64,000 nt of DNA from Sunxiuqinia elliptica (GTDB taxonomy: Bacteria; Bacteroidota; Bacteroidia; Bacteroidales; Prolixibacteraceae). Shown in pieces: positions 1 through 64,000 of this stretch (the first letter of the stretch is position 1; each line of letters starts with the position of its first letter). The notes beneath the pieces were generated by a model that did not search any database, was not told where the DNA came from, and saw nothing but the letters and a program-made list of their open reading frames with translations. The stretch is from the NCBI RefSeq assembly GCF_900113005.1, contig NZ_FONW01000013.1, positions 1-64,000 of the forward strand, written 5' to 3'. A program made the translations under genes and the position numbers.

Positions 1-323
1 TCTTACAGAGGGCAGGAACTATATTTGGGCTCAGTTACGGAACTCGGGAACCAGTCACGCTGATGCTAAGCGGAAGGCACAACAGGCACACCCTGGAGGC
101 CGAATAGCAATGCAGCGTACTGGGGCGGACTGACCCGTAGTAGTGATGAAGTCCCTGTAATGGGGATGGAGCGAAGGGGTTAGCTGATATAGTTAAATCT
201 TTTGCCAACCTGAAAGGGGATGAGCTTTATAGAACAAGCTATATTAGAAGAGCCGTATGACGGGAGACTGTCAAGTACGGTTCTGTGAGAGGCTGGGGGT
301 GAAATTCCCCCGGTCTACTCGAC
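1..323 (+). mobile_element. Group II intron, 3' part, lacking a reverse-transcriptase ORF
   Basis: The 34-nt domain V lies at 250-283: the lower helix pairs GAGCCGTA with TACGGTTC, and the upper helix TGACGG/CTGTCA is closed by a GAGA loop. Domain VI (284-323) has a GGGGG/CCCCC stem and the typical 3' terminus CTACTCGAC. Positions 121-183 read W-G-G-L-T-R-S-S-D-E and on to M-E-R-R-G then TAG, which resembles the peptide encoded near the start of many intron reverse-transcriptase ORFs (recognised from memory). Only about 70 nt separate that stop from domain V, where a domain IV carrying a maturase would need more than 1 kb. The intron therefore appears ORF-less or internally deleted. Its 5' end lies outside the window, so the total length is unknown. 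Confidence 0.8.
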
Positions 324-758
324 CAACACCCGTTTAAAGGTTGAAAACGACTTAATTGTCATGGACTGATAATACCGGCTCTTCTTTCCCCTCGCAGGAC
401 TGGTTCGCTCTGTCGTCAGATTTAGTGGGCGAGCAATAATTTGAATAACTCCATCGCAGCAACTTAAACAATTCGTTTTTGGGTTTCTGCTTTGGAGTTT
501 TTTTATTGCTTCCTCTTCTGGTCTACTATCTCTCTCCTTATCCTTGCCCCACGAAAGGTTCGTGTGAAAAATCTTTTGGGAATTGAATGGTATCCAAGTG
601 GATTTTAAAGTGAAGACACGGTTTTCTTTTTCAAATTAGGGAAGAGTGGCTCGAAAAATACATCAAAGATTAATCGCCGGTTAATACATTTTAAACATTT
701 ATTGTCTTATTTTAGGGTAGTTAAATAAAGTCATATCATCAACTAGACCCTTATTCTT
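324..758. other. Non-coding stretch between the intron and the sigma factor
   Basis: This is about 435 nt with no convincing reading frame. It begins with the 3' exon of the group II intron and ends in an AT-rich stretch before the TTG start of the ECF sigma gene, which presumably contains that gene's promoter. I could not identify a clear Bacteroidota -7 element (TAnnTTTG) and see no strong terminator. Confidence 0.5.
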
Positions 759-1376
759 TTGGCTATTAATATTGACAATAAGCTTGGCTTGAGTAATCCG
801 TTTGAGTGGACTGAAGAGAATTTTAGTTACTTGTTTGATAAGTACTATTCGGAACTGTGTTTCTTTGTAAATAAATACTTGGGCGATATGGATTTATCTC
901 GATCCATTGTTCAAGATGTTTATGTGAAGATTTGGATTAAGCGATCGAAAATAAGTCCAACTTCATCCATAAAGTCTTATCTCTATAATTCAGCAAGAAA
1001 TGCAGCCTTAGATCATTTACGCACATCACATCGAAATACGGAGATGTCTGAGACGGTTGAAAATAGTGTTCATTCTCCATTTCGTGACCGAATTGAAGAA
1101 GCTGAGTTAAATGATCGCATCAACCGATCGATTAATGCGTTGCCTGAAAAATGCCGGGAAGTTTTTGTGCTTTGTCGTTTTGAAGAGTTGAAGTATAGTC
1201 AGATTGCTGAACGATTGAATATATCTGTCAAAACTGTAGAAATGCAAATGGGGATTGCATTAAAAAAACTTCGCCATCAATTGTCAGAAAATCAATTTTT
1301 TAATGTCTTGATTAGCATTTTCAAAAGAAAAAAATCAATTCCTCTTACAGGGTATTTAAATCGTTTTTCGTCTTAA
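759..1376 (+). CDS. ECF RNA polymerase sigma-70 factor (Bacteroidota SusCD-associated type)
   Basis: This 205-aa protein has a sigma-70 region 2 at about residues 23-95 (the DKYYSELCFFVNKYLGD and QDVYVKIWIK segments) and a region 4 helix-turn-helix at about 130-180 (ALPEKCREVF, YSQIAERLNISVKTVEMQM). It would direct RNA polymerase to the promoters of the downstream uptake genes. It is followed after 20 nt by a FecR-type anti-sigma gene and then by susC with an STN domain. That is the standard layout of trans-envelope signalling, in which substrate binding at SusC releases the sigma factor. The start is TTG at 759; no in-frame ATG occurs before region 2 is already under way, so the exact start is uncertain. 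Confidence 0.9.
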   Translation: MAINIDNKLGLSNPFEWTEENFSYLFDKYYSELCFFVNKYLGDMDLSRSIVQDVYVKIWIKRSKISPTSSIKSYLYNSARNAALDHLRTSHRNTEMSETVENSVHSPFRDRIEEAELNDRINRSINALPEKCREVFVLCRFEELKYSQIAERLNISVKTVEMQMGIALKKLRHQLSENQFFNVLISIFKRKKSIPLTGYLNRFSS

Positions 1377-1396
1377 GTGTGAGTTGTCACCGATAA

Positions 1397-2419
1397 ATGA
1401 TGGAAAAATACGATATAGAAATTCTTCTAGGCAAAATTCTTTCTGGAAATGCCACGGATGAGGAGCAGGGTAAACACCAGAAGCTCAGTCAAGAGTTGCC
1501 CGAATATGCTAAGGCCTACAAGCAAAGTCAAAAATTGTGGGGTGGGGCCGTTGAACGAATCTCCAATGAGGATATCGCTCGAGATAAGGCGAAGGTGCAG
1601 GGGAAATTAAATCGCGCGCTTCTAAGCCAAATTCAAAAACATAAACAAAAAATGGCTTTCTATCGAATTGTAGCAGCTATTGCAATTCCGATAGCTATTG
1701 CTGTTAGTGTGTTGTTCAAGTTAAATTTTCAATCTAAAAATGAACGTTCAGCGGGAAAAACTAAGATTTATGCACCGATGGGGCATATTGCATCTTGCCA
1801 GCTGCCAGATGGAACGATGGTATGGATTAATTCCAGATCGACAATTAGCTATGATGTTTCTGATTTTAAATCGCATGAAAGGAGCGTACAGCTAGAAGGA
1901 GAAGCCTATTTCCAGGTTCCAAAGAATCAGAAGGTTCCCTTTTTTGTTCGAACGGAAATAGCCAATGTGAAAGTGACAGGAACTTCATTCAATGTAAAGA
2001 CGGATACCGAATCTAAGATTTTTGAGACCGTGCTGAATGATGGAATCGTACTACTTCGTTCCAACAATAGAGGGATGAAAGAGATCAAGTTGAACCCGGG
2101 AGAACGCGCAGTCTATCGCATCGATAGAAAACAATTTGAAATTCAGAATGTCGATGCAGAAATGTACAGTTCCTGGAGAAATGGTGAAATCATTTTTAGA
2201 GATGCGACTTTGAAAGATTTGATGCTGAAATTAGAGCAGATCTATGGCATTCAGGTGATTTTCGAAGATCCGGAAATGGCTAATTACCGTTTCCGCGGAA
2301 TGTTTAGCTACAATAGTAATTTGATTGATGCACTGGAAAAAATTAAGAGTACTGCCCGAATCGACTATTACATAAAAAATAAAAAAGTATGGTTAAAAAA
2401 TGAAACGAAAAAAGAATAA
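1397..2419 (+). CDS. FecR-family anti-sigma factor with DUF4974
   Basis: This 340-aa inner-membrane protein has a cytoplasmic N-terminal sigma-binding part (about 1-85), one membrane segment at about 88-107 (IVAAIAIPIAIAVSVLF), a periplasmic FecR domain at about 120-220 (APMGHIASCQLPDGT, QLEGEAYFQV, VTGTSFNVK) and a C-terminal DUF4974 at about 262-335 (IIFRDATLKDLMLKLE). By family knowledge it holds the upstream ECF sigma factor inactive and receives a signal from the STN domain of the following SusC through the periplasm. Two ATG codons lie in tandem at 1397 and 1400 and either could be the start. It probably forms a bicistron with the sigma gene. Confidence 0.93.
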   Translation: MMEKYDIEILLGKILSGNATDEEQGKHQKLSQELPEYAKAYKQSQKLWGGAVERISNEDIARDKAKVQGKLNRALLSQIQKHKQKMAFYRIVAAIAIPIAIAVSVLFKLNFQSKNERSAGKTKIYAPMGHIASCQLPDGTMVWINSRSTISYDVSDFKSHERSVQLEGEAYFQVPKNQKVPFFVRTEIANVKVTGTSFNVKTDTESKIFETVLNDGIVLLRSNNRGMKEIKLNPGERAVYRIDRKQFEIQNVDAEMYSSWRNGEIIFRDATLKDLMLKLEQIYGIQVIFEDPEMANYRFRGMFSYNSNLIDALEKIKSTARIDYYIKNKKVWLKNETKKE

Positions 2420-2444
2420 TTGAACAGTTGCTGTGCGATTGAAA

Positions 2445-2499
2445 AAGAGGGAATACTTGGACCTATTCCCTCTTCAAAAATCAAATTGCGCAAGCGCAA
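2445..2499. other. Two perfect hairpins between fecR and susC
   Basis: An 11-bp perfect stem (AAGAGGGAATA at 2445-2455 with TATTCCCTCTT at 2464-2474, 8-nt loop) is followed by a second perfect inverted repeat, TTGCGC-aa-GCGCAA at 2486-2499. The first could end the sigma/anti-sigma transcript, although it is followed by only a short, A-rich tail rather than a T run. The second could be an operator, or part of the susC 5' leader 30 nt before its ATG. The function is inferred from position only. Confidence 0.55.
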
Positions 2500-2528
2500 A
2501 TTAATTTTAATAATTAACATTCAAATCT

Positions 2529-5500
2529 ATGAAAAAAAAAATTGAATTACGGGAGTTTTATCTCTCCTGGATTAAAAAACTATGGCTTATGGCAAGGTTA
2601 TGTTTGTTACTTGTATTGTTTGCCACTGTCTCGGTAACAGCAAGTGTGTATTCGCAAAATACAAAACTAACATTGCGAATGAAGAACTCTAAGATTTCAG
2701 ATGTCTTCAATTCAATTGAAGAACAAACCGGCTACTACTTTTTCTATAACCGTGATTTTTTCGATGATTCTCAGTTGATTAATGTGGATGCAGAAGGTCA
2801 AAATATTAAGGATATACTGGGTCAGATATTAGCAGAGCAAGGGGCTAGCTATCGGATTGTTGACAGGAATATTTTGATTGAGGTAAATCCAGATGGGAGT
2901 CGGGATAACTTAAATCAGCAGCAAAAGGAAATAAAAGGAACAGTTACTGATGCAGAAGGGAGACCGCTGCCAGGAGTAACCATCCTGATTAAAGGAACAA
3001 CCAACGGGGTGGTGAGTGACTTCGAAGGAAATTATTCAATTTCAGATGTTTCTGTGGGGACTGTTTTGGTTTTCTCTTTTGTGGGAATGAGAACCCAGGA
3101 GATTCCCGTCGGAAATCAGTTTGTTATTGATGTTTCGATGATTGAGGATGCCATTGGCTTGCAGGAGGTTGTTGCCATTGGATATGGAACACAAAAGAAG
3201 GTAAACCTTACAGGAGCGGTTGAACAAGTAAGTTCTGAAGTCTTAACCAACCGGCCAGTTAATAATTTAACCCAGGCGTTACAGGGAGTTGTTCCTAACT
3301 TGAATATCTCATTGGCAGACGGGAAACCAATGCGAAGTGCCAATTATCAGGTTAGAGGGGCTTCTTCGATTGGACAGGGAGGAAATGCCTTAATTCTGAT
3401 TGATGGGGTTGAAGGAGATCCAAGTCTGCTAAATCCCAATGATATTGAGAATATATCGGTTTTGAAAGATGCTGCCTCGGCATCAATTTATGGAGCTCGT
3501 GGAACTTTCGGTGTTATTCTTATTTCAACGAAAGCGCCGGAAAAAGGGAAAATATCGGTGAACTATACGATGAACTATGGGATTAAATCGCCGACTGCAG
3601 TGCCCGATTTTGTTACTGATGGCTATACTTACGCCAAGTGGTTTAGTGAAGCTTATAACGCATATAATGATTATAGCCGGATTCCTTCTTCAATGAATAA
3701 AACACAAGCCTTTTCCTTAGCCTACCTGGAAGAGCTGAAAAGACGATCGGAAAACCCAGATTTGCCAGACTACGAGATCGACAGCAATGGGAACTACGTG
3801 TATTATGGAAGTACTGACTGGTATGGGCTATTGTATAAAGATAACTTGACGTCCGTGGATCAAAATATTTCGATTTCGGGTAGTAACGAAAAAGTGAGCT
3901 ACTATATATCTGGAAGGTATAATGATCAGGAGGGGCTTTTCAGATATAACTCGGATGACTATTCAATCTATAACTTCAGAGGAAAAGGAGATATCAAAAT
4001 TGCTGATTGGCTTACCCTTGATAACAATACGGAGTATTCGCAGCAAAAGTACCATCAACCACTGAACGTTGGAGAGGGCGGTGGTATTTGGCGTAACATT
4101 GCAGATGAAGGACACCCAACTTCTCCGATGTTAAATCCGGACGGAACGTTAACACATTCCGGGGCTTACACTGTCGGTGATATGTATTATGGAAAAAATG
4201 GTGAAGACACCAAGAGAACGTACGTAAAGAATACCACTGGTTTAACAGCTTATCTGTTTAAACGCAACCTACGTGTTCGTGGTGATTTTACTTTCTCGAC
4301 AAACAACCAATTGAATCACAGACGACGAATTCAAGTTCCGTATAGCCGGCAAGAAGGTGTTGTTAACTATGTAGGAACAACGACGAATGATATCCGTCAA
4401 ATTAGCTCGGAAACGAAATATTTGGCATCGAATATTTATGCCGAGTATGAAAAGACCTTCAATCAAGAGCATTACCTAAAAGTAATGACTGGGTTTAACT
4501 ATGAAGAAAGTACGTATGAATCATTTCGTGCTCAGCGAAATGGCATTTTATTCGAGGATGCCGAAAATATTGCGTTGACAATTGGCGAAAACATTTCAAC
4601 GGACGGCAGTTATAACAAATGGCGAATTGCAGGGCAGTTCTATCGTTTAAACTACAGTTTCAAAGATAAGTACCTCATTGAGTTGAACGGACGTCTTGAT
4701 GGGTCATCAAAATTCCCTTCTGATCAACAAACGGCTTTCTTCCCTTCGGTTTCAGTAGGGTATCGACTTTCCAACGAATCATTTTGGAATGTCAATGAAG
4801 ACCTTGTTTCCAATCTCAAGTTACGAGCATCTTATGGGGCTTTAGGAAATGGTAATGTTTCACCATATTCTTACATTGAGCTGTTTAATATTTCTCAGCT
4901 CGGGAGAGTCCTGAATGGAACGAGACCAGCTTCAACTTCTCAACCGAATGTCATTCCTGAAGGATTAACTTGGGAAACGGCGACAACGACAAATTTTGGG
5001 CTGGATCTGGGGCTTTTTTCTAATCAGTTGAATATTACTGCTGATATCTATGAGCGTAAAACCACCGATATGTATACCAGTGGTTTGCCAGTACCTGCCG
5101 TATTTGGCGCAAGTGTACCAAAGGGCAACTATGCCGACATGAAAACAAATGGCTGGGAGCTCTCTATCAGCTGGAGAGACAAGTTTAACTTAGCTTCAAA
5201 GCCCTTCAATTACGATGTCCGATTTACCCTGGCTGATAATAAGTCGGTGATCACCAAGTTTAATAACCCGGAGAAACTGTTGTCAGATTACTATGAAGGA
5301 ATGGAATTAGGTGAAATCTGGGGATTTGTTACCGATGGATTATTTCAAAGTGAAGAAGAAATCCTGGCTCATGCTGATCAGTCATACATCAGAGTATCGT
5401 CCAACAATGTTCTTTTACCAGGGGATATTAAGTTTCAGGATTTAAATAACGATGGAAAAATAAATATCGGTCAAAATCGAATTAGCGATCCGGGGGACCT

Positions 5501-6074
5501 TAAGGTTATTGGTAACTCAACTCCCCGATATACCTTTGGATTAAACATGGGAGGGGATTGGAATAACCTGTTTTTCTCCTGTTTTTTTCAGGGAGTTGGA
5601 AAGCAAGATTGGTGGCCAGATGCAGAAGCCAGTCACTTCTGGGGACAATACAACCGCCCTTACAACAATATGCCCGAATGGCATTTGGATAACATTTGGT
5701 CCGAAGATCGTCCTAATGCTTTCCTTCCACGATACCGTGGTTATGTTGCCGGATGGTCAAGAGAGCTTAATCAGAAGCAAAGTCGCTACATCATGAATGT
5801 GGCCTATGTACGACTTAAAAATGTGCAGCTAGGCTATAACTTACCGCAGAATTTGATGAATCAGATTTCATTCTTGTCAAATGTCAAAGTTTATCTTTCA
5901 GGCGAGAATCTATGGTCGTGGTCTCCATTGTATCGAACCACTAAAGACTTTGATGTGGAGAATATTGGAGGATCTGATCCAGAGCTGACTTCAGGAAGTG
6001 GAAGACGTAGCGGAAACGTCTTGAATTATCCAATGCTTAAAACGGTATCATTCGGTGTTTCAGCAACATTTTAA
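2529..6074 (+). CDS. SusC/RagA-type TonB-dependent outer-membrane transporter with N-terminal STN domain
   Basis: This 1181-aa protein has a signal sequence with its hydrophobic core at about 20-40. A secretin/TonB short N-terminal (STN) domain at about 50-105 marks it as a signalling transporter that talks to the FecR protein. A carboxypeptidase-regulatory-like domain follows at about 132-215 (IKGTVTDAEGRPLPGVTI), then a TonB plug at about 220-335 (GYGTQKKVNLTGAV, LILIDGVEGD, LKDAASASIYGARGTFGVI) and a large beta-barrel ending in the typical aromatic residue (VSFGVSATF). With SusD, 5 nt downstream, it should import an oligosaccharide or similar ligand, powered by TonB. The substrate cannot be read from the sequence; the nearby GH20 enzyme suggests a hexosamine-containing glycan. 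Confidence 0.96.
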   Translation: MKKKIELREFYLSWIKKLWLMARLCLLLVLFATVSVTASVYSQNTKLTLRMKNSKISDVFNSIEEQTGYYFFYNRDFFDDSQLINVDAEGQNIKDILGQILAEQGASYRIVDRNILIEVNPDGSRDNLNQQQKEIKGTVTDAEGRPLPGVTILIKGTTNGVVSDFEGNYSISDVSVGTVLVFSFVGMRTQEIPVGNQFVIDVSMIEDAIGLQEVVAIGYGTQKKVNLTGAVEQVSSEVLTNRPVNNLTQALQGVVPNLNISLADGKPMRSANYQVRGASSIGQGGNALILIDGVEGDPSLLNPNDIENISVLKDAASASIYGARGTFGVILISTKAPEKGKISVNYTMNYGIKSPTAVPDFVTDGYTYAKWFSEAYNAYNDYSRIPSSMNKTQAFSLAYLEELKRRSENPDLPDYEIDSNGNYVYYGSTDWYGLLYKDNLTSVDQNISISGSNEKVSYYISGRYNDQEGLFRYNSDDYSIYNFRGKGDIKIADWLTLDNNTEYSQQKYHQPLNVGEGGGIWRNIADEGHPTSPMLNPDGTLTHSGAYTVGDMYYGKNGEDTKRTYVKNTTGLTAYLFKRNLRVRGDFTFSTNNQLNHRRRIQVPYSRQEGVVNYVGTTTNDIRQISSETKYLASNIYAEYEKTFNQEHYLKVMTGFNYEESTYESFRAQRNGILFEDAENIALTIGENISTDGSYNKWRIAGQFYRLNYSFKDKYLIELNGRLDGSSKFPSDQQTAFFPSVSVGYRLSNESFWNVNEDLVSNLKLRASYGALGNGNVSPYSYIELFNISQLGRVLNGTRPASTSQPNVIPEGLTWETATTTNFGLDLGLFSNQLNITADIYERKTTDMYTSGLPVPAVFGASVPKGNYADMKTNGWELSISWRDKFNLASKPFNYDVRFTLADNKSVITKFNNPEKLLSDYYEGMELGEIWGFVTDGLFQSEEEILAHADQSYIRVSSNNVLLPGDIKFQDLNNDGKINIGQNRISDPGDLKVIGNSTPRYTFGLNMGGDWNNLFFSCFFQGVGKQDWWPDAEASHFWGQYNRPYNNMPEWHLDNIWSEDRPNAFLPRYRGYVAGWSRELNQKQSRYIMNVAYVRLKNVQLGYNLPQNLMNQISFLSNVKVYLSGENLWSWSPLYRTTKDFDVENIGGSDPELTSGSGRRSGNVLNYPMLKTVSFGVSATF

Positions 6075-6079
6075 TAATC

Positions 6080-7873
6080 ATGAAAAACAATAATACGATG
6101 AGATATTTTCAATTACTGATAGTTTTGTTGGTGCTGCTGATGGTCTCCTGTGAAATGGAGGAGCTTCCCAAATCAGAAGTTTCAAAAGACCCGGTATTTA
6201 ATACTGAAGCAGGACTTGAATTGTATTCGAACTCCTTTTACAATGTTTTGCCCTCTGCCCAGGATATTTACCTGGGAGACGACATGTCTGACTATATTGC
6301 CAGTAATTCAATCGATCAGTTTTTAACCAGCAGTTATGGACCTAATCAGGCGTCAGGTTGGAGCTGGTCTGAATTACGTAACATCAATTTTTTTATTGCG
6401 AATTGTAATGATGAAGCTGTTGATTTAGCTGTTCGTGAGCACTATCTGGGCTTAGCCCGTTTCTTTAGAGCTTTCTTTTATTTTGAAAAGGTAAAGCGCT
6501 TTGGCGATGTGCCTTGGATTGGTCGGGTGCCTAGCATCGATGATACAGATTTGCTTTATGCTGAAAGAGATTCCAGAACATTGGTGATGGATTCTGTCTT
6601 GGCAGATATTGACTATGCATGCGAACACATCACGACAGACAGTGATGCTTCGGGAAGCACCGTGACCAAATGGGTTGCTTATGCTTTGAAGTCTCGTATT
6701 TGCTTGTTCGAGGGCACTTTTCGCAAGTATCATGATGAATTGGGATTGCAAGCAACTTCTGAGTTCTGGTTGCAAGAGGCAGTTGCTTCTGCAAAAGAAA
6801 TTATGGATAATTCAAGCTACTCCTTAAATACTTCGGGAGATGCCGACATGAGCTACCGGAATTTGTTTATCAGCAACAAGCCGATAACCGAAGAGGTGAT
6901 GCTTGCCGTTGTTATGAGCCAGGAACTTGGTATTTTGCATGCAGCAAACTGGAAGTATACTAGCCCAACTTATGGAGTAAAGTCAAGCTTAACCCGAACT
7001 TTTGTGAATACTTATTTGAACTTGGATGGAACTCCGTTTACCTCGGAGGATGGGTACGAAACGATGCCTTTTGCAGAAGAAGTTAAAGAGCGGGATTTAC
7101 GCCTGAAGCAAACCATTCGATTAGGAGACTATAAGCGCATCCATGGCGGACAGGAAATACCAGCACCTCCAACTTTCGGTTATGTTTTAACAGGATACCA
7201 ACCAATAAAGTGGGTTTTAGATGATACTTATTATGACCTAAGGGATTATAATGATAATTCTGTGGCTATATTCCGTTTTGCAGAAGTCCTGTTGAACTAT
7301 GCCGAAGCAAAAGCTGAGCTAGGAGCATTAACCAATGAAGATTGGGCTGCAACGATTGGCGCTTTGAGAGCAAGAGCCGGAATAACAGGAGGACTTGATC
7401 AGTTGCCAGATCAGGTTGATTCTTACTTTCAAACAAATTATTATCCAGATATTAATGATCCGGTAATTCTTGAAATACGTCGGGAAAGAGGAGTTGAACT
7501 TGTTATGGAAGGCTTTCGGTTTGCTGATCTGATTCGCTGGAAGCGGGGAGAGCTGATGAAAATAAACTGGAGAGGTTTTTACGTGCCTGCATTGGATATT
7601 CCAATGGATTTGAACGAAGATGGCATTGATGATGTTATCTTTGTCAATCAGGTGCCGAATCCTCTTCCTGATGTTTCGTATGAATTTGTACAGGTCAGCG
7701 AAACCATTAATGGCGAGCCGAATCCACAACGACTGACAAATGGTACGAGTGGCGAGCTAACTTGGTTGGATAATATTCCTCGAGTTTGGACGGATCGAAA
7801 TTACTATTATCCAATACCAGAAGAGGATGTGTTGATGAATCCAAATTTGAATCAAAATCCTGGATGGGAATAA
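6080..7873 (+). CDS. SusD/RagB-family outer-membrane nutrient-binding lipoprotein
   Basis: This 597-aa protein has a lipoprotein signal peptide ending in LLMVSC (lipobox Cys near residue 24). The SusD N-terminal TPR-like region follows (around 40-230, with the ARFFRAFFYFEKVKRFGDVP segment typical of the family), then the C-terminal RagB/SusD domain with LNYAEAKAEL and RRERGVELVMEGFRFADLIRWKRG at about 405-495. It acts as the surface lid of the SusC transporter and captures the substrate. The gene starts 6 nt after the susC stop, so the two are co-transcribed. A second ATG at 6098 is a possible alternative start. The family call is secure; the ligand is unknown. Confidence 0.96.
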   Translation: MKNNNTMRYFQLLIVLLVLLMVSCEMEELPKSEVSKDPVFNTEAGLELYSNSFYNVLPSAQDIYLGDDMSDYIASNSIDQFLTSSYGPNQASGWSWSELRNINFFIANCNDEAVDLAVREHYLGLARFFRAFFYFEKVKRFGDVPWIGRVPSIDDTDLLYAERDSRTLVMDSVLADIDYACEHITTDSDASGSTVTKWVAYALKSRICLFEGTFRKYHDELGLQATSEFWLQEAVASAKEIMDNSSYSLNTSGDADMSYRNLFISNKPITEEVMLAVVMSQELGILHAANWKYTSPTYGVKSSLTRTFVNTYLNLDGTPFTSEDGYETMPFAEEVKERDLRLKQTIRLGDYKRIHGGQEIPAPPTFGYVLTGYQPIKWVLDDTYYDLRDYNDNSVAIFRFAEVLLNYAEAKAELGALTNEDWAATIGALRARAGITGGLDQLPDQVDSYFQTNYYPDINDPVILEIRRERGVELVMEGFRFADLIRWKRGELMKINWRGFYVPALDIPMDLNEDGIDDVIFVNQVPNPLPDVSYEFVQVSETINGEPNPQRLTNGTSGELTWLDNIPRVWTDRNYYYPIPEEDVLMNPNLNQNPGWE

Positions 7874-7885
7874 ATTACAAAAATT

Positions 7886-8749
7886 ATGAACGTAAAATTA
7901 TTTTTTTCGGTCTTTTTAGTATTTGTTTTAGCAGCCTGCGAAGCGAAGTCTTCCTCGGAAGAAACAGCTCAAGCGCAATCCAACCTTATCGTAGCAAGCT
8001 ATAATCTTCGATACAATAATCCGAATGATGGAGAGAATGCCTGGCCAAAGCGGAAGGAGCAAGTGAAAGCATTGATCCGCTATCACGAGTTTGATATTTT
8101 TGGTACGCAGGAAGGATTGATCGAACAGTTGGAAGATCTGTCTTCGATGACTGAATATGCCTATGTGGGTGTAGGTAGAGATGATGGAAATCAGCAAGGA
8201 GAACACTCGGCCATTTTTTATCGAAAGGCCAAGTTTGAATTAATTGATCACGGTGACTTTTGGTTGAGCGAAACTCCTGCAGAACCTTCATATGGCTGGG
8301 GCGCTAAGCACAGACGGATTTGTTCTTGGGCAGAGTTCAAGGACAAGGAATCAGGAAAAACCTTCTTTGTGTTTAATGCACACTTTGATCATCAGGCGAA
8401 GGAAGCTCAGCGTCAGTCTGGAATCTTGGTCGTTGAGAAGATGAAGGCTATTGCAGGAGGAGAAACGGTTATTTTCATGGGAGATCTTAACTCAACTCCG
8501 GAGACCGAACAGATTCGTACAATCAATGGTTTTTTGGAAGACACTCGAGAAAAGTCAGAAATGGAACCCTATGGACCTGTTGGAACATTTAACAGTTTTA
8601 ACTTTCTGGCCCCTATGGACAACCGTATTGACTACATTTTCGTGAGTGATGACGTTGAGGTTGCATCATACGGTGTATTAACGGACAGTTATGATCAAAA
8701 ATACCCGTCAGATCATCAGCCAGTTGTGGCTAAGGTGAAAATTGACTAG
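7886..8749 (+). CDS. Endonuclease/exonuclease/phosphatase (EEP) family lipoprotein
   Basis: This 287-aa protein has a lipobox signal (VLAACE, Cys at about 18), so it is anchored in the envelope. The EEP fold residues are visible in order: ASYNLRYNN, GTQEG (metal-binding Glu), FNAHFDHQ (catalytic His), MGDLNSTPE (Asp/Asn pair), RIDYIFVS and SDHQPVVAKV (terminal His). All catalytic positions look intact. Family members hydrolyse phosphodiester or phosphomonoester bonds in nucleic acids, phosphoinositides or sphingomyelin. It lies 12 nt after susD and is probably the last gene of that operon, being followed by a strong terminator. A role in cutting a phosphodiester in the imported ligand is an inference. 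Confidence 0.9.
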   Translation: MNVKLFFSVFLVFVLAACEAKSSSEETAQAQSNLIVASYNLRYNNPNDGENAWPKRKEQVKALIRYHEFDIFGTQEGLIEQLEDLSSMTEYAYVGVGRDDGNQQGEHSAIFYRKAKFELIDHGDFWLSETPAEPSYGWGAKHRRICSWAEFKDKESGKTFFVFNAHFDHQAKEAQRQSGILVVEKMKAIAGGETVIFMGDLNSTPETEQIRTINGFLEDTREKSEMEPYGPVGTFNSFNFLAPMDNRIDYIFVSDDVEVASYGVLTDSYDQKYPSDHQPVVAKVKID

Positions 8750-8835
8750 AAGGTTATGTCGTAAAATTATCCTATTGAAAAGGAGTGTCTAAATAGACCA
8801 ATTTTCAGGGCTATTAACGATAAATATTAAACTAG

Positions 8836-8890
8836 AACTCCGTGGTAAGTATCTTAAAATAGATACCAAGACCGCGGAGTTTTGTTTTTT
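8836..8890 (+). terminator. Rho-independent terminator after the sus operon
   Basis: The stem pairs AACTCCGTGG with CCGCGGAGTT (one G-U pair), with a nested GTATCT/AGATAC pair inside, followed by TTTTGTTTTTT. It lies about 90 nt after the EEP lipoprotein stop. The rest of 8750-9187 shows no gene. Confidence 0.85.
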
Positions 8891-9187
8891 TAAGAACTTA
8901 AATTTTGAATCGGAAAAGGCCACAAAAGTGTGATAATTGCCAAATTTTGGGTAGTTTGGAGTCCAAATTTTGAAACACAAATTAAATCCCATTCCATGAC
9001 AAGTAAATAGGGCCTTGGGATGATTTTACTATTATTATCAATTAAATTAACTACGAATCAAACGAACATGAATTTTCATCATTCTAAATCAGGAAACGAG
9101 AATGAGCAAAATTGATGTGAGTTCCTGAATGTCTTGTCCGGATAACTATCGGGATTGAATATTCAGAAATCAAAAAAAATTAAACAA

Positions 9188-10774
9188 ATGAAAACGACGC
9201 TTTTTTTATGCTTTTTTGTTTTGCTTGCCTATACAGGATCAGCAATAAACATTATACCTTTTCCGTCTAAAGTGTCGGAAAAGGAAGGGAAAGTATTGTT
9301 GCAAAATCAACTGACTTTAAGCTATCCGGATGAGTTGGCCAGCGAAGGAAGTTTTCTCTCAGGAATATTGGCGGATGAGTTTGGAATCAAGGCCCAAAAG
9401 GGAACTGAATCGCCTGTTATCTCCCTTAAAAAGGAAGCGAATCTTACCAGTCAATTGGGGCAGGAAGGCTACTTGTTGAACGCCGATGAAGATGGGATTA
9501 TCATTACAGCGGCAACGAATCAAGGGGCATTTTATGGCATTCAAACCTTGCGGCAGCTAATCCAGCGTGAAGGAGGAGCGAAGTATTCTGTGGGGGCGGT
9601 TAAAATTGAGGATCAGCCTCGCTTTAGCTGGCGGGCTTTTATGCTCGATGAAAGCCGCAATTTTAAGGGCGTAGCGGTTGTTAAAGACCTGCTTGATGAA
9701 ATGGCCATGCTGAAATTGAATACTTTTCATTGGCACTTAACAGATGATCAGGGATGGCGCATCGAAATCAAGAAATATCCTTTACTTACAGAAGTTGGCG
9801 CTCGTCGTGATTCTACGCAAACCGGCGTATGGCCAGGTGGATGGAATAGCGATGTGTATGACACAACTCCTCACGAAGGCTTTTATACGCAGGAGCAAAT
9901 CAGGGATATTTTGGCCTATGCCCAGGAACGACACATTACTGTTATTCCTGAAATCGAAATGCCGGGACATGCTAGTGCGGCCATTGCTGCTTATCCATGG
10001 TTGGGCGTTTCGAAAGAAAAGATTGGTGTTCCTGCAAAATTTGGGGTTCACTATGATGTTTTTGATTTTACCGAGCCTCGTGTCGAAGATTTCTTGAAGG
10101 ATGTTTTAGATGAAGTTTTTCAACTGTTCCCTTCCCAGGTGATTCACATTGGAGGCGATGAGGTAAAGCACGATCATTGGGAAGCCTCGGAAGCTGTGAA
10201 TACCTTCATGAAAGACAATAACCTTGGCTCTTATGCCGACCTGCAAGTTTGGTTTACCAATAGAATGTCAAACTACATTGAGTCAAAAGGACGCAGGATG
10301 ATGGGCTGGAACGAAATTATGGGAGTTCAGCTTCATGAGTACAACACCAAAGATCAGGAAGTGAAGGAAAAATTAGCGAAAAATGCGGTGATTCATTTCT
10401 GGAAAGGTGACTTGGACTTGGTAAAACAAGCTGTTGTCAGTGGGCACGATATTGTGAACTCTTACCATGAATACACTTACCTTGATTATAATTACAGGAA
10501 AATTCCTTTGGAAAAAGCCTATGGTTTCGATCCCATTCCGGAAGGACTTCCAGCCAACTTGAATGATAAAATTCTAGGTTTGGGCTGCCAGATGTGGGGA
10601 GAATGGATTCCAACAGTGAAATCAATGGAAGAGTTGGTATATCCACGTATTGCAGCTTATGCCGAAGTTGGATGGACACAAACTTCCCAGAAAGATTTTG
10701 ATCGATTTAAAACTAGCTTGGTTCCCTTTTATAACCGATGGACTAAGTCTGGAATTAACTACATTAAAGAATAA
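9188..10774 (+). CDS. Secreted beta-N-acetylhexosaminidase, glycoside hydrolase family 20
   Basis: This protein is 528 aa from the ATG at 9188. That start puts the signal peptide MKTTLFLCFFVLLAYTGSA at the N-terminus; an upstream in-frame TTG at 9155 would add only 11 charged residues. A GH20b domain spans about 20-140 and the catalytic TIM barrel about 145-500, with FHWHLTDDQGWRIEIKKYP, MPGHASA and the catalytic Asp-Glu pair in HIGGDEVKHD (around residue 325). It removes terminal GlcNAc or GalNAc with substrate assistance by the N-acetyl group. It sits between two EEP genes downstream of susCD, which suggests that the imported ligand carries N-acetylhexosamine. Confidence 0.95.
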   Translation: MKTTLFLCFFVLLAYTGSAINIIPFPSKVSEKEGKVLLQNQLTLSYPDELASEGSFLSGILADEFGIKAQKGTESPVISLKKEANLTSQLGQEGYLLNADEDGIIITAATNQGAFYGIQTLRQLIQREGGAKYSVGAVKIEDQPRFSWRAFMLDESRNFKGVAVVKDLLDEMAMLKLNTFHWHLTDDQGWRIEIKKYPLLTEVGARRDSTQTGVWPGGWNSDVYDTTPHEGFYTQEQIRDILAYAQERHITVIPEIEMPGHASAAIAAYPWLGVSKEKIGVPAKFGVHYDVFDFTEPRVEDFLKDVLDEVFQLFPSQVIHIGGDEVKHDHWEASEAVNTFMKDNNLGSYADLQVWFTNRMSNYIESKGRRMMGWNEIMGVQLHEYNTKDQEVKEKLAKNAVIHFWKGDLDLVKQAVVSGHDIVNSYHEYTYLDYNYRKIPLEKAYGFDPIPEGLPANLNDKILGLGCQMWGEWIPTVKSMEELVYPRIAAYAEVGWTQTSQKDFDRFKTSLVPFYNRWTKSGINYIKE

Positions 10775-10822
10775 GCTTCTGGCAAAGTGCTATTCTAAAA
10801 CTAAAAATTATAAATACGATTC

Positions 10823-11734
10823 ATGAAACGTTTACTACTACTTCTTTCGATTGCATTATTGGCAATAAACCCAGGTTTTTCGCAATCGCAAAAGCAGCTA
10901 AAGGTGATTAGCTACAACATTTGGAATGGTTTTGATTGGGGGAAAGACGATGCCCGCCGTGCAGAACTACAGCAGTGGGTGGCCGGGCAACAGCCCGATG
11001 TGGTGGCTTTGCAGGAACTTTGTAAATACACGCCTGAAAAGTTAAAGGAAGATGCTAAATCGTGGGGACATCCTTATTCCGTATTGCTCAAAACAACGGG
11101 TTATTCGGTTGGTCTCACTTCGCGATTTCCAATTGAATTAAAGGAAAAGATTTTAGAGGGATTGCATCACGGAGCTTTGCATTGTCAAACAAATGGTATT
11201 GACTTTTTGGTGGTTCACCTGCATCCCGGCAGCATCCAACGGAGAAGGGATGAAGCCAAGCTTTTAGCTAACAAAATAGATGAAATTCGCGAGCAAAATT
11301 CCCGCTACATGATTATGGGCGATTTCAATGCTCATTCGCCTTACGATGCTGATTTGTACAATCCGAATGGACCTTTGTTGACTCGCATGAAAAAAGGAGA
11401 CAAGGGAAAAGGGTTGGAAGGCAACTTAGTTGATGGTGATTTTGACTATGCCGTTATTTCTTCTTTCCTGTCCTTGCCTTTAGGTGATGTGGTTCGCAAA
11501 CATACGCAGGGAATGGCTCAGCGGGGAAGTTTTCCGGGAAGGGCATTGGCTGCCGTTAACAAAGAGCAACCAGAGGAATTGGATGAGCGTAAAGAGCGAA
11601 TTGATTACATCTTGGTGTCTCCGGAATTGGAGCAGCAATGTGTAAATGCCTGGGTTGGTAATGGCGAAGCCAATTGGTTGCTATCTGACCACTACCCGGT
11701 GATTGCTGTTTTTGAAACAAACCAACAGCAATAG
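10823..11734 (+). CDS. Secreted endonuclease/exonuclease/phosphatase family protein
   Basis: This 303-aa protein has a cleavable signal peptide (MKRLLLLLSIALLAINPGFS) and no lipobox. EEP motifs are present: SYNIWNGFDW, ALQELCKYTPEK (metal Glu), VVHLHPGS (catalytic His), MGDFNAHSPYD, RIDYILVSPE and LLSDHYPVIAVF. It is clearly different in sequence from the lipoprotein EEP at 7886, so the two are not a recent duplication. It follows the GH20 gene by 48 nt and is probably in the same transcript. The presence of two EEP enzymes at one glycan locus suggests a phosphodiester-bearing substrate; that is inference. Confidence 0.9.
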   Translation: MKRLLLLLSIALLAINPGFSQSQKQLKVISYNIWNGFDWGKDDARRAELQQWVAGQQPDVVALQELCKYTPEKLKEDAKSWGHPYSVLLKTTGYSVGLTSRFPIELKEKILEGLHHGALHCQTNGIDFLVVHLHPGSIQRRRDEAKLLANKIDEIREQNSRYMIMGDFNAHSPYDADLYNPNGPLLTRMKKGDKGKGLEGNLVDGDFDYAVISSFLSLPLGDVVRKHTQGMAQRGSFPGRALAAVNKEQPEELDERKERIDYILVSPELEQQCVNAWVGNGEANWLLSDHYPVIAVFETNQQQ

Positions 11735-11797
11735 TTCGTTGAATTTTTTAGTTGTTTGATTTTTAGTATTCTATAATTCTGTAAAGTGCTGCAAGTG

Positions 11798-11834
11798 TCT
11801 GACAGTCTGAGTTCTGAAAGTCGAACGATCTGTT
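11798..11834. repeat. Short dispersed repeat, copy 1
   Basis: TCTGACAGTCTGA followed by GAAAGTCGAACGATCTGTT. A related block is at 14312-14340. Both lie immediately beyond the stop codon of a minus-strand gene (the DUF218 gene here, the nucleotidyltransferase there). Function unknown. Confidence 0.45.
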
Positions 11835-11837
11835 GAG

Positions 11838-12551
11838 TTAAATCCACCCACGAAGATAATAGTAGCTCAGGGCAGCCAGTTCCCGGGCTACTATTATTTC
11901 ATATTTCAACTGTGTCCAAAACTGGTAACGAAGTGTTTTATTTTGTCCAATATTTGGCATCGGAAGTTGATTCCCTCCTAATTTTCGGTCCTCAAAACTA
12001 AGATCTGCCTCCAGGGCATCCTCGAAAGCAGCTAAGCCTGCTATATCTTTAAAACCGGCTTTTCGAAAACTCAATATTGAACGTCGCATGTGTTCTGGCG
12101 AGCTCACTATTAGCAGAGAGGAACGAACCAACAAACGTCCATGGAACAACCGAAGGTTTAAAGCTTGACTGCGTGTATTGGTACCATGTTGTTCAAATAA
12201 AATTCGGTTCTCATGGACTCCTCGGTTGATCAACTCAGTAGCTACACGGCGTGGTGTAGATAAGGAATCATGCAGGTTCCCGGGGATTGAAATAACGAGT
12301 TGACAATGTGGAAACTCTTGGGCTGCATGAGCAACATACCAACTTCGCATGAGGTTCGATTGGCTAGGCATTCCACCGCCACCCATCATGACAATAAAGT
12401 CGGGGCGATTGGGCTTTTCGGTTTGGCTGGTTCCCAACCAGTGGTAAGCGTAAAATGGAAGTGGTGTAAAACTGAGTCCAATGAATAATAGAAACAGGAT
12501 ACCAAGAATAAAAATCAGTCGTTTTACCAAAGTTCGAATGCCTTTGCTCAT
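11838..12551 (-). CDS. DUF218/YdcF-SanA-like membrane-anchored protein
   Basis: This 237-aa protein has an N-terminal membrane anchor at about 12-30 (LIFILGILFLLFIGLSF). A DUF218 domain follows at about 50-200, with the family signatures DFIVMMGGGGMPSQ, a NTRSQALN segment (E/N-T-R-x-x-A-x-N) and SSPEHMRRSILSFRKAGF. Family members (SanA, YdcF, ElyC) are linked to envelope or peptidoglycan precursor metabolism; their chemistry is poorly defined. It stands alone, transcribed away from the kinase gene at 12723. The start is ATG at 12551. Confidence 0.85.
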   Translation of the reverse strand: MSKGIRTLVKRLIFILGILFLLFIGLSFTPLPFYAYHWLGTSQTEKPNRPDFIVMMGGGGMPSQSNLMRSWYVAHAAQEFPHCQLVISIPGNLHDSLSTPRRVATELINRGVHENRILFEQHGTNTRSQALNLRLFHGRLLVRSSLLIVSSPEHMRRSILSFRKAGFKDIAGLAAFEDALEADLSFEDRKLGGNQLPMPNIGQNKTLRYQFWTQLKYEIIVARELAALSYYYLRGWI

Positions 12552-12722
12552 GAGAAGTCAATTTGCTGGAAATAATTGAGATCTGAAAAGTACAAAAACA
12601 GATAGCGAATTCAAAAGCGAATGTTGCTTTCAATATTTTTAGTCGCTTGATTTTTCTGGTTTGAAAAAGAATCGTTGCAATGAGATGATTGTCAATTCTA
12701 AGCGAAGGATTTTCTGTTATCT

Positions 12723-14180
12723 TTGTTTACCATCAATAAAAAAAAGAACATTTTGGACTTAAAAATAAAAGAAGAAATTATTCAGTTGTTTGAGCAATAT
12801 TTCCAGGAAGAAATGACTGCTTTCGAGGTACTTCCACCATCCGGTTCGTATCGGGAATATTGCCGGATGAAAAGCAAGAAACATCAAGCCATTGGAGCCT
12901 GGAATCACGATGTGAAAGAGAATATGGCTTTTATCGAATTCTCGAAGCATTTCAGAAAAGAAGGAGTTTCTGTACCGGAAATATATCAAGTAAATGAAGC
13001 TAAGACTTGTTATTTACAGGAAGATTTAGGCAATCTGACTTTGTTTGATTATTTGAGTCGTACGCGTGAGTTGGAAGGTTTTTCAGAGAAAATAATCAAT
13101 GTATACAAAAAGGTATTGTTGGAGTTGCCAAGGCTGCAGATAACGGCTGGAAAAGGAATTGATTATTCTTATTGCTATCCGAGGGCTGCCTTCGATAAGC
13201 AGTCGATGATGTGGGACTTGAACTATTTCAAGTACTATTTTCTGAAGCTGGCAAAAATACCTTTTGATGAACAGGCTTTGGAGGATGATTTTCAGAATTT
13301 CAGTGATTATTTGCTGGCTGCTGAAAGTGACTTTTTCTTGTTCAGGGATTTCCAGTCGCGCAACATCATGCTACATGATGGAAAGGTTGCTTTTATCGAC
13401 TATCAGGGCGGACGAAAGGGAGCTTTGCAATATGATTTAGCCTCCTTGTTGTACGATGCCAAGGCTGATATCCCGCAGGCTGTGAGAAACGAACTGCTTG
13501 AGTTTTATCTGGATGAACTGGAGAAATATATTGAAATTGACCGAGCTGAGTTTAAGGCATATTTCACTGGTTATGTGCTGATTCGGATTATGCAGGCGAT
13601 GGGAGCTTACGGATTCCGAGGCTTTTACGAAAAGAAAGAGCATTTCTTAAAGAGTATTCCTTTTGCACTGGAAAATCTGAGTTATTTGCTGGAAAACAAC
13701 AACATTCCAATCAAATTGCCAGAGTTGTTTCAGGTGCTGAAAGAAGTGAGTCAGTCTGAGTTCCTGAAGAAAATCGGCAAGCAGAAAGGCAAGCTGACTG
13801 TTCGGGTGTGCAGCTTTTCGTATAAAAAGGGCTTACCACAGGATCCATCAGGTAATGGTGGTGGCTTTGTGTTTGACTGCCGGGCAATTCATAATCCGGG
13901 GCGCTACGAAGAATACAAGCAGCTGACCGGGCGAGATCAGCCGGTGATTGATTTTCTACAAACCAATTCCGAAATAGGCCCGTTTCTGAGTCACGTTCGT
14001 GCCTTGGTTGATCAGTCAGTAAGCATGTATCTGTCGCGTGGTTTTACGCACCTCAGTGTAAGTTTTGGATGCACCGGAGGACAACACCGATCGGTTTATG
14101 CCGCTGAGAAAATGGCCAATTACTTACGCGAAAACTATCCTGTGAATGTTGTTTTGACACACCGGGAACAAGATTTTTAG
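12723..14180 (+). CDS. AmgK-like sugar kinase (APH fold) fused to a RapZ C-terminal domain
   Basis: This 485-aa protein has two parts. Residues about 15-330 are an aminoglycoside-phosphotransferase-fold kinase: the catalytic loop FLFRDFQSRNIML is followed by FIDYQGGRKGALQYDLASLL, which resembles the anomeric MurNAc/GlcNAc kinase AmgK more than true antibiotic kinases. The Brenner-motif His is replaced (F-R-D). Residues about 358-485 match the C-terminal domain of RapZ (VRVCSFSYKKGLP, FGCTGGQHRSVYAAEKMA, THRE), which binds GlcN6P in E. coli; the RapZ N-terminal P-loop half is absent. The facing nucleotidyltransferase gene at 14350 would complete an AmgK/MurU-like salvage pair. The start is TTG at 12723; no earlier ATG exists, and the N-terminal helix looks native. 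Confidence 0.85.
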   Translation: MFTINKKKNILDLKIKEEIIQLFEQYFQEEMTAFEVLPPSGSYREYCRMKSKKHQAIGAWNHDVKENMAFIEFSKHFRKEGVSVPEIYQVNEAKTCYLQEDLGNLTLFDYLSRTRELEGFSEKIINVYKKVLLELPRLQITAGKGIDYSYCYPRAAFDKQSMMWDLNYFKYYFLKLAKIPFDEQALEDDFQNFSDYLLAAESDFFLFRDFQSRNIMLHDGKVAFIDYQGGRKGALQYDLASLLYDAKADIPQAVRNELLEFYLDELEKYIEIDRAEFKAYFTGYVLIRIMQAMGAYGFRGFYEKKEHFLKSIPFALENLSYLLENNNIPIKLPELFQVLKEVSQSEFLKKIGKQKGKLTVRVCSFSYKKGLPQDPSGNGGGFVFDCRAIHNPGRYEEYKQLTGRDQPVIDFLQTNSEIGPFLSHVRALVDQSVSMYLSRGFTHLSVSFGCTGGQHRSVYAAEKMANYLRENYPVNVVLTHREQDF

Positions 14181-14221
14181 CTAGCTTATAGCTGCTTGGA
14201 GGAGTAGTAGGGCAGTAAATG

Positions 14222-14261
14222 AAAAAGGTTGTACTGAAAATGTTTCAATACAACCTTTTTT
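14222..14261. terminator. Bidirectional terminator between convergent genes
   Basis: The stem pairs AAAAAGGTTGTA with TACAACCTTTTTT, with an inner TGAAA/TTTCA pair, giving T runs on both strands. It lies between the kinase-RapZ gene (plus) and the nucleotidyltransferase gene (minus) and can serve both. Confidence 0.88.
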
Positions 14262-14311
14262 ATGTTTTTATAGCGCAACAGTTCGCTAGATTTTCTATTC
14301 AGATACAGCTA

Positions 14312-14340
14312 TCTGACAGTCTGAAAATCCAACGAGCTGT
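14312..14340. repeat. Short dispersed repeat, copy 2
   Basis: TCTGACAGTCTG followed by AAAATCCAACGAGCTGTT, related to the block at 11798-11834 with a 4-nt gap. It lies just beyond the stop codon of the minus-strand nucleotidyltransferase gene. Confidence 0.45.
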
Positions 14341-14349
14341 TTTTCGTTT

Positions 14350-15255
14350 CTACCAAAGCTTTTCTGGATATTCGCCTTTAGCTGTCAATTGGCTGATTTG
14401 CTGTACCACATATGGCTTATCCTCAGGATAAGTAACCCCAAACCATGGGGAGCTGGCATGCAATACTTCGGCTTTAACCTCGCCTTGCTGGATCAGTTCG
14501 AAAACCACGCTCGGAATATAAAATTCAGATTTAGGCAAGTGCATGCTGGCATCTAAAAATGTCTTGAATTGTGCTTCCAGGTGCTGGAACAAGCTTGGAT
14601 GAAATCCCCAGAAGTTCATGGAAACAGCAGTACCATCAGCTACAGCTACTTTGTTGCCAGCCTCATCGTCAAACGTAATGTTCTCGCCATTGCGAGCAAT
14701 TTGATGACGCTCTGTAATTTCAACCAGGTTGTTTTGGTCATCTGTTTGGCAAATACCGCGAGAAACTGTTCCAAATTCAGACAAAGTGTTTTTAAGTTCA
14801 TAACCAACCATGCTGTATTTGTTGGCAGAAACCTCGTTGGTGAGAAATTTTGCAGCAACTTCAAACGATTCTCTTCCATAAAAATCGTCTGCATTGATGG
14901 CGGCAAAAGGCTCATTGATGACATCTTTACCCATCAGAATGGCGTGTCCAGTTCCCCAAGGCTTTTCTCGTCCTTCTGGCAAGGTGTAACCTTCGGGAAG
15001 GTTATCCAGCTCTTGATAAACGTATTCGATTTGTATTTTATCGGCAAGGTCTCCGGCAAAGCGACTCTTAAATTCTTCTGCAAAACTTTCTCTGATTACA
15101 AAGACAACTTTTCCAAAGCCTGCACGAATCGCATCAAAAATAGAATATTCTAAAATTGTTTCTCCACTCGGACCAACAGGTTCAATTTGTTTTAGCCCGC
15201 CGTAGCGGCTTCCCATACCTGCTGCCAAAATTAAAAGTGTTGGTTTTTGACTCAT
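14350..15255 (-). CDS. Sugar-phosphate nucleotidyltransferase (NTP_transferase family)
   Basis: This 301-aa protein opens with the nucleotide-binding signature LILAAGMGSRYGGLKQ. It also has NADDFYGRE (metal-binding Asp region, about residue 118) and a C-terminal segment typical of short NDP-sugar pyrophosphorylases. It should join a sugar 1-phosphate to an NTP and release pyrophosphate. The convergent neighbour at 12723 is an AmgK-like anomeric kinase. In Pseudomonas the equivalent pair AmgK/MurU makes UDP-MurNAc from recycled MurNAc, so a related salvage of an amino sugar is the leading hypothesis. The sugar specificity cannot be read from the sequence. Confidence 0.87.
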   Translation of the reverse strand: MSQKPTLLILAAGMGSRYGGLKQIEPVGPSGETILEYSIFDAIRAGFGKVVFVIRESFAEEFKSRFAGDLADKIQIEYVYQELDNLPEGYTLPEGREKPWGTGHAILMGKDVINEPFAAINADDFYGRESFEVAAKFLTNEVSANKYSMVGYELKNTLSEFGTVSRGICQTDDQNNLVEITERHQIARNGENITFDDEAGNKVAVADGTAVSMNFWGFHPSLFQHLEAQFKTFLDASMHLPKSEFYIPSVVFELIQQGEVKAEVLHASSPWFGVTYPEDKPYVVQQISQLTAKGEYPEKLW

Positions 15256-15587
15256 TATTGATCGGTTTTAATGATTTATATTTTCTTTAAAACTGGCTAA
15301 AAAGCCTTACCAAAAAGCACAAAACGATTACATCCCCAATGGGGGAGAAGGTTGTTGTGCTGGTCTTGGTTATTGACTATTCTTCGCCAGGAATCTGGTT
15401 TGAGCCTACAAACTAACAATTAAACAGAGTTTGAACCAAACGATTTGTTGATTTTTTTGGTTACATTTTTGTAATTAGAAACTTTATCGTGGCGAATTTC
15501 AAGCCCAAACCCTTGTTCTTTAACCGGGCTTGTTCCAGAATAATTTCTGAGCAAAAAGCCTTTTTGTTTGAAGGTTCGGATGAAGTC
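15256..15587. other. Intergenic stretch with no gene
   Basis: About 330 nt between two minus-strand genes. It must contain the promoter of the nucleotidyltransferase gene on its left side (minus strand, above 15255) and the 3' end region of the carbonic-anhydrase-like gene. I see no conserved frame and no strong hairpin beyond a short CCCC-aat-GGGG at about 15334. Confidence 0.5.
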
Positions 15588-16106
15588 CTATTCTTCCTGG
15601 TACCAGCTTGCATACATCCCGTAGGCATTGGCAATTCGGTGAATTTCACCTTCGAGCAATTCGGGGCCAATTGCTTTTACCTTTTTAGCCGGAATACCTG
15701 CATAAACACTTCCTGATTCAACAACGGTGCCTTTGGTGACAACTGAGCCAGCAGCTATGATCGTGTTGCTTTCAATAACTGCATAGTCAAGCACTACGGC
15801 ATTCATTCCAATCATCACATTGTCATTGATGGTACATCCGTGAACAATTGCTCCATGCGCAATAATTACATTGTCGCCGATATTGGTTGGTGATTTTTGA
15901 TAAGTAGCATGAATGACAGCGCAATCCTGAACATTGGTGTTTTTCCCAATGCGAATTGAATGAACATCTCCGCGGATTACGGCACTGTACCAAACACTGC
16001 ATTTATCTCCAAGTATAACATCGCCTATAATTGTCGCATTTTCAGCTAAAAAGCAGTCGTTTCCTATCGTTGGGGTCTTTCCTCTTAACGGTCGTATTAA
16101 AGCCAT
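15588..16106 (-). CDS. Gamma-carbonic-anhydrase-like (YrdA/PaaY) left-handed beta-helix protein
   Basis: This 172-aa protein consists of hexapeptide repeats forming a left-handed beta helix across about 10-145 (IGNDCFLAENATIIGDVILGD, IRGDVHSIRIG, NVQDCAVIHATY). His residues at the expected zinc positions appear in VIHATY and VIIAHGAIVHGC. Family members are trimeric metalloproteins; some are carbonic anhydrases and others act on CoA esters or have no proven activity. The length is normal and the start is ATG at 16106. It is divergent from korA. Confidence 0.9.
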   Translation of the reverse strand: MALIRPLRGKTPTIGNDCFLAENATIIGDVILGDKCSVWYSAVIRGDVHSIRIGKNTNVQDCAVIHATYQKSPTNIGDNVIIAHGAIVHGCTINDNVMIGMNAVVLDYAVIESNTIIAAGSVVTKGTVVESGSVYAGIPAKKVKAIGPELLEGEIHRIANAYGMYASWYQEE

Positions 16107-16320
16107 TATCTATATTCATTTTAAATTGATAGCAAAGATATTAAAAGCTTTAAATTATTAAATACATCTTATTTCTCTTATTAATTATTGGTTATTTTTG
16201 CTCAGTAACGTAGGGCATAGGCCTAATTCAAAATGGTTCCAAAATTATAATTTATTATTTTTGAAGTCGTTTTTTTTAGAGACTATAAGGAGAAAACTAG
16301 CTATTAAAAATAATTGTCAG

Positions 16321-18162
16321 ATGAGAGACACGAAAGTAATTGAGTTAGAAGAGGTGGCCATTCGGTTTTCCGGAGATTCGGGGGACGGAATGCAACTTAC
16401 GGGGACTTTGTTCTCGGATGCCACAGCACTTTTTGGGAATGATATTTCAACCTTCCCCGATTATCCGTCGGAAATAAGGGCTCCGCAGGGAACTGTTGGA
16501 GGAGTTTCCGGATTCCAGGTTCAGTTTGGACACAAGGAAATTAATACCCCTGGAGATGAGGCTCATGTGTTGGTTGCAATGAACCCAGCAGCGGTTAAGG
16601 CGAATGCTCGCTTTATGAAACCTGGTGGTACCATCATTTATGATGTTGATTCTTTTACTCAGAAAAATTTAGATAAGGCTAAATTCTCGACAGACGATCC
16701 GTTTGGCGAGCTAAATTTGGAAGACTTTACAAAAATCGCAGTTCCGATTACAAGTTTAACCAGAGAAAGTTTGAAGGAATTTGAGTTGGATAACAAATCG
16801 GTTTTGCGTAGTAAAAATATGTTCGCTCTTGGTTTAATCTGCTGGATGTTTGGTCGTCCGATGGATTATATCGAGAACTTCATTAAAACAAAATTTGCAA
16901 AGAAGCCGAAGGTTGTTGATTCGAACCTGAAAGTATTGAAGGACGGATACAACTATGGGTTGAACATGCAGCACATGACACCTCAATATTTGGTGAATGC
17001 GGCAGAAATTGAAAAAGGAGTTTATCGGAATGTTAACGGAAACCAGGCAACAGCTTGGGGATTTTTGGCGGCAGCTGAAAAAGCTGGGCGCGAACTGTTC
17101 TTAGGATCTTATCCAATTACTCCGGCTACTGATGTTTTGGTGGCATTGGCCGAACGTCGTGATTTGGGCGTGAAAACCTTCCAGGCTGAAGATGAAATTG
17201 CTGGTATATGTACAACTATTGGTGCTGCATTTGCCGGAGATTTGGCTGTGACCAGTACTTCAGGTCCAGGTTTAGCACTGAAATCAGAGGCTTTGGGCTT
17301 AGCGGTAATGGCAGAGTTGCCGTTGGTTGTTGTTAATGTTCAGCGTGGAGGTCCTTCAACTGGTTTGCCTACCAAAACGGAACAGTCTGATTTAATGCAG
17401 ACTTTGTATGGCAGAAATGGTGAAAGCCCAATGGTGGTGTTGGCTGCCAGTACACCTTCAGACTGTTTCTACTATGCTTTTTTGGCATGTAAAATTGCGA
17501 TGGAAAGAATGGTTCCAGTTGTGTTGTTGACAGATGGTTTCCTTGGGAACGGAAGCGAGCCTTGGCGCGTTCCGAGCATGGATGAACTGCCGGAAATCAC
17601 TCCTCGAATAGCCAAAGATAGTAGTTCATTTAAAGCGTATCGTCGTGACGAAGATACTTTGGCACGCGAGTGGGCTTTCCCTGGAATGAAGGGATATCAG
17701 CACTTGATTGGTGGTCTTGAAAAGAATATTGAAGGTTCAGTAAGTCATGATCCTGAGAATCACCAAAAGAATAGTGAAATCCGCGAAGAAAAAGTTCAAA
17801 AAGTAGTTGAAATGCTTCCTGAACTGGAAGTGTGTGGCGATAAAGATGGTGGCGACTTGTTGGTTGTTGGCTGGGGTGGAACCTACGGTCATATGATTAG
17901 CTCAGTTCGTGAAATGCGCAAGGAAGGTAAAAGTGTGAGTTTGGCTCACTTCAACTTTATTAAACCGCTGCCAGCAAATACCGAAGAAGTATTCAGTAAG
18001 TTTAAGAAAATTGTTGTTTGCGAATTGAACATGGGACAATTTGTAGCTTACTTGCGCGACAAATTACCTGGATTTGAATACCATCAGGTGAATAAGTTGA
18101 AAGGCCTGCCATTCTCGGTAGCCGAGCTGAAAGAAAACTTTGATAAACTACTGGAGGACTAA
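16321..18162 (+). CDS. korA: 2-oxoglutarate (2-oxoacid):ferredoxin oxidoreductase, fused gamma-alpha subunit
   Basis: This protein is 613 aa from the ATG at 16321. A TTG at 16198 in the same frame would add 41 low-complexity residues that look like leader translation, so the ATG is preferred. Residues about 10-190 are the gamma domain (VAIRFSGDSGDGMQLTG, APQGTVGGVSGFQVQFG). The alpha pyrimidine-binding and transketolase-like domains follow at about 215-610 (GSYPITPATDVL, FQAEDEIAGICTTIGAAFAG, TSTSGPGLALKSEALGLAV). With KorB it oxidatively decarboxylates a 2-oxoacid to acyl-CoA using ferredoxin. The TPP site is on KorB. The stop is 3 nt before korB, so the two are an operon. Confidence 0.95.
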   Translation: MRDTKVIELEEVAIRFSGDSGDGMQLTGTLFSDATALFGNDISTFPDYPSEIRAPQGTVGGVSGFQVQFGHKEINTPGDEAHVLVAMNPAAVKANARFMKPGGTIIYDVDSFTQKNLDKAKFSTDDPFGELNLEDFTKIAVPITSLTRESLKEFELDNKSVLRSKNMFALGLICWMFGRPMDYIENFIKTKFAKKPKVVDSNLKVLKDGYNYGLNMQHMTPQYLVNAAEIEKGVYRNVNGNQATAWGFLAAAEKAGRELFLGSYPITPATDVLVALAERRDLGVKTFQAEDEIAGICTTIGAAFAGDLAVTSTSGPGLALKSEALGLAVMAELPLVVVNVQRGGPSTGLPTKTEQSDLMQTLYGRNGESPMVVLAASTPSDCFYYAFLACKIAMERMVPVVLLTDGFLGNGSEPWRVPSMDELPEITPRIAKDSSSFKAYRRDEDTLAREWAFPGMKGYQHLIGGLEKNIEGSVSHDPENHQKNSEIREEKVQKVVEMLPELEVCGDKDGGDLLVVGWGGTYGHMISSVREMRKEGKSVSLAHFNFIKPLPANTEEVFSKFKKIVVCELNMGQFVAYLRDKLPGFEYHQVNKLKGLPFSVAELKENFDKLLED

Positions 18163-18165
18163 GAC

Positions 18166-19236
18166 ATGACAGAATTAAATTATACACTTAAAGACTTTAA
18201 AAGCGAAAACGAAGTTCGTTGGTGTCCGGGATGTGGTGACTACGCAATCATGAATGCTGTTCAGAAAACCATGGCCGACATGAATGTACCCCATGAGCAA
18301 TTTGCCGTGATTTCTGGTATTGGTTGTTCTTCTCGTTTTCCTTATTACATGAGTACCTATGGATTTCACTCCATTCACGGACGGGCCACTGCAATTGCCT
18401 CGGGAGTGAAATGTGCCAATCCTGATTTGAATGTTTGGGTGATTACCGGTGATGGTGATGCCATGGCTATTGGCGGAAATCACTTCATTCACCTGGTGCG
18501 CCGAAATATTGATTTGAATGTTATTCTTTTCAATAATAAGATTTACGGTCTGACTAAGGGGCAATACTCGCCAACAACAGATCGTGGTTTTGTGACCAAA
18601 ACGTCTCCTTTCGGAACAATTGAAGAGCCATTTGTGCCCGGACAATTGGTGCTAGGAGCCAAAGGAACATTCTTTGCCCGTGCCGTTGACTCGAATGTGA
18701 AGCATAATCAAGAGGTTTTTGCTGAAGCTGCAAAGCACAAAGGAACATCAATTGTTGAGGTGTTGCAAAACTGTGTTATTTTCAATGATGGAATTCATGC
18801 GGAGATTGCCGATCCAAAACACCGTGCTGAACGTCAATTGTTCTTGGAGCATGGCAAACCAATGATTTTTGGCTACGAGAATGATAAAGGCTTGATCTTG
18901 GAGAATGGACGCTTGAAAGTTGTTAAGATTGGCGAGAATGGCATAACGGAAGCTGATATTTTAGTGCATGACGCCAAGATATATGATCCATATATTCACA
19001 TGCAGTTGATCAACATGACTTTGCCTGATTTCCCAATTGCAATGGGCGTTATCCGTTCGGTTGAAGCTCCTGTTTACGATCAGGAGTTACGGAAGCAAGT
19101 AGAAACAATTTCTGCAAAGAGAAAGGTGAACAACATGGACGAGTTATTGCGTTCAGGGAATACTTGGGTGGTTGATGACCCTAACAGCAGTGAACCTGTA
19201 CCTTTCTTCAAAAAGAAATGTCCGATTGAAAAATAG
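18166..19236 (+). CDS. korB: 2-oxoglutarate (2-oxoacid):ferredoxin oxidoreductase, beta subunit
   Basis: This 356-aa protein carries the cluster/TPP region at its N-terminus (WCPGCGDYAIMNAVQ) and the TPP-magnesium motif GDGDAMAIGGNHFIHL running to NVILFNNKIYGLTKGQYSPTT (about 95-135). No separate ferredoxin-like delta subunit gene is adjacent, as is normal for two-subunit KorAB enzymes. A terminator follows at 19258. Exact 2-oxoacid preference (2-oxoglutarate or pyruvate) is not provable here; similarity of the pair to KorAB favours 2-oxoglutarate. Confidence 0.94.
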   Translation: MTELNYTLKDFKSENEVRWCPGCGDYAIMNAVQKTMADMNVPHEQFAVISGIGCSSRFPYYMSTYGFHSIHGRATAIASGVKCANPDLNVWVITGDGDAMAIGGNHFIHLVRRNIDLNVILFNNKIYGLTKGQYSPTTDRGFVTKTSPFGTIEEPFVPGQLVLGAKGTFFARAVDSNVKHNQEVFAEAAKHKGTSIVEVLQNCVIFNDGIHAEIADPKHRAERQLFLEHGKPMIFGYENDKGLILENGRLKVVKIGENGITEADILVHDAKIYDPYIHMQLINMTLPDFPIAMGVIRSVEAPVYDQELRKQVETISAKRKVNNMDELLRSGNTWVVDDPNSSEPVPFFKKKCPIEK

Positions 19237-19257
19237 AATTAGCTATCGATAGACAGC

Positions 19258-19292
19258 AAGAGGAGGCTTTTTAGCCTCCTCTTTTATTTTTT
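19258..19292. terminator. Bidirectional terminator after korAB
   Basis: Perfect 11-bp stem AAGAGGAGGCT/AGCCTCCTCTT (19258-19268 with 19273-19283), then TTTATTTTTT on the plus strand. The minus-strand gene ending at 19303 converges on it. Confidence 0.92.
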
Positions 19293-19302
19293 GCAAGTAA
19301 GG

Positions 19303-20073
19303 TTATTCGGGTAAGTTCATTGAAAATTTGGGTTGAAACCATCCGGTTTTATTTTCAACCTTGCGGACATGTTTGCTAAAGTTGCTCCACATCTCCGTAA
19401 ATTCTTTCCTATACTTCATATATAACCCACTCTCGAGTTGTTTTAGGCTTACTGGATTTTCTGATCGAGTCATTAATATCCATAGGGGAGTTCCTTTTCC
19501 CAACAGCGTGATGTAAATATCCCATTCATAAGTTTCTTCAATACGATCGTAAAAGTCAATGTATTTTTTAACGGCTTCTGCTGCCTCTTTTTCATGTCCT
19601 GTTTTTAAATAGCAGAATGTCCATTCAGCGTAAGGCTGATCCATTGACTGTCCCATCTGTCCCGAAGGGTGATAAGATAGTTCTTTTGACCATTGAATAA
19701 TGCTTTGTTCCCCATAGTATAAGTCTTTGAAAGCAAGGTCGGCATCAAAGCCATCTTCGTCTTTCATTTTTTGATGCATGTCCATCATACTTGCGTAAAG
19801 CGTATCAATCGAAGCAAAACTATGGATCGGGACGACCCAGTAGAAAGCATTGTCGTCATTCCTGTATGAAAAAATAGGGATATTCAAGTTGTGCTTATCC
19901 CAGAGTGCTTTCACCTTGGTTTGAGTTTCTATGAAAGCAGGAAGATCAGCAGGGGAAACAATTTCTTCGAACACAATAAACTTTTGTGGAGCGGCTTCTT
20001 GGGCCTGGATCGATGCTGTTGCCATTCCCAGCAAAAGGAATAGCATTCCAAAGTAAACGAAGGCATTTCTCAT
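19303..20073 (-). CDS. Secreted protein of unknown function
   Basis: This protein is 256 aa from the ATG at 20073, where a clean signal peptide begins (MRNAFVYFGMLFLLLGMATA, cleavage after IQAQ). The open frame extends upstream to 20436, but that extension is not signal-like and overlaps the divergent gene. The mature part begins KFIVFEEIVSPADLPAFIE and shows two similar halves rich in Trp and Tyr (YWVVPIHSFASIDTL; WILMTRSENPVSLKQL), possibly a pair of dimeric alpha-beta-barrel (NIPSNAP/ABM-like) domains. That fold is only a guess. No catalytic motif was recognised. Confidence 0.7.
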   Translation of the reverse strand: MRNAFVYFGMLFLLLGMATASIQAQEAAPQKFIVFEEIVSPADLPAFIETQTKVKALWDKHNLNIPIFSYRNDDNAFYWVVPIHSFASIDTLYASMMDMHQKMKDEDGFDADLAFKDLYYGEQSIIQWSKELSYHPSGQMGQSMDQPYAEWTFCYLKTGHEKEAAEAVKKYIDFYDRIEETYEWDIYITLLGKGTPLWILMTRSENPVSLKQLESGLYMKYRKEFTEMWSNFSKHVRKVENKTGWFQPKFSMNLPE

Positions 20074-20320
20074 GGTGGTAAAAATTTTGGTAAAACAATA
20101 TAAAGTACAAAATGTGAGAAGCTTACGCAATGGGTGATTTCTGCACCTTGTCAAACAAATTGAGGTTTGCTGCTTTAAAGCAAGTAGTTGGAATTGATTT
20201 GAGAAGAGCACAATAACGTTTTTATTGGCCTTTGAGTAACATGTTTTATAAACGAAGTCTTTCGCAGACTTTATTTTTAGAGCAGCCGGAATTTTCATAA
20301 TTTCAGCAAAAAATTTGATC

Positions 20321-23302
20321 ATGGAAAATTTAGAAGATATTTCTCTATCATCGATATATAAAAGAAAGAAAAGCGACCGCGATATTTTTGAAGAACTGAT
20401 GCCAACTAAAGTTAAAGAGGTTTTGTTGGTAGCCACTTTGTACGACAGTTATTCCATTGTTAGGGAAGGGCAATTTACCGATAAGATATTTGGTGAGTTT
20501 TTACAGCTTAATTTGTACACTTATCCGAGGTTTACCAGTGTGAACTCGGAAACGGATGCCCTGCAAATGATGAAAGATCGGGATTTTGACCTGGTGATCA
20601 TCATGGTTGGAATGGACAAGGATATACCGGTGAAAATGGCAGATGTGCTTCATGAAGAGAATGGGCAGGTGCCCATTTTATTGTTGGTGAATAACAATGG
20701 AGATTTGCGTTATTTTCAGGAGGCTGCTCATCAGTTTGATTCGATTGACCGGGTATTTGTTTGGAATGGAAACTCCAATGTTTTCCTGGCAATGGTTAAG
20801 TACATTGAGGATAAAAAAAATATTGAAACAGACATTAAGAATGGAAGTGTTCGCATGCTTTTGTTGGTGGAGGACTCCATTCAATACTATTCGCGCTACT
20901 TGCCGATGTTGTACACCAACATTATGACGCAGACGCAGAACTTGGTGCAGGATGAGTCAACAGATGATTTGCACATGATTCTGAAGATGCGGGCAAGGCC
21001 AAAAGTAATTTTAGTGAGTACCTACGAAGAGGCGATTGAAATGCTCTACAAGTACCGCGATTATTTGCTGAGTGTTATTTCTGATGTAAAATTCTCAAGG
21101 AATGGGGTTGACGATAGTGAAGCGGGTGTTGAGCTGTTGAAGTATGTGAAGCAAATCCTGCGATTCCCGGTTCCGCTGTTGTTACAAAGCCATGATGTGA
21201 ATAATGCTGCACGTGCCCGGGAAATTGGAGCCGAGTTTATTAATAAAAATTCGGAAAGCCTGTCAATGGACATCCATAATTTTATTTACAAACGCTTAGG
21301 TTTTGGAAACTTTGTGTTCAAGGATATGTCGGGGAACCCAATTATGGTTGCTCGTAATTTGCAAGAATTCCAGGAAATGTTTCGCTTGATACCGGACGAG
21401 GCCTTACTGTATCATGGTAAACGTAATTCATTTTCAACCTGGCTGATGGCTCGTGGAGAGATTAATATTGCCGAGCAGTTGTTGCCGTACCGATTTGAGG
21501 ATTTTAAAAATACCGAAGAACTTCGTGATTTCTGCCTTGATGTGTTTGAGAAGGTTCGGGTAAAGCAGATGCGCGGTCGAATCATCAACTTCGATCCGGC
21601 AGTTGTGGATAGTGATCGATACATTGTACGCATGGGAAAAGGTTCGCTGGGAGGAAAGGGTCGTGGAATGGCTTTCATGAGTAACTTCATTGAGAATATC
21701 GATTTCAAGAAAATTATTCCTGATATCAATATTAGAATTCCTTCGACTGCCATTATTGGTGCCATTGAGTTTGACAAGTTCTTGGAATTGAATAATCTCT
21801 ATGAAGAAATATACTGCAATAACGACTACGAGCATATCAAGACGATCTTTCTAGAGTCGCACCTGAGCGAAGGGCTAAAAGCAAAATTGTTTCGTTATAT
21901 CGAGGTGATTAAAGGCCCCTTAGCTGTCCGTTCTTCTGGATTGTTTGAAGATTCGTTGCTACAGCCATTTTCGGGCGTTTATGCCACTTATTTACTGCCC
22001 AATAATCATCCCGATAAATTTGTGCGCTATCAGCAATTGGTAAATGCGATTAAGTTGGTATATGCCAGTATTTTTACCGAATCAGCCATTGCTTATTTCG
22101 ATGCTGTAAACTATAAGATTGAAGAGGAGAAAATGGCGGTGATCATTCAGCAAGTGGTTGGCCGGGAACATGACAAACGCTTTTATCCGTCAATTAGTGG
22201 TGTTGCTCAATCATATAATTATTATCCGGTGTCCTACATGAAACCGGAAGATGGTTTTGCCGTTGCTGCCATTGGCTTGGGAATGTACGTGGTTGGGGGA
22301 GAGCAGGCGTTCCGATTCTGCCCCAAATATCCAACAATTAATCCGACCACAGTACATGATCTGGTGCGGGATTCGCAACGGGAGTTTTATGCGATTGATA
22401 TGGCGCAGCCAGATGCCAATGTGGTAGCGCATGGAGAGAATGCAGCAATTAAGAAGTTTCGAATTAAAGATGCAGAAGCTGATGGCTTGTTACAGCATTG
22501 CGCGTCGGTTTTCGACTTTGAAAACGATGATTTGGTCTCAGGCGTTGATATGAAGGGCCCTCGAGTGGTTGATTTTGCCAATATTTTGAAGTATAACTAC
22601 ATTCCGCTGGCTGAGACTTTGCGTTTCTTGTTGAGACTATTCCGCGAGGCAATGGGGTCTCCGGTAGAGATGGAGTATGCTGTTGATTTGGAGAAAGGGG
22701 AGTATGGGCTGCCTACATTTTACCTCTTGCAGATTAAACCTTTGATTCGGCATGAGGAAGAGTTGAGTATTGACCTTGGTGAAATGGATATTGATAAAGT
22801 CGTTTTGTTTGCCAAGCAAGGGATGGGGAATGGAGAAGTGGATGGCATTCGTGATGTCGTTTTTGTTGATCCAGCTAAGTTCGATAAGCTGAAGACGCGA
22901 GATATTGCCCGGGAGATTCATAACATGAACAAGAAGATGGATGCCGAAGGAAAGGAATACATCCTGATTGGTCCTGGGCGTTGGGGAACTAAAGATCAGT
23001 TTACTGGAGTACCGGTCGTTTGGGCCCAAATTTCCAGAGCTCGAATCATTGTTGAAATGGGCTTGCCTGATTTTCCTTTGGACGGTTCGCTGGGATCGCA
23101 CTTTTTTCACAATGTAACCTCAATGAATGTGGGCTATTTTGCCGTTAAACATCATTCCAAAGAAGAGAAAATAAACATTGATATGCTGGAAGAACAACCG
23201 GTTATCGAAGAAATGACCTATGTGAAGCATGTTCGGTTCGACGAAGATTTGAAGATTTTAATGGACGGAAGAAGCCGACAAGCACTAATTAGTAAAAGAT
23301 AG
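20321..23302 (+). CDS. Receiver-domain protein fused to a PEP synthase/PPDK N-terminal-like ATP-grasp domain
   Basis: This protein is 993 aa from the ATG at 20321 (an in-frame TTG lies 6 nt earlier). Residues about 35-165 look like a degenerate receiver. Residues about 180-325 form a fuller one: LLLVEDS acidic pair, VISDVKFSRNG phosphoacceptor Asp, LLLQSHD and EFINKNS Lys. Residues about 430-800 match the pyruvate-phosphate-dikinase N-terminal domain (MGKGSLGGKGRGMAF, PLAVRSSGLFEDSLLQPFSGVY, FYLLQIKPL). The phosphohistidine swivel and PEP-utilising domains of a complete PEP synthase are absent; instead there is a roughly 190-residue tail (ILIGPGRWGTKDQFTGVPV). It probably transfers or senses phosphate under two-component control; the reaction is unknown. 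It stands alone between terminators. Confidence 0.85.
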   Translation: MENLEDISLSSIYKRKKSDRDIFEELMPTKVKEVLLVATLYDSYSIVREGQFTDKIFGEFLQLNLYTYPRFTSVNSETDALQMMKDRDFDLVIIMVGMDKDIPVKMADVLHEENGQVPILLLVNNNGDLRYFQEAAHQFDSIDRVFVWNGNSNVFLAMVKYIEDKKNIETDIKNGSVRMLLLVEDSIQYYSRYLPMLYTNIMTQTQNLVQDESTDDLHMILKMRARPKVILVSTYEEAIEMLYKYRDYLLSVISDVKFSRNGVDDSEAGVELLKYVKQILRFPVPLLLQSHDVNNAARAREIGAEFINKNSESLSMDIHNFIYKRLGFGNFVFKDMSGNPIMVARNLQEFQEMFRLIPDEALLYHGKRNSFSTWLMARGEINIAEQLLPYRFEDFKNTEELRDFCLDVFEKVRVKQMRGRIINFDPAVVDSDRYIVRMGKGSLGGKGRGMAFMSNFIENIDFKKIIPDINIRIPSTAIIGAIEFDKFLELNNLYEEIYCNNDYEHIKTIFLESHLSEGLKAKLFRYIEVIKGPLAVRSSGLFEDSLLQPFSGVYATYLLPNNHPDKFVRYQQLVNAIKLVYASIFTESAIAYFDAVNYKIEEEKMAVIIQQVVGREHDKRFYPSISGVAQSYNYYPVSYMKPEDGFAVAAIGLGMYVVGGEQAFRFCPKYPTINPTTVHDLVRDSQREFYAIDMAQPDANVVAHGENAAIKKFRIKDAEADGLLQHCASVFDFENDDLVSGVDMKGPRVVDFANILKYNYIPLAETLRFLLRLFREAMGSPVEMEYAVDLEKGEYGLPTFYLLQIKPLIRHEEELSIDLGEMDIDKVVLFAKQGMGNGEVDGIRDVVFVDPAKFDKLKTRDIAREIHNMNKKMDAEGKEYILIGPGRWGTKDQFTGVPVVWAQISRARIIVEMGLPDFPLDGSLGSHFFHNVTSMNVGYFAVKHHSKEEKINIDMLEEQPVIEEMTYVKHVRFDEDLKILMDGRSRQALISKR

Positions 23303-23326
23303 AGTTTTAACCGATATCGAATGACT

Positions 23327-23360
23327 AAAAAAGCTGCATGGGAGAACATGCAGCTTTTTT
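23327..23360. terminator. Bidirectional terminator
   Basis: Perfect 14-bp stem AAAAAAGCTGCATG/CATGCAGCTTTTTT with a 6-nt loop, between the convergent receiver-PPDK gene and the BspA-like gene. Its core, AAAAAGCTGCATG, recurs in the terminator at 29908. Confidence 0.93.
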
Positions 23361-23470
23361 GTTTTTGGGGGAGGATTTTACTTTTCTCAGTTATGGGAAG
23401 GAAGTTTTAAGTTCCAACTTAAGCACGTAAAGGATAACCATAATTATGCCAAAAGAACGGCTTTTATCGC

Positions 23471-26400
23471 TCATTTTATGCATAGTTTATGGGTGTGATT
23501 GTTTACTCTGACAAGGTACATCCCTGGGGTTACTCCCGTAAGATCTACTTTACTTAATTGTGTGTTTGACGTGAGTTGTTTTACAACTTCTCCAGTTAGA
23601 GAATAAATAACGATGCGATTGGCAACATCAGGACTAACAACATAAACATAGCTATTTGTTGGATTAGGATAGATCCGAAGACGATCTTTCTTAGACGCAA
23701 TATCATCGATGTCGGTTGTAAGTTCAAACTCTACTTTGATATTTAAATGATCTGATACTTGTTCATGAATGTAAGTATTTGAAGTATTTTCATCTGTAAG
23801 ACTATTCCCATTCAGAAACCACTGCTTGACTTTATAGTTGTCATCTGGAGTTGCAGAAAACACAACTTCTTTTCCATATTGCACCTGTTCACCTGTGGTA
23901 ATGTCAGTGTCATCAACGCTTGCAGTTAATGATCCGCCATTTGCATTTTCGATATCGAAGGTTACTGTATAACTTAAGAGTTCAAATTCTACTTTTACAT
24001 CTAAATGACTTGATACTCCGTTATGAGTATAGGTGTTTGATGTATTTTCTGCTAAAGGCTCATCGTCTATAATCCATCGTTTGACCTTGTAATTTTCATT
24101 GGGAGTTGCAGAAAACACAACTTCTTTTCCATGCGATACTTGTTCGCCTGAGGTAATATTATTACCATCTACTGTTGCAGCTAGTGAGCCATCGTCAGTG
24201 TTTGGAGAAAAGGTTAGAAGGTAGCTTGCAAGTTCAAATTCAACATTGACTCTTACTGATCCTGACAAGTTTTCGTAGGTGTATGTATTGGAAATGTGAC
24301 CGGCTAAGGCATTTCCGTTAACGATCCACCGTTTGATTTTATATCCTTCATCAGGAGTGGCTGTAAAAACAATATCTTTTTGGTATTTTACTTGGTTTCC
24401 TGAGGTAATATTATTCCCATCAACAGTAGCTGTTAATGAGCCATTCTCTCCACTTGTTGAGAACGTAACGGGAGCCGTTTTAAGCTCAAACACGACACCT
24501 AGGGTTAAATCGGCTGAAAGCTCTTGGTGTGTGTAGGTGTTAGTCGTTTTATTGACCGAGTTCCCATTGACTAGCCATCGCTTCACTTTATATCCTCTTC
24601 TTGGAGTTGCTGTGAACACAACTTCTTTTCCATGCTGCACATGGTCTCCAGGTGTAATATCAGTGCCTTCAACAACAGCAGACAACGAGCCTCTTCCTCC
24701 GCTTACAGTAAAAGCTACTTTGTAACTTTCTAATTCAAATTTTACCGCGACATTTAGGTCTGCCGATAAGTCTCCGTGGATATATGAATTTGTTGTATTA
24801 TCAATCGGACTGCCGTTAATTAGCCATTGTTTGATTTTGTAACCTGTTTCAGGAGTTGCTGTAAACACAAGTTGTTTCCCGTGTTGTATTTGGTCCGCTG
24901 TGGTAATGGAGTTGTTGTCGACTTCAGCAGTTAGTGAACCATTGCCGCTTGTGACTTCAAAGTTTACAGGGTAGCTTTTCAGTTGAAATTCTACCGCGAC
25001 ACTTAGGTCTGCCGACAAGTCTCCGTGAGTATATAAGTTTGTTATGTTATCAATCGGACTGCCGTTAATCAGCCATTGTTTGACTTTGTAACCTGTGTTA
25101 GCAGTGGCTGTAAATGCAATTGTGCTGCCGTATTCTGCTTTGTCGCCCGAGATGATTTCTTCGTCGTTGATAAAAGCTTTTAGTGAACCATTACTTTTGC
25201 CTTGGTCGTCGATGGTTGTTGAAAAAGTGATTGGGTAGGTATACCTAAGAGCTACATAAGCTGCAGCTTTATCTTCTATTTGACTTACCTGTCTTGTCCC
25301 TCCATTTATTCTCCATTCTTTTCCGGTTAGCTCAGGTAAAGGAATTGGGGTGGTATATGAGAAAAAGGCATAAGCCCCAATATAATTAAGTTGAGAGTTT
25401 TGTTTTTCGATGGTTACAGAGCTAAAGTCATTGTATGAGAATGCTCCTTTCCCAATACTTTGGACTGAAGAGGGGATTGTTACCGAAGCAAGAGAGCTTC
25501 TGTAGAATGCAAATTCTCCAATGGATTTTACAGCTACCTCATTAATGCTTGAGGGAATCGTAATAGTATTGTTGGTTCCTAAGTATTTGATAATGGTTTT
25601 CGTTTTGGTGTCAAAACTATAGTCGGGAGCATCGGTGTTCACAGCGGTGTAGAAGGCGGTTTTATCGATTATTTCTGTTACTGCCTCTGGCTCTTTGTTT
25701 TTTCGCCAGTATTTATTGTTTATCTCAGGTAGAAGGATTGAAGAGATAGAGTTATTGTCTAAAAATGCATGATTACCAATACTGTAAAGCTGAGAGTTCT
25801 CTGTTTCAAAGCTAACCGAACTAAGGCTATTGTTTGCAAATGCTGCTTCACCAATCTCAGCAACTGAGGCAGGTATAGTAATCGATGTAAGTAAGTTTGA
25901 TGTAAATGTTCTTTTTTCAATGGTTTTGAGCTGAGATCCTGGTTCAAAGCTAACCGAACTAAGGCTATTGTCTGCAAATGCTGCTTCACCAATCTCAGCA
26001 ACTGAGGCAGGTATAATAATCGATGTAAGTAAGTTTGATGTAAATGTTCTTTTTTCAATGGTTTTGAGCTGAGATCCCAGTTCAAAGCTAACCGAACTAA
26101 GGCTATTATCTGCAAATGCCTCTTCTTTGATACATGTAATAGAAGAGGGGATCGTGATTGAACTAAGGGAGTTGGAAGTAAATACACCTACTTCAATTGT
26201 TGTAAGTTGAGCCCCTGGGCTAAATGTAACCGAACTAAGGTTGTTGTCGGCAAATGCTTTTCTGCTAATATTTTTAACAGAAGATGGAATGGTGATGGAT
26301 TCCAGTAAATTGTCAGAGAATGCCCACTCCCCGATACTTGCGACAGAACCTGGAATTGTGATTGAAGTAAGCTCATTGCCATAGAATGCGTCAGAGCCAA

Positions 26401-28657
26401 TTGTTTGAAGTTGAGAGCCTGTCTCAAACATTACATTACCAAGTTCATTCCAGAAGAAAGCTTCCTTGGCAATGGTTGTTACAGAGGCGGGTATCGTAAC
26501 GGAAGTAAGATGGTTTTCGTAGAATGCGGATTCTCCGATAACCTCCACCGCGACCCCGTCAATGCTTGAAGGAATTGTAATCGTTTTAGAGGTTCCTACG
26601 TAGTCGATGATGGTTTTTGTTTTGGAATCAAAAGCATAGTCAGGTGCATTGGAGGAGACAGCAGTATAAAGGGCTGTTTTATCATCTATCTCGTCTATTG
26701 GAGTGGTCTCACTATTTTTTCTCCAGTATTTATTGTTTATAGGAGGTAATGGGATATTATCAAGGGGGTTGTCTTTAAATGCATCGTTATAAATACTTAG
26801 AAGTTGGGAGTTTGGTTCAAACTCGACAGACTCCAGCAAATTAAAACGAAATGCTGCCTCTGAAATGTCGGTTATCGAAGCGGGGATGCTTATTGATTTT
26901 AGCAAGTTGGAAGCAAGTGCATAAGGCCCAATTGCTGTTACAGAAGCAGGTATTTCTAGCGAGGTAATCGCGTTGTTATAGAATGTATTTATTCCAATTT
27001 CTTTAAGTCCTGATCCTGGTTCAAAATTGACTTGCGTAATTGCGTTATTTGAAAGTGCTGCATTTTCAATGCTTGTGACTGAAGCAGGAATCTTAATTGA
27101 AGTAAGGGAATTGAAAGCGAAAGCGCCAGATTCAATGCTTGTAACAGAATTAGGAATTGTAACCGAGATTAGCGATTTTCTCCGAAATGCATCTTCTCCG
27201 ATAGTCTTTACCAAAACTCCGTCAATGGTGCTGGGGATGTCGATAGCGGTGGCATCTCCGATATAATCGGTTATGGTTTGTGTTTCGGGATTAAAGACAT
27301 AGTCGGTTGCTTTGACGGCTTGAACTGTATATGAAGATGCTTTGTCGTTTGTTATTTGGCTGACTGGTGTATCGTCACTATCTCTCTTCCAATATCGATT
27401 TCTTATTATTGGAAGGGGAATTGTTTGAAGGTTACTATTGTCGGCAAAAGCATAGCCTGCAATACTCCGGATTGAAGCAGGAATGACGGTATAGCGAAGT
27501 GACTTGTTTTGGAATGCTCCTTCCCCGATGTTTTTTACGGTATCGCCTTCAAGGATTATGGGAATCGCAATTTGCGTAGCACTTCCGTTGTAGTCAGTAA
27601 TTGTTTTTGTTTCTGAGTCAAAAACATAGCCCTCGTTCCCAGTGTAAATAGCCATGTATGCAGGCGATTTATTCTCTATTTGATTTAATGGATTGTTATA
27701 GCTACCATCATTCATTACCCAGTATTTGTCTTGGTTGATAGGCAGAGGAATTGCCTCGAGCCCATCGTTTTCGGAAAAGGCTTCATCTCCGATATAGTGA
27801 AGTTGTGAATTCTCCGTTTCAAAATTGACAGACGTAAGTTGATTGCGTTTGAATGCGAACTCTCCAATAGTTGTAACTGAAGCGGGGATGGTCACTGATT
27901 TAAGTGAGTTGCTCCAGAACGCCATTGCTCCAATGTTTTTGAGTCGTGAGCCCGGTTCGAAAATTACCGAGGCGATGGAGTGATTCCATCGGAATGCATT
28001 CCATTCGATGTTTGTGACCGAAGCCGGAATAGTAACTGAAGTAAGGGATTTGTAAAAGAAAGCTCCTACTCCAATGATTTCTACTGAAATATTATTGATG
28101 CTAGCGGGAATAGCAATGTCAGTTTCACTCCCAAAATAATCAATAATCGTTTTTGTATTCGGATTAAAAGGATAGTCAGGAGCGTCAGAGTAAACAATTG
28201 CATATGGCAATTCTTTATTTGTTATTTCGGTTACTGGTTGATTTGTTGCACTATTTCGCCAGTATTTTCCGAGTTCATTTATTTCTGGAAGAGAAATATT
28301 ACTAAGGTCATCGTTGCCAAAAAAGGCATGAATCCCAATATAGAAGAGTTGTGAACCTTCCGTTTCAAAGGTGACTGAAGTAAGGGAGTTATTCTTGAAT
28401 GCCATCATCTCTATTGTTGTGACCGAAGCAGGGATTGATACGGCAGTCAATGACTTTTCCGAAAATGCATCATGCCCGATAGTCTTTACCACTGTGCCTC
28501 CAATGGATTCGGGGATGTTAATATTTGTGGCATTCCCAGTGTAAGCAGTAATGGTGTTTCCATCCATTTCTACATCGTTGAATGTAAGGGTGTATTGGGC
28601 CCTTGCTGTGACGCTGAAAGTTAGTGCTATTAGCAGTGTTGTGATAAAACGTTTCAT
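23471..28657 (-). CDS. Giant BspA-like leucine-rich-repeat surface protein with T9SS sorting tail
   Basis: This 1728-aa protein has a signal peptide (MKRFITTLLIALTFSVTARA). Residues about 25-1135 are BspA-type LRR_5 repeats of about 23 aa (pattern LTSVTIPASVTTIGEAAFxxN), grouped in blocks. The blocks are separated by a linker with KYWRxN, DKxAxYxAV and DYxFDxxTKTIxDYxG. Six bacterial-repeat (InlB B-repeat-like) domains of about 83 aa follow at about 1140-1650 (NGSLTAxVDGNxIxxG, FTATPxxGYKVKxWxxNG). The C-terminal 70 residues (LRIYPNPTNSYVYV, VDLTGVTPGMYLVRVN) are a type A T9SS sorting domain, so the protein should be exported by type IX secretion and anchored at the surface. An adhesion role is inferred from BspA homologues. 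It has its own promoter region above 28657. Confidence 0.93.
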   Translation of the reverse strand: MKRFITTLLIALTFSVTARAQYTLTFNDVEMDGNTITAYTGNATNINIPESIGGTVVKTIGHDAFSEKSLTAVSIPASVTTIEMMAFKNNSLTSVTFETEGSQLFYIGIHAFFGNDDLSNISLPEINELGKYWRNSATNQPVTEITNKELPYAIVYSDAPDYPFNPNTKTIIDYFGSETDIAIPASINNISVEIIGVGAFFYKSLTSVTIPASVTNIEWNAFRWNHSIASVIFEPGSRLKNIGAMAFWSNSLKSVTIPASVTTIGEFAFKRNQLTSVNFETENSQLHYIGDEAFSENDGLEAIPLPINQDKYWVMNDGSYNNPLNQIENKSPAYMAIYTGNEGYVFDSETKTITDYNGSATQIAIPIILEGDTVKNIGEGAFQNKSLRYTVIPASIRSIAGYAFADNSNLQTIPLPIIRNRYWKRDSDDTPVSQITNDKASSYTVQAVKATDYVFNPETQTITDYIGDATAIDIPSTIDGVLVKTIGEDAFRRKSLISVTIPNSVTSIESGAFAFNSLTSIKIPASVTSIENAALSNNAITQVNFEPGSGLKEIGINTFYNNAITSLEIPASVTAIGPYALASNLLKSISIPASITDISEAAFRFNLLESVEFEPNSQLLSIYNDAFKDNPLDNIPLPPINNKYWRKNSETTPIDEIDDKTALYTAVSSNAPDYAFDSKTKTIIDYVGTSKTITIPSSIDGVAVEVIGESAFYENHLTSVTIPASVTTIAKEAFFWNELGNVMFETGSQLQTIGSDAFYGNELTSITIPGSVASIGEWAFSDNLLESITIPSSVKNISRKAFADNNLSSVTFSPGAQLTTIEVGVFTSNSLSSITIPSSITCIKEEAFADNSLSSVSFELGSQLKTIEKRTFTSNLLTSIIIPASVAEIGEAAFADNSLSSVSFEPGSQLKTIEKRTFTSNLLTSITIPASVAEIGEAAFANNSLSSVSFETENSQLYSIGNHAFLDNNSISSILLPEINNKYWRKNKEPEAVTEIIDKTAFYTAVNTDAPDYSFDTKTKTIIKYLGTNNTITIPSSINEVAVKSIGEFAFYRSSLASVTIPSSVQSIGKGAFSYNDFSSVTIEKQNSQLNYIGAYAFFSYTTPIPLPELTGKEWRINGGTRQVSQIEDKAAAYVALRYTYPITFSTTIDDQGKSNGSLKAFINDEEIISGDKAEYGSTIAFTATANTGYKVKQWLINGSPIDNITNLYTHGDLSADLSVAVEFQLKSYPVNFEVTSGNGSLTAEVDNNSITTADQIQHGKQLVFTATPETGYKIKQWLINGSPIDNTTNSYIHGDLSADLNVAVKFELESYKVAFTVSGGRGSLSAVVEGTDITPGDHVQHGKEVVFTATPRRGYKVKRWLVNGNSVNKTTNTYTHQELSADLTLGVVFELKTAPVTFSTSGENGSLTATVDGNNITSGNQVKYQKDIVFTATPDEGYKIKRWIVNGNALAGHISNTYTYENLSGSVRVNVEFELASYLLTFSPNTDDGSLAATVDGNNITSGEQVSHGKEVVFSATPNENYKVKRWIIDDEPLAENTSNTYTHNGVSSHLDVKVEFELLSYTVTFDIENANGGSLTASVDDTDITTGEQVQYGKEVVFSATPDDNYKVKQWFLNGNSLTDENTSNTYIHEQVSDHLNIKVEFELTTDIDDIASKKDRLRIYPNPTNSYVYVVSPDVANRIVIYSLTGEVVKQLTSNTQLSKVDLTGVTPGMYLVRVNNHTHKLCIK
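25808..26109. repeat. Near-identical 138-bp tandem repeat inside the BspA-like gene
   Basis: The block starting at 25808 recurs at 25946 and begins again at 26084, an exact period of 138 nt (46 codons, or two 23-aa LRR units). The copies differ at only a few bases. This is a recent in-frame duplication that would add or remove two repeats per unit. Confidence 0.9.
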
Positions 28658-28813
28658 TAATTTGTTGTTCTTTTGGTTTTTCTTAGTGAGTCTTGGAAGG
28701 TATTTTTTATTCTCATCATTTGTAACTCATTATGAGTCGTTACGATTTACTTATCCTTTTTTAGGGGATCTGTATTACTGAGCATAATGGTAACATTTTT
28801 ATTGGGAGAGTAC

Positions 28814-28833
28814 AATCACTGAATTCAGTGATT
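28814..28833. promoter_or_regulatory. 20-bp perfect palindrome upstream of the BspA-like gene
   Basis: AATCACTGAATTCAGTGATT is a perfect dyad about 155 bp upstream of the BspA-like start, in the divergent 28658-29161 region (about 500 nt, otherwise no gene). It may be an operator or a short hairpin; there is no direct evidence of function. Confidence 0.4.
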
Positions 28834-29139
28834 TTTCAAGCTGGAAGTTTTGAAAGAAACTGGTTTTTATTATGCATATAAAGATGTGACAGATCGAACA
28901 GGACGATTGAGTCTCGGTTGTTTTAAATCCCCAGATTTCCATTGATTGACTTTCTAAACTGTATTCAGTTATCCTCAATCAGCCTGATAAAAACTTGAAA
29001 ATTTCTGCTTTTTGAATAAAAAACCGGAGCGACTATAGGCGTTGAGTAACGGAAATTGGAGGCCTCAAAAGTACCCGGGATCTTTATTTTGTATATTTTT
29101 GCAACACTGTACATAAACAGGAACTATTCTGTAGGTGCA

Positions 29140-29153
29140 ATTTGTATACAAAT
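29140..29153. promoter_or_regulatory. 14-bp palindrome just before the PAS/HTH gene
   Basis: ATTTGTATACAAAT is a perfect dyad ending 8 nt before the ATG at 29162. The position suits an operator or autoregulatory site for the adjacent HTH regulator. It is AT-rich, so chance is possible. Confidence 0.4.
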
Positions 29154-29161
29154 ACAATCTT

Positions 29162-29875
29162 ATGTTCGACTTAGAGTTGGAGGCTAATATTGAAAGTCTG
29201 GAGAAGAGCCAGACGGAAGCTGAGTTTATTGTAAAAAAAACGGGAGAGTTAATCGCATTCAATCAGCGAGCGGTTGATCTTTTTGGCTATTCCTGTAAGG
29301 CTGACATGGAAAAGCTACACCTGAAAGATCTCGTCCCTGATGATTTTGCAGGGCTTCTCCCAGGTGAGATAAGTATTGAACACCTGACAAAAGGCGAGTT
29401 TTTGCCGCGCGTGAATAAACGAAAGAATGGTAGCGTTTTTTCTAGTTTTGTGAAAACCTGGCCAATTATTATCGGAAACGAAAGCTATGTGCGAACGACA
29501 GTTAAAGAACGATTTGTTAGCCAGGATATTAAGCACTTGATGTTGGAGCAAAATATGGACGTGCTTAAATGTGAACTAGTTCGAGAGCGAAATAGAAACT
29601 TTGGGGTGTTGTTGGGAGCTAGTCAGCAGCGTATCAATCAAGAACTCTGTCAAATTCTTAGGGAATTGTATCCGAACTTGAACCATAAAGATATGGAGTT
29701 AGCCAGTCTGATTTCTTTCAATTTTGAAACGAAAGCAATTGCCTCCATTCAAAACATCTGTCTGAATTCGGTTTATGTAGCACGTAAACGTCTGCGTAAA
29801 AAACTGAATCTGGACAAAACACAAAGCTTGGAAAATTACCTTAAACAGCTTCTCGATAGACCGATGGAAGCCTAG
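29162..29875 (+). CDS. PAS-domain regulator with LuxR-like C-terminal helix-turn-helix
   Basis: This protein is 237 aa from the ATG at 29162 (an in-frame GTG at 29135 would run through the palindrome). A PAS domain spans about 12-115 (EFIVKKTGELIAFNQRAVDLFGY, HLKDLVPDDFAGLLPG), then a short coiled linker. A C-terminal DNA-binding region at about 165-235 (YPNLNHKDMELASLISFNFETKAIASI, NSVYVARKRLRKKLNL) resembles the LuxR/GerE-type HTH used by Bacteroidota regulators. No kinase or receiver domain is present, so it probably senses a small molecule or redox state directly. It stands alone and is divergent from the BspA-like gene, which could be its target. Confidence 0.75.
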   Translation: MFDLELEANIESLEKSQTEAEFIVKKTGELIAFNQRAVDLFGYSCKADMEKLHLKDLVPDDFAGLLPGEISIEHLTKGEFLPRVNKRKNGSVFSSFVKTWPIIIGNESYVRTTVKERFVSQDIKHLMLEQNMDVLKCELVRERNRNFGVLLGASQQRINQELCQILRELYPNLNHKDMELASLISFNFETKAIASIQNICLNSVYVARKRLRKKLNLDKTQSLENYLKQLLDRPMEA

Positions 29876-29907
29876 GTTTACCGGAAGTCAGTTATAACAA
29901 ATTGAAA

Positions 29908-29941
29908 CGAAAAAGCTGCATGGTTCCATGCAGCTTTTTCG
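29908..29941. terminator. Bidirectional terminator with a 16-bp perfect stem
   Basis: CGAAAAAGCTGCATGG (29908-29923) pairs with CCATGCAGCTTTTTCG (29926-29941) across a 2-nt loop in the DNA. It lies between the convergent PAS/HTH gene and fabD. It shares the core AAAAAGCTGCATG with the terminator at 23327. Confidence 0.93.
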
Positions 29942-29960
29942 TTGTATTGTAGCTTATTTA

Positions 29961-30848
29961 TTAGCCTTCAAAACTATTTACCCCAGCTGTTTCAGCTTGG
30001 CGGTCTACTTTTTTAATTAATCCTTGAAGGACTTTACCTGGACCAATTTCAGTAAATGAAGTAGCTCCACCGGCCAGCATGTTTTGCACGGTTTGTGTCC
30101 ATTTTACCGGAGCAGTCAATTGGGCAATCAAGTTTTCCTGAATGGTTTCCGGATCGCTCACTGGCTGTGCATTTACGTTTTGATAAACCGGACATGCAGG
30201 CTGATTGAAGTTGGTTGCCTTAATTGCAGCAGCAAGTTCTTCTCGGGCTGGTTCCATCAGAGGGGAGTGGAAAGCTCCGCCAACAGGAAGTTTCAATGCA
30301 CGTTTAGCTCCTTTTTCGGTCAGCAACTCGCAAGCTTTGTCAATTCCGGCAATAGAGCCTGAAATTACCAGCTGTCCCGGGCAGTTGTAGTTGGCAGCAA
30401 CAACTACTTCGTCGATTGCGTTACATACTTCTTCCACAATTGCATCTTCCAAGCCAACAATAGCAGCCATGGTCGAAGGTTCCACTTCGCAAGCTTTTTG
30501 CATTGCCATAGCTCGCTGAGAAACCAGTTTTAAACCATCCTCAAAATTGAGAGTTCCATTGGCAACCAGAGCCGAAAATTCGCCCAAAGAATGACCTGCC
30601 ACCATGTCTGGTTTGAAATCATCCAAAGTCTTGGCCAAAATAACCGAGTGCAAGAAAATTGCAGGTTGGGTAACTTTGGTTTGTTTTAAATCATCAGCAG
30701 TTCCTTCAAACATGATATCAGTAATGCTGAATCCAAGAATCTCGTTGGCTTTATCAAATAGTTCTTTGGCAAGTGGAGAGTTTTCGTAAAGGTCTTTTCC
30801 CATTCCTGGAAACTGAGCACCTTGCCCTGGAAATACATATGCCTTCAT
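29961..30848 (-). CDS. fabD: Malonyl-CoA:ACP transacylase
   Basis: This 295-aa protein has the N-terminal FPGQGAQFPGMGKDLY signature, the nucleophile elbow VAGHSLGEFSA (Ser at about 92), and the conserved His in GGAFHSPLMEPAREEL at about 200. It loads malonyl groups from CoA onto acyl carrier protein for fatty-acid synthesis in the cytoplasm. It is a single gene with its own terminator. Length and motifs are those of a housekeeping FabD. Confidence 0.97.
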   Translation of the reverse strand: MKAYVFPGQGAQFPGMGKDLYENSPLAKELFDKANEILGFSITDIMFEGTADDLKQTKVTQPAIFLHSVILAKTLDDFKPDMVAGHSLGEFSALVANGTLNFEDGLKLVSQRAMAMQKACEVEPSTMAAIVGLEDAIVEEVCNAIDEVVVAANYNCPGQLVISGSIAGIDKACELLTEKGAKRALKLPVGGAFHSPLMEPAREELAAAIKATNFNQPACPVYQNVNAQPVSDPETIQENLIAQLTAPVKWTQTVQNMLAGGATSFTEIGPGKVLQGLIKKVDRQAETAGVNSFEG

Positions 30849-30993
30849 ACTTATAACTTTATGGTTAAAATCGCGGCAAAGTTAAAATGATTTTTGTGCC
30901 ATGAAACAGAAAATGAAACCTATCCCATGTTTTTCTTTCGTTTTTTAACACTTTCTGTCGACTATTGAAATTGAATGTTCAATAGTTTTCTTA

Positions 30994-32703
30994 CTAGCGA
31001 AAGAAGTTTGCTTCATAGGTGGCCACATTACCCTTATTGTCAGTAACCTCCAGTTTTAGTTGATGTTTTTTATTGAGTTGAAGTCGTTTTGAGTCAATGT
31101 GGTAGGTGATGAGCGCATTCTTTGCATCATACTCAAATAAAACCCATTGGCCATCAATTTCTCCCCTGTAATCAGCAATTCCAGAAAACTCATCTCTGAT
31201 CTTGAAGCGAATTCGGTTTTTCTCAGTTAAACGACTGTGGGCTGCGATGCTAAGTGGGCGAATCGTTGGTGCAATGGTATCAACACTGATGGCAAAGGTG
31301 CCTAATTGCCGAACCGAAGCTGTTACCCAGCCATTCTTGTACTTTCCTCCCAAAGACCATTTTTTTCCACTCTTATCGCTAATTGCAGCAATTAATGCTT
31401 TATCCTCAAGTGAATCAGGAACCAGATCGGCTTTAAGTTTTAACTGATAAGATTGGTGTACAGGCGTGCGATCGTCGTGGAGTTTGAAAAGTGGAGAATA
31501 GTAGAGATTATTGGCAGGCTTAGCGTCATAGTCCAAGTGAAAATCGGAATAGAAGGTTCCAGATGGGAAATCGGCATTGAGTTGATCGGTCTCAATACGC
31601 TCTTCTTGATTGTACCTGATCAGTTTGCCAGCCAAAGTTGGTTCCGAAAGCTGCATCAGTTTTGATTGAACGCGGAAGCTTAGCACACTGGTGTTGCCAT
31701 AAACATCTTGTATCTCGTAGCGGATTTGGTGTTGTTTGCCATCCGATAAATCAACAATTCCACGATTGACTAGCTGGTGGTAGTTGCTGAGCTTGTTGCC
31801 CGGATCAACCCAACTTTTATGCACCCGGCGATAGTTTTTGCGATATTCTGAATAGTCGATGTGGCTGTTCAAATAGCGTGTTTCGCTGAAATTGAGGCGA
31901 TCCATCAAAAAGGTATAAACAAGTTGATCATCAACCTTTAGCTTTATTTCAAAAACGCCGCATTTATTCCAGCTTCCATCAAGGTAATCAAGAGCTTGAA
32001 TGCCAAAACCAATTTGCCCATAAACTGGAATTACCGGGTTTCCTTTCAGATGATAAGCACCGTTATAAAACACGGTTTCAATGAGTTTCCCTTTGCGTTG
32101 ACCGTTTACGTGTGATTCATTGCCTAGAGGAGCAATAAAGGCCGATAATATTTTGGGTTTCATATCATCCTTTACCGGGAACCCAAATTGCAAGGGGTTG
32201 AGTGGTTCCTGTTTGTGCGTATCCCGTATTTCAAAATGCAGGTGTGGTCCTCCAGAGCTTCCACTGTTTCCGCTGAGAGCAATGAGTTCTCCCTTTTTTA
32301 CCGGGAAGGTTCCTTCTGGGATTTGCAAATCAATACTGAAAGATTCTTTTGCATATTGCTTTTCTTTGATATATTTTTCAATGTCCTCGCGAAAGCTTAA
32401 AAGGTGCCCGTAAACCGTTGATTGCCCATTCGGATGATCGATGTAAATGGCTAAGCCAAAGCCATAAGGCGAAACCCTAAGCCGGCTAATATCTCCTTCG
32501 GCAGCAGCATAAACAGGTAAGCCCGTTTTGCCTTGTGTTTTTATATCAATTCCAGAGTGAAAGTGATTGGATCTTAGTTCACCAAAGTTGCCAGATAATA
32601 GAATTGGAATGTCAACTGGTGAACGAAAGTATTCGCGATCAGGACTTTGGGCATTGGCCAATAAGCTGAATAGTAAAATATAGCTAAGCAAACGAAATTT
32701 CAT
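30994..32703 (-). CDS. Secreted M23-family (LytM) metallopeptidase
   Basis: This protein is 569 aa from the ATG at 32703, which gives the signal peptide MKFRLLSYILLFSLLANA; the frame is open to 32781 with no signal character. The M23 domain is at about 35-190: HFHSGIDIKTQ supplies the first zinc His/Asp, YGHL follows, and GPHLHFEIRD supplies the HxH motif, so all zinc ligands are present. The remaining roughly 380 residues are beta-rich and may form a binding or regulatory module. It probably cleaves peptidoglycan cross-bridges in the periplasm, or acts as a LytM activator; intact ligands favour an active enzyme. Confidence 0.93.
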   Translation of the reverse strand: MKFRLLSYILLFSLLANAQSPDREYFRSPVDIPILLSGNFGELRSNHFHSGIDIKTQGKTGLPVYAAAEGDISRLRVSPYGFGLAIYIDHPNGQSTVYGHLLSFREDIEKYIKEKQYAKESFSIDLQIPEGTFPVKKGELIALSGNSGSSGGPHLHFEIRDTHKQEPLNPLQFGFPVKDDMKPKILSAFIAPLGNESHVNGQRKGKLIETVFYNGAYHLKGNPVIPVYGQIGFGIQALDYLDGSWNKCGVFEIKLKVDDQLVYTFLMDRLNFSETRYLNSHIDYSEYRKNYRRVHKSWVDPGNKLSNYHQLVNRGIVDLSDGKQHQIRYEIQDVYGNTSVLSFRVQSKLMQLSEPTLAGKLIRYNQEERIETDQLNADFPSGTFYSDFHLDYDAKPANNLYYSPLFKLHDDRTPVHQSYQLKLKADLVPDSLEDKALIAAISDKSGKKWSLGGKYKNGWVTASVRQLGTFAISVDTIAPTIRPLSIAAHSRLTEKNRIRFKIRDEFSGIADYRGEIDGQWVLFEYDAKNALITYHIDSKRLQLNKKHQLKLEVTDNKGNVATYEANFFR

Positions 32704-32847
32704 GAGTGAAAAAACAATTAAGGGTTTTGTGATTAAACCCGCCATTTGATGAATTGTTGTATGGCAGGTTACATTAAGCAAAATAAAACTATCTTCGTAT
32801 TAACAATTGGGCAAAAATATTAATTTTGTCGAAGAAAGTTTGCTAGA

Positions 32848-33141
32848 ATGACCGAGCAAGATCACGATCTGATTAACGAATTTAAGAAGCGAATCAAGCT
32901 GCTGATCGCAAAGCAAGATGGCTTAAAGCAAGAAAACCAGAGGCTTGTGCAACAAATCAGCGAATTACAAGGCAAGTTAAATACGGTTCGGGATGAAAAT
33001 GAGGAGCTGGTCAAAAAGTATTCGGATCTGAAGATGGCAAAAGTGTTTTCTGCTTCTGATGATGAGAAGCAGGAAGCCAAGCAGACAATAAATAAAATAG
33101 TGCGGGAAATTGATAAATGTATTGCTCAACTAAATGTGTAG
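32848..33141 (+). CDS. Small coiled-coil protein upstream of zapA (ZapB-like candidate)
   Basis: This 97-aa protein is almost entirely a heptad-repeat coiled coil (NEFKKRIKLLIAKQDGLKQE, VQQISELQGKLNTVRDENEE). It is cytoplasmic and has no signal. It lies 15 nt before zapA and so is very likely co-transcribed. In size and shape it resembles ZapB, the Z-ring-associated coiled-coil partner, but coiled coils score alike whatever their function. The placement next to zapA is the main argument. Confidence 0.75.
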   Translation: MTEQDHDLINEFKKRIKLLIAKQDGLKQENQRLVQQISELQGKLNTVRDENEELVKKYSDLKMAKVFSASDDEKQEAKQTINKIVREIDKCIAQLNV

Positions 33142-33156
33142 TCAATACAATTCGAG

Positions 33157-33447
33157 ATGACAGATAAGCTTTCAATAAATATCAATATAGATGGGCGAAT
33201 ATACCCATTGACAATTGTTCGGGAGGAGGAGGAGAAGTACAGGAAAGCTGCGAAAATTTTAAATGATATTATTCTTCAGTACAGAAAAAAATATGCCAAT
33301 CACGATTCGAAGGATTTTCTATCAATGACAGCTTTTCAGTTTGTATTGAAGAATTTGGAGATGGAAGAAAAGGCAGATGATTCTCCCTTTATTGAAGAAA
33401 TTAAAAAACTTAACGAGGAGTTAGGTGACTATTTGTCGATTGATTAG
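33157..33447 (+). CDS. zapA: Cell division protein ZapA
   Basis: This 96-aa protein carries the ZapA fold: an N-terminal beta hairpin (SININIDGRIYPLTIVREEEE), then helix AAKILNDIILQYRKKYAN and a C-terminal coiled coil. It binds and bundles FtsZ filaments at mid-cell. Neighbours are a coiled-coil protein upstream and rny downstream, a recurrent order in Bacteroidota. Its stop is followed by a long hairpin with a T run. Confidence 0.92.
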   Translation: MTDKLSININIDGRIYPLTIVREEEEKYRKAAKILNDIILQYRKKYANHDSKDFLSMTAFQFVLKNLEMEEKADDSPFIEEIKKLNEELGDYLSID

Positions 33448-33469
33448 AATAAATAAGAATAAGAGCAAG

Positions 33470-33538
33470 AAAAGCCCGCTTTTTATTCATTCCCAAAACA
33501 ATTATCTTGGGGATGAGTTAATAAGCAGGCTTTTTTTT
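33470..33538 (+). terminator. Long imperfect hairpin between zapA and rny
   Basis: The stem runs from AAAAGCCCGC to GCAGGCTTTT, with an upper arm TCATTCCCA/TGGGGATGA (one G-U), about 25 base pairs with small bulges and a roughly 12-nt loop, followed by eight Ts. It can end the zapA transcript. Its length is unusual for a plain terminator, so a small structured RNA is possible. Confidence 0.8.
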
Positions 33539-33570
33539 AATATAAATGTTAAAGTAATACTTATTTGAAT

Positions 33571-35121
33571 ATGGAAATTATATACGCTATTTCTGGCTTT
33601 TTGCTTGGGGGGACGCTTTCTTATTTCTTGTGGGATAAGGCCCTGAAAGGTAAAAAGCGGAAAATCATAAAGGAGGCAGATGCTGAAGGTGATGTGATAA
33701 AGAAAGATAAGATACTTCAAGCTAAAGAGAAGTTCTTACAGTTAAAAACCGAGCACGAAAAGTTCATAAACGACAAAAACAATAAAATAGGTTCGATTGA
33801 GAATAAGCTCAAACAAAAAGAAAGTGCCTTTTTGCAGCGCCGTGACGAACTGCAACGTAAAGTCAAAGAATTTGAACTGACTAAAAAGGACGTTGAAGCG
33901 ATCCGCGAAAATTTAACCAACCAGTTGAACATGGTTGAACAAAAAGAAGATGAGCTGGAAAAAATGCACAGACAACAGGTTGAACAGCTAGAAGCTATTT
34001 CTGGCTTGTCGGCTGAGGATGCAAAAAACCAGTTGGTAGAATCGTTGAAAGGAGAAGCCCAAACCGAAGCCATGTCTTACATCAACGAGATTATGGAAGA
34101 GGCTAAGCTGACGGCGAATAAAGAAGCTAAAAAAGTAGTGGTGAAAACCATTCAGCGGGTGGCTACAGAAACCGCAATTGAAAATGCAGTAACCATTTTC
34201 CACATCGAAAGTGATGAGATAAAAGGACGGATTATTGGTCGTGAAGGACGTAATATTCGCGCACTGGAAGCAGCAACCGGTGTTGAAATCATCGTTGATG
34301 ATACTCCTGAAGCAATCGTGCTTTCCGGATTTGACCCTGTTCGACGCGAAATTGCGCGCTTGGCGTTGCACCAGCTGGTAACTGATGGCCGGATCCACCC
34401 TGCTCGTATCGAAGAAGTTGTTTCGAAAGTGAAAAAGCAGGTTGAAGAAGAAATTATTGAAACCGGTAAGCGGACTGCCATTGACCTCGGAGTACATGGG
34501 TTGCATCCTGAGTTGATTCGGATGATTGGTAAAATGAAATACCGTTCGTCTTACGGACAAAACTTGCTACAGCACTCACGTGAGGTTGCTAACTTGTGTG
34601 CGATTATGGCATCTGAGTTGGGTTTGAACCCTAAATGGGCAAAACGGGCCGGATTGTTGCACGATATTGGTAAAGTGCCTGATGATGAACCAGAATTGCC
34701 ACACGCAGTATTGGGAATGAAATTGGCCGAGAAATACAAAGAAAAGCCAGATATTTGCAATGCGATTGGAGCTCACCACGATGAAGTTGAAATGCAGTCG
34801 TTGTTAGCACCTATTGTTCAGGTTTGTGATGCGATCTCAGGAGCTCGCCCTGGAGCCCGTCGCGAGGTCGTTGAATCTTACATCAAGCGTTTGAAAGCAT
34901 TGGAAGATTTAGCCCTTTCTTACCCAGGTGTATTGAAAACTTATGCTATTCAGGCCGGACGCGAGTTGCGTGTGATTGTTGGTAGTGATAAGATTTCAGA
35001 CAAGGAGTCAGAACAACTGTCATACGATATTGCAAAACATATTCAGGATGAGATGACTTATCCGGGACAGATTAAGATTACGGTAATTCGTGAGTTACGT
35101 GCAGTGAATTACGCTAAGTAA
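33571..35121 (+). CDS. rny: Ribonuclease Y
   Basis: This protein is 516 aa from the ATG at 33571 (a TTG 6 nt earlier is in frame). It has an N-terminal membrane anchor ([19 protein letters not shown]), a long charged coiled coil at about 30-190, and a KH RNA-binding domain at about 205-265 ([20 protein letters not shown]). An HD phosphodiesterase domain follows at about 330-425 ([31 protein letters not shown]). It is a membrane-bound endonuclease that initiates mRNA decay. Length and all motifs are typical. Confidence 0.97.
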
Positions 35122-35155
35122 GTTTGTTTACGCACGTTTAAACGACATAATTTTT

Positions 35156-35191
35156 AAAAGAGATGTATCTGCAAGATGCATCTCTTTTTTT
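35156..35191 (+). terminator. Terminator after rny
   Basis: The stem pairs AAAAGAGATGTATCT with AGATGCATCTCTTTT around a GCA loop, followed by further Ts. Confidence 0.92.
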
Positions 35192-35361
35192 ATGCTCTAA
35201 GGTGGAGGGGGAAAGGTTGCTTTAATGCTAGCCTTGGAGGATTGATTCTGGCAAAAATGAGTATGCAGAATGAGTGGAGCTGCCTTCAAATCTATTGTTT
35301 TCTTTCTGTATTTTCTCTTTCTAAGCTGATCAAAATAAGGAGGAGGCTTTCTATTTGGAAC

Positions 35362-35387
35362 AAAAAAAGCTGACCGAAGCCAGCTTT
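35362..35387 (-). terminator. Terminator of the fucosidase gene (minus strand)
   Basis: Read on the minus strand, AAAGCTG pairs with CAGCTTT across an 8-nt loop, followed by TTTT, about 20 nt after the fucosidase stop. Confidence 0.75.
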
Positions 35388-35406
35388 CTAGAGTATGTTT
35401 GTGTTG

Positions 35407-36723
35407 TTATAATTCAACCTTTAGAATGGTGTCCACCTCCTGTCGTTTGTCGTAAGGCAGATGAATCAAAGTTCCAAATTCAGTGTTCTTGTATTTTGCT
35501 TTTGTGCCATCATCAAAAAACGTAATTGATTTAATTTTCTGCTCAAGCTTTGGAAGTAAAAGATTGTCTTCAGCTAACTGAAGAACGTGTACATAAACCG
35601 TTTTGCCTTTCTGAGTTGTAGCCCCCCAATGCAACGGTTTGATCGGCCCTTTACGGGTACCATAAATTGATTCTCCGTATTTGTCCAACCATCTTCCCAT
35701 AACCATTAAGGTATCTACATTCTCCGGCTGAATTTCGCCATTAGGCATTGGGCCGGTGTTTAAAAGGAAGTTTGCGCCATAACCAGCGGCTTTAACCATG
35801 GTTTGGAGCAGGCGTTTGGTAGACTTGTAGTTATGATCTTTAAGATTAAAGCCCCAGCTACCATTCATGGTTTCGCACATTTCCAATGGAAGTTCAGAGA
35901 TTGTTCCGGTTTGATTAAAGCCCATGGTATTTTCACCAGGAAGATCACGCTCAAACATCTGGAAATCTTCGCCAGGGAATGGTGCTTTGTGGTGATTACT
36001 ACCAACTAGAGCTCCTGGTTGAAGTTTGTGAATTAAAGAATAGGTTTCGTCCAAACGCCAGTTGGCATCAATTTGATCCCACATGCCATCGAACCAAATA
36101 CCTCCAACTTCACCGTAGTTGGTTAAAAGTTCAGTAAGTTGTGCGTTCATGTAGTCAATGTATTTGTCCCAATCTCCATGCTGAGGACGACCTGTATAGC
36201 CCTGTCCTGTTCTTCCTCGAGGATAATAATCCGGATGATGCCAGTCAAGCTGCGAATAGTAGAAGAATAGTTTGATACCTTCTTTATCGCAGGCCTCTTT
36301 GAGTTGTTGGAGTATATCCTTGCCATATGGTGTACGATCTACAATGTTGTAATCGCTTACTTTTGAGTCATACATGGCAAATCCATCATGATGCTTGCTG
36401 GTGATTGTAATGTATTTCATCCCGGCTTTTTTGACCGTGGCAACCCACTTGTTCGGATCGAATTTGGTTGGATTGAAAAATGACGGGAGTTTTTCGTATT
36501 GCTCAATCGGAATCCGTTTTTGGTTCATAATCCATTCGGCAATTCCTTGATCGCCTCCTCCGGCCATCACAGAGTAGACCCCCCAATGTATGAAGAGGCC
36601 GAACTTGGCATCTTGAAACCATTCCCTGTTTTTCAGGTTTTCATCGGAAGGGGTGTAACTTTCTTGCGAATGTCCAATCATTGTTAAAAATGCAAACAAG
36701 AGTAAAATGCTTATTTTTTTCAT
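35407..36723 (-). CDS. Secreted alpha-L-fucosidase, glycoside hydrolase family 29
   Basis: This 438-aa protein has a signal peptide (MKKISILLLFAFLTMIGHS). The GH29 catalytic domain spans about 30-350: FGLFIHWGVYSV, ITITSKHHDGFAMYDSKVSDYN, and the nucleophile Asp in GGIWFDGMWDQ (about residue 213). It hydrolyses terminal alpha-L-fucose from glycans, probably in the periplasm or at the surface. It lies downstream of and co-directional with a sulfatase-fold protein (gap 223 nt), so the pair may act on a sulfated fucan-like or mucin-like glycan. The general acid/base is not certain from sequence alone. Confidence 0.94.
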   Translation of the reverse strand: MKKISILLLFAFLTMIGHSQESYTPSDENLKNREWFQDAKFGLFIHWGVYSVMAGGGDQGIAEWIMNQKRIPIEQYEKLPSFFNPTKFDPNKWVATVKKAGMKYITITSKHHDGFAMYDSKVSDYNIVDRTPYGKDILQQLKEACDKEGIKLFFYYSQLDWHHPDYYPRGRTGQGYTGRPQHGDWDKYIDYMNAQLTELLTNYGEVGGIWFDGMWDQIDANWRLDETYSLIHKLQPGALVGSNHHKAPFPGEDFQMFERDLPGENTMGFNQTGTISELPLEMCETMNGSWGFNLKDHNYKSTKRLLQTMVKAAGYGANFLLNTGPMPNGEIQPENVDTLMVMGRWLDKYGESIYGTRKGPIKPLHWGATTQKGKTVYVHVLQLAEDNLLLPKLEQKIKSITFFDDGTKAKYKNTEFGTLIHLPYDKRQEVDTILKVEL

Positions 36724-36910
36724 TTTTAGTAAGTTTAGATTTACTGTGCTGTGTTGTGCTGATAAATTTATAAGAAAGAATTGATAAAGCCTTAGTGAAT
36801 GTTATAAAATATCTTTTTGTTGGCAAAGGGCTTTTGGGGAGAGATATAAAAGGTAATTTTATGGGAATCAGTCTGGAATAGACTTTCATAAACCAAAAGG
36901 ATAAACAGCA

Positions 36911-36942
36911 ACAAAGGCGGAATTTTAGATTTCCGCCTTTGT
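36911..36942. terminator. Terminator-like hairpin after the sulfatase-fold gene
   Basis: A perfect 12-bp stem ACAAAGGCGGAA/TTCCGCCTTTGT with an 8-nt loop, starting 5 nt past the stop at 36947 on the minus strand. There is no long T run, so termination efficiency is uncertain. Confidence 0.7.
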
Positions 36943-36946
36943 GATA

Positions 36947-38335
36947 TTAGTTCGATTGAATGATTAGTCTTGCTTCTTCGGACTTAGTCCATGGTACCGA
37001 TTCATTTTTACGAATATGTGCCTGAAGTAATTGGTAGAGACGTTGGTAGTGCTCTGAACTTTTTCTCAAAGGGATCTGTTCGTAGGAGTCGGTGGTAAGA
37101 TTGTATAAACGCAAATCTTCATGTGGGTTGTTTTGCATGAGTTTGTAGGCACCTTGTCTTACCGCGTAGCTTGCTTTTCCTTCAAATACCCCACCTTGTC
37201 GACAGACCCAAAATAGTGTTCTTTCTTTTTGTAAAGGGAGTCCTTTTAGAATGCAGGAGGTCAAGCTACTTCCGTCTAAATTGTTGGTTGGCTTCAATTC
37301 ACACATTTCGCAAATCGTTGGAAAGAGGTCCATTGTTATGCCAACTTGGTGACAAATGCTTTGTCGTTTTATTTTATCTCTCCAGAAAATGCAGGTTGGC
37401 ACCCGGATTCCTCCTTCGTATAAATCTTGCTTTCCACCTCTGAGTTTTCCATTTGAACTTCCGGTTGCCAAAAGTCCACTGTTTTCAGAACTAAAAATAA
37501 TAATGGTGTTTTTCAGTTGATTGGTGTTGTTCAAAGTCTCTAAAATACGTCCAATGCCATCGTCCATGTGCTCAATGGCGGCAATGTTTTTGGTTCGATT
37601 TCTGCTTAAATGCGGATGATCTTTTTGTACTGATTCAACCCATTCTTCTTTTGGGGAAGGAAATTCTCCGGGAGCATTATAGGCCAGAAATAGAAAAAAT
37701 GGTTTTTCTGCCTCGGCTTCACGATTAATGAAGTCAATCGACCAATTAGAAAAAAGGTCAGTTGTGTGTCCCGAAGGGTTTATCGAGTTCTCATTAAAAC
37801 GCATGCTGCCGTTGTTCTGGCTTAGAGGTCTATCTGCATCGAATTGATCGCCTAAAAAACCCATGAAAAGATCAAAGCCTTGCTCGTTGGGTAGGTTTGG
37901 AGATTCAAAACCCAAGTTCCACTTTCCGATTAAAGCGGTTGTGTAGCCCGATTGTTGCAGGTAACCCGAAAGGGTGGTGTCAGCTCTGAAGTAGCCCCAA
38001 TTATTGGAGAGATCTTTTCGGATAACCCCCGGTACTCCTACCAGCCCGGGATACTTTCCAGTAAGAAAAGAAGCCTGAATTGGAGAACCAACGCTAGAGC
38101 TGGTATAAAACTCAGTCATCATGACTCCTTTGGCAAAGAGATCATCGATATGTGGAGTTTGAACATCGCGACCTCCGGTTATGGAGATATCTCCATAACC
38201 CAAATCGTCAGCCATAATGACCAGAATATTGGGTTTTTTAACGTTTTTATTGGTAGCAGAATAAGCGGAGAGCGGATTAAGCATGCATGCTCCCGAAATC
38301 CCAATTAATAGAATAATGGCGACATAATGTTTCAT
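36947..38335 (-). CDS. Sulfatase-fold protein lacking the formylglycine motif (predicted pseudo-sulfatase)
   Basis: This 462-aa protein has a signal peptide, then a full-length sulfatase fold from NILVIMADDLGYGD (metal Asp pair kept) to the C-terminal subdomain. The activation motif, normally C/S-x-P-x-R before A-x-x-x-T-G, reads G-S-P-I-Q-A-S-F-L-T-G, so both the formylglycine precursor and the Arg are gone. Other active-site positions are changed too: GKWHLG is GKWNLG, the His of NAPH is Gly (NAPGEF), and the Asp of SDN is Glu (SSENSG). The Lys of RGGK is kept. I checked each codon on the minus strand. The frame is intact at normal length, so it is probably a maintained binding or regulatory protein rather than a decaying gene. 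It is upstream of the GH29 gene. Confidence 0.88.
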   Translation of the reverse strand: MKHYVAIILLIGISGACMLNPLSAYSATNKNVKKPNILVIMADDLGYGDISITGGRDVQTPHIDDLFAKGVMMTEFYTSSSVGSPIQASFLTGKYPGLVGVPGVIRKDLSNNWGYFRADTTLSGYLQQSGYTTALIGKWNLGFESPNLPNEQGFDLFMGFLGDQFDADRPLSQNNGSMRFNENSINPSGHTTDLFSNWSIDFINREAEAEKPFFLFLAYNAPGEFPSPKEEWVESVQKDHPHLSRNRTKNIAAIEHMDDGIGRILETLNNTNQLKNTIIIFSSENSGLLATGSSNGKLRGGKQDLYEGGIRVPTCIFWRDKIKRQSICHQVGITMDLFPTICEMCELKPTNNLDGSSLTSCILKGLPLQKERTLFWVCRQGGVFEGKASYAVRQGAYKLMQNNPHEDLRLYNLTTDSYEQIPLRKSSEHYQRLYQLLQAHIRKNESVPWTKSEEARLIIQSN

Positions 38336-38639
38336 GGCTTCGCTAGCGTAAAAATGGCTAAAAGAATTGTCACTAAAGTTATTAAATCTTAAGAAGCTTT
38401 GTAGGCTTTTTACATCATATTATTCTTAAAAAAGATTAAATGGCGAATTCGCCCTGTAAGTGGATTATGATGATCGGTAAATGGGGAGAAGAGTGTGCTG
38501 GAAAGTAAGCTTAAGAATGGGGTATTTTGTGGTTTTTTTGGGATCAGAAAATTATTTGTTTAAAAAAAATACTAAAATATTAAACAAACTTATTTTTTAC
38601 TTGTTGGTTTAGTTTGAAAACAATTGAAAGGAAAAGACA
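38336..38639. promoter_or_regulatory. Divergent intergenic region with a 12-bp palindrome
   Basis: About 300 nt between the sulfatase-fold gene (minus) and folE (plus). It contains the perfect palindrome GGCGAATTCGCC at 38442-38453, GC-richer than its surroundings. Promoters for both genes must lie here; no coding frame is evident. Confidence 0.45.
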
Positions 38640-39374
38640 ATGAAAGTAAACGGCTTTGTAAAAACAAATCGACCAACAACTGCGAAGAACAGCCGTGTAA
38701 ATGGCCATCTGGTTCAGAATAGAGTGGATAACGATTTGATTGGAGATAATCATATTGCCACTTCAATTGATACTCCCATGCGTTCGGACGCATTTAAATT
38801 GACCGATAATGAGAAAATGGAAATCATTGAAGATAAGTTCCGTGAAATTATGGATACCCTCGGGCTTGATTTGAATGATGATAGTTTGAGTGGAACTCCG
38901 CATCGTGTGGCAAAAATGTTTGTTCAGGAGATTTTCAATGGCTTAAATCCAGCAAATAAACCCAAGATTTCGGTCTTTGAGAATAAGTTTAAGTATGGCG
39001 AAATGTTAGTGGAGAAGAACATTAACCTGAACTCAACTTGTGAGCATCACTTTTTACCAATTGTTGGAAAGGCTCACGTTGCCTACGTGTCAAGTGGTCA
39101 GGTGATTGGTTTGTCTAAGATTAATCGTATTGTTGACTATTACGCTCGCCGCCCGCAGGTTCAAGAACGGTTGACAGTTCAGGTAGCTAATGAGTTGAAA
39201 AAAATTCTGAAAACAGAGGATGTTGCTGTTGTTATCGATGCAAAACACATGTGTGTGTCATCCCGAGGGATTGAAGATGAAAGCAGTTCAACGGTTACTG
39301 CAGAATATGGAGGTATATTCAAGGACAAAGAACGAAAAGAAGAATTTTTAAAATATGTGACGTTGGGAAGTTGA
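38640..39374 (+). CDS. folE: GTP cyclohydrolase I with an N-terminal extension
   Basis: This 244-aa protein has a catalytic domain from about residue 55 (MEIIEDKFREIMDTLGLD) to the end. Zinc ligands are visible in NSTCEHHFLPI (Cys, His) and KHMCVSSRGIEDESS (Cys), and the site includes GLSKINRIVDYYARRPQVQERLT. It opens the GTP ring to form dihydroneopterin triphosphate for folate or other pterins. The first roughly 45 residues are polar and not part of the fold; starting at the ATG at 38778 would remove them. A terminator follows, so it is monocistronic. Confidence 0.95.
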   Translation: MKVNGFVKTNRPTTAKNSRVNGHLVQNRVDNDLIGDNHIATSIDTPMRSDAFKLTDNEKMEIIEDKFREIMDTLGLDLNDDSLSGTPHRVAKMFVQEIFNGLNPANKPKISVFENKFKYGEMLVEKNINLNSTCEHHFLPIVGKAHVAYVSSGQVIGLSKINRIVDYYARRPQVQERLTVQVANELKKILKTEDVAVVIDAKHMCVSSRGIEDESSSTVTAEYGGIFKDKERKEEFLKYVTLGS

Positions 39375-39398
39375 TTATTTGGGAATTATTGATTGTAA

Positions 39399-39435
39399 GG
39401 ACCTCTAGCTGAAAGCAGAGGTCTTTTTGTTTTTG
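39399..39435 (+). terminator. Terminator after folE
   Basis: The stem pairs GACCTCT with AGAGGTC, extended by AGCT/AGC pairing in the loop, followed by TTTTTGTTTTTG. Confidence 0.88.
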
Positions 39436-39501
39436 TAAGGCAAAGCTTGAAGCAACTTTTTGGAATAATTCTTGTCTATTAAATAGGAAACAAGAAGAAG
39501 C

Positions 39502-39852
39502 ATGAAGCAATTTTTACTTATTACCATATTTCTATTCATTTTCAGCCTAAATGGCAAGTCTGCTGTTCAGGAGGTTTCTCAATTAGATAAAATGTCTTAT
39601 CGAATTGAGAAAATTTATCCCAATCCGGCCAAGAATCGGCTGGTGGTTGATCTCTTCTCTGAGGAATATTTACTCGTACAATTTGAACTCATTGATATTT
39701 TGGGAAACAAAGTAAAGCAATGGAAGAAGGTGGAGGTTGCTCCCGGACTTCAGAAGTTGAGTTTTAACTTGGAAGAATTTTCTGCAGGTATTTACTTGTT
39801 GAAAGCACAAGCAGGTCGTGAAGTTGTTGTAGAGCGAATCCGAAAGCTTTAG
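39502..39852 (+). CDS. Mini secreted protein consisting of a T9SS type A sorting domain
   Basis: This 116-aa protein has a signal peptide (MKQFLLITIFLFIFSLNGKS). After a roughly 15-residue linker it is nothing but a Por secretion-tail-like domain: IEKIYPNPAKNRLVVDL, QFELIDILGNKVKQW, LSFNLEEFSAGIYLLKAQ, VVVERIRKL. Such domains normally sit at the C-terminus of large cargo proteins and direct them through the type IX system. Here no cargo precedes it in frame. It may be a standalone cargo-less domain, a competitor or regulator of sorting, or the remnant of a deleted gene, although the intact signal peptide argues against simple decay. Confidence 0.82.
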   Translation: MKQFLLITIFLFIFSLNGKSAVQEVSQLDKMSYRIEKIYPNPAKNRLVVDLFSEEYLLVQFELIDILGNKVKQWKKVEVAPGLQKLSFNLEEFSAGIYLLKAQAGREVVVERIRKL

Positions 39853-40102
39853 GCAGGACGCATCATTTTTTTTGTTGGAGATTTCTATTTAGTGGGAGTT
39901 GAGATTATTTCCACTAGGATTGTCATATCCTGTATTCAAATAGGTCTGTCTTTTATTACAAGTATAGCTGCTTTAAAATTAGCTTTGAAAGTATGGTAAA
40001 GCACGAATAAAATCGTAAGTTTAATAAAGGCTGCATGATATTTGACAGCAAATTTTTCCAACATCTTTTCTTTAATTGTAGTAAATTGTATGATCATTGA
40101 CT

Positions 40103-41353
40103 ATGAAGATACTGTTAGAAAATATAAGACAATTGGTTCAGGTTGAAGATAAGGCGCGTACTTGGGTTTCTGGAAAAGAAATGGGCTCGCTTCGGGTCCT
40201 TGAGGATGCTTTTTTGGTGATTGACGATGACCAGATTGAGACTTTTGGGCCAATGAAAGATTTCAATGAGAACTTGGTTGAGGGGGCTGATATGGTGATG
40301 GAAATTGACTGTGCCGGTAAAATTGTTATGCCTGGTTACTGCGATTCCCATACGCATGTTGTCTTTCCTGCCAGCCGTGAGCAGGAGTTTGTGGATCGGA
40401 TTAATGGGCTCACTTACGAAGAAATTGCCCGTCGCGGAGGAGGAATTCTAAATTCAGCCAAGCGTATGGAGCAGCGATCAGAGGATGAGCTGTTTGCGGA
40501 TGCCATGGTTCGGCTCGATGAAGTTAAACGAATGGGAACCACTGCGATCGAGATAAAGAGTGGCTATGGACTGAGCATGGAATCTGAATTGAAAATGCTC
40601 CGGGTGATCAAACGTTTGAAAGCCAATAGCCCAATGATCATTAAGTCTACATTTTTAGGAGCTCACGCTTTACCTGTGGAGTACAAAGCCGATCGCCAAA
40701 AATACATTAAGCTATTAATTGAAGAGATGTTGCCGGAGATTGACCGAGAAGGTTTGGCTGATTATATGGATGTGTTTTGTGATCAGGGATTCTTTACGGT
40801 TGAGGAAACAGCACAACTACTCGAGGCTGGATGGAAGTACGACCTTCAGCCCAAAATTCATGCAAACGAGCTGGGCCTGACTGGCGGGGTGCAAGTTGGA
40901 GTAAAACATCAAGCCTTATCGGTTGACCATTTGGAACATATTGGAGACGATGAAATTAAAGCTTTGTTGGCGTCAAAGACAATGCCTACAGTACTTCCGG
41001 GAGCAGCTTTCTTTTTGGGAATGCCACTTTCTCCGATCCGGGAAATGATTGAAGCTGGCCTGCCGATTGCTTTGGCTTCTGATTATAATCCCGGCTCATC
41101 TCCATCTGGGAATATGAATTTTATTCAGTCGTTGGCTTGTATTAAGTACAAAATGACTCCCGAGGAGGCCATTAATGCCTGTACCATAAATTCAGCCTAT
41201 GCCATGGGCGTTGAAAAAATTGCCGGGACGATTTGCTCAGGAAAACAAGCAAACCTGTTTATAACCCGCGAATTACCTTCCTACTCGGCAATTTCATATT
41301 ATTTTGGAGCCAATCCGGTTGAAACCGTGATCATCAACGGAGAAATTTACTAA
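40103..41353 (+). CDS. hutI: Imidazolonepropionase
   Basis: This protein is 416 aa from the ATG at 40103 (an in-frame TTG is 6 nt upstream). The amidohydrolase metal site appears as CDSHTHVVFPA near residue 80, with further ligand His residues in KIHANELG and SVDHLEHI and a catalytic Asp in ALASDYNPGSSP. It opens imidazolone-5-propionate to N-formimino-glutamate, the third step of histidine degradation. The next gene, ftcD, uses that product, so the two form an operon. No hutH or hutU lies in the window. Confidence 0.95.
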   Translation: MKILLENIRQLVQVEDKARTWVSGKEMGSLRVLEDAFLVIDDDQIETFGPMKDFNENLVEGADMVMEIDCAGKIVMPGYCDSHTHVVFPASREQEFVDRINGLTYEEIARRGGGILNSAKRMEQRSEDELFADAMVRLDEVKRMGTTAIEIKSGYGLSMESELKMLRVIKRLKANSPMIIKSTFLGAHALPVEYKADRQKYIKLLIEEMLPEIDREGLADYMDVFCDQGFFTVEETAQLLEAGWKYDLQPKIHANELGLTGGVQVGVKHQALSVDHLEHIGDDEIKALLASKTMPTVLPGAAFFLGMPLSPIREMIEAGLPIALASDYNPGSSPSGNMNFIQSLACIKYKMTPEEAINACTINSAYAMGVEKIAGTICSGKQANLFITRELPSYSAISYYFGANPVETVIINGEIY

Positions 41354-41416
41354 TTGATATCAATAAAATCAATCAACGACTGAACTAACAGTTAGTTGAA
41401 TAAAAAAGTAGAAGTT

Positions 41417-43108
41417 ATGAGTCAGTTAATTGAATGTGTGCCTAACTTTAGTGAAGGTCGCAATCCAGCTATCATCAAGCAAATAACAGATGCTATCGAG
41501 AGTGTTGAAAAAGTAAAACTTTTGAATGTTGATCCAGGACATGCAACTAACCGAACAGTTGTAACCTTTGTTGGAGAACCTGCAGATGTTATTGAAGCGG
41601 CTTTTAGAGGTGTCAAAAAGGCGTCTGAATTGATTGATATGAGTAAGCATCATGGTGAGCATCCCCGCTTTGGAGCAACCGATGTTTGTCCTTTAGTACC
41701 TATTGCTGGAATCTCGATGGAAGAAACCGTAAAGTATGCCCATCAACTGGCTCAGCGTATTGGCGAGGAATTGGAAATTCCGGTTTATTGTTATGAGTTT
41801 GCTGCACAGAAAAAGGAGCGGCAAAGTTTAGCATATTGCCGTTCGGGAGAGTACGAAGGATTACCTGACAAATTGAAAGATCCGGAATGGAAGCCTGATT
41901 TCGGCCCTGCTAAGATGAATGTACGGGCAGGAGCTACGGCCGTTAGTGCGCGAAATTTTCTGATCGCTTATAATGTTAATCTGAACACAACGTCAACGCG
42001 CCGGGCAAATGCTGTTGCCTTTGATGTGCGTGAAGCTGGGCGTGTAAAGCGCGAGGGCAATCCTGTGACAGGGAAGATTGTAACAGATGAAAAGGGAGAA
42101 CCGGTTCGGATTCCAGGGACTTTGAAAAAAGTTCGGGCGATTGGCTGGTATATTGAGGAATATGGGGTTGCCCAGATTTCGATGAATTTGACCGATATTA
42201 CGATAACACCAGTTCATATTGCATTTGATGAGGTAGCTAAAAGTGCTGCAAGTCGAGGATTGCGAGTGACTGGCTCCGAGTTGGTAGGACTAATTCCGCT
42301 GGAAGCGATGTTGGAAGCAGGAAGGTATTTCTTGCGGAAGCAGGAACGTTCAACAGGAATTGCCGATGAAGAGATTATTAAAATTGCCATTAAGTCAATG
42401 GGGCTTGATGAGCTTGGAGCTTTTAATCCTCGTGAGCGAATTATCGAGTATATGCTTGAAGATGAAAGTTCAGCTCCATTAAATGCAATGAGTTTAAAGG
42501 AATTTGCGAATGAAACAGCTTCGGAATCTCCTGCTCCCGGAGGTGGTTCTATTTCGGCTTATCTTGGATCGTTAGGGGCTGCTCTTGGAGGTATGGTTGC
42601 AAACTTGTCAGCTCATAAACGAGGGTGGGATCACCGCTGGGAAGAGTTCTCCGGCTGGGCAGAGAAAGCCAAAGTATCTCAAAATAAACTACTGAAATTG
42701 GTTGATGAGGACACCAATGCTTTTAACCAGATTATGGCTGCTTTTGGATTGCCTAAATCAAGCCCGGAAGAAAAAGCGACACGTAGTCAAGCCATTCAGG
42801 ATGCAACGCTTAATGCAATTCAAACGCCTCTGGAAGTGATGCGGACTGCTTTCCAGTCTATGGAAGCAATCGAGGCCATGGCTGCTATTGGCAATCCAAA
42901 TTCAGTGTCTGACGCAGGCGTGGCTGCCTTGTGTGCCAAGACAGCTGTTCACGGAGCGTATCTGAATGTGTTAATCAACCTGGATGGGTTTAAAGACCAA
43001 GAAAAAGCTGCTGAATTAAAACATGAAGCGACAGAGCTTTTGTTTCAAGCTGAAAGCAAAGAACAAGCAATTTTGAAACAGGTGATGGAAAAAATTAATG
43101 GCAACTAG
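41417..43108 (+). CDS. ftcD: Bifunctional glutamate formimidoyltransferase / formimidoyltetrahydrofolate cyclodeaminase
   Basis: This protein is 563 aa from the ATG at 41417 (an in-frame TTG at 41396 adds 7 residues). The N-terminal transferase domains span about 1-325 (IECVPNFSEGRNPAIIKQI, DPGHATNRTVVTFVG, HHGEHPRFGATDVCPLVP). A cyclodeaminase domain follows at about 355-560 (LKEFANETASESPAPGGGS). It moves the formimino group from N-formiminoglutamate to tetrahydrofolate and then releases ammonia to give methenyl-THF. The fused form mirrors the animal enzyme and is common in Bacteroidota. It completes histidine breakdown to glutamate with hutI, 63 nt upstream. Confidence 0.96.
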   Translation: MSQLIECVPNFSEGRNPAIIKQITDAIESVEKVKLLNVDPGHATNRTVVTFVGEPADVIEAAFRGVKKASELIDMSKHHGEHPRFGATDVCPLVPIAGISMEETVKYAHQLAQRIGEELEIPVYCYEFAAQKKERQSLAYCRSGEYEGLPDKLKDPEWKPDFGPAKMNVRAGATAVSARNFLIAYNVNLNTTSTRRANAVAFDVREAGRVKREGNPVTGKIVTDEKGEPVRIPGTLKKVRAIGWYIEEYGVAQISMNLTDITITPVHIAFDEVAKSAASRGLRVTGSELVGLIPLEAMLEAGRYFLRKQERSTGIADEEIIKIAIKSMGLDELGAFNPRERIIEYMLEDESSAPLNAMSLKEFANETASESPAPGGGSISAYLGSLGAALGGMVANLSAHKRGWDHRWEEFSGWAEKAKVSQNKLLKLVDEDTNAFNQIMAAFGLPKSSPEEKATRSQAIQDATLNAIQTPLEVMRTAFQSMEAIEAMAAIGNPNSVSDAGVAALCAKTAVHGAYLNVLINLDGFKDQEKAAELKHEATELLFQAESKEQAILKQVMEKINGN

Positions 43109-43130
43109 TGTTTGTCATGAGTAAGCAAAC

Positions 43131-43171
43131 AGAAAGCCGAAAAAACAATATAAAGTTTCTTTCGGCTTTCT
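43131..43171. terminator. Terminator between ftcD and the SirB1-like gene
   Basis: AGAAAGCCGAAA (43131-43142) pairs with TTTCGGCTTTCT (43160-43171), extended by AAC/GTT in the loop. It lies between convergent genes. Confidence 0.85.
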
Positions 43172-43217
43172 GATTATTTATCGTTAGCCCTGCAGGTTCT
43201 CTTTCAAACGAAACAAA

Positions 43218-44084
43218 TTAAAGAAAACTGATGATTTGACTTAAGTCATCCACCTTGTCTTGATAGCCTAAGGAGTCGTAGCTTTCAATCAATAACTCCA
43301 GAAGCTTTTTGATCATGACTTTATCTTCGCAAGGCTCGTAAAAGTCAGTTGATCCGTACTGATCATTTTTATTCAAAAAGAATTCCACCTCCTTACGACC
43401 AATAATCGCTCCTTTATTGGATGGGTTAATGTAGAATAGGATTGACGACTGGTAATCTTTTCCATGTGCTTCCTGAGCTAAATCAGTATCAACATAGGCG
43501 AGTAGGGGTGTTTTGGGAAAGTTGATAACCTGAAGTGGAAACTTGAGCTCTCGAGCTACCAAGGCATACAGAATTGCCACAGAGATCGCATTTCCTCTTT
43601 TGGTTTCCAGTAATTGATTGAGGTAGCAATTTTGTGGCGAGTTTAGGTTATTGAGGTTGATCGAAAACTTGTTCACATCGTAAAAGATGTGGTTTAAAAC
43701 CGTAATCTTCTCCAAGGAAGTCAACTTGTTGTTGATCTCCAACCAAACATCATTCGATATTTTTTGAATTTTCGACCTGACATTTTTCAATTTAAGATCG
43801 GGATACTGGTATTGAGACAAAAGAAAGAAACCTTCAAACAGGTCAACTTGCTTTTGATTCCCCCAGTTCCAAATTCGGGTTCGTGTATCGCTAAACTGAA
43901 TTTGCTGGATGAGGTTTTCAATTCGTGTTTGAATTAACTCATCCAGGCTGGTTTCCCAAATTTGTTCTAACTGATCAATGATCTGACTGTCTTCACAAAG
44001 CAACTGCTGCTCTACCTCTTCGTAAACTGCTTCATCCGGATCGTCCAACAAAGCAATAAGTGCTTGTAACCGGTCTGTCTTCAT
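43218..44084 (-). CDS. SirB1/transglutaminase-like protein
   Basis: This 288-aa protein has a central region at about 90-225 matching the SirB1 (Transglut_core2) family: VLNHIFYDVNKF, NSPQNCYLNQLLETKRGNAISVAILYALVAREL. The usual catalytic Cys position of transglutaminase folds falls in the GNAISVAILY stretch and is Ala/Ser here, as in other SirB1 proteins, so enzymatic activity is doubtful. The N-terminal 80 residues are helical, HEAT-like. It overlaps no neighbour and is 12 nt from the upstream phosphorylase gene, probably one transcript. The function of the family is unclear. Confidence 0.8.
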   Translation of the reverse strand: MKTDRLQALIALLDDPDEAVYEEVEQQLLCEDSQIIDQLEQIWETSLDELIQTRIENLIQQIQFSDTRTRIWNWGNQKQVDLFEGFFLLSQYQYPDLKLKNVRSKIQKISNDVWLEINNKLTSLEKITVLNHIFYDVNKFSINLNNLNSPQNCYLNQLLETKRGNAISVAILYALVARELKFPLQVINFPKTPLLAYVDTDLAQEAHGKDYQSSILFYINPSNKGAIIGRKEVEFFLNKNDQYGSTDFYEPCEDKVMIKKLLELLIESYDSLGYQDKVDDLSQIISFL

Positions 44085-44096
44085 ATTCCCCTACAA

Positions 44097-44966
44097 TTAA
44101 GATGCAATCTTATCTAATACAAATTTGACTAATTTCTCCATGTGGGGGTGGTAATTTTCATTTGCTTCTTTACTTCTTCTGTTAGCAATCAACAGGCAAA
44201 TTGTTAATGCTTCGTGTCCTAAAAGAGCCGACAATCCGTAAATTGCAGAGCACTCCATTTCGTAATTGGTAATTTGGAAATCATTGTAATGGAAACTCTC
44301 AATTTTTTCATTCAAATCCGGATCGACAATGGGAAGTCTTAACTCCCGTCCTTGAGGGCCATAAAAGCCCGGAGCCGAAATGGTAACACCATCTTTTACT
44401 TGCGGATCCTGAAGTAGCTCGTATAGGTAATCCGAAGAATTAACGACATAAGGCTTTGTGAGCCAAGGATGCCAGTCGGTGTGATTCATGAAGTTTTGCT
44501 CAAAGTCAAGATCCGAAATGGCTTCACGATTGGCGTAAAAATTAAGCAAGCCGTCAAAACCAATTGCTTTTCTACTCAATACATAAGAGTTCACCGGAAG
44601 GTCTTTTTGCATGCCTCCAGAGGTTCCAATGCGAATGATATTTAACGAGCGTTTGGTCTCCTTTACTTCACGGGTTTCAAGATCAATATTAACCAGTGCA
44701 TCAAGTTCATTTACAACGATGTCGATATTGTCTGTTCCAATTCCTGTTGAAATAACAGTTATTCGAGTGTCTTTATAGGTTCCGGTTGTTGAATAAAACT
44801 CCCGGTTTTGGATACTGTATTCAATGTCTGAAAAATGGGCAGCAATCATCTTGACCCTTGAAGGATCGCCAACTAATAATACAAAGTCTGCAATTTGTTC
44901 TGGTTTAAGATGAAGGTGAAAGATGCTACCATCTTTATTAATGATGAGTTCTGATGACTTAATCAT
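44097..44966 (-). CDS. Nucleoside phosphorylase (uridine phosphorylase-like)
   Basis: This protein is 289 aa from the ATG at 44966; the open frame runs 27 nt further to a TTG. Phosphorylase-superfamily motifs are VLLVGDPSRVKMIAAHF (phosphate site), STGIGTDNIDIVVNEL, IRIGTSGGMQ (phosphate/ribose) and NYEMECSAIYGLSALLGH (ribose Met/Glu). It cleaves a nucleoside with phosphate to the base and (deoxy)ribose 1-phosphate. The size and NYEMECSAIYG resemble uridine phosphorylases, but base preference is not certain. Confidence 0.88.
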   Translation of the reverse strand: MIKSSELIINKDGSIFHLHLKPEQIADFVLLVGDPSRVKMIAAHFSDIEYSIQNREFYSTTGTYKDTRITVISTGIGTDNIDIVVNELDALVNIDLETREVKETKRSLNIIRIGTSGGMQKDLPVNSYVLSRKAIGFDGLLNFYANREAISDLDFEQNFMNHTDWHPWLTKPYVVNSSDYLYELLQDPQVKDGVTISAPGFYGPQGRELRLPIVDPDLNEKIESFHYNDFQITNYEMECSAIYGLSALLGHEALTICLLIANRRSKEANENYHPHMEKLVKFVLDKIAS

Positions 44967-45141
44967 GTAAAAAGGGGTTTTGTTCGATTTCAAATCTAAC
45001 TAAAAAAAACTAATAATGCTAAGTGTTCTGTCTTCTGAATCAAGCATTTTAACAACGGTTTGATATTCATTGGAGGTTTTTTGAGGATTTGCTTAAAAAC
45101 AGTACATTTACCTTCATATCAATTTAATAAATTTCAGACTA

Positions 45142-45960
45142 ATGGATTTTAACTTTAAAAAGTCGTATTTGATTCTTGCAGCGGTAGCGCTGGTTGTTGT
45201 GTTATTTTTTGGAAGCAGTATGTTTATCACTGTTCAGCCAGGTGAGCGAGGTGTGATTTTCCGCCCTTTCAGCAAAGGCTTGGACAAGGAGAACATCTAT
45301 ATTCCGGGGTTTCATGTTGTTGCCCCATGGAACACATTAATTATTTATGATGTAAAAGAGCAACAGCGAGAGGAGACCATGGATGTGTTGGATAAGAATG
45401 GTTTATCTGTAAGTGTCGAAATCTCAGTTCGTTTCAATCCAACGTATAATAAAATTGGTTATTTGCACGAAGTTTTTGGAACGCGGTATATCGATCAGTT
45501 AATTATTCCGGAAGTTCGTTCTTCGGTTCGCCAGGTGGCAGGTCGTTACACTGCCGAGGAGATCTACTCAACGAAACGTAGCGAGGTAGAAGCTTCGATA
45601 ATTAGTGAAACTAAGGAAGTGCTGAGCAATAACAATATTGATATGAAGGCACTATTGATTCGTTCAATCAATTTACCTGAGAAAATTAAACAGGCTATTG
45701 AAAAGAAATTGGAGGAAGAACAGGCTTACCTGACTTATCAATATACACTGGAAACTGCGAAACAAGAAGCTGAGAAAAGACGAATTGACGCCGAGGGTAT
45801 TGCTCGTTATAACCGGATTATTGATGCTTCGTTGACTAATAGTATCTTGAAACAACGAGGTATTGAAGCAACGATCGAGTTGGCTACGTCACCAAACTCA
45901 AAGGTTGTAGTTGTTGGAAGTGGTAAAGATGGTTTACCTCTGATTTTGGGAAATAACTAA
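45142..45960 (+). CDS. Prohibitin-family (SPFH/Band 7) membrane protein
   Basis: This 272-aa protein has an N-terminal membrane anchor (YLILAAVALVVVLFFGSSMF). The SPFH domain spans about 30-190 (VQPGERGVIFRPFSKGLDKE, PGFHVVAPWNTLIIYDVKEQ, YTAEEIYSTKR), followed by a helical, charged coiled coil at about 185-235 and a short tail. It matches the mitochondrial prohibitin layout. Bacterial homologues form ring assemblies around membrane proteases; no ftsH or NfeD gene is adjacent here. It is monocistronic and ends in a strong terminator. Confidence 0.92.
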   Translation: MDFNFKKSYLILAAVALVVVLFFGSSMFITVQPGERGVIFRPFSKGLDKENIYIPGFHVVAPWNTLIIYDVKEQQREETMDVLDKNGLSVSVEISVRFNPTYNKIGYLHEVFGTRYIDQLIIPEVRSSVRQVAGRYTAEEIYSTKRSEVEASIISETKEVLSNNNIDMKALLIRSINLPEKIKQAIEKKLEEEQAYLTYQYTLETAKQEAEKRRIDAEGIARYNRIIDASLTNSILKQRGIEATIELATSPNSKVVVVGSGKDGLPLILGNN

Positions 45961-45977
45961 CCCGATAAAAGAAATAG

Positions 45978-46014
45978 AAAGCCGGCAAGCATTTGTGTTT
46001 CGCCGGCTTTTTTT
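45978..46014 (+). terminator. Terminator after the prohibitin gene
   Basis: The stem pairs AAAGCCGGC with GCCGGCTTT (16-nt loop), followed by a T run. Confidence 0.92.
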
Positions 46015-46050
46015 GATCTTATTTTAATTGCAAATTCTCGACGATATTCA

Positions 46051-46533
46051 ATGAGAAAATTAATTAATGTACATGTGAATGACGATCCCGAAAAATACCG
46101 GTGCATCGGTTGTTCGCCTCACAATCCAATTGGTATTAAACTAGAGTTCTGGGATGATGGTGAAAGCATTGTGTCGGAGTGGGAACCAAACCCAAATTTT
46201 ATGGGATGGGTAGATGTTCTTCATGGAGGCATTCAGGCTACTTTGCTCGATGAAATTGCAGCTTGGGTCGTTTATACCAAGTGTGCAACGGCAGGAGTAA
46301 CTGCTGAGTTGCAGGTAAAGTACAAAAAGCCTGTTTATACGAATAAAGGAAAACTGAGGATCAAAGGAACACTTATAGAACAGAATAGGCGGTTAGCACT
46401 AATTAAGAGTCAATTGTTTGACTCCGAGGGTGAATTGTGTGCTGAAGCTGATGTGAAATACTTTGTTTTTCCCGAGAAAGTTGCTCGTGAAAAATTTTAC
46501 TATCCGGGAGTGAATGCTTTTTACGGAGAATAA
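46051..46533 (+). CDS. PaaI-type hotdog-fold thioesterase
   Basis: This 160-aa protein has a hotdog core at about 45-145, with the active-site segment GWVDVLHGGIQATLLDEIAAW (HGG-x-x-x-x-x-x-D/E) and AELQVKYKKPVYT. It probably hydrolyses an acyl-CoA thioester in the cytoplasm. The N-terminal CIGCSPHNPIG Cys pair is common in this subfamily (YigI/PaaI-like). It stands alone and the substrate is unknown. Confidence 0.88.
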   Translation: MRKLINVHVNDDPEKYRCIGCSPHNPIGIKLEFWDDGESIVSEWEPNPNFMGWVDVLHGGIQATLLDEIAAWVVYTKCATAGVTAELQVKYKKPVYTNKGKLRIKGTLIEQNRRLALIKSQLFDSEGELCAEADVKYFVFPEKVAREKFYYPGVNAFYGE

Positions 46534-46556
46534 AAGCGCAGAAGTTTAAATGAGAT

Positions 46557-46829
46557 TTAGTTTTTAGTGCAAACTTCTTCGGTTAAAGGAACCCAAGGAG
46601 CTGTTTGTTCATTTGAACCTGTCGGTATTTGTTGAATGCTGTCAGCTTTGCCATCATCAAGAAGCGGCAGGTCTTTTTCATCTGCATTAACCTCTGGCAA
46701 TTTGGGTTTTTCTACCGGAGCTGTAACTGTTACACTATCCGTATTAAATGGCTTCTCAATTTCAACTTGATGAGTCAGTTTTAGCCCTAGCAAATAGAAG
46801 ATCGAAGATGTTAGAATAATTAATTTCAT
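46557..46829 (-). CDS. Small secreted or membrane-anchored hypothetical protein
   Basis: This 90-aa protein starts with an N-terminal hydrophobic segment (MKLIILTSSIFYLLGLKL), then an acidic, Pro-rich low-complexity region and a C-terminal Cys three residues from the end. No family is recognised. It converges on the thioesterase gene with a 23-nt gap. A start ATG is present and the reading frame is free of overlap, so it is plausible as a real gene, but it could be spurious. Confidence 0.5.
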   Translation of the reverse strand: MKLIILTSSIFYLLGLKLTHQVEIEKPFNTDSVTVTAPVEKPKLPEVNADEKDLPLLDDGKADSIQQIPTGSNEQTAPWVPLTEEVCTKN

Positions 46830-46929
46830 GGCTTAATTCTTGATGCAACCAAAATTAATGCTTTTTACTTAATGTTTTCGAAATTTATCGATGAACGACT
46901 GGCTTTTTTCTTTAAAAAATGTTAATAGT

Positions 46930-46973
46930 CCGTTGAACGACCTATTCATTTCAAAGGATAAGTCATTCAACGG
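46930..46973. terminator. Terminator-like hairpin
   Basis: CCGTTGAACGAC (46930-46941) pairs with GTCATTCAACGG (46962-46973) with one mismatch and a 20-nt loop. On the minus strand it lies about 50 nt past the oxidoreductase stop. Confidence 0.65.
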
Positions 46974-47024
46974 TTCATTTTATTACACTATTTGATGATT
47001 TTTTGTGTCAATTCTTAAGTTGAA

Positions 47025-48017
47025 CTAATCGTGTCCGGCGAAAACAATTCCTGCATCGGCTCTCACTTTGTCAAGTGTCTCGATGAGGTCAAGGCTTGTT
47101 TGAAATGACATTTTAGGACTTTCTATCTGTCCATTGTCGAGGCATTGCATGACATGTTCGGCCTCAAACTGGTACCCTTTTCCTTCAATTTCTTCAACAG
47201 GAACAGCTTCTTCATGATCCATTCCTGCTTCCCAAATACTTATTTGAGTAGGCGCAAACCAGCGTTTGTTTAGGCGCAGATAACCTTTTTCGCACCAGTA
47301 CTCGGTTTGAATAGAAGAATGCGATGCAAAGCTGGAAGCCAGTGAGGCCATTGCTCCGTTTGGATATTTAAAGCTCATCAAAATACTTTCTTCGGCACCT
47401 GTAAATCCAAAGTTGACCATGGTTTTTAGCTCACTTGGTTTTCCTAAAGCCATTAAGGAGGCAAAGACCGGGTAAATTCCAATGTCTAGCAAGGAACCAC
47501 CGCCAAGATCAGTATTGTATAGTCTTTTATCGGCATTCTTTTCAGCATTGAAAGCAAAGTCTGAACGCACCATTTTTAGTTTGCCCAGTTTTTCGGCTTG
47601 AAGGATTTCCCGGGCTTTTAGGAAACTGGGTTGAAAACGGGTCCAAAAGGCTTCCATCAGGAAGGTATTATTTTCCTTGGCGCAGGCAACCATCTCTTGT
47701 GCTTCGCGAAGGTTGATGGCAAATGCTTTTTCACATAGCACCGCTTTTTTATGGCGAAGGCATAGTAAAGCGTGCTCGTGATGGTGGGAGTGGGGCGTAG
47801 CTATGTAAATAACGTCAACCTGCGGATCTTGAACCAGCTCGGTATAGCTTCCATAAGCTTTTTGGTAGCCAAGTTCATTGGCAAATTCCTGGGCACGTTC
47901 GATGTTGCGGGAAGCTGCTGCATAAAGATTTGCTTGCGGTAAAAGCTTCAGGTCTTCAGAAAACTTTCGGGCAATTTTGCCGCAGCCTAAGATGGCCCAA
48001 TTGTATTGTTTTTTCAT
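47025..48017 (-). CDS. Gfo/Idh/MocA-family NAD(P)-dependent oxidoreductase
   Basis: This 330-aa protein has a Rossmann N-terminus (WAILGCGKIARKFSEDL, G-x-G-x-x-A), the family signature YIATPHSHHHEHALLCL and CEKAFAINLREAQEM (catalytic Lys of the EKP-type motif, here EKA). A C-terminal alpha/beta domain follows (SDFAFNAEKNADKRLYNTDL, GGGSLLDIGIYPVFASL). It probably oxidises a sugar or trans-dihydrodiol-like alcohol; the GGGSLLDIGIYP motif is common in dehydrogenases of that branch. It is monocistronic. Confidence 0.92.
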   Translation of the reverse strand: MKKQYNWAILGCGKIARKFSEDLKLLPQANLYAAASRNIERAQEFANELGYQKAYGSYTELVQDPQVDVIYIATPHSHHHEHALLCLRHKKAVLCEKAFAINLREAQEMVACAKENNTFLMEAFWTRFQPSFLKAREILQAEKLGKLKMVRSDFAFNAEKNADKRLYNTDLGGGSLLDIGIYPVFASLMALGKPSELKTMVNFGFTGAEESILMSFKYPNGAMASLASSFASHSSIQTEYWCEKGYLRLNKRWFAPTQISIWEAGMDHEEAVPVEEIEGKGYQFEAEHVMQCLDNGQIESPKMSFQTSLDLIETLDKVRADAGIVFAGHD

Positions 48018-48216
48018 GTTAAAGCGTATTTGTTACTATTCGATTTTAGTTTGTTGAGGTTAATTCTTTAAAAGAATGATTTTTCCGATTAGCAAGATAG
48101 AAAATATCGGGAAGAATCCGATAAAACATCAACTTTGCAGGCGGCAAAAAAAGTTTTGACTTTACGCCGCAAGTTTTTTTGCTAACTTGTGTCTGTTAGG
48201 TAACGGACTTTTCCCA

Positions 48217-48795
48217 ATGAATGAACTAGCGTTAATTAGAGCCATACAAAACGGAGACGAACAAGCTTTTAAACAGCTGGTTGATCGATACCAGTTGCTT
48301 GTTCGAAATACTTGCCTGAACTTTGTGCATGACAAGCATGATGCGGAAGATCTTGCTCAGGAAGTGTTTATTGAAGTTTTTCGATCAGCTTCTAAATTCA
48401 GAGGGGAGTCGAAGTTATCGACGTGGATTTATCGGATTACGGTCAATAAATCACTGAATTTTCAAAGAGATAATAAGCGACGCAGTTTTTTTCAATCGAT
48501 TGGCGATGCTTTGTTTGGCTCAGAAAAGATGCTAGGAGTTTCTACTGTTTCAGCGGAAGGACAGCCAGAGCAAGATTTGGAAAACAAAGAGCGTAAAGAG
48601 CAGATTTACCGTGCAATAGAAGAATTGCCGGAGCGACAAAAAATTGCATTTCGTTTAAGTAAACTGGACGATTTATCCTATCAGGAGATCGCAGAAATTA
48701 TGCAGCTTTCGCTTTCCTCTGTTGAGTCGTTGATTCATCGGGCGAAGCTCAATTTGCAGAAAAAATTGTACCAGTGTTATAAAAAAGGGATTTAA
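48217..48795 (+). CDS. RpoE-type ECF sigma factor
   Basis: This protein is 192 aa from the ATG at 48217 (the frame opens at a TTG at 48187). Region 2 (QAFKQLVDRYQLLVRNTCLN, DAEDLAQEVFIEVFRSASKF) and region 4 (EELPERQKIAFRLSKLDDLS, YQEIAEIMQLSLSSVESLIH) are complete. It differs from the sus-associated sigma factor at 759. The following gene encodes a zinc-finger anti-sigma factor and then a Spy/CpxP-like periplasmic sensor, the arrangement used for envelope or metal stress regulons. Confidence 0.94.
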   Translation: MNELALIRAIQNGDEQAFKQLVDRYQLLVRNTCLNFVHDKHDAEDLAQEVFIEVFRSASKFRGESKLSTWIYRITVNKSLNFQRDNKRRSFFQSIGDALFGSEKMLGVSTVSAEGQPEQDLENKERKEQIYRAIEELPERQKIAFRLSKLDDLSYQEIAEIMQLSLSSVESLIHRAKLNLQKKLYQCYKKGI

Positions 48796-48835
48796 GACAG
48801 CAAGTTTTTGATTTATTTGGTGTCAAAAGTATAAG

Positions 48836-48844
48836 TAAGGAGGT
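48836..48844 (+). promoter_or_regulatory. Strong Shine-Dalgarno sequence before the anti-sigma gene
   Basis: TAAGGAGGT, a near-perfect match to the anti-SD complement, sits 4 nt before the ATG at 48849. Such sites are rare in Bacteroidota and I do not see one at other starts in this window. Confidence 0.6.
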
Positions 48845-48848
48845 TGTT

Positions 48849-49265
48849 ATGAAACATCGAGCCATAAAAGAAAAATTAATGTTTTACATGGAAGACTCAT
48901 TGTTAGCCAAGGAGAAGCAGGAGATTGCTGAGCATCTGAGCCATTGTGATGAGTGTCAGCAGCTATTAGAGAGCTTGAGGAAGGATTTAGCTTTATTGAA
49001 CTTCGAAAAATACACCGAGAATGATCCTTATTTTTACACACGGCTAAAGGCTCGAATGGAAGTGCCCGCGCAACCAGCGTCCCGTCGTTTGTGGCAACCA
49101 GCTTTGTTTGGCGCATTGCTTCTGTTGGCAATTAGCCTGGGGACAGTTGTTGGAAAGCAGTTTTCGGTAGAGCAAGGTTCCGATGATGGCCTGACATCAG
49201 AATTAGTTCCTTTTGATGGCTTGCAGGAAGAGCCGATTGAACAATTTTTACTAACTTTTGAGTGA
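48849..49265 (+). CDS. Zinc-finger (HC2) anti-sigma factor
   Basis: This 138-aa protein has an N-terminal anti-sigma zinc finger (EHLSHCDECQQLLESLRKDL, the H-x3-C-x2-C ZAS motif) at about 27-50, a membrane segment at about 83-101 (PALFGALLLLAISLGTVVG) and a short periplasmic tail. It should bind and hold the ECF factor encoded 53 nt upstream. A strong Shine-Dalgarno precedes its ATG. The stop codon overlaps the ATG of the next gene by one base (TGATG), so the two are translationally coupled. Confidence 0.92.
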   Translation: MKHRAIKEKLMFYMEDSLLAKEKQEIAEHLSHCDECQQLLESLRKDLALLNFEKYTENDPYFYTRLKARMEVPAQPASRRLWQPALFGALLLLAISLGTVVGKQFSVEQGSDDGLTSELVPFDGLQEEPIEQFLLTFE

Positions 49266-49780
49266 TGTTTACAAAAACGAAAATATTGATGTGGTTGGTA
49301 ATTATTCTATTGGTTACCAATATTTCCACGATTATTTCATTTATTTATCATTCTCAGGAAGAGCATAAGCTTCCTGCTAAAACAGAATCAATAGCGGTTC
49401 CTGGTGAACAGCGTACGCGTTTTTTTAAGGAACAACTTGACTTGACAGCTGATCAGTTGGTGTTGTTTCGCGAAGCTAATCGCAATTTCAACCGGGAGGC
49501 AAGAGCTGTTACCGGAGAGATGGAACAACTGCGCGCGGAGTTGGTAGCCGAGATGGTACGGGCTGAATCGGATACTGCTCGTTTGGAGCAAATTTCGACC
49601 TTAATTGGAGCGCAGCATAAACAATTAAAGACAATCACCTATGCCTTTTTTCTGGAGCTGAAAGCCATCTGCTCTCCCGAGCAGAATGAAAAACTGGCTC
49701 GAATTTTCCAATCGCTGATTTCTGCCGATCAGGATATTCAACTTCCAAAAGGGAGAAAACATCGTAATGGGCGGAGGTAA
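49265..49780 (+). CDS. Spy/CpxP/metal-resistance-type periplasmic sensor
   Basis: This protein is 171 aa from the ATG at 49265, with an N-terminal membrane anchor (ILMWLVIILLVTNISTII) and then a helical LTxxQ-type domain: RFFKEQLDLTADQLVLFREA at about 45-65, further long helices, and ICSPEQNEKLARIFQSL near the end. Such proteins chaperone periplasmic proteins or sense metals (compare CnrX or ZraP) and often complete an ECF/anti-sigma switch. It overlaps the anti-sigma stop by one base. Confidence 0.85.
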   Translation: MFTKTKILMWLVIILLVTNISTIISFIYHSQEEHKLPAKTESIAVPGEQRTRFFKEQLDLTADQLVLFREANRNFNREARAVTGEMEQLRAELVAEMVRAESDTARLEQISTLIGAQHKQLKTITYAFFLELKAICSPEQNEKLARIFQSLISADQDIQLPKGRKHRNGRR

Positions 49781-50289
49781 GCTAATCTGTGATCTCTTCA
49801 ACTTTTTTATGATTTCGCCTGAAACATGGTGAGCTACAAAGGCGATAAGAAATATCGCTAAAATTGGCTCTTTCAAATTGGCGGTGGCATCTGACCTAAC
49901 TTCTTGAATTCTTTTTTTGCTTCTCAACAAATTTCTTCAATCTGATTGCAGACCATTGATTGGTTGTTGTAAGCTGAAGTGTGTAAATCATTGTTGTCGG
50001 AAAACCCAGTAAAACAAGGCTTTCTAAATTTTCTTGAAAAAATCATCTTCCAAGCGCAAGTTTTTCAAGTCGGCTGTGTCTTATTAGTAAAAACAGTAAA
50101 TGAACACTTGCTAATAATGGGGAGGGATTCTTAGGCGCCAGATAAATCTCGGTTTTAGCAATTAAAAACAACAAAATTCAAAGTCGGATAAAAAATGAGC
50201 AGAACAGTTGGACAGAAGACTTTAGACATGTAGCAAGACAGAGTCCCGTTCAGCCATTTTTTTGACCAGAACAATTAAAATTTAAAAAG
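49781..50289. other. Roughly 510-nt intergenic region without a gene
   Basis: No supported coding frame. A short hairpin GCGATA-agaaa-TATCGC lies at about 49842-49858. The right end is AT-rich and should hold the promoter of the Gly-rich protein gene, possibly the ECF-dependent one. No strong terminator is seen after the Spy-like gene. Confidence 0.5.
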
Positions 50290-50787
50290 ATGAAAAGAGT
50301 GCATTATTTATTAGGATTGGTTTTGGCTATGGCCATTTCAACCAGTGTGATCGGACAAACTCAATCTCGTAAAAACCTTCCTTGTATCAACGGAATTAGC
50401 AATCTGACAGAGGATCAGCAAAAGCAGATTGAGGAATTGGAACAGAGCCATCAGGCTAAGATGGACGCTTTCAGAAAAGAACGGAGAAATACTTCAAACT
50501 TAGATGAAAAGCAGCAAGTGTATGATCAAATGCAAGCGGCCAAAGGAACGCATCGTACTCAGGTATTGAACTTATTAGATGAAGGTCAGAAACAAGAATA
50601 CCTGGCTTTGCAGGGAAATGGAAAACGCCAGTTTCAAGGCAAACGCAATGCCGGAAATAGAGCTTGTTACGGAGTTCGAGGAAATGGACAGGGCAGAGGC
50701 CAAGGAAATTTCAAGGGCAAGCGTGGAGGCAATTGCCAAGGCATTGGAGGTGGTCAGGGACGAAGTGGCCGAAATAGAAATTGGTAA
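50290..50787 (+). CDS. Secreted Spy-like protein with a Gly/Arg/Asn-rich tail
   Basis: This 165-aa protein has a signal peptide (MKRVHYLLGLVLAMAISTSVIG). A helical region at about 35-105 has the LTEDQQKQIEELEQSHQAKM and LLDEGQKQEYLAL pattern of Spy/LTxxQ proteins. The C-terminal 55 residues are low-complexity and rich in Gly, Arg, Gln and Asn (NGQGRGQGNFKGKRGGNCQG). Two Cys residues in the tail and one near the N-terminus could bind metal. It precedes the DUF2202 gene by 20 nt and is likely co-transcribed with it. It is probably a target of the nearby ECF system. Confidence 0.8.
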   Translation: MKRVHYLLGLVLAMAISTSVIGQTQSRKNLPCINGISNLTEDQQKQIEELEQSHQAKMDAFRKERRNTSNLDEKQQVYDQMQAAKGTHRTQVLNLLDEGQKQEYLALQGNGKRQFQGKRNAGNRACYGVRGNGQGRGQGNFKGKRGGNCQGIGGGQGRSGRNRNW

Positions 50788-50807
50788 TCAACATTAAAAT
50801 AAGTACA

Positions 50808-51638
50808 ATGAAAAGAATCGTTTATATCGTCGCATTGATGGTTGTTGCTCTAGGAGCATGTAGCGACAATGAAATGACAGGAGCGGAGTTGAAGAGTGCA
50901 TCACTGTTAGCAGTCGATACTGATGGAAGCACGTCGGTTGAGCTAAATGAATTGAAAGCAGCTTTGGTCGGAGAGGAAACGGAATTGTCGGATGAGGAAA
51001 TGGCTGGATTGCTTTGGATGCGGGAGGAAGAAAAACTAGCAGGAGATTTGTATCAAACGTTCAATGATTTGTACGATTGGCGAATTTTTGGAAATATTTC
51101 TCGTAGTGAATCCACGCATGTTACCGCCGTGCTGACACTGTTTGACTTGTTTGGAATTGAAGACAATTCGCCTGAGGAGGTTGGTGTTTTTGCCAATGCC
51201 GACATTCAAAAGTTGTTTGATGAACTGAAGGCTTCAGGAGAAGTGTCGTTGGTTGAAGCTTTGAAAGTAGGGGCTTATGTCGAAGAGTTGGATATTCTGG
51301 ACTTGGAAGAACGCTTGGAAGAAACAAACAATGCCGATATTCAACTGGTTTATGAAAATTTATTGCGGGGGTCTCGCAATCACTTGCGTGCTTTTACTCG
51401 TGTGTTGGCTCAAAACAATGTTTATTATCAACCCTTGATTTTGTCTGATGATTATTTCAATGAGATTGTAGAAGGAGAGATGGAAAGAGGTTCGCAAAAT
51501 AGAAATTGTGCTTTGGGCTATGGTTACGCCAATCGAAATGGCAATAACAACCGGGCTCAATACAATTCAGGTGATTGCGAAGGCGATCCTCAAAATGGAG
51601 TTGGTGGACAACAAAAAAGATACCGGGGAGGAAACTAA
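50808..51638 (+). CDS. DUF2202 ferritin-like lipoprotein
   Basis: This protein is 276 aa from the ATG at 50808 and has a lipobox (VVALGACS, Cys about 18). The DUF2202 domain spans about 70-215 and shows a ferritin-like spacing of ligands: REEEKLAGDLYQTF, SRSESTHVTAVLTLFDLF, DLEERLEETNN and LLRGSRNHLRAFTRVL, i.e. E, E-x-x-H, E and H, enough for a di-metal site. The C-terminus is Asn/Gly-rich, like its upstream neighbour. Its function is unknown; DUF2202 proteins often occur near envelope stress or metal genes. It ends in a good terminator. Confidence 0.85.
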   Translation: MKRIVYIVALMVVALGACSDNEMTGAELKSASLLAVDTDGSTSVELNELKAALVGEETELSDEEMAGLLWMREEEKLAGDLYQTFNDLYDWRIFGNISRSESTHVTAVLTLFDLFGIEDNSPEEVGVFANADIQKLFDELKASGEVSLVEALKVGAYVEELDILDLEERLEETNNADIQLVYENLLRGSRNHLRAFTRVLAQNNVYYQPLILSDDYFNEIVEGEMERGSQNRNCALGYGYANRNGNNNRAQYNSGDCEGDPQNGVGGQQKRYRGGN

Positions 51639-51673
51639 ACCAAGTTAAAAAGAGTTCGGTTTTTATAGAGAAT

Positions 51674-51710
51674 GGGGTTTGAAGTGATGCTTCAAGCCCC
51701 GTTTATTTTT
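51674..51710. terminator. Bidirectional terminator after the DUF2202 gene
   Basis: GGGGTTTGAAG (51674-51684) pairs with CTTCAAGCCCC (51690-51700, one G-U), followed by GTTTATTTTT. It lies between convergent genes. Confidence 0.88.
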
Positions 51711-52284
51711 CAGATTGAGTGTCCCGTATTTTTTTCAATTCTTTGATAAAGTAGTCTAATTCTTTCTTGAATAACTGAAAATAGCTGGTTAGTGCATCAA
51801 TTTTTTCAAGAATAAAGTCATTTAAATCTTCGTCACTGGTCAGTTTCGTCAAGCGATCGAGGAACTCCCAGCGGTGATTTTCAAACCAGCTTTCGTAGCG
51901 CAGTTTTCTACGGCCTCCATATTGCTTGTAGTAATAGACATAGACATCGACTGCATGATCTTTGGTCGGTTCTTCCAACAAGCGCTGAAGCCCTCCGGAT
52001 ATGGCTCTCATCAGAAGCCAAAAACGATTGAATTCTTCACTGAATTCACATAAGTATTTTAAGTTCTTTATTTTGATGTAGAATTCGCGGATTTCGTGCT
52101 TGATCAGGTTGGTTTCCAGTTCATCAATAATATCAGGGACAGTCGCGATAAATTCTTCCACAAATTCGTTCTGAGTTTTTGAAGAATCATCTTTTGGTTG
52201 CTGCCCATATGCCTGCCCAAAATACTTGTAAAACCGTTCTGCTGGGGTCATATCACTCTTAATTGTAGAACTAATTTCAGACAT
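51703..52284 (-). CDS. Hypothetical helical protein
   Basis: This 193-aa cytoplasmic protein has no signal or membrane segment and is charged and helical throughout, with aromatic-rich stretches (RFYKYFGQAYGQQ, VDVYVYYYKQYGGRRKLRYE) and a C-terminal amphipathic helix (YFQLFKKELDYFIKELKKI). I recognise no family. It is monocistronic between two terminators, and its stop lies inside the terminator shared with the DUF2202 gene. Confidence 0.7.
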   Translation of the reverse strand: MSEISSTIKSDMTPAERFYKYFGQAYGQQPKDDSSKTQNEFVEEFIATVPDIIDELETNLIKHEIREFYIKIKNLKYLCEFSEEFNRFWLLMRAISGGLQRLLEEPTKDHAVDVYVYYYKQYGGRRKLRYESWFENHRWEFLDRLTKLTSDEDLNDFILEKIDALTSYFQLFKKELDYFIKELKKIRDTQSEK

Positions 52285-52617
52285 TTCTAATTAATTGTCA
52301 ATGGGTTATAGCTAGGACTTATTGAAAGCATACTTTTGGTTATCAATGCATAGGATACACTGACCAAAATAGAAAGAACCAATAACGGAAAACTAGGCTT
52401 CCCATTATTTCATAGGCCATGATGATTGCTGTTTTGGCTCGAAGATTTGGTTTTCTACTTCTGATGAAACAGGTGTTACAAGGTAATTGTTTAACATTTT
52501 GAATTATTAACGAAATAAAGAAGAAAGTATTGTAGCCTATCGGAAATAAAAGAGGAGCAAAAAAAACAGGAACCCTTTTCGAGAATTCCTGTTTGTATAT
52601 TTCGTTGAGATAATCTT
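52285..52617. terminator. Intergenic stretch containing the cysN terminator
   Basis: About 330 nt with no coding frame. At 52565-52595, AAACAGGAA pairs with TTCCTGTTT across a 13-nt loop; read on the minus strand it is followed by eight Ts, a good terminator for cysN. The left part should hold the promoter of the hypothetical gene ending at 51703. Confidence 0.8.
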
Positions 52618-54513
52618 TTAGAGTAGTGGGAAAATCTTCTGTTCCCGAAGGTATTGAATAACCGTTTCGGGATTTTTCCCGTTTAGAGCCGGGTCTAAAG
52701 TCAGTGCTGCATTCGCTGGTGTTTCAAAAGGCAGATCAACTCCAGGCACGTACTTCACCTTTTCATCCTTGTAAAGATCTGGTTTATTGTTTTTGCAATA
52801 ATCCAACGAGGCATCCATAAAGCACAGGTGGAAGCGTTCTTCACCAATGATTTCTGTTACTTGTTGGCGAATAGCTGCATCCGGAGAAATGAACGAGCAG
52901 ATCGTGATAATTCCCTGATCGTTTAGCAAGCGAGACACTTCGGCAACACGACGAAGGTGCTCTGCACGATCGGTTGGAGAATAGTCCAGCTCTTTAGACA
53001 AACCAGAGCGGATCGAGCTACCATCAAGCAGCACAACAGTGGCTCCCATGTCAAACAATTGTTTTTCTAAACTGAAAGCAAATTCATTTTTTCCTGAACC
53101 ATGCAGGCCAGTCACCCAAATTGTTGCCCCTTTTTGGTTGTAGCGTTTTTGGTATTCGTCCGTTGAAATTAGCCCTTCACCTCGCTTGATTTGTTCACGG
53201 TGCTTATCGCTAATCTTTGAAGGAAGATCATCGGCGCTTAGCTTGTCAATAATCATTCCTACGGCAACAGTATTGTTGGTTACTGGGTGAATCAGCACAA
53301 ATGCTCCGGTGTTTTTATTTTTCTTATAAGGATCGAAATAAATTGGTTTGTTGGTGGTAAATACCACACGGCCAATTTCATTCAATTCAAAAAAGTCAAT
53401 CTCCGATTTTTGCAAGGTATTGACATCAACCTTGTATTTGATTTTGTCAATTCGGGTTTTTGTGGTGTTGTTGGCATGTTTAATGAAAAATTGTGTGCTT
53501 GGATCCATCGGTTTTTCATCCATCCAAACCAACATGGCTTCAAAGTGTCGTTCAACTCGTGGTAAGTTATCCGGGTAAACGATCATGTCGCCACGTGAAA
53601 TGTCAATCTCGTCATCCAAGGTAATTGTTACTGCCTGTGGGGGGAATGCTTCATCAAGTTCCCCATCATAGGTTGTAATGCTTTTAATGGTTGATTTTTT
53701 CTTAGAGGGCAATACCATGATTTCCTCTCCCTTGCGAACGACCCCGGAAGCAATTCTCGATGAGAATCCTCGGAAATCACGATCAGGACGCAATACGTAT
53801 TGAACCGGATAACGGAAGTCGTCGAAATTACGGTCAGAACTGATGTGTACAGATTCCAGGAATTCCAGCATGGACTTGCCTTTGTACCAGCTCATGCGGT
53901 CAGAGCGTTCAACAACATTATCGCCTTTCAAAGCAGATAGTGGAATGAAGTTAACATCTGGAATGTCCAGTTGGGTCACAAAGTTCTTGTAATCTTCGCA
54001 AATGTCATCAAAAACTTGTTGGTCAAAATCGACCAAGTCCATTTTGTTTACGGCCAATACGACATGCTTAATTCCCAACAAAGAAACCAAGAAGGTATGG
54101 CGACGCGTTTGCGTAATTACACCTTTGGTTGCATCAATCAGAATAATCGCCAGGTTGGCTGTCGATGCTCCGGTAACCATGTTCCGGGTATATTGTTCGT
54201 GTCCGGGGGTGTCAGCAATAATAAACTTCCGTTTGTTGGTTGAGAAGTAGCGGTAAGCTACGTCGATGGTGATTCCTTGTTCTCTTTCGGCTTTTAGGCC
54301 ATCGAGCAACAGGGCGTAGTCAATATCTTCTCCAGCGTGTCCCACCCGCTTGCTGTCTCGCTCTAAAGCAGCCAGTTGGTCTTCGTAAAGTCGTTTACTA
54401 TCAAACAATAAGCGTCCGATTAATGTCGATTTTCCATCGTCAACCGAACCAGCTGTTAGTAATCGCAACAGGTCTTTTTTTTCGTCCTGGTCAAGAAATG
54501 CCTTTATATCCAT
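52618..54513 (-). CDS. cysN: Sulfate adenylyltransferase subunit 1 fused to an atypical APS-kinase-like domain
   Basis: This protein is 631 aa from the ATG at 54513 (a TTG 18 nt upstream is in frame). The GTPase half is intact: [32 protein letters not shown] and NKMD, followed by EF-Tu-like beta-barrel domains to about residue 440. The C-terminal roughly 180 residues resemble CysC, but its P-loop reads GLHGSGKN (Ser/Thr replaced by Asn), the usual DGDNVRHGL is DGSSIRSGL, and the SPHRAER-type substrate loop is SPDAAIR. With CysD it makes adenylyl sulfate (APS) from sulfate, coupled to GTP hydrolysis. The kinase half may be altered or inactive. It is downstream of cysD in the same transcript. 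Confidence 0.93.
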
Positions 54514-54569
54514 GGGTAATCTAATCTTCAATTAATAAATGTGATTTTTCAGGAGTGGTGATTTCAATT

Positions 54570-55478
54570 TTAGAAATATCCTTCCCGTTTTTTCTGCTCC
54601 ATACTGCCTTCCTGGTCAAAGTCAATAACCCGGGTGGTACGCTCAGAAACCGTTACGGTCATCATTTCTTCCACAATCTTTTCGATGGTGTCAGCCTCTG
54701 ACTCAATGGCTCCGGTAAGCGGATAACATCCGAGTGTTCGGAAACGTACTTTTTTCATTTCTGCCTTTTCGGCCAACTCTTTGGGCATCCGGTCATCGTC
54801 AACCATAATTAAGTTGCCATCAACTTCAACCACAGGTCTTTCTTTGGCATAATATAACGGAACAATTGGGATGTTTTCCAGACGAATGTACTGCCAAACA
54901 TCAAGTTCTGTCCAGTTCGAAATTGGGAAAACACGAATTGATTCTCCTTTATGAACTTTGGCATTGTAGATATCCCAAAGCTCAGGACGCTGATTTTTGG
55001 GATCCCATTGGTGAAATTTATCTCGGAATGAGAAAATCCGTTCTTTGGCACGAGATTTTTCCTCATCTCTTCGGGCGCCTCCAAAGGCTGCATCAAACTT
55101 ATATTTTGAAAGACCTTCAAGCAGCGCCTGTGTTTTCATCACATCGGTGTGTACTTTACTTCCGTGGGTGAATGGACCAACACCACTTTCAAACCCTTCT
55201 TTGTTGTAGTGGGTAATTAGGTCCCAGCCTTTTTCTTTGGCATAATTGTCACGGAACTCAACCATCTCACGAAATTTCCACTTGGAGTCAATGTGCATTA
55301 ACGGAAATGGAACTTTTCCCGGGTAGAATGCTTTTTCTGCCAGTCGCACCATTACAGAGGAGTCTTTCCCGATGGAGTAAAGCATCACGGGGTTTTCAAA
55401 TTCAGCGGCCACCTCACGGATAATATGAATGGCTTCGGCTTCTAATTCACGCAGGTGAGTCAGATTGTATTTATTCAT
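54570..55478 (-). CDS. cysD: Sulfate adenylyltransferase subunit 2
   Basis: This 302-aa protein is an adenine nucleotide alpha hydrolase (PP-loop) enzyme with the motif [16 protein letters not shown] near residue 33, [20 protein letters not shown] and [15 protein letters not shown], all typical of CysD. It adenylates sulfate together with CysN, whose start lies 57 nt downstream. The SLC13-type transporter gene precedes it, giving a transport-activation unit. No cysH, cysI or cysQ lies in the window, so the fate of APS (assimilation or sulfation) is not shown. Confidence 0.96.
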
Positions 55479-55591
55479 GATAAGGATTTTTCAAAATACA
55501 TTTGCAACAGGTGAGTTGCGATAACTAATCAGCCTGCAAAAATAACCATTCTATTCGAAGTTTAATGCGTATTAACTCTTATTCTACCAAT

Positions 55592-57397
55592 TTAGAACGG
55601 CCAAATCATTGGAATTAGAATAATTGAGATGATAAAAGCAACGATGTTCATGGGTAATCCGACCTTGGTGTAGTCGCCAAATCGATAGTTTCCCAAGCCC
55701 TGGACGAGCAAATTGGTTTGGTAGCCAATTGGAGATGAAAAACTGGCTGAAGCAGCGATACAAATGGCAATGAAAAAGGGTTTCGGATCGACACCCATTT
55801 GAGTGGCAGCAGAGTAGGCAATAGGAAAGACCAGCGCTGCTGCTGCGTTGTTGGTAATAATCTCCGTAAAAATGGTTGTAATCAGGTAAATGGTGATTAG
55901 CACGCCCAAGGGGCCAAATGATTTTGAAAAATTAATTGCTGTTGTCGCAATGCTGTCTGCAGCTCCTGAGTTTTGAAGGGCTTTACTTACGCCAAAAGCA
56001 CAGGCAATGGTGATCAGGACATCCCATGAAATGGCTTTGGTGTATTTTCGGTTGGGTAGAACATTGATCCAGGCCATGAGCACGGCAACAATAGAGGCAA
56101 AGTAGAACATATCCATTTGGTTGCCTCCAACCTCAGGAAGGTATCGGCCAACGGTTGCTCCCAGAATCATCAGTAAAACCAACAGAATGGCAAACAATCG
56201 CTGTCCTTTGTATCGCGGGGGAGGAATTTCTCCAATGAAGGAGGTGAGGTAAAAACCAGTAGATTCCCCCCAGTTCTTAATGAAGTTTTCATTGGTCAGC
56301 AGCACCAAGCTGTCTCCCGCTTTCATCCGAAAAGCGCCAACGTTGGTTGTAATGGCTTCACCATTGCGATAAACCGCCAACACCTCTGCTTGGTAGTGGT
56401 TTAAAAAGTCAAATTCATCGACAGTCTTATTAATCCCGGGAAATCGAGGGGCAATAACAGCCTCAATTTGTTTGATATCCGTGCTTTTATAGAATTTGCC
56501 AAAACCTTTCAATGCTTTAAATTCAAGCTTTCGCAAGGGGAGAAGATTAACCAGGTGTTCCGATTTTACCGCGATAACCAATTTGTCATCCTGTTCAAGA
56601 ATGAACTTTCCTCTACGGGTATCAATAATTTCATGATCTCGCTCAATCGAATGAATGATAATATTCTTTAATTGGTGCGAGCGTCCATTGCTAATTTCTT
56701 CGCCAGCTAATGAGCTATTGGCAGGAAGCGTGGCATCCAGAAAATATTCTTTATAGTCTAGCCGGTCGCGTTTGTTGTTGTCCTTTTCTCCCGGAAGTAA
56801 GCGGTGCCCAATAAAAGCAAGGTATATAAATCCGGCTAAGGCAATCCAAATGCCAACTTTCCCGAGCTCAAACATGTGGAGCCCTGAAAACCCATTTTCC
56901 AGCATCAAACCATGAACAACCAAGTTGGTTGACGTTCCAATCAGCGTACAAATGCCGCCTAAAATTGTTGCGTAAGAAAGAGGGATCAGAAACTTTTGAG
57001 GTGAGAGGTTCATTTTCTCTGCCCAGTTTTTTACCATTGGAGCAAAAATGATCACCACAGGGGTATTGTTCAAAAAAGCTGAAATGAATGAAACAGGAAG
57101 GAGTATTTTAGTTAGAATGATGGGCATTTTGCCTCTGCGCTTCGGAAGAAAAGTGCGGGCAACAATATTCAACGCTCCGGTTTGCCTGACGCCTTCACTA
57201 ACCAGAAAAAGAACAGCTACGGTGAGCATGCCTTTATTGGAGAATCCTGCTAAACTTTCTTCAGTGGTAACAACTCCAGCTGCCATTAATACGGTGAGCG
57301 CGGAGAAGAGTAAGAGGCCTGGACGCATCCAGTCATAAATCAGGGCTATTATCATTAAGACGATAACACCAAGCACAAAATAGCCTTCAAGAGTCAT
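55592..57397 (-). CDS. SLC13/DASS-family permease with two TrkA-C domains (probable sulfate transporter)
   Basis: This protein is 601 aa from the ATG at 57397 (a TTG 21 nt upstream is in frame). N-terminal membrane helices fall at about 1-190, including FISAFLNNTPVVIIFAPMVKN and SYATILGGICTLIGTSTNLV. A cytoplasmic insertion at about 200-385 contains two RCK/TrkA-C-like domains (LEQDDKLVIAVKSEHL; MKAGDSLVLLTNENFI), and the second half of the transporter follows (FTEIITNNAAAALVFPI, SFSSPIGYQTNLLVQGLGNY). This architecture matches SAC1-like sulfate/anion permeases. The position upstream of cysD and cysN supports sulfate as substrate. Confidence 0.92.
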   Translation of the reverse strand: MTLEGYFVLGVIVLMIIALIYDWMRPGLLLFSALTVLMAAGVVTTEESLAGFSNKGMLTVAVLFLVSEGVRQTGALNIVARTFLPKRRGKMPIILTKILLPVSFISAFLNNTPVVIIFAPMVKNWAEKMNLSPQKFLIPLSYATILGGICTLIGTSTNLVVHGLMLENGFSGLHMFELGKVGIWIALAGFIYLAFIGHRLLPGEKDNNKRDRLDYKEYFLDATLPANSSLAGEEISNGRSHQLKNIIIHSIERDHEIIDTRRGKFILEQDDKLVIAVKSEHLVNLLPLRKLEFKALKGFGKFYKSTDIKQIEAVIAPRFPGINKTVDEFDFLNHYQAEVLAVYRNGEAITTNVGAFRMKAGDSLVLLTNENFIKNWGESTGFYLTSFIGEIPPPRYKGQRLFAILLVLLMILGATVGRYLPEVGGNQMDMFYFASIVAVLMAWINVLPNRKYTKAISWDVLITIACAFGVSKALQNSGAADSIATTAINFSKSFGPLGVLITIYLITTIFTEIITNNAAAALVFPIAYSAATQMGVDPKPFFIAICIAASASFSSPIGYQTNLLVQGLGNYRFGDYTKVGLPMNIVAFIISIILIPMIWPF

Positions 57398-57636
57398 TGA
57401 CGGTGATTTTTCAAACAAATGTAAGTGTATTTACTAAATCTCCTATGGAGTGAAATACGTATTTGCCCAACAGAAAAATATTTGAATTTTTTTTTCAGTT
57501 GTAAATTACTCATTTTCTTGTTTTTGTTTTTACTCAAGAAAAATTTATGTCGATTTTAATAAAATTTGTTTTGCGATTTAGGTTGAAAAGCATACTTTTG
57601 CAACGCCTTTAAACAATAAGGGCAGTCATACAGGAT

Positions 57637-57712
57637 GACTCAGTAGCTCAGCTGGTAGAGCACATCCCTTTTAAGGATGGGGTCCTGGGTTCGAACCCCA
57701 GCTGAGTCACCA
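57637..57712 (+). tRNA. tRNA-Lys (anticodon TTT)
   Basis: A full cloverleaf of 76 nt: acceptor GACTCAG/CTGAGTC, D arm GCTC...GAGC, anticodon arm CATCC-CTTTTAA-GGATG (anticodon TTT) and T arm CTGGG-TTCGAAC-CCCAG. Discriminator A and CCA are encoded. It is followed immediately by a terminator. Confidence 0.98.
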
Positions 57713-57715
57713 AGT

Positions 57716-57752
57716 AAAAGCGCTTAAATCGATGATTTGAGCGCTTTTTTAT
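57716..57752 (+). terminator. Terminator after tRNA-Lys
   Basis: The stem pairs AAAAGCGCTTAAATC with GATTTGAGCGCTTTT (one G-U) around a 3-nt GAT loop, then further Ts. It begins 4 nt after the CCA end. Confidence 0.94.
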
Positions 57753-57860
57753 TTTTAGGGAATTTGTCAAATTATGCGTGCTGCCAATAAAGGGGAGAAG
57801 CACCTATTCTTTAGTCTAATTTCTTAATTGAAAATCGAAACACGGCGGTTGAAGTACATT

Positions 57861-58331
57861 TTATTCGGGTTTCTCCAATCGATACCGGATGAATTGTTCC
57901 CCTTCAACTTCTAATTCGCCATCCTCCTTGAATCCCAGCCGGAATAAGCCCTTGATACGTGTTCTCGTAGGTGGAAATAACACGGTTACTGACATTAGTC
58001 CCATCTCGCCAAAGGCTTTGCCTATTATCTTTTTGTATAAGATTTTTCCTAAGCCCCAGTAAGTTGGATGCAATACCAATGCCAGGTCAGCTTCTCCATT
58101 CTCAGGTTGCAATCCACCCCAGCCAGCAAACAGGCCGTTAACGATAAATGCCCACGGACCGTAGCCATGTTCAAGCCATAGTAATTCCTTGGCTTCAATA
58201 AACTTATCACAAACGCTTTCCGTGAAGTCATCTTTCAATAAAGGCATTTGTCGTCTCACCAACTGATTATTCATCAATTCAATAATCTCAGATTTTTCAA
58301 CCTCGCTTAGTCGTTTAAATTCAATATTCAT
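57861..58331 (-). CDS. GNAT-family N-acetyltransferase
   Basis: This 156-aa protein has the GNAT core at about 50-140: ADLALVLHPTYWGLGKILYK contains the acetyl-CoA-binding region (Q/R-x-x-G-x-G/A variant, G-L-G-K) and GLFRLGFKEDGELEVEGE is the C-terminal signature. The substrate is unknown. It is a single gene downstream of the tRNA on the opposite strand. Confidence 0.82.
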   Translation of the reverse strand: MNIEFKRLSEVEKSEIIELMNNQLVRRQMPLLKDDFTESVCDKFIEAKELLWLEHGYGPWAFIVNGLFAGWGGLQPENGEADLALVLHPTYWGLGKILYKKIIGKAFGEMGLMSVTVLFPPTRTRIKGLFRLGFKEDGELEVEGEQFIRYRLEKPE

Positions 58332-58445
58332 TTTTTTTTTTGATGATTGCTAGCAGTCAGTTGTTTGAATCGTGGATTGGGTGAAAGGAATCCTCCCTAT
58401 TTACCGCACTTCATGACTTGTATAAAATGATAGTTACTAGCGTGA

Positions 58446-59444
58446 TTATATTATATTCTTGTTTTCATTTAAGTAAATAAGCGCTTCTCGAATTGCTTCG
58501 GGACCCTTTTTCGGATTGTATCCCAATTCTCTTTCCGATTTACGAATATCCATGTCTTGTTTTAGTTTGTAGTACATTCTAACTTGAGATTTGAGCATCA
58601 TCGGTTCTTTTTTGTTAAACTTTGACATTAACTCAAAAACGGAGGCACTTAGATGAAGCATCCTTTTTGACATTTTAAAGGGTGTTTTTAATTGTAGTTC
58701 TGGAAAAAGTTCTTGTGCGATGTGTATAACCTCTGTAAGCCCCACCGCTTTAGAGGTCCCTAGTCCATATCGTTCCCCTTTTTTTCCATGTATCGCTGCT
58801 AAGTAACAGCCTTCTGCAACGTCCTTAACATCGACCCAATTGATGTAAAACTGACTGTCAGCAAACAGCTCTTTATTTAAGGCCATCCGAAGCATTTTGT
58901 GAGAAGGAGTTAGGCGTACCGCGTGGGAGCCAATCATTGCAGATGGGCAAACACTTACCATATTCAGCTTATTTTTCTTAGCGATTTCCCAAGCTAGTTT
59001 TTCACTGTCTATTTTTGACCGATAATAGATGTTCTCTTTTTCATCGTTGAAAATGTCAGGATTCATGGGAAGTTTTTTGCGTGCAATTGCAGCAATAGAA
59101 CTTACATATACAATTTTCTTTATACCCTTTTCAGCCGCAGCCTCCATTATATTGCGTGTAGCTGTCATATTTGCTTCATAAATATCTTTTTGCGAATTTG
59201 GAGTCCATAGTTTAAACACAGCAGCAACTTGAAATAAGATATCTACACCATCTAAGGCTGATAACAACGAGTTTTTATCAAGCAAATCAGCATAAGTTGG
59301 TTGGAAATCTAAGTCGTTAAATGGTTCTTTGTCTTTTGTATTTCGGACAGTTCCCTTAACGTTTGCTCCTTTTTTAAGCAGATTTCGTAATAGGTTATTT
59401 CCTAAATGCCCATTTACTCCGGTAATTAATACTGTTTCTTTCAT
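58446..59444 (-). CDS. NAD(P)-dependent epimerase/dehydratase-type short-chain reductase
   Basis: This protein is 332 aa from the ATG at 59444. The Rossmann motif LITGVNGHLGNNLL (G-x-x-G-x-x-G) is followed by VYVSSIAAIA and the catalytic Y-x-x-x-K in YYRSKIDSEK. The extended-SDR layout and FQPTYADLLDKNSLLSALDG-like segments resemble dihydroflavonol-4-reductase-type enzymes. The substrate is unknown. The Crp/Fnr-type gene 64 nt upstream on the same strand may regulate it. Confidence 0.88.
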   Translation of the reverse strand: MKETVLITGVNGHLGNNLLRNLLKKGANVKGTVRNTKDKEPFNDLDFQPTYADLLDKNSLLSALDGVDILFQVAAVFKLWTPNSQKDIYEANMTATRNIMEAAAEKGIKKIVYVSSIAAIARKKLPMNPDIFNDEKENIYYRSKIDSEKLAWEIAKKNKLNMVSVCPSAMIGSHAVRLTPSHKMLRMALNKELFADSQFYINWVDVKDVAEGCYLAAIHGKKGERYGLGTSKAVGLTEVIHIAQELFPELQLKTPFKMSKRMLHLSASVFELMSKFNKKEPMMLKSQVRMYYKLKQDMDIRKSERELGYNPKKGPEAIREALIYLNENKNII

Positions 59445-59508
59445 ACTCACTTAAATTAGTTTGAGACGTAAAAGTGAGGTGAAACGAAAGAAATTTGAAT
59501 AACAATTG

Positions 59509-60084
59509 TTAGGAAATGCCTAGCTGATTTCTTAATCGACTCAATGATTCAGGCTTTATGCCTAAATACGATGCGAGATAGATAACGGGCACATTTTGAA
59601 CAATATCGGGTTTCTCGTTAAGCAACTTCTGGTACCTTTCTTTAGCACTTAGCTTTGCAAAGCCCAGCAAACGTTCTTCTTTGCTTAAGATGTCCTTTTT
59701 TAAGAATTTCATCCCCAATTGAAACCATTGTATGTTTTGCAAACACAGCCGCTCAAAAGATTCCTCTGATATTTTACAAACTATTGTATCCGTAATGCAT
59801 TGGATGTTTTCATAGGCTTTCTCACTTTTGAGAAGGCTATACATTGATGCCGCTAAATCTCCTTCCCGGTATAGTTCGGTCGTTATTTCTTCTCCATGTT
59901 CCGATAAATGATAGCTACGGATGTAGCCATCCAAAACCAGGTAAAAGAACTTGGAGTTGGTATTTTCTTTTACCAAAAAGTCTTTCTTTTTATACTGCTC
60001 AATAAAGAAATAATCTTCAACAACAAAGTCTTTGGCTATCCTGATTTGATAATACTTCTCTAAATGTGCGATTAGTTTATTCAT
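59509..60084 (-). CDS. Crp/Fnr-family cyclic-nucleotide-binding-type regulator
   Basis: This 191-aa protein has a cNMP-binding beta-roll at about 20-115 (KKKDFLVKENTNSKFFYLVL, SEHGEEITTELYREGDLAAS). A C-terminal HTH at about 150-190 has VIYLASYLGIKPESLSRLRN as its recognition segment. It is the common Bacteroidota short Crp type and has no Fnr cysteine cluster. It probably controls the adjacent reductase gene. It marks the left border of the atypical array that starts at 60127. Confidence 0.9.
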   Translation of the reverse strand: MNKLIAHLEKYYQIRIAKDFVVEDYFFIEQYKKKDFLVKENTNSKFFYLVLDGYIRSYHLSEHGEEITTELYREGDLAASMYSLLKSEKAYENIQCITDTIVCKISEESFERLCLQNIQWFQLGMKFLKKDILSKEERLLGFAKLSAKERYQKLLNEKPDIVQNVPVIYLASYLGIKPESLSRLRNQLGIS

Positions 60085-60126
60085 GACTTGCTGTTCGCTT
60101 GTATACGCCTGGTTCGTGCCAGCTTT

Positions 60127-60462
60127 CTAATACGTATTTTCAATTTTCCTTTCTTCGATGATCAAATTTTGAAGCGCCTTTAATTCCTTATTGTAATTCA
60201 CATTTTCTTCTTCACTTTTTTTAAGTACGGATAAAGTTTCAACGACGAATTTGTCCTCTCCATAGTTGTTCCAATCGCTTTGCAAGTCTTTGTTTTTGTG
60301 GTTTCCAAATTTAAGTTCCATGCGATGGCGGTTCCACTTCGACTCTATGTCAACACTGTTGTCGACCAAAACTTTCTCATTAACGGTGCATTTTACTTGA
60401 AAAACGCCCATCGGAAATTCCATTTGTTTGTATTGGTCCTTAAGTTCTTTCTTTGTTTTCAT
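60127..60462 (-). CDS. Small GIY-YIG-nuclease-like protein (degenerate)
   Basis: This 111-aa protein carries a segment (MGVFQVKCTVNEKVLVDNSV, WNRHRMELKFGNHKNKDLQS, DWNNYGEDKFVVETL) that aligns in layout with small single-domain GIY-YIG family proteins. The GIY and YIG tripeptides are replaced (G-V-F and V-L-V) and the catalytic Arg/Glu set is not clear, so nuclease activity is doubtful. It is the first of a run of small minus-strand genes with structured intergenic DNA. A short TATACAAGCGA block, like the conserved TACAAGTGA arm found further on, lies beyond its stop. Confidence 0.65.
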   Translation of the reverse strand: MKTKKELKDQYKQMEFPMGVFQVKCTVNEKVLVDNSVDIESKWNRHRMELKFGNHKNKDLQSDWNNYGEDKFVVETLSVLKKSEEENVNYNKELKALQNLIIEERKIENTY

Positions 60463-60689
60463 CTATATAAGTTCGAATTGGGTTATGACTATTTTTCTGT
60501 TAAAAAAGGTCTGTATGAAGCGTAGGGCGATTTTTCCTTACTAACTTCCTAAATAGATAAGAGTGAAAGCGGTGTTTTTGTTTTTGACTTTTCAATTTTA
60601 AAGCCAAGTTTGCGATTTGTTGTTGAAGCTGCAATTCAAACCAAAACGAGTCGGTTTACTTATGCCTTATTGGTTATTGTTGGTAACCG

Positions 60690-61175
60690 TTATTTGTTTT
60701 TTTCAAGTTTCTCAATTCGTTCTTCAATCTTCTTCAATTCCTTTAATAAAGAGTCCTTCTTAATAAGGTCACCTTCTGTTATTTCGAGCAAGTCTTTACC
60801 GATTGTCATAAATGTATTTACAATGCTTGAATCTTGAATTATTCCTTGTTGGATTTCTGTCAGTACAATTGGTTCGATGTCTGGGTTTTCATTAATTCCA
60901 ATTGCTTTAAGTCCAAAAATATTCTGCGAAAACAAAACGAATTCTATCTTCTCCGGTAGAGTTATTTCTTTTGAGATACCAATGTCAACCAGTAATTTAC
61001 CATTTGGTGCAATTTCTACTTTGTCAACATTACCAATTTCAACTCCTTTATACAAAACATCAGCGTCAACTAAGAGTCCGTTTAATTCTTCAAATTCTAT
61101 TGTAATAGTCTGTTTGGGCGAACATGAATAAATACCAAGTACCAAAAGTGCTAAAAGAATTTTTAGGTTATTCAT
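60690..61175 (-). CDS. MCE/MlaD-domain lipoprotein
   Basis: This protein is 161 aa from the ATG at 61175, which places a lipobox (LGIYSCS, Cys about 18) after a short hydrophobic stretch; the open frame extends to 61205 without signal features. An MlaD-like domain spans about 25-100 (ITIEFEELNGLLVDADVLYK, GVEIGNVDKVEI), followed by a C-terminal coiled coil (KKDSLLKELKKIEERIEKLE). MCE proteins bind lipids and shuttle them across the periplasm as part of ABC systems, but no permease or ATPase gene is nearby. It is an isolated gene in the cassette-like array, flanked by GGTTACCAAC on one side and GTTGGTAACC on the other. Confidence 0.8.
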   Translation of the reverse strand: MNNLKILLALLVLGIYSCSPKQTITIEFEELNGLLVDADVLYKGVEIGNVDKVEIAPNGKLLVDIGISKEITLPEKIEFVLFSQNIFGLKAIGINENPDIEPIVLTEIQQGIIQDSSIVNTFMTIGKDLLEITEGDLIKKDSLLKELKKIEERIEKLEKNK

Positions 61176-61194
61176 TATAAGTCTGGATTTTTTT

Positions 61195-61280
61195 ATGGTT
61201 ACCAACGGTCACTTGTATGTTGTCGGGCGGGATTTCCAACAGAAATCCTGTCAGACCGCTAAAAACCTGCCTGGCATATG
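61195..61280. repeat. Structured intergenic repeat, copy A
   Basis: The left arm GGTCACTTGTATGTTGTCGG begins at 61208 and recurs with one change at 62811. It is followed by a perfect 7-bp hairpin GGATTTC-caaca-GAAATCC (61230-61248) and a GC-rich imperfect right arm. GTTACCAAC at 61198-61206 is the outer boundary. Confidence 0.65.
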
Positions 61281-61300
61281 ACGATTTTTGTAGGGCTTTT

Positions 61301-61528
61301 TTAATATTTCATTGTTAAGTAAATTATTATCATTAAAAATCCTGCTCCAATAATTCTATTTACAAATTCATGTCCGGCAAAATCAAACCAGTCATCTGAA
61401 TCATTTGGCCCTCTTAAATATTCTTTAAACGTAAATTTCTTTTTCCTCGCAATTGTTCTCCAAATTGTGCCATAAATCCACCTTACAACCGCTCCAATAA
61501 AATTAAATATTTCAGCTCCGATTCCCAT
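61301..61528 (-). CDS. Small membrane protein, unknown
   Basis: This 75-aa protein has hydrophobic segments at both ends (IFNFIGAVVRWIYGTIWRTI; IIGAGFLMIIIYLTMKY) and a charged middle (ARKKKFTFKEYLRGPNDSDD). No family is recognised. It has an ATG start, the same strand as its neighbours, and is followed by structured repeat A. In cassette arrays such small membrane proteins are common, but no function can be assigned. Confidence 0.6.
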   Translation of the reverse strand: MGIGAEIFNFIGAVVRWIYGTIWRTIARKKKFTFKEYLRGPNDSDDWFDFAGHEFVNRIIGAGFLMIIIYLTMKY

Positions 61529-61578
61529 TACTCAGTTGTCTCTGATTATTCCCAATGGTATTGAAATTTTGTAAGCAA

Positions 61579-61818
61579 CTAATAATGTATTGTGTCAAAA
61601 ATGTAATAGCCCAGTAAAAGCATCAAAAAGATTAATAATGTCCAAAATACAATTGGCTTTCTTTTCGAATAGTCTTTTAGTCTTAAAAAGATTAACTTAT
61701 TGACTACTGCTCCATAATTGTATTTCTCTTTTTTTATGTATTCCATAGCTTTTTCTTTTCCCAAATATCTTGAGAGTTCTTGAAAATCCTGTTCTGGTAT
61801 TCCATTAAGCTCTTCCAT
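61579..61818 (-). CDS. Small tail-anchored membrane protein, unknown
   Basis: This 79-aa protein has a polar N-terminal half (PEQDFQELSRYLGKEKAMEY) and a C-terminal membrane helix (PIVFWTLLIFLMLLLGYYIF). It starts 50 nt upstream of the next small membrane gene on the same strand, so the two could be one cassette or a two-gene unit. No family is recognised. The group II intron fragment lies just beyond its start. Confidence 0.6.
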   Translation of the reverse strand: MEELNGIPEQDFQELSRYLGKEKAMEYIKKEKYNYGAVVNKLIFLRLKDYSKRKPIVFWTLLIFLMLLLGYYIFDTIHY

Positions 61819-61854
61819 GTGTTAAGTTTCTCTTCTGTAGTTGGTTATGTTGTG

Positions 61855-62035
61855 TCTCTTGTTGCCGCTTCGCTAAAACGAAGGGGAGTTGAGCTTAACG
61901 AACCGCCCGTATACGTGCCTGTGATTTGAATGTCCGGTGAACATTCAGATCGAACGGGGAAGCATAGCTCACGTACGTACGGTGGTGTGAGAGCCTCTCC
62001 CTGCTAGCGTTTGCTAGTGGGGCAGGCTACTCGAT
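61855..62035 (+). mobile_element. Truncated group II intron 3' end (domains V and VI only)
   Basis: Domain V begins at about 61900 (GAACCGCC...GTATACGTG) and its 3' side, CACGTACGTACGGTGGTGTGAGAG, ends at about 61993. The lower helix ACCGCC(C)GTA/TACGGTGGT and an upper helix TACGTG/CACGTA can form. The apical loop is expanded by about 50 nt containing its own hairpin (GAATGT-ccggtga-ACATTC), where a domain V normally has a tetraloop. Domain VI follows with CTGCTAGC/GCTAGTGG-type pairing, and the 3' terminus CTACTCGAT is at 62035. Domains I-IV and a maturase ORF are missing. It lies opposite in orientation to all surrounding genes. Confidence 0.75.
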
Positions 62036-62044
62036 TGTAAAGCG

Positions 62045-62704
62045 TTATTTTTCTAGCCATTTAACCCATTTGTCAAGTATACTTTTGTCGGACAATAATG
62101 TCTTTGTTTCATAATTATAAAATGGTTCAAATTGCCAATCTTCCGTTCCAACACATCCAAGCCGAGTCCATTTGTCAATGAAGTCAATAAAGCTTTCTCC
62201 GAGAATTTGACCATGAAAATCATCTCCTTCATGACTTAAATATACTACTTGATTACCCTTGTCTGTCTTTTCTCCGAAAGCAATCACATCTCCATTTGGT
62301 ACATCTAAGAATGGAATTTTATTATACCAAACTTTATCATATTCATCTTCTGGATTTGAAAAACATTCATTAATCCACCCTTGAATGTTTTTGTAATCAT
62401 CTCTTAAACTGTCAAAATCCCATAAATATCCACGACCTGCACCACAAAAAATTTCTTGAAATTCACCCTCTGGTTCTTCTCCCTCTATTTGCCAATCCAT
62501 TAAAACAGCAGATGAATATTTGGTCAATACTTCTTTGAAATCAGAAGGATACTCTATATTCAATTCCTTTTCCAGTATTTCAAATGCTTTTTCTGAAACT
62601 GGTTTCTTAATTGTCAATTCTGTATAATCCCAATTTCTTTTCTTAGCTATTTTAAGTATCCATTCGATTTTACTTATCCAAGTATTCCAAACTTCTATAT
62701 TCAT
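62045..62704 (-). CDS. SMI1/KNR4 (SUKH) family protein
   Basis: This 219-aa protein has a SUKH fold at about 30-190: VSEKAFEILEKELNIEYPSD followed by FKEVLTKYSSAVLMDW, then FLDVPNGDVIAFGE, VVYLSHEGDDFHGQILGESF and IDFIDKWTRLGC. SUKH proteins often act as immunity proteins to polymorphic toxins, but many are of unknown role. No toxin gene is adjacent. It is a lone gene in the array. Its stop is followed after 9 nt by the 3' end of the group II intron fragment. Confidence 0.82.
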   Translation of the reverse strand: MNIEVWNTWISKIEWILKIAKKRNWDYTELTIKKPVSEKAFEILEKELNIEYPSDFKEVLTKYSSAVLMDWQIEGEEPEGEFQEIFCGAGRGYLWDFDSLRDDYKNIQGWINECFSNPEDEYDKVWYNKIPFLDVPNGDVIAFGEKTDKGNQVVYLSHEGDDFHGQILGESFIDFIDKWTRLGCVGTEDWQFEPFYNYETKTLLSDKSILDKWVKWLEK

Positions 62705-62809
62705 TTCTTTTGTCTTATTTTGAATATTACAAACCTTGGCAACGGTTTTATTTTATTAAAAGTCAAACTATTAAATGTAGTTGACTTAGGGATGTAGAGA
62801 ATGCTTTAC

Positions 62810-62931
62810 CGGTCACTTGTAAGTTGTCGGGGCGGATTTCGGAGAGCGTTCCTGTCCGGAGGACATGGAACTGCGAAACGAGAATCCGCAGTTGGCGTAC
62901 CACCGAACCCCGCTCTGCAATATGTACTGTG
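62810..62931. repeat. Structured intergenic repeat, copy B
   Basis: The left arm GGTCACTTGTAAGTTGTCGG (from 62811) matches copy A at 19 of 20 positions. CGGGGCGGATTTCGG (62828-62842) pairs imperfectly with CCGAACCCCGCTCTG (62903-62917). Inside are two hairpins, GTTCC-t-GTCC/GGAC-at-GGAAC (62848-62871) and CTGCG/CGCAG (62871-62891). The whole forms a branched imperfect palindrome ending at the stop codon of the gene at 62932. Confidence 0.7.
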
Positions 62932-63444
62932 TTATGCCCTGGTTTTTATTTTTTTCATTATTTGTTTTCCTTGTCTGTTTATTGAAAATGTCGAAGCAAT
63001 CGAATTATGACTACTTGGGTGGTGAATAATATTCCACAGAATTTCTTTGTCTTTGAATCTTAGAGTCAACATGTCCAAACTAAAAACACTTCCTCTATAA
63101 GTTGCTTGTAAAAAGGTTTTGTTGTCGTAGTCAATTTCCCATTTGTTCTCTTTCAATAACTCTCTGACTTTTATTTTAAAATCTTCAAGTTCTCCTCCTA
63201 AATCAAACCTTTTAAATTTTAATCGCTTTCTCTGTCGGAGAATTAAAAAGAGTCCACTTAGTAGGCAGATTATTATATAGAATGCCAAGTCGGATATTTT
63301 ATTTGTTTGATTAAAATCTTTAATAAAAAAGAACAGTCCGATAAAACCGAGAATTAATAAAAATACAGGCAGTCCATAGAAATTCATCCATTCTAAAGAA
63401 CCAAACTTAAAACTAAGTCTATCAGCTTTTATAGTATCTCTCAT
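62932..63444 (-). CDS. Two-helix membrane protein of unknown function
   Basis: This 170-aa protein has two membrane segments at about 26-42 (PVFLLILGFIGLFFFIK) and 52-70 (LAFYIIICLLSGLFLIL), followed by a cytoplasmic domain of about 95 residues (FKIKVRELLKENKWEIDYDN; GSVFSLDMLTLRFKDKEILW). No family is recognised. The ATG start is followed by no overlap; its stop falls at the boundary of repeat B. It is one of the single-gene units of the array. Confidence 0.65.
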   Translation of the reverse strand: MRDTIKADRLSFKFGSLEWMNFYGLPVFLLILGFIGLFFFIKDFNQTNKISDLAFYIIICLLSGLFLILRQRKRLKFKRFDLGGELEDFKIKVRELLKENKWEIDYDNKTFLQATYRGSVFSLDMLTLRFKDKEILWNIIHHPSSHNSIASTFSINRQGKQIMKKIKTRA

Positions 63445-63615
63445 CTTTTTTCAAACTTGTGCATAACCAAGGGTTCGGCCATATGAAGTGGCCCGGGTTG
63501 CGTGTGGTATATTCGCTTTCTTGTTTGTGCCTAAGCTGGCGCGGGAGTCAAACTTCCATATCCCACCAAGGCCAGGGCTACTTTATGATGGCTTGTGTGT
63601 GCAACATGTGCTTTA
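63445..63615. repeat. GC-richer structured spacer between array genes
   Basis: This 171-nt spacer is noticeably more GC-rich than the flanking genes. It includes GGCC-atatgaagt-GGCC, CCCGGG, and GTGCATAACCAAG near the gene start; the AACCAAG boundary resembles the ACCAAC boundary of copy A. It is not a clear copy of A or B but occupies the same position. Confidence 0.4.
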
Positions 63616-64000
63616 TTACATTTCATCCATTGCTTCAATATCTGATTCTCTCATCCTTTTCATTAGTAAATCTCTATTTTGAGTAGGAAAACTATTTACC
63701 TTTTCTCTGAAAAAGTATATGAACAATTTATTTAACAGATAAGTCGTTTTTAGATGATTCGATTTCCATTTCCCAAAATCTTCTCTCGTTATTTCCTTTG
63801 AAGCTGATGATTCTCTTTGGGTTTGAAAAAACACCGGTGCTTCAGCGTGGATGTGCTTGGAAAAAGTTATCCAATAACTCGTAATTTCACTAATTACATT
63901 TTCACATTTTTGATTTTTTAGAACTGGATGTTTCTTTAGATATTTTGTCAAAACATCATGTTTAATAACAAAATCAGCATCCTTCCATTGATTATATTCA
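63616..64000 (-). CDS. Partial gene of unknown function, running off the window
   Basis: The frame stays open to the window edge on the minus strand. A TTG at 63951 is an internal Leu codon as likely as a start, since the residues before it (EYNQWKDADFVIKHDV) read naturally. At least 127 aa are visible, charged and helical (SKHIHAEAPVFFQTQ, HLKTTYLLNKLFIYFFREKV). No family is recognised. The true start lies beyond 64000. Confidence 0.6.
   Translation of the reverse strand, partial: EYNQWKDADFVIKHDVLTKYLKKHPVLKNQKCENVISEITSYWITFSKHIHAEAPVFFQTQRESSASKEITREDFGKWKSNHLKTTYLLNKLFIYFFREKVNSFPTQNRDLLMKRMRESDIEAMDEM

Follow-up and report, generated by a model that had tools for sequence, protein, structure and literature searches.

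A sulfatase homologue between folE and a fucosidase gene

The window, meaning the whole stretch of 64,000 nucleotides analysed here (positions 1 to 64,000 of contig NZ_FONW01000013.1 of Sunxiuqinia elliptica), carries on its reverse strand an open reading frame of 462 codons that runs unbroken from ATG to stop and encodes a homologue of the family S1 sulfatases, referred to below as the pseudosulfatase. The divergent neighbour is a gene that we take, from its sequence, to be folE (GTP cyclohydrolase I), and a GH29 alpha-L-fucosidase gene follows 223 bp downstream on the same strand as the pseudosulfatase (Table 1).

Table 1. Features of the pseudosulfatase locus, in window positions (residue equivalents in AtsA numbering)
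Feature	Position	Strand	Remarks
GH29 alpha-L-fucosidase gene	35407..36723	-	Pfam Alpha_L_fucos, 345.7 bits
CAGCACAACACAGCACAG, 18-base direct-repeat element just upstream of GH29	36744..36761	-	two CAGCACA half-sites
Pseudosulfatase gene	36947..38335	-	462 aa; S1 sulfatase domain and C-terminal subdomain
K302 (Lys375)	37430..37432	-	kept in window and two orthologues; His in G001
E284-N285 replacing D317-N318	37481..37486	-	orthologues: Thr-Asn, Thr-Asn, His-Thr
G223 replacing active-site His211	37667..37669	-	Gly in 4/4 genus members
K138-W-N140	37916..37924	-	Lys113 kept; His115 replaced by Asn (Asp in G001)
G83-S-P-I-Q87 replacing C-x-P-x-R (fGly nucleophile and its Arg)	38075..38089	-	S-S-P-T-Q in three genus orthologues
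D43-D44, calcium ligands Asp13/Asp14	38204..38209	-	kept in window; D44 is Asn in three genus orthologues
GATTTAATAACTTTA, 15-base block upstream of pseudosulfatase start	38374..38388	-	common to four carriers, at most one difference each
folE (presumed), divergent neighbour	38640..39374	+	marks the orthologous site in other genera

The block GATTTAATAACTTTA was not found upstream of the intact orthologues in two genomes of other genera, G016 and G015. It may be the promoter or leader of the pseudosulfatase, and its sharing among the carriers suggests that expression has been kept. The element CAGCACAACACAGCACAG is present, with at most one difference, in all five genomes of the genus that have this GH29 gene (the window's genome, G006, G003, G001 and G002), and one other copy within two mismatches was located in the window's genome (C5:75802). 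Because G002 has the element without a pseudosulfatase, CAGCACAACACAGCACAG is assigned by its distribution to the GH29 gene and not to the pseudosulfatase, and it is a possible operator or leader.

Upstream of folE, at about 38575-38625 on the reverse strand of the window, AACCAACAAG and TTTGTTTAAT occur together in six of the seven genomes of the genus, with matching places in L131-L133, L171 and L172 and none in G002; this stretch is probably the control region of folE itself. Further variation was noted around the locus. In G001, a radical SAM gene judged by eye to be anSME-like (L133:4840-6039) adjoins the GH29 gene, two genes from the pseudosulfatase; no such gene was seen at that place in the window, G006 or G003. 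In G005, a hutI-like gene is broken up into three ORFs (L172:10005-11253). An FtcD-like ORF is 348 aa long in G004 and G005 (L171:3696-4742, L172:11330-12376), compared with 563-570 aa in G001, G006 and the window.

Predicted fold and replaced catalytic residues

The window protein matches the Pfam Sulfatase model (PF00884) over positions 1-297 of 301 at 159 bits (cut-off 25) and carries SGSH_C as a second, C-terminal domain; in an NCBIfam search no model scored above its cut-off. Its N-terminus is hydrophobic, and the helix at residues 3-17 is likely a signal peptide, which would make the product a secreted protein. An AlphaFold2 model built from 25 aligned rows reached a mean pLDDT of 87.0 and a pTM of 0.88; pLDDT fell below 50 at residues 14-31 and 168-175, and confidence was also low in the block 221-230. 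The top Foldseek match was the S1_19 sulfatase ZgCgsA (9hh3, E 6.4e-39), and VIA-align ranked Ps i-CgsB (6b0j) first (Z 49.9, rmsd 2.5 over 416 residues, 27% identity). Based on the model confidence and these matches, a complete S1 sulfatase fold is predicted at high confidence, and both homology (PF00884) and the sulfatase fold over the full length place the protein in family S1.

The nearest solved structures belong to the S1_19 carrageenan sulfatases (Ps i-CgsB 6b0j, PsS1_19B 6psm and ZgCgsA 9hh2), which are of similar length and share the two-domain fold; 9hh2 is closest by sequence (E 1.5e-60) and 6b0j by fold. The window protein is 26-32% identical to these structures and differs from them in that the fGly cysteine, its arginine, the active-site histidine and the aspartate are replaced. 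Subfamily S1_16 (9fo1; BT3057 and BT3796) is also near (9fo1, E 5.6e-51, Z 46.6), but unlike S1_16 the window protein is without the catalytic set. Nearness to S1_19 and S1_16 is here a statement about solved structures and not about subfamily phylogeny.

For the residue-level comparison, 96 intact relatives served as the reference set, of which 15 belong to the clade formed by the window's own taxonomic family and 81 lie outside it. Starting from 109 rows, we left out nine distant ones (L041-L045 and L047-L050), which gives the count of 96 plus four pseudosulfatase rows. The window protein has Asp at Asp13 and Asp14, Gly at Cys51, Gln at Arg55, Lys at Lys113, Asn at His115, Gly at His211, Glu at Asp317, Asn at Asn318 and Lys at Lys375. 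All 96 relatives carry Cys or Ser at Cys51 (95 Cys, 1 Ser), and each retains Arg55, His211 and Asp317. Given this uniformity in the intact relatives, the replacements at Cys51, Arg55, His211 and Asp317 are, judged on the alignment, far from chance. The activation motif C/S-x-P/A-x-R is absent from the window protein and from its three orthologues in the genus, and in place of the active-site His211 and the base His115 the window has Gly and Asn. The available part of the family survey by Barbeyron et al. (PMC5066984) gives Arg55, His211 and Asp317 as 99% conserved in 4058 S1 sequences; Arg55 is replaced in 11 of these, once by Gln, and 19 have Glu at Asp317.

The Pfam match and the residue columns confirm the original prediction of a full-length sulfatase homologue with an intact frame in which the fGly site and further catalytic residues are replaced, and also its observation that the metal DD and the RGGK lysine are kept in the window (D43, D44 and K302). 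Among the replacements that it listed, Gly, Gln, Gly and Glu stand out against the 96 relatives; GKWNLG in place of GKWHLG, however, is not diagnostic. Asn at His115 occurs in 13 of the 96 otherwise intact relatives, and since they share it GKWNLG is ordinary variation that proves nothing alone; it was discarded as a sign of a dead enzyme. The 13 intact sulfatases (L061, L063, L064, L067, L069-L071, L076, L100, L103, L120, L038 and L039), seven of them from Aquiflexum, Cyclobacterium and Algoriphagus, carry a natural variant of the elimination base.

Conservation of at least 97% in the 96 intact relatives is reached by 93 columns. The four pseudosulfatase rows all keep the conserved residue in 65 of these and depart from it, in one row or more, in the other 28. 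Catalytic or metal positions account for nine of the 93, His115 not included. Changes in all four rows affect 4/9 catalytic or metal columns versus 5/84 others (one-sided Fisher p 0.004), changes in any row 7/9 versus 21/84 (p 0.003), and the window row alone gives a borderline 4/9 versus 13/84 (p 0.055); these p values are a guide only, as the four rows share ancestry and columns and rows are not strictly independent. The five non-catalytic changes common to all four lie at M164, R172, P225, P229 and R378 (at least 97.9% conserved in the 96 relatives), with P225 and P229 in the same stretch as the lost histidine, just after it. These changes argue against the old substrate pocket having simply been retained.

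Collectively, an enzyme homologue without the conserved catalytic motifs was found, which is how the available part of PMC10211241 defines a pseudoenzyme, and the window protein is very likely without sulfatase activity. The loss of catalysis is specific to this gene in its genome, as an anSME is present and the motif C-x-[PA]-x-R occurs in 32 of the 35 sulfatase ORFs examined; a loss through a missing maturation enzyme was thereby ruled out. The genome has 36 sulfatase matches, of which L177 was missed by the seed profile. The three motif exceptions are the window gene, L178 (313 aa, a distant family member) and L012 (G000:C15:839958-841064), which an in-frame TAG divides into a 223-codon and a 308-codon piece, each carrying sulfatase motifs; L012 would be either a decayed gene or an assembly error. 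One anSME and seven PF03781 matches scored above cut-off, the latter counted together, whether true FGEs or others.

Orthologues, origin and selective constraint

Searching 61 genomes with the protein gave a full-length match in each of three further genomes of the genus (57%, 57% and 53% identity), so that four of the seven genomes covered for this genus have an orthologue (the window's genome, G006, G003 and G001). Arg55 to Gln and His211 to Gly are common to all four. At the other sites the species differ: Cys51 is Gly in the window and Ser in the three orthologues, and Asp317 is Glu, Thr, Thr or His. The three orthologues additionally lack Asp14 (Asn), and G001 also lacks Asn318 and Lys375; the calcium-site residues Asp13, Asp14, Asp317 and Asn318 thus read D,D,E,N in the window, D,N,T,N in two of the orthologues and D,N,H,T in the third. 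The expected homologues with G-x-P-x-Q turned out to be S-x-P-x-Q proteins, G-x-P-x-Q being confined among the four to the window, and the concern that the replacements might be unique to one strain is answered by the three orthologues that share the changes at Arg55 and His211.

All four frames are intact at 455-470 aa, even though as many as 48% of residues differ between the proteins, and the gene order of divergent folE, pseudosulfatase and co-directional GH29 is the same in all four carriers; the G003 genome is only 71% complete, yet the locus is present. A sequencing, assembly or frame artefact has a negligible probability given like replacements and equal gene order in four separate genomes, and an artefact or a single-strain oddity was ruled out by the orthologues. 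In G002, folE and GH29 are kept with two unrelated genes in between and no pseudosulfatase; the place of the latter (L170:2174-3716) is taken by an ORF of 375 aa, amidohydrolase-like by eye, and one of 137 aa. G004 and G005 have folE and neither pseudosulfatase nor GH29. As it is absent from three of the seven genomes, the pseudosulfatase is dispensable.

Wider-clade searches used A1 at E <= 1e-150, with at most 11 candidates scored per genome in the family and at most four in the order and class, so a copy may have been missed. In the family, 16 of 140 genomes matched, four of them of this genus, and no further pseudosulfatase copy was found; the 14 loci of the other 12 genomes all retain C/S, Arg, His211 and Asp317. 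The order search matched 3 of 393 genomes without a new pseudosulfatase copy, the extra one, G399, being intact with Ser, and the class search matched 1 of 395, the window itself. None of the best 80 of 132 named-contig relatives is a pseudosulfatase. The best reading of these searches is that, within the genomes covered, the pseudosulfatase is found only in this genus.

In a tree of 53 of the 109 rows, from which the 14 motif columns had been removed, the four pseudosulfatase rows form one clade (support 100/100), whose stem measures 0.93 changes per column and which nests within a clade of 19 rows from the same taxonomic family (100/97); the deepest rows (L041, L044 and L049) are long and of uncertain placement. 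In G016 and G015, which belong to other genera of the family, an intact relative with 49-50% identity to the window protein adjoins folE. Because intact versions sit beside folE in two other genera, catalysis was probably lost in situ.

Selective constraint could be read from G006 and G003, the sole pair with unsaturated dS (about 1.3) for the pseudosulfatase, and one that does not include the window. By the Nei-Gojobori count its dN/dS is 0.097 (bootstrap 0.065-0.134), compared with 0.063 (0.039-0.092) for GH29 and 0.034 (0.017-0.058) for folE; other estimators gave 0.09-0.13, 0.05-0.07 and 0.03-0.04, respectively. The value for the pseudosulfatase is 1.5 to 2 times that for GH29, and the bootstrap intervals of the two overlap. 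For the pairs that include the window, dS of the pseudosulfatase is saturated (NG86 gave no dS, and ML dS values of 16-26 were left unused), and an ML fit for GH29 in G000/G001 (0.93), an outlier against the other estimates, was likewise set aside. With a dN/dS of about 0.10 in G006/G003, the product is still constrained. The pseudosulfatase nevertheless evolves fast, since the window protein is 52-57% identical to its three orthologues, below the 77-80% of GH29 and the 80-81% of folE. The idea of a retained fold without the fGly apparatus in a pseudoenzyme clade, and of purifying selection acting on it, has therefore held up, with four of seven genomes, a support of 100/100 and a selection estimate from G006/G003.

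Possible roles and relation to known sulfatases

On balance, we consider it probable that the window encodes a full-length, folded S1 relative that has lost catalysis and is kept for a non-hydrolytic binding or partner role, probably in the glycan pathway of GH29. That this amounts to a genus-restricted pseudosulfatase clade with a new non-hydrolytic role as sensor, adaptor or GH29 partner, its origin traceable through the intact relative that occupies this site elsewhere, is a more tentative proposal. An S1 sulfatase akin to the carrageenan-type enzymes of S1_19/S1_16 would have sat beside folE in the ancestor of the family. In the ancestor of the genus, fGly catalysis would have been lost (Arg55 to Gln and His211 to Gly, with Cys51 and Asp317 gone too), and the protein would then have been kept as a full-length folded product while the remaining active-site positions drifted separately in each species. 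Its present role would be that of a non-hydrolytic binding or partner protein in the periplasm or at the surface, probably within the same glycan pathway as the adjacent fucosidase.

The original prediction had, tentatively, pictured the protein more specifically as one that binds sulfated glycans and works with the fucosidase. A lectin whose old pocket binds sulfated fucose or galactose and feeds GH29 would agree with the adjacency of GH29 in all four carriers and with the retention of both active-site lysines in the window and two orthologues. Three of the 15 intact relatives in the family clade (L035, L149 and L156) likewise have a GH29-like gene beside them, with 29-32% identity to the window's, a hint of an earlier association with fucose-containing glycans inside the family; no match to the window's GH29 was found beside the other 90 intact loci searched (flanks up to 6 kb, often 1.5 kb). 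However, Arg55, His211 and Asp317 are lost in all four proteins, the calcium ligands are eroded in the orthologues, the five further near-invariant positions are changed throughout, and the model is of low confidence at 168-175 and 221-230. The sulfate site being damaged in this way, the binding claim is not supported and such a lectin appears rather unlikely. The partnership with GH29 fared somewhat differently: the adjacency is there, but because GH29 persists in G002 with its own upstream element and without a pseudosulfatase, the link appears loose and weak.

The long stem and end branches of the tree, the faster evolution than GH29 and folE, a dN/dS above that of the neighbours (its interval overlapping that of GH29), the gene's absence from three of seven genomes and the species-specific drift at active-site positions would all be expected of a slowly decaying gene with little function left, its frames still open through slow decay or through folding selected against toxicity. 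Four intact frames of 455-470 aa at such divergence, a dN/dS of about 0.1 where dS is about 1.3 and the upstream block common to the four carriers nonetheless make decay unlikely.

A further alternative is that the protein remains catalytic as a member of the alkaline phosphatase superfamily but uses another chemistry, for example with a Ser nucleophile acting on phosphate or sulfate esters. The superfamily includes members with Ser/Thr nucleophiles, and candidates here are S84 or, in the three orthologues, the Ser at the Cys position. S84, K138 and D43 are kept in all four proteins, and the window keeps D43, D44, N285 and K302, with E284 as a possible metal ligand. Ser can also be matured to fGly by anSME, according to the available parts of PMC10154612 and PMC6388578, and an anSME is encoded in the genome. 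A new active site should be conserved, however, and the four proteins do not share one set of metal ligands: the three orthologues have Asn for D44 and Thr (two) or His for E284, and G001 lacks both N285 and K302. The arginine given as 99% conserved in S1 in the available part of PMC5066984 is gone in all four. Retained enzymatic activity of this kind is thus quite improbable.

Possibly inactive S1 sequences have been described before, so that, going by the available part of PMC5066984, the window protein is not new as a kind. That source flags as possibly inactive nine sequences from Lentisphaerae and Planctomycetes with Ile or Leu at Arg55, and mentions Gln at this position in Aspergillus niger and Lys in a fungus. 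These sequences are likewise short of a catalytic residue, one of them with the same Gln. In the part of the source available, only the Arg is reported as changed, whereas four or five residues are replaced in the clade described here, which belongs to another phylum (Bacteroidota); the earlier cases are given there without synteny, clade or selection test, all three of which are provided here. In the open PMC literature, covered by titles and the starts of abstracts and with most subscription journals outside it, no paper dealing with a bacterial pseudosulfatase turned up, and no function described for one. The periplasmic domain of YejM/PbgA/LapC, a membrane protein of Enterobacteria, has a sulfatase-related fold and regulates by binding. 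In the NCBIfam search it matched the window protein weakly, at 22.9 bits where the cut-off is 825; there is no orthology, and YejM is called a metalloenzyme in the available part of PMC7576196.

If the preferred reading of a catalytically lost but selectively kept S1 relative is true, the locus would provide a pseudoenzyme case inside the largest sulfatase family. Sulfatase counts, which run to dozens per genome, are used to infer which sulfated glycans a bacterium eats. As a full-length and well-scoring PF00884 match can be without the catalytic set and still be selectively kept, counts that are blind to the fGly motif would overstate this capacity. Further, the intact relative at the same site would offer a before-and-after pair for a non-enzymatic role gained by the sulfatase fold.
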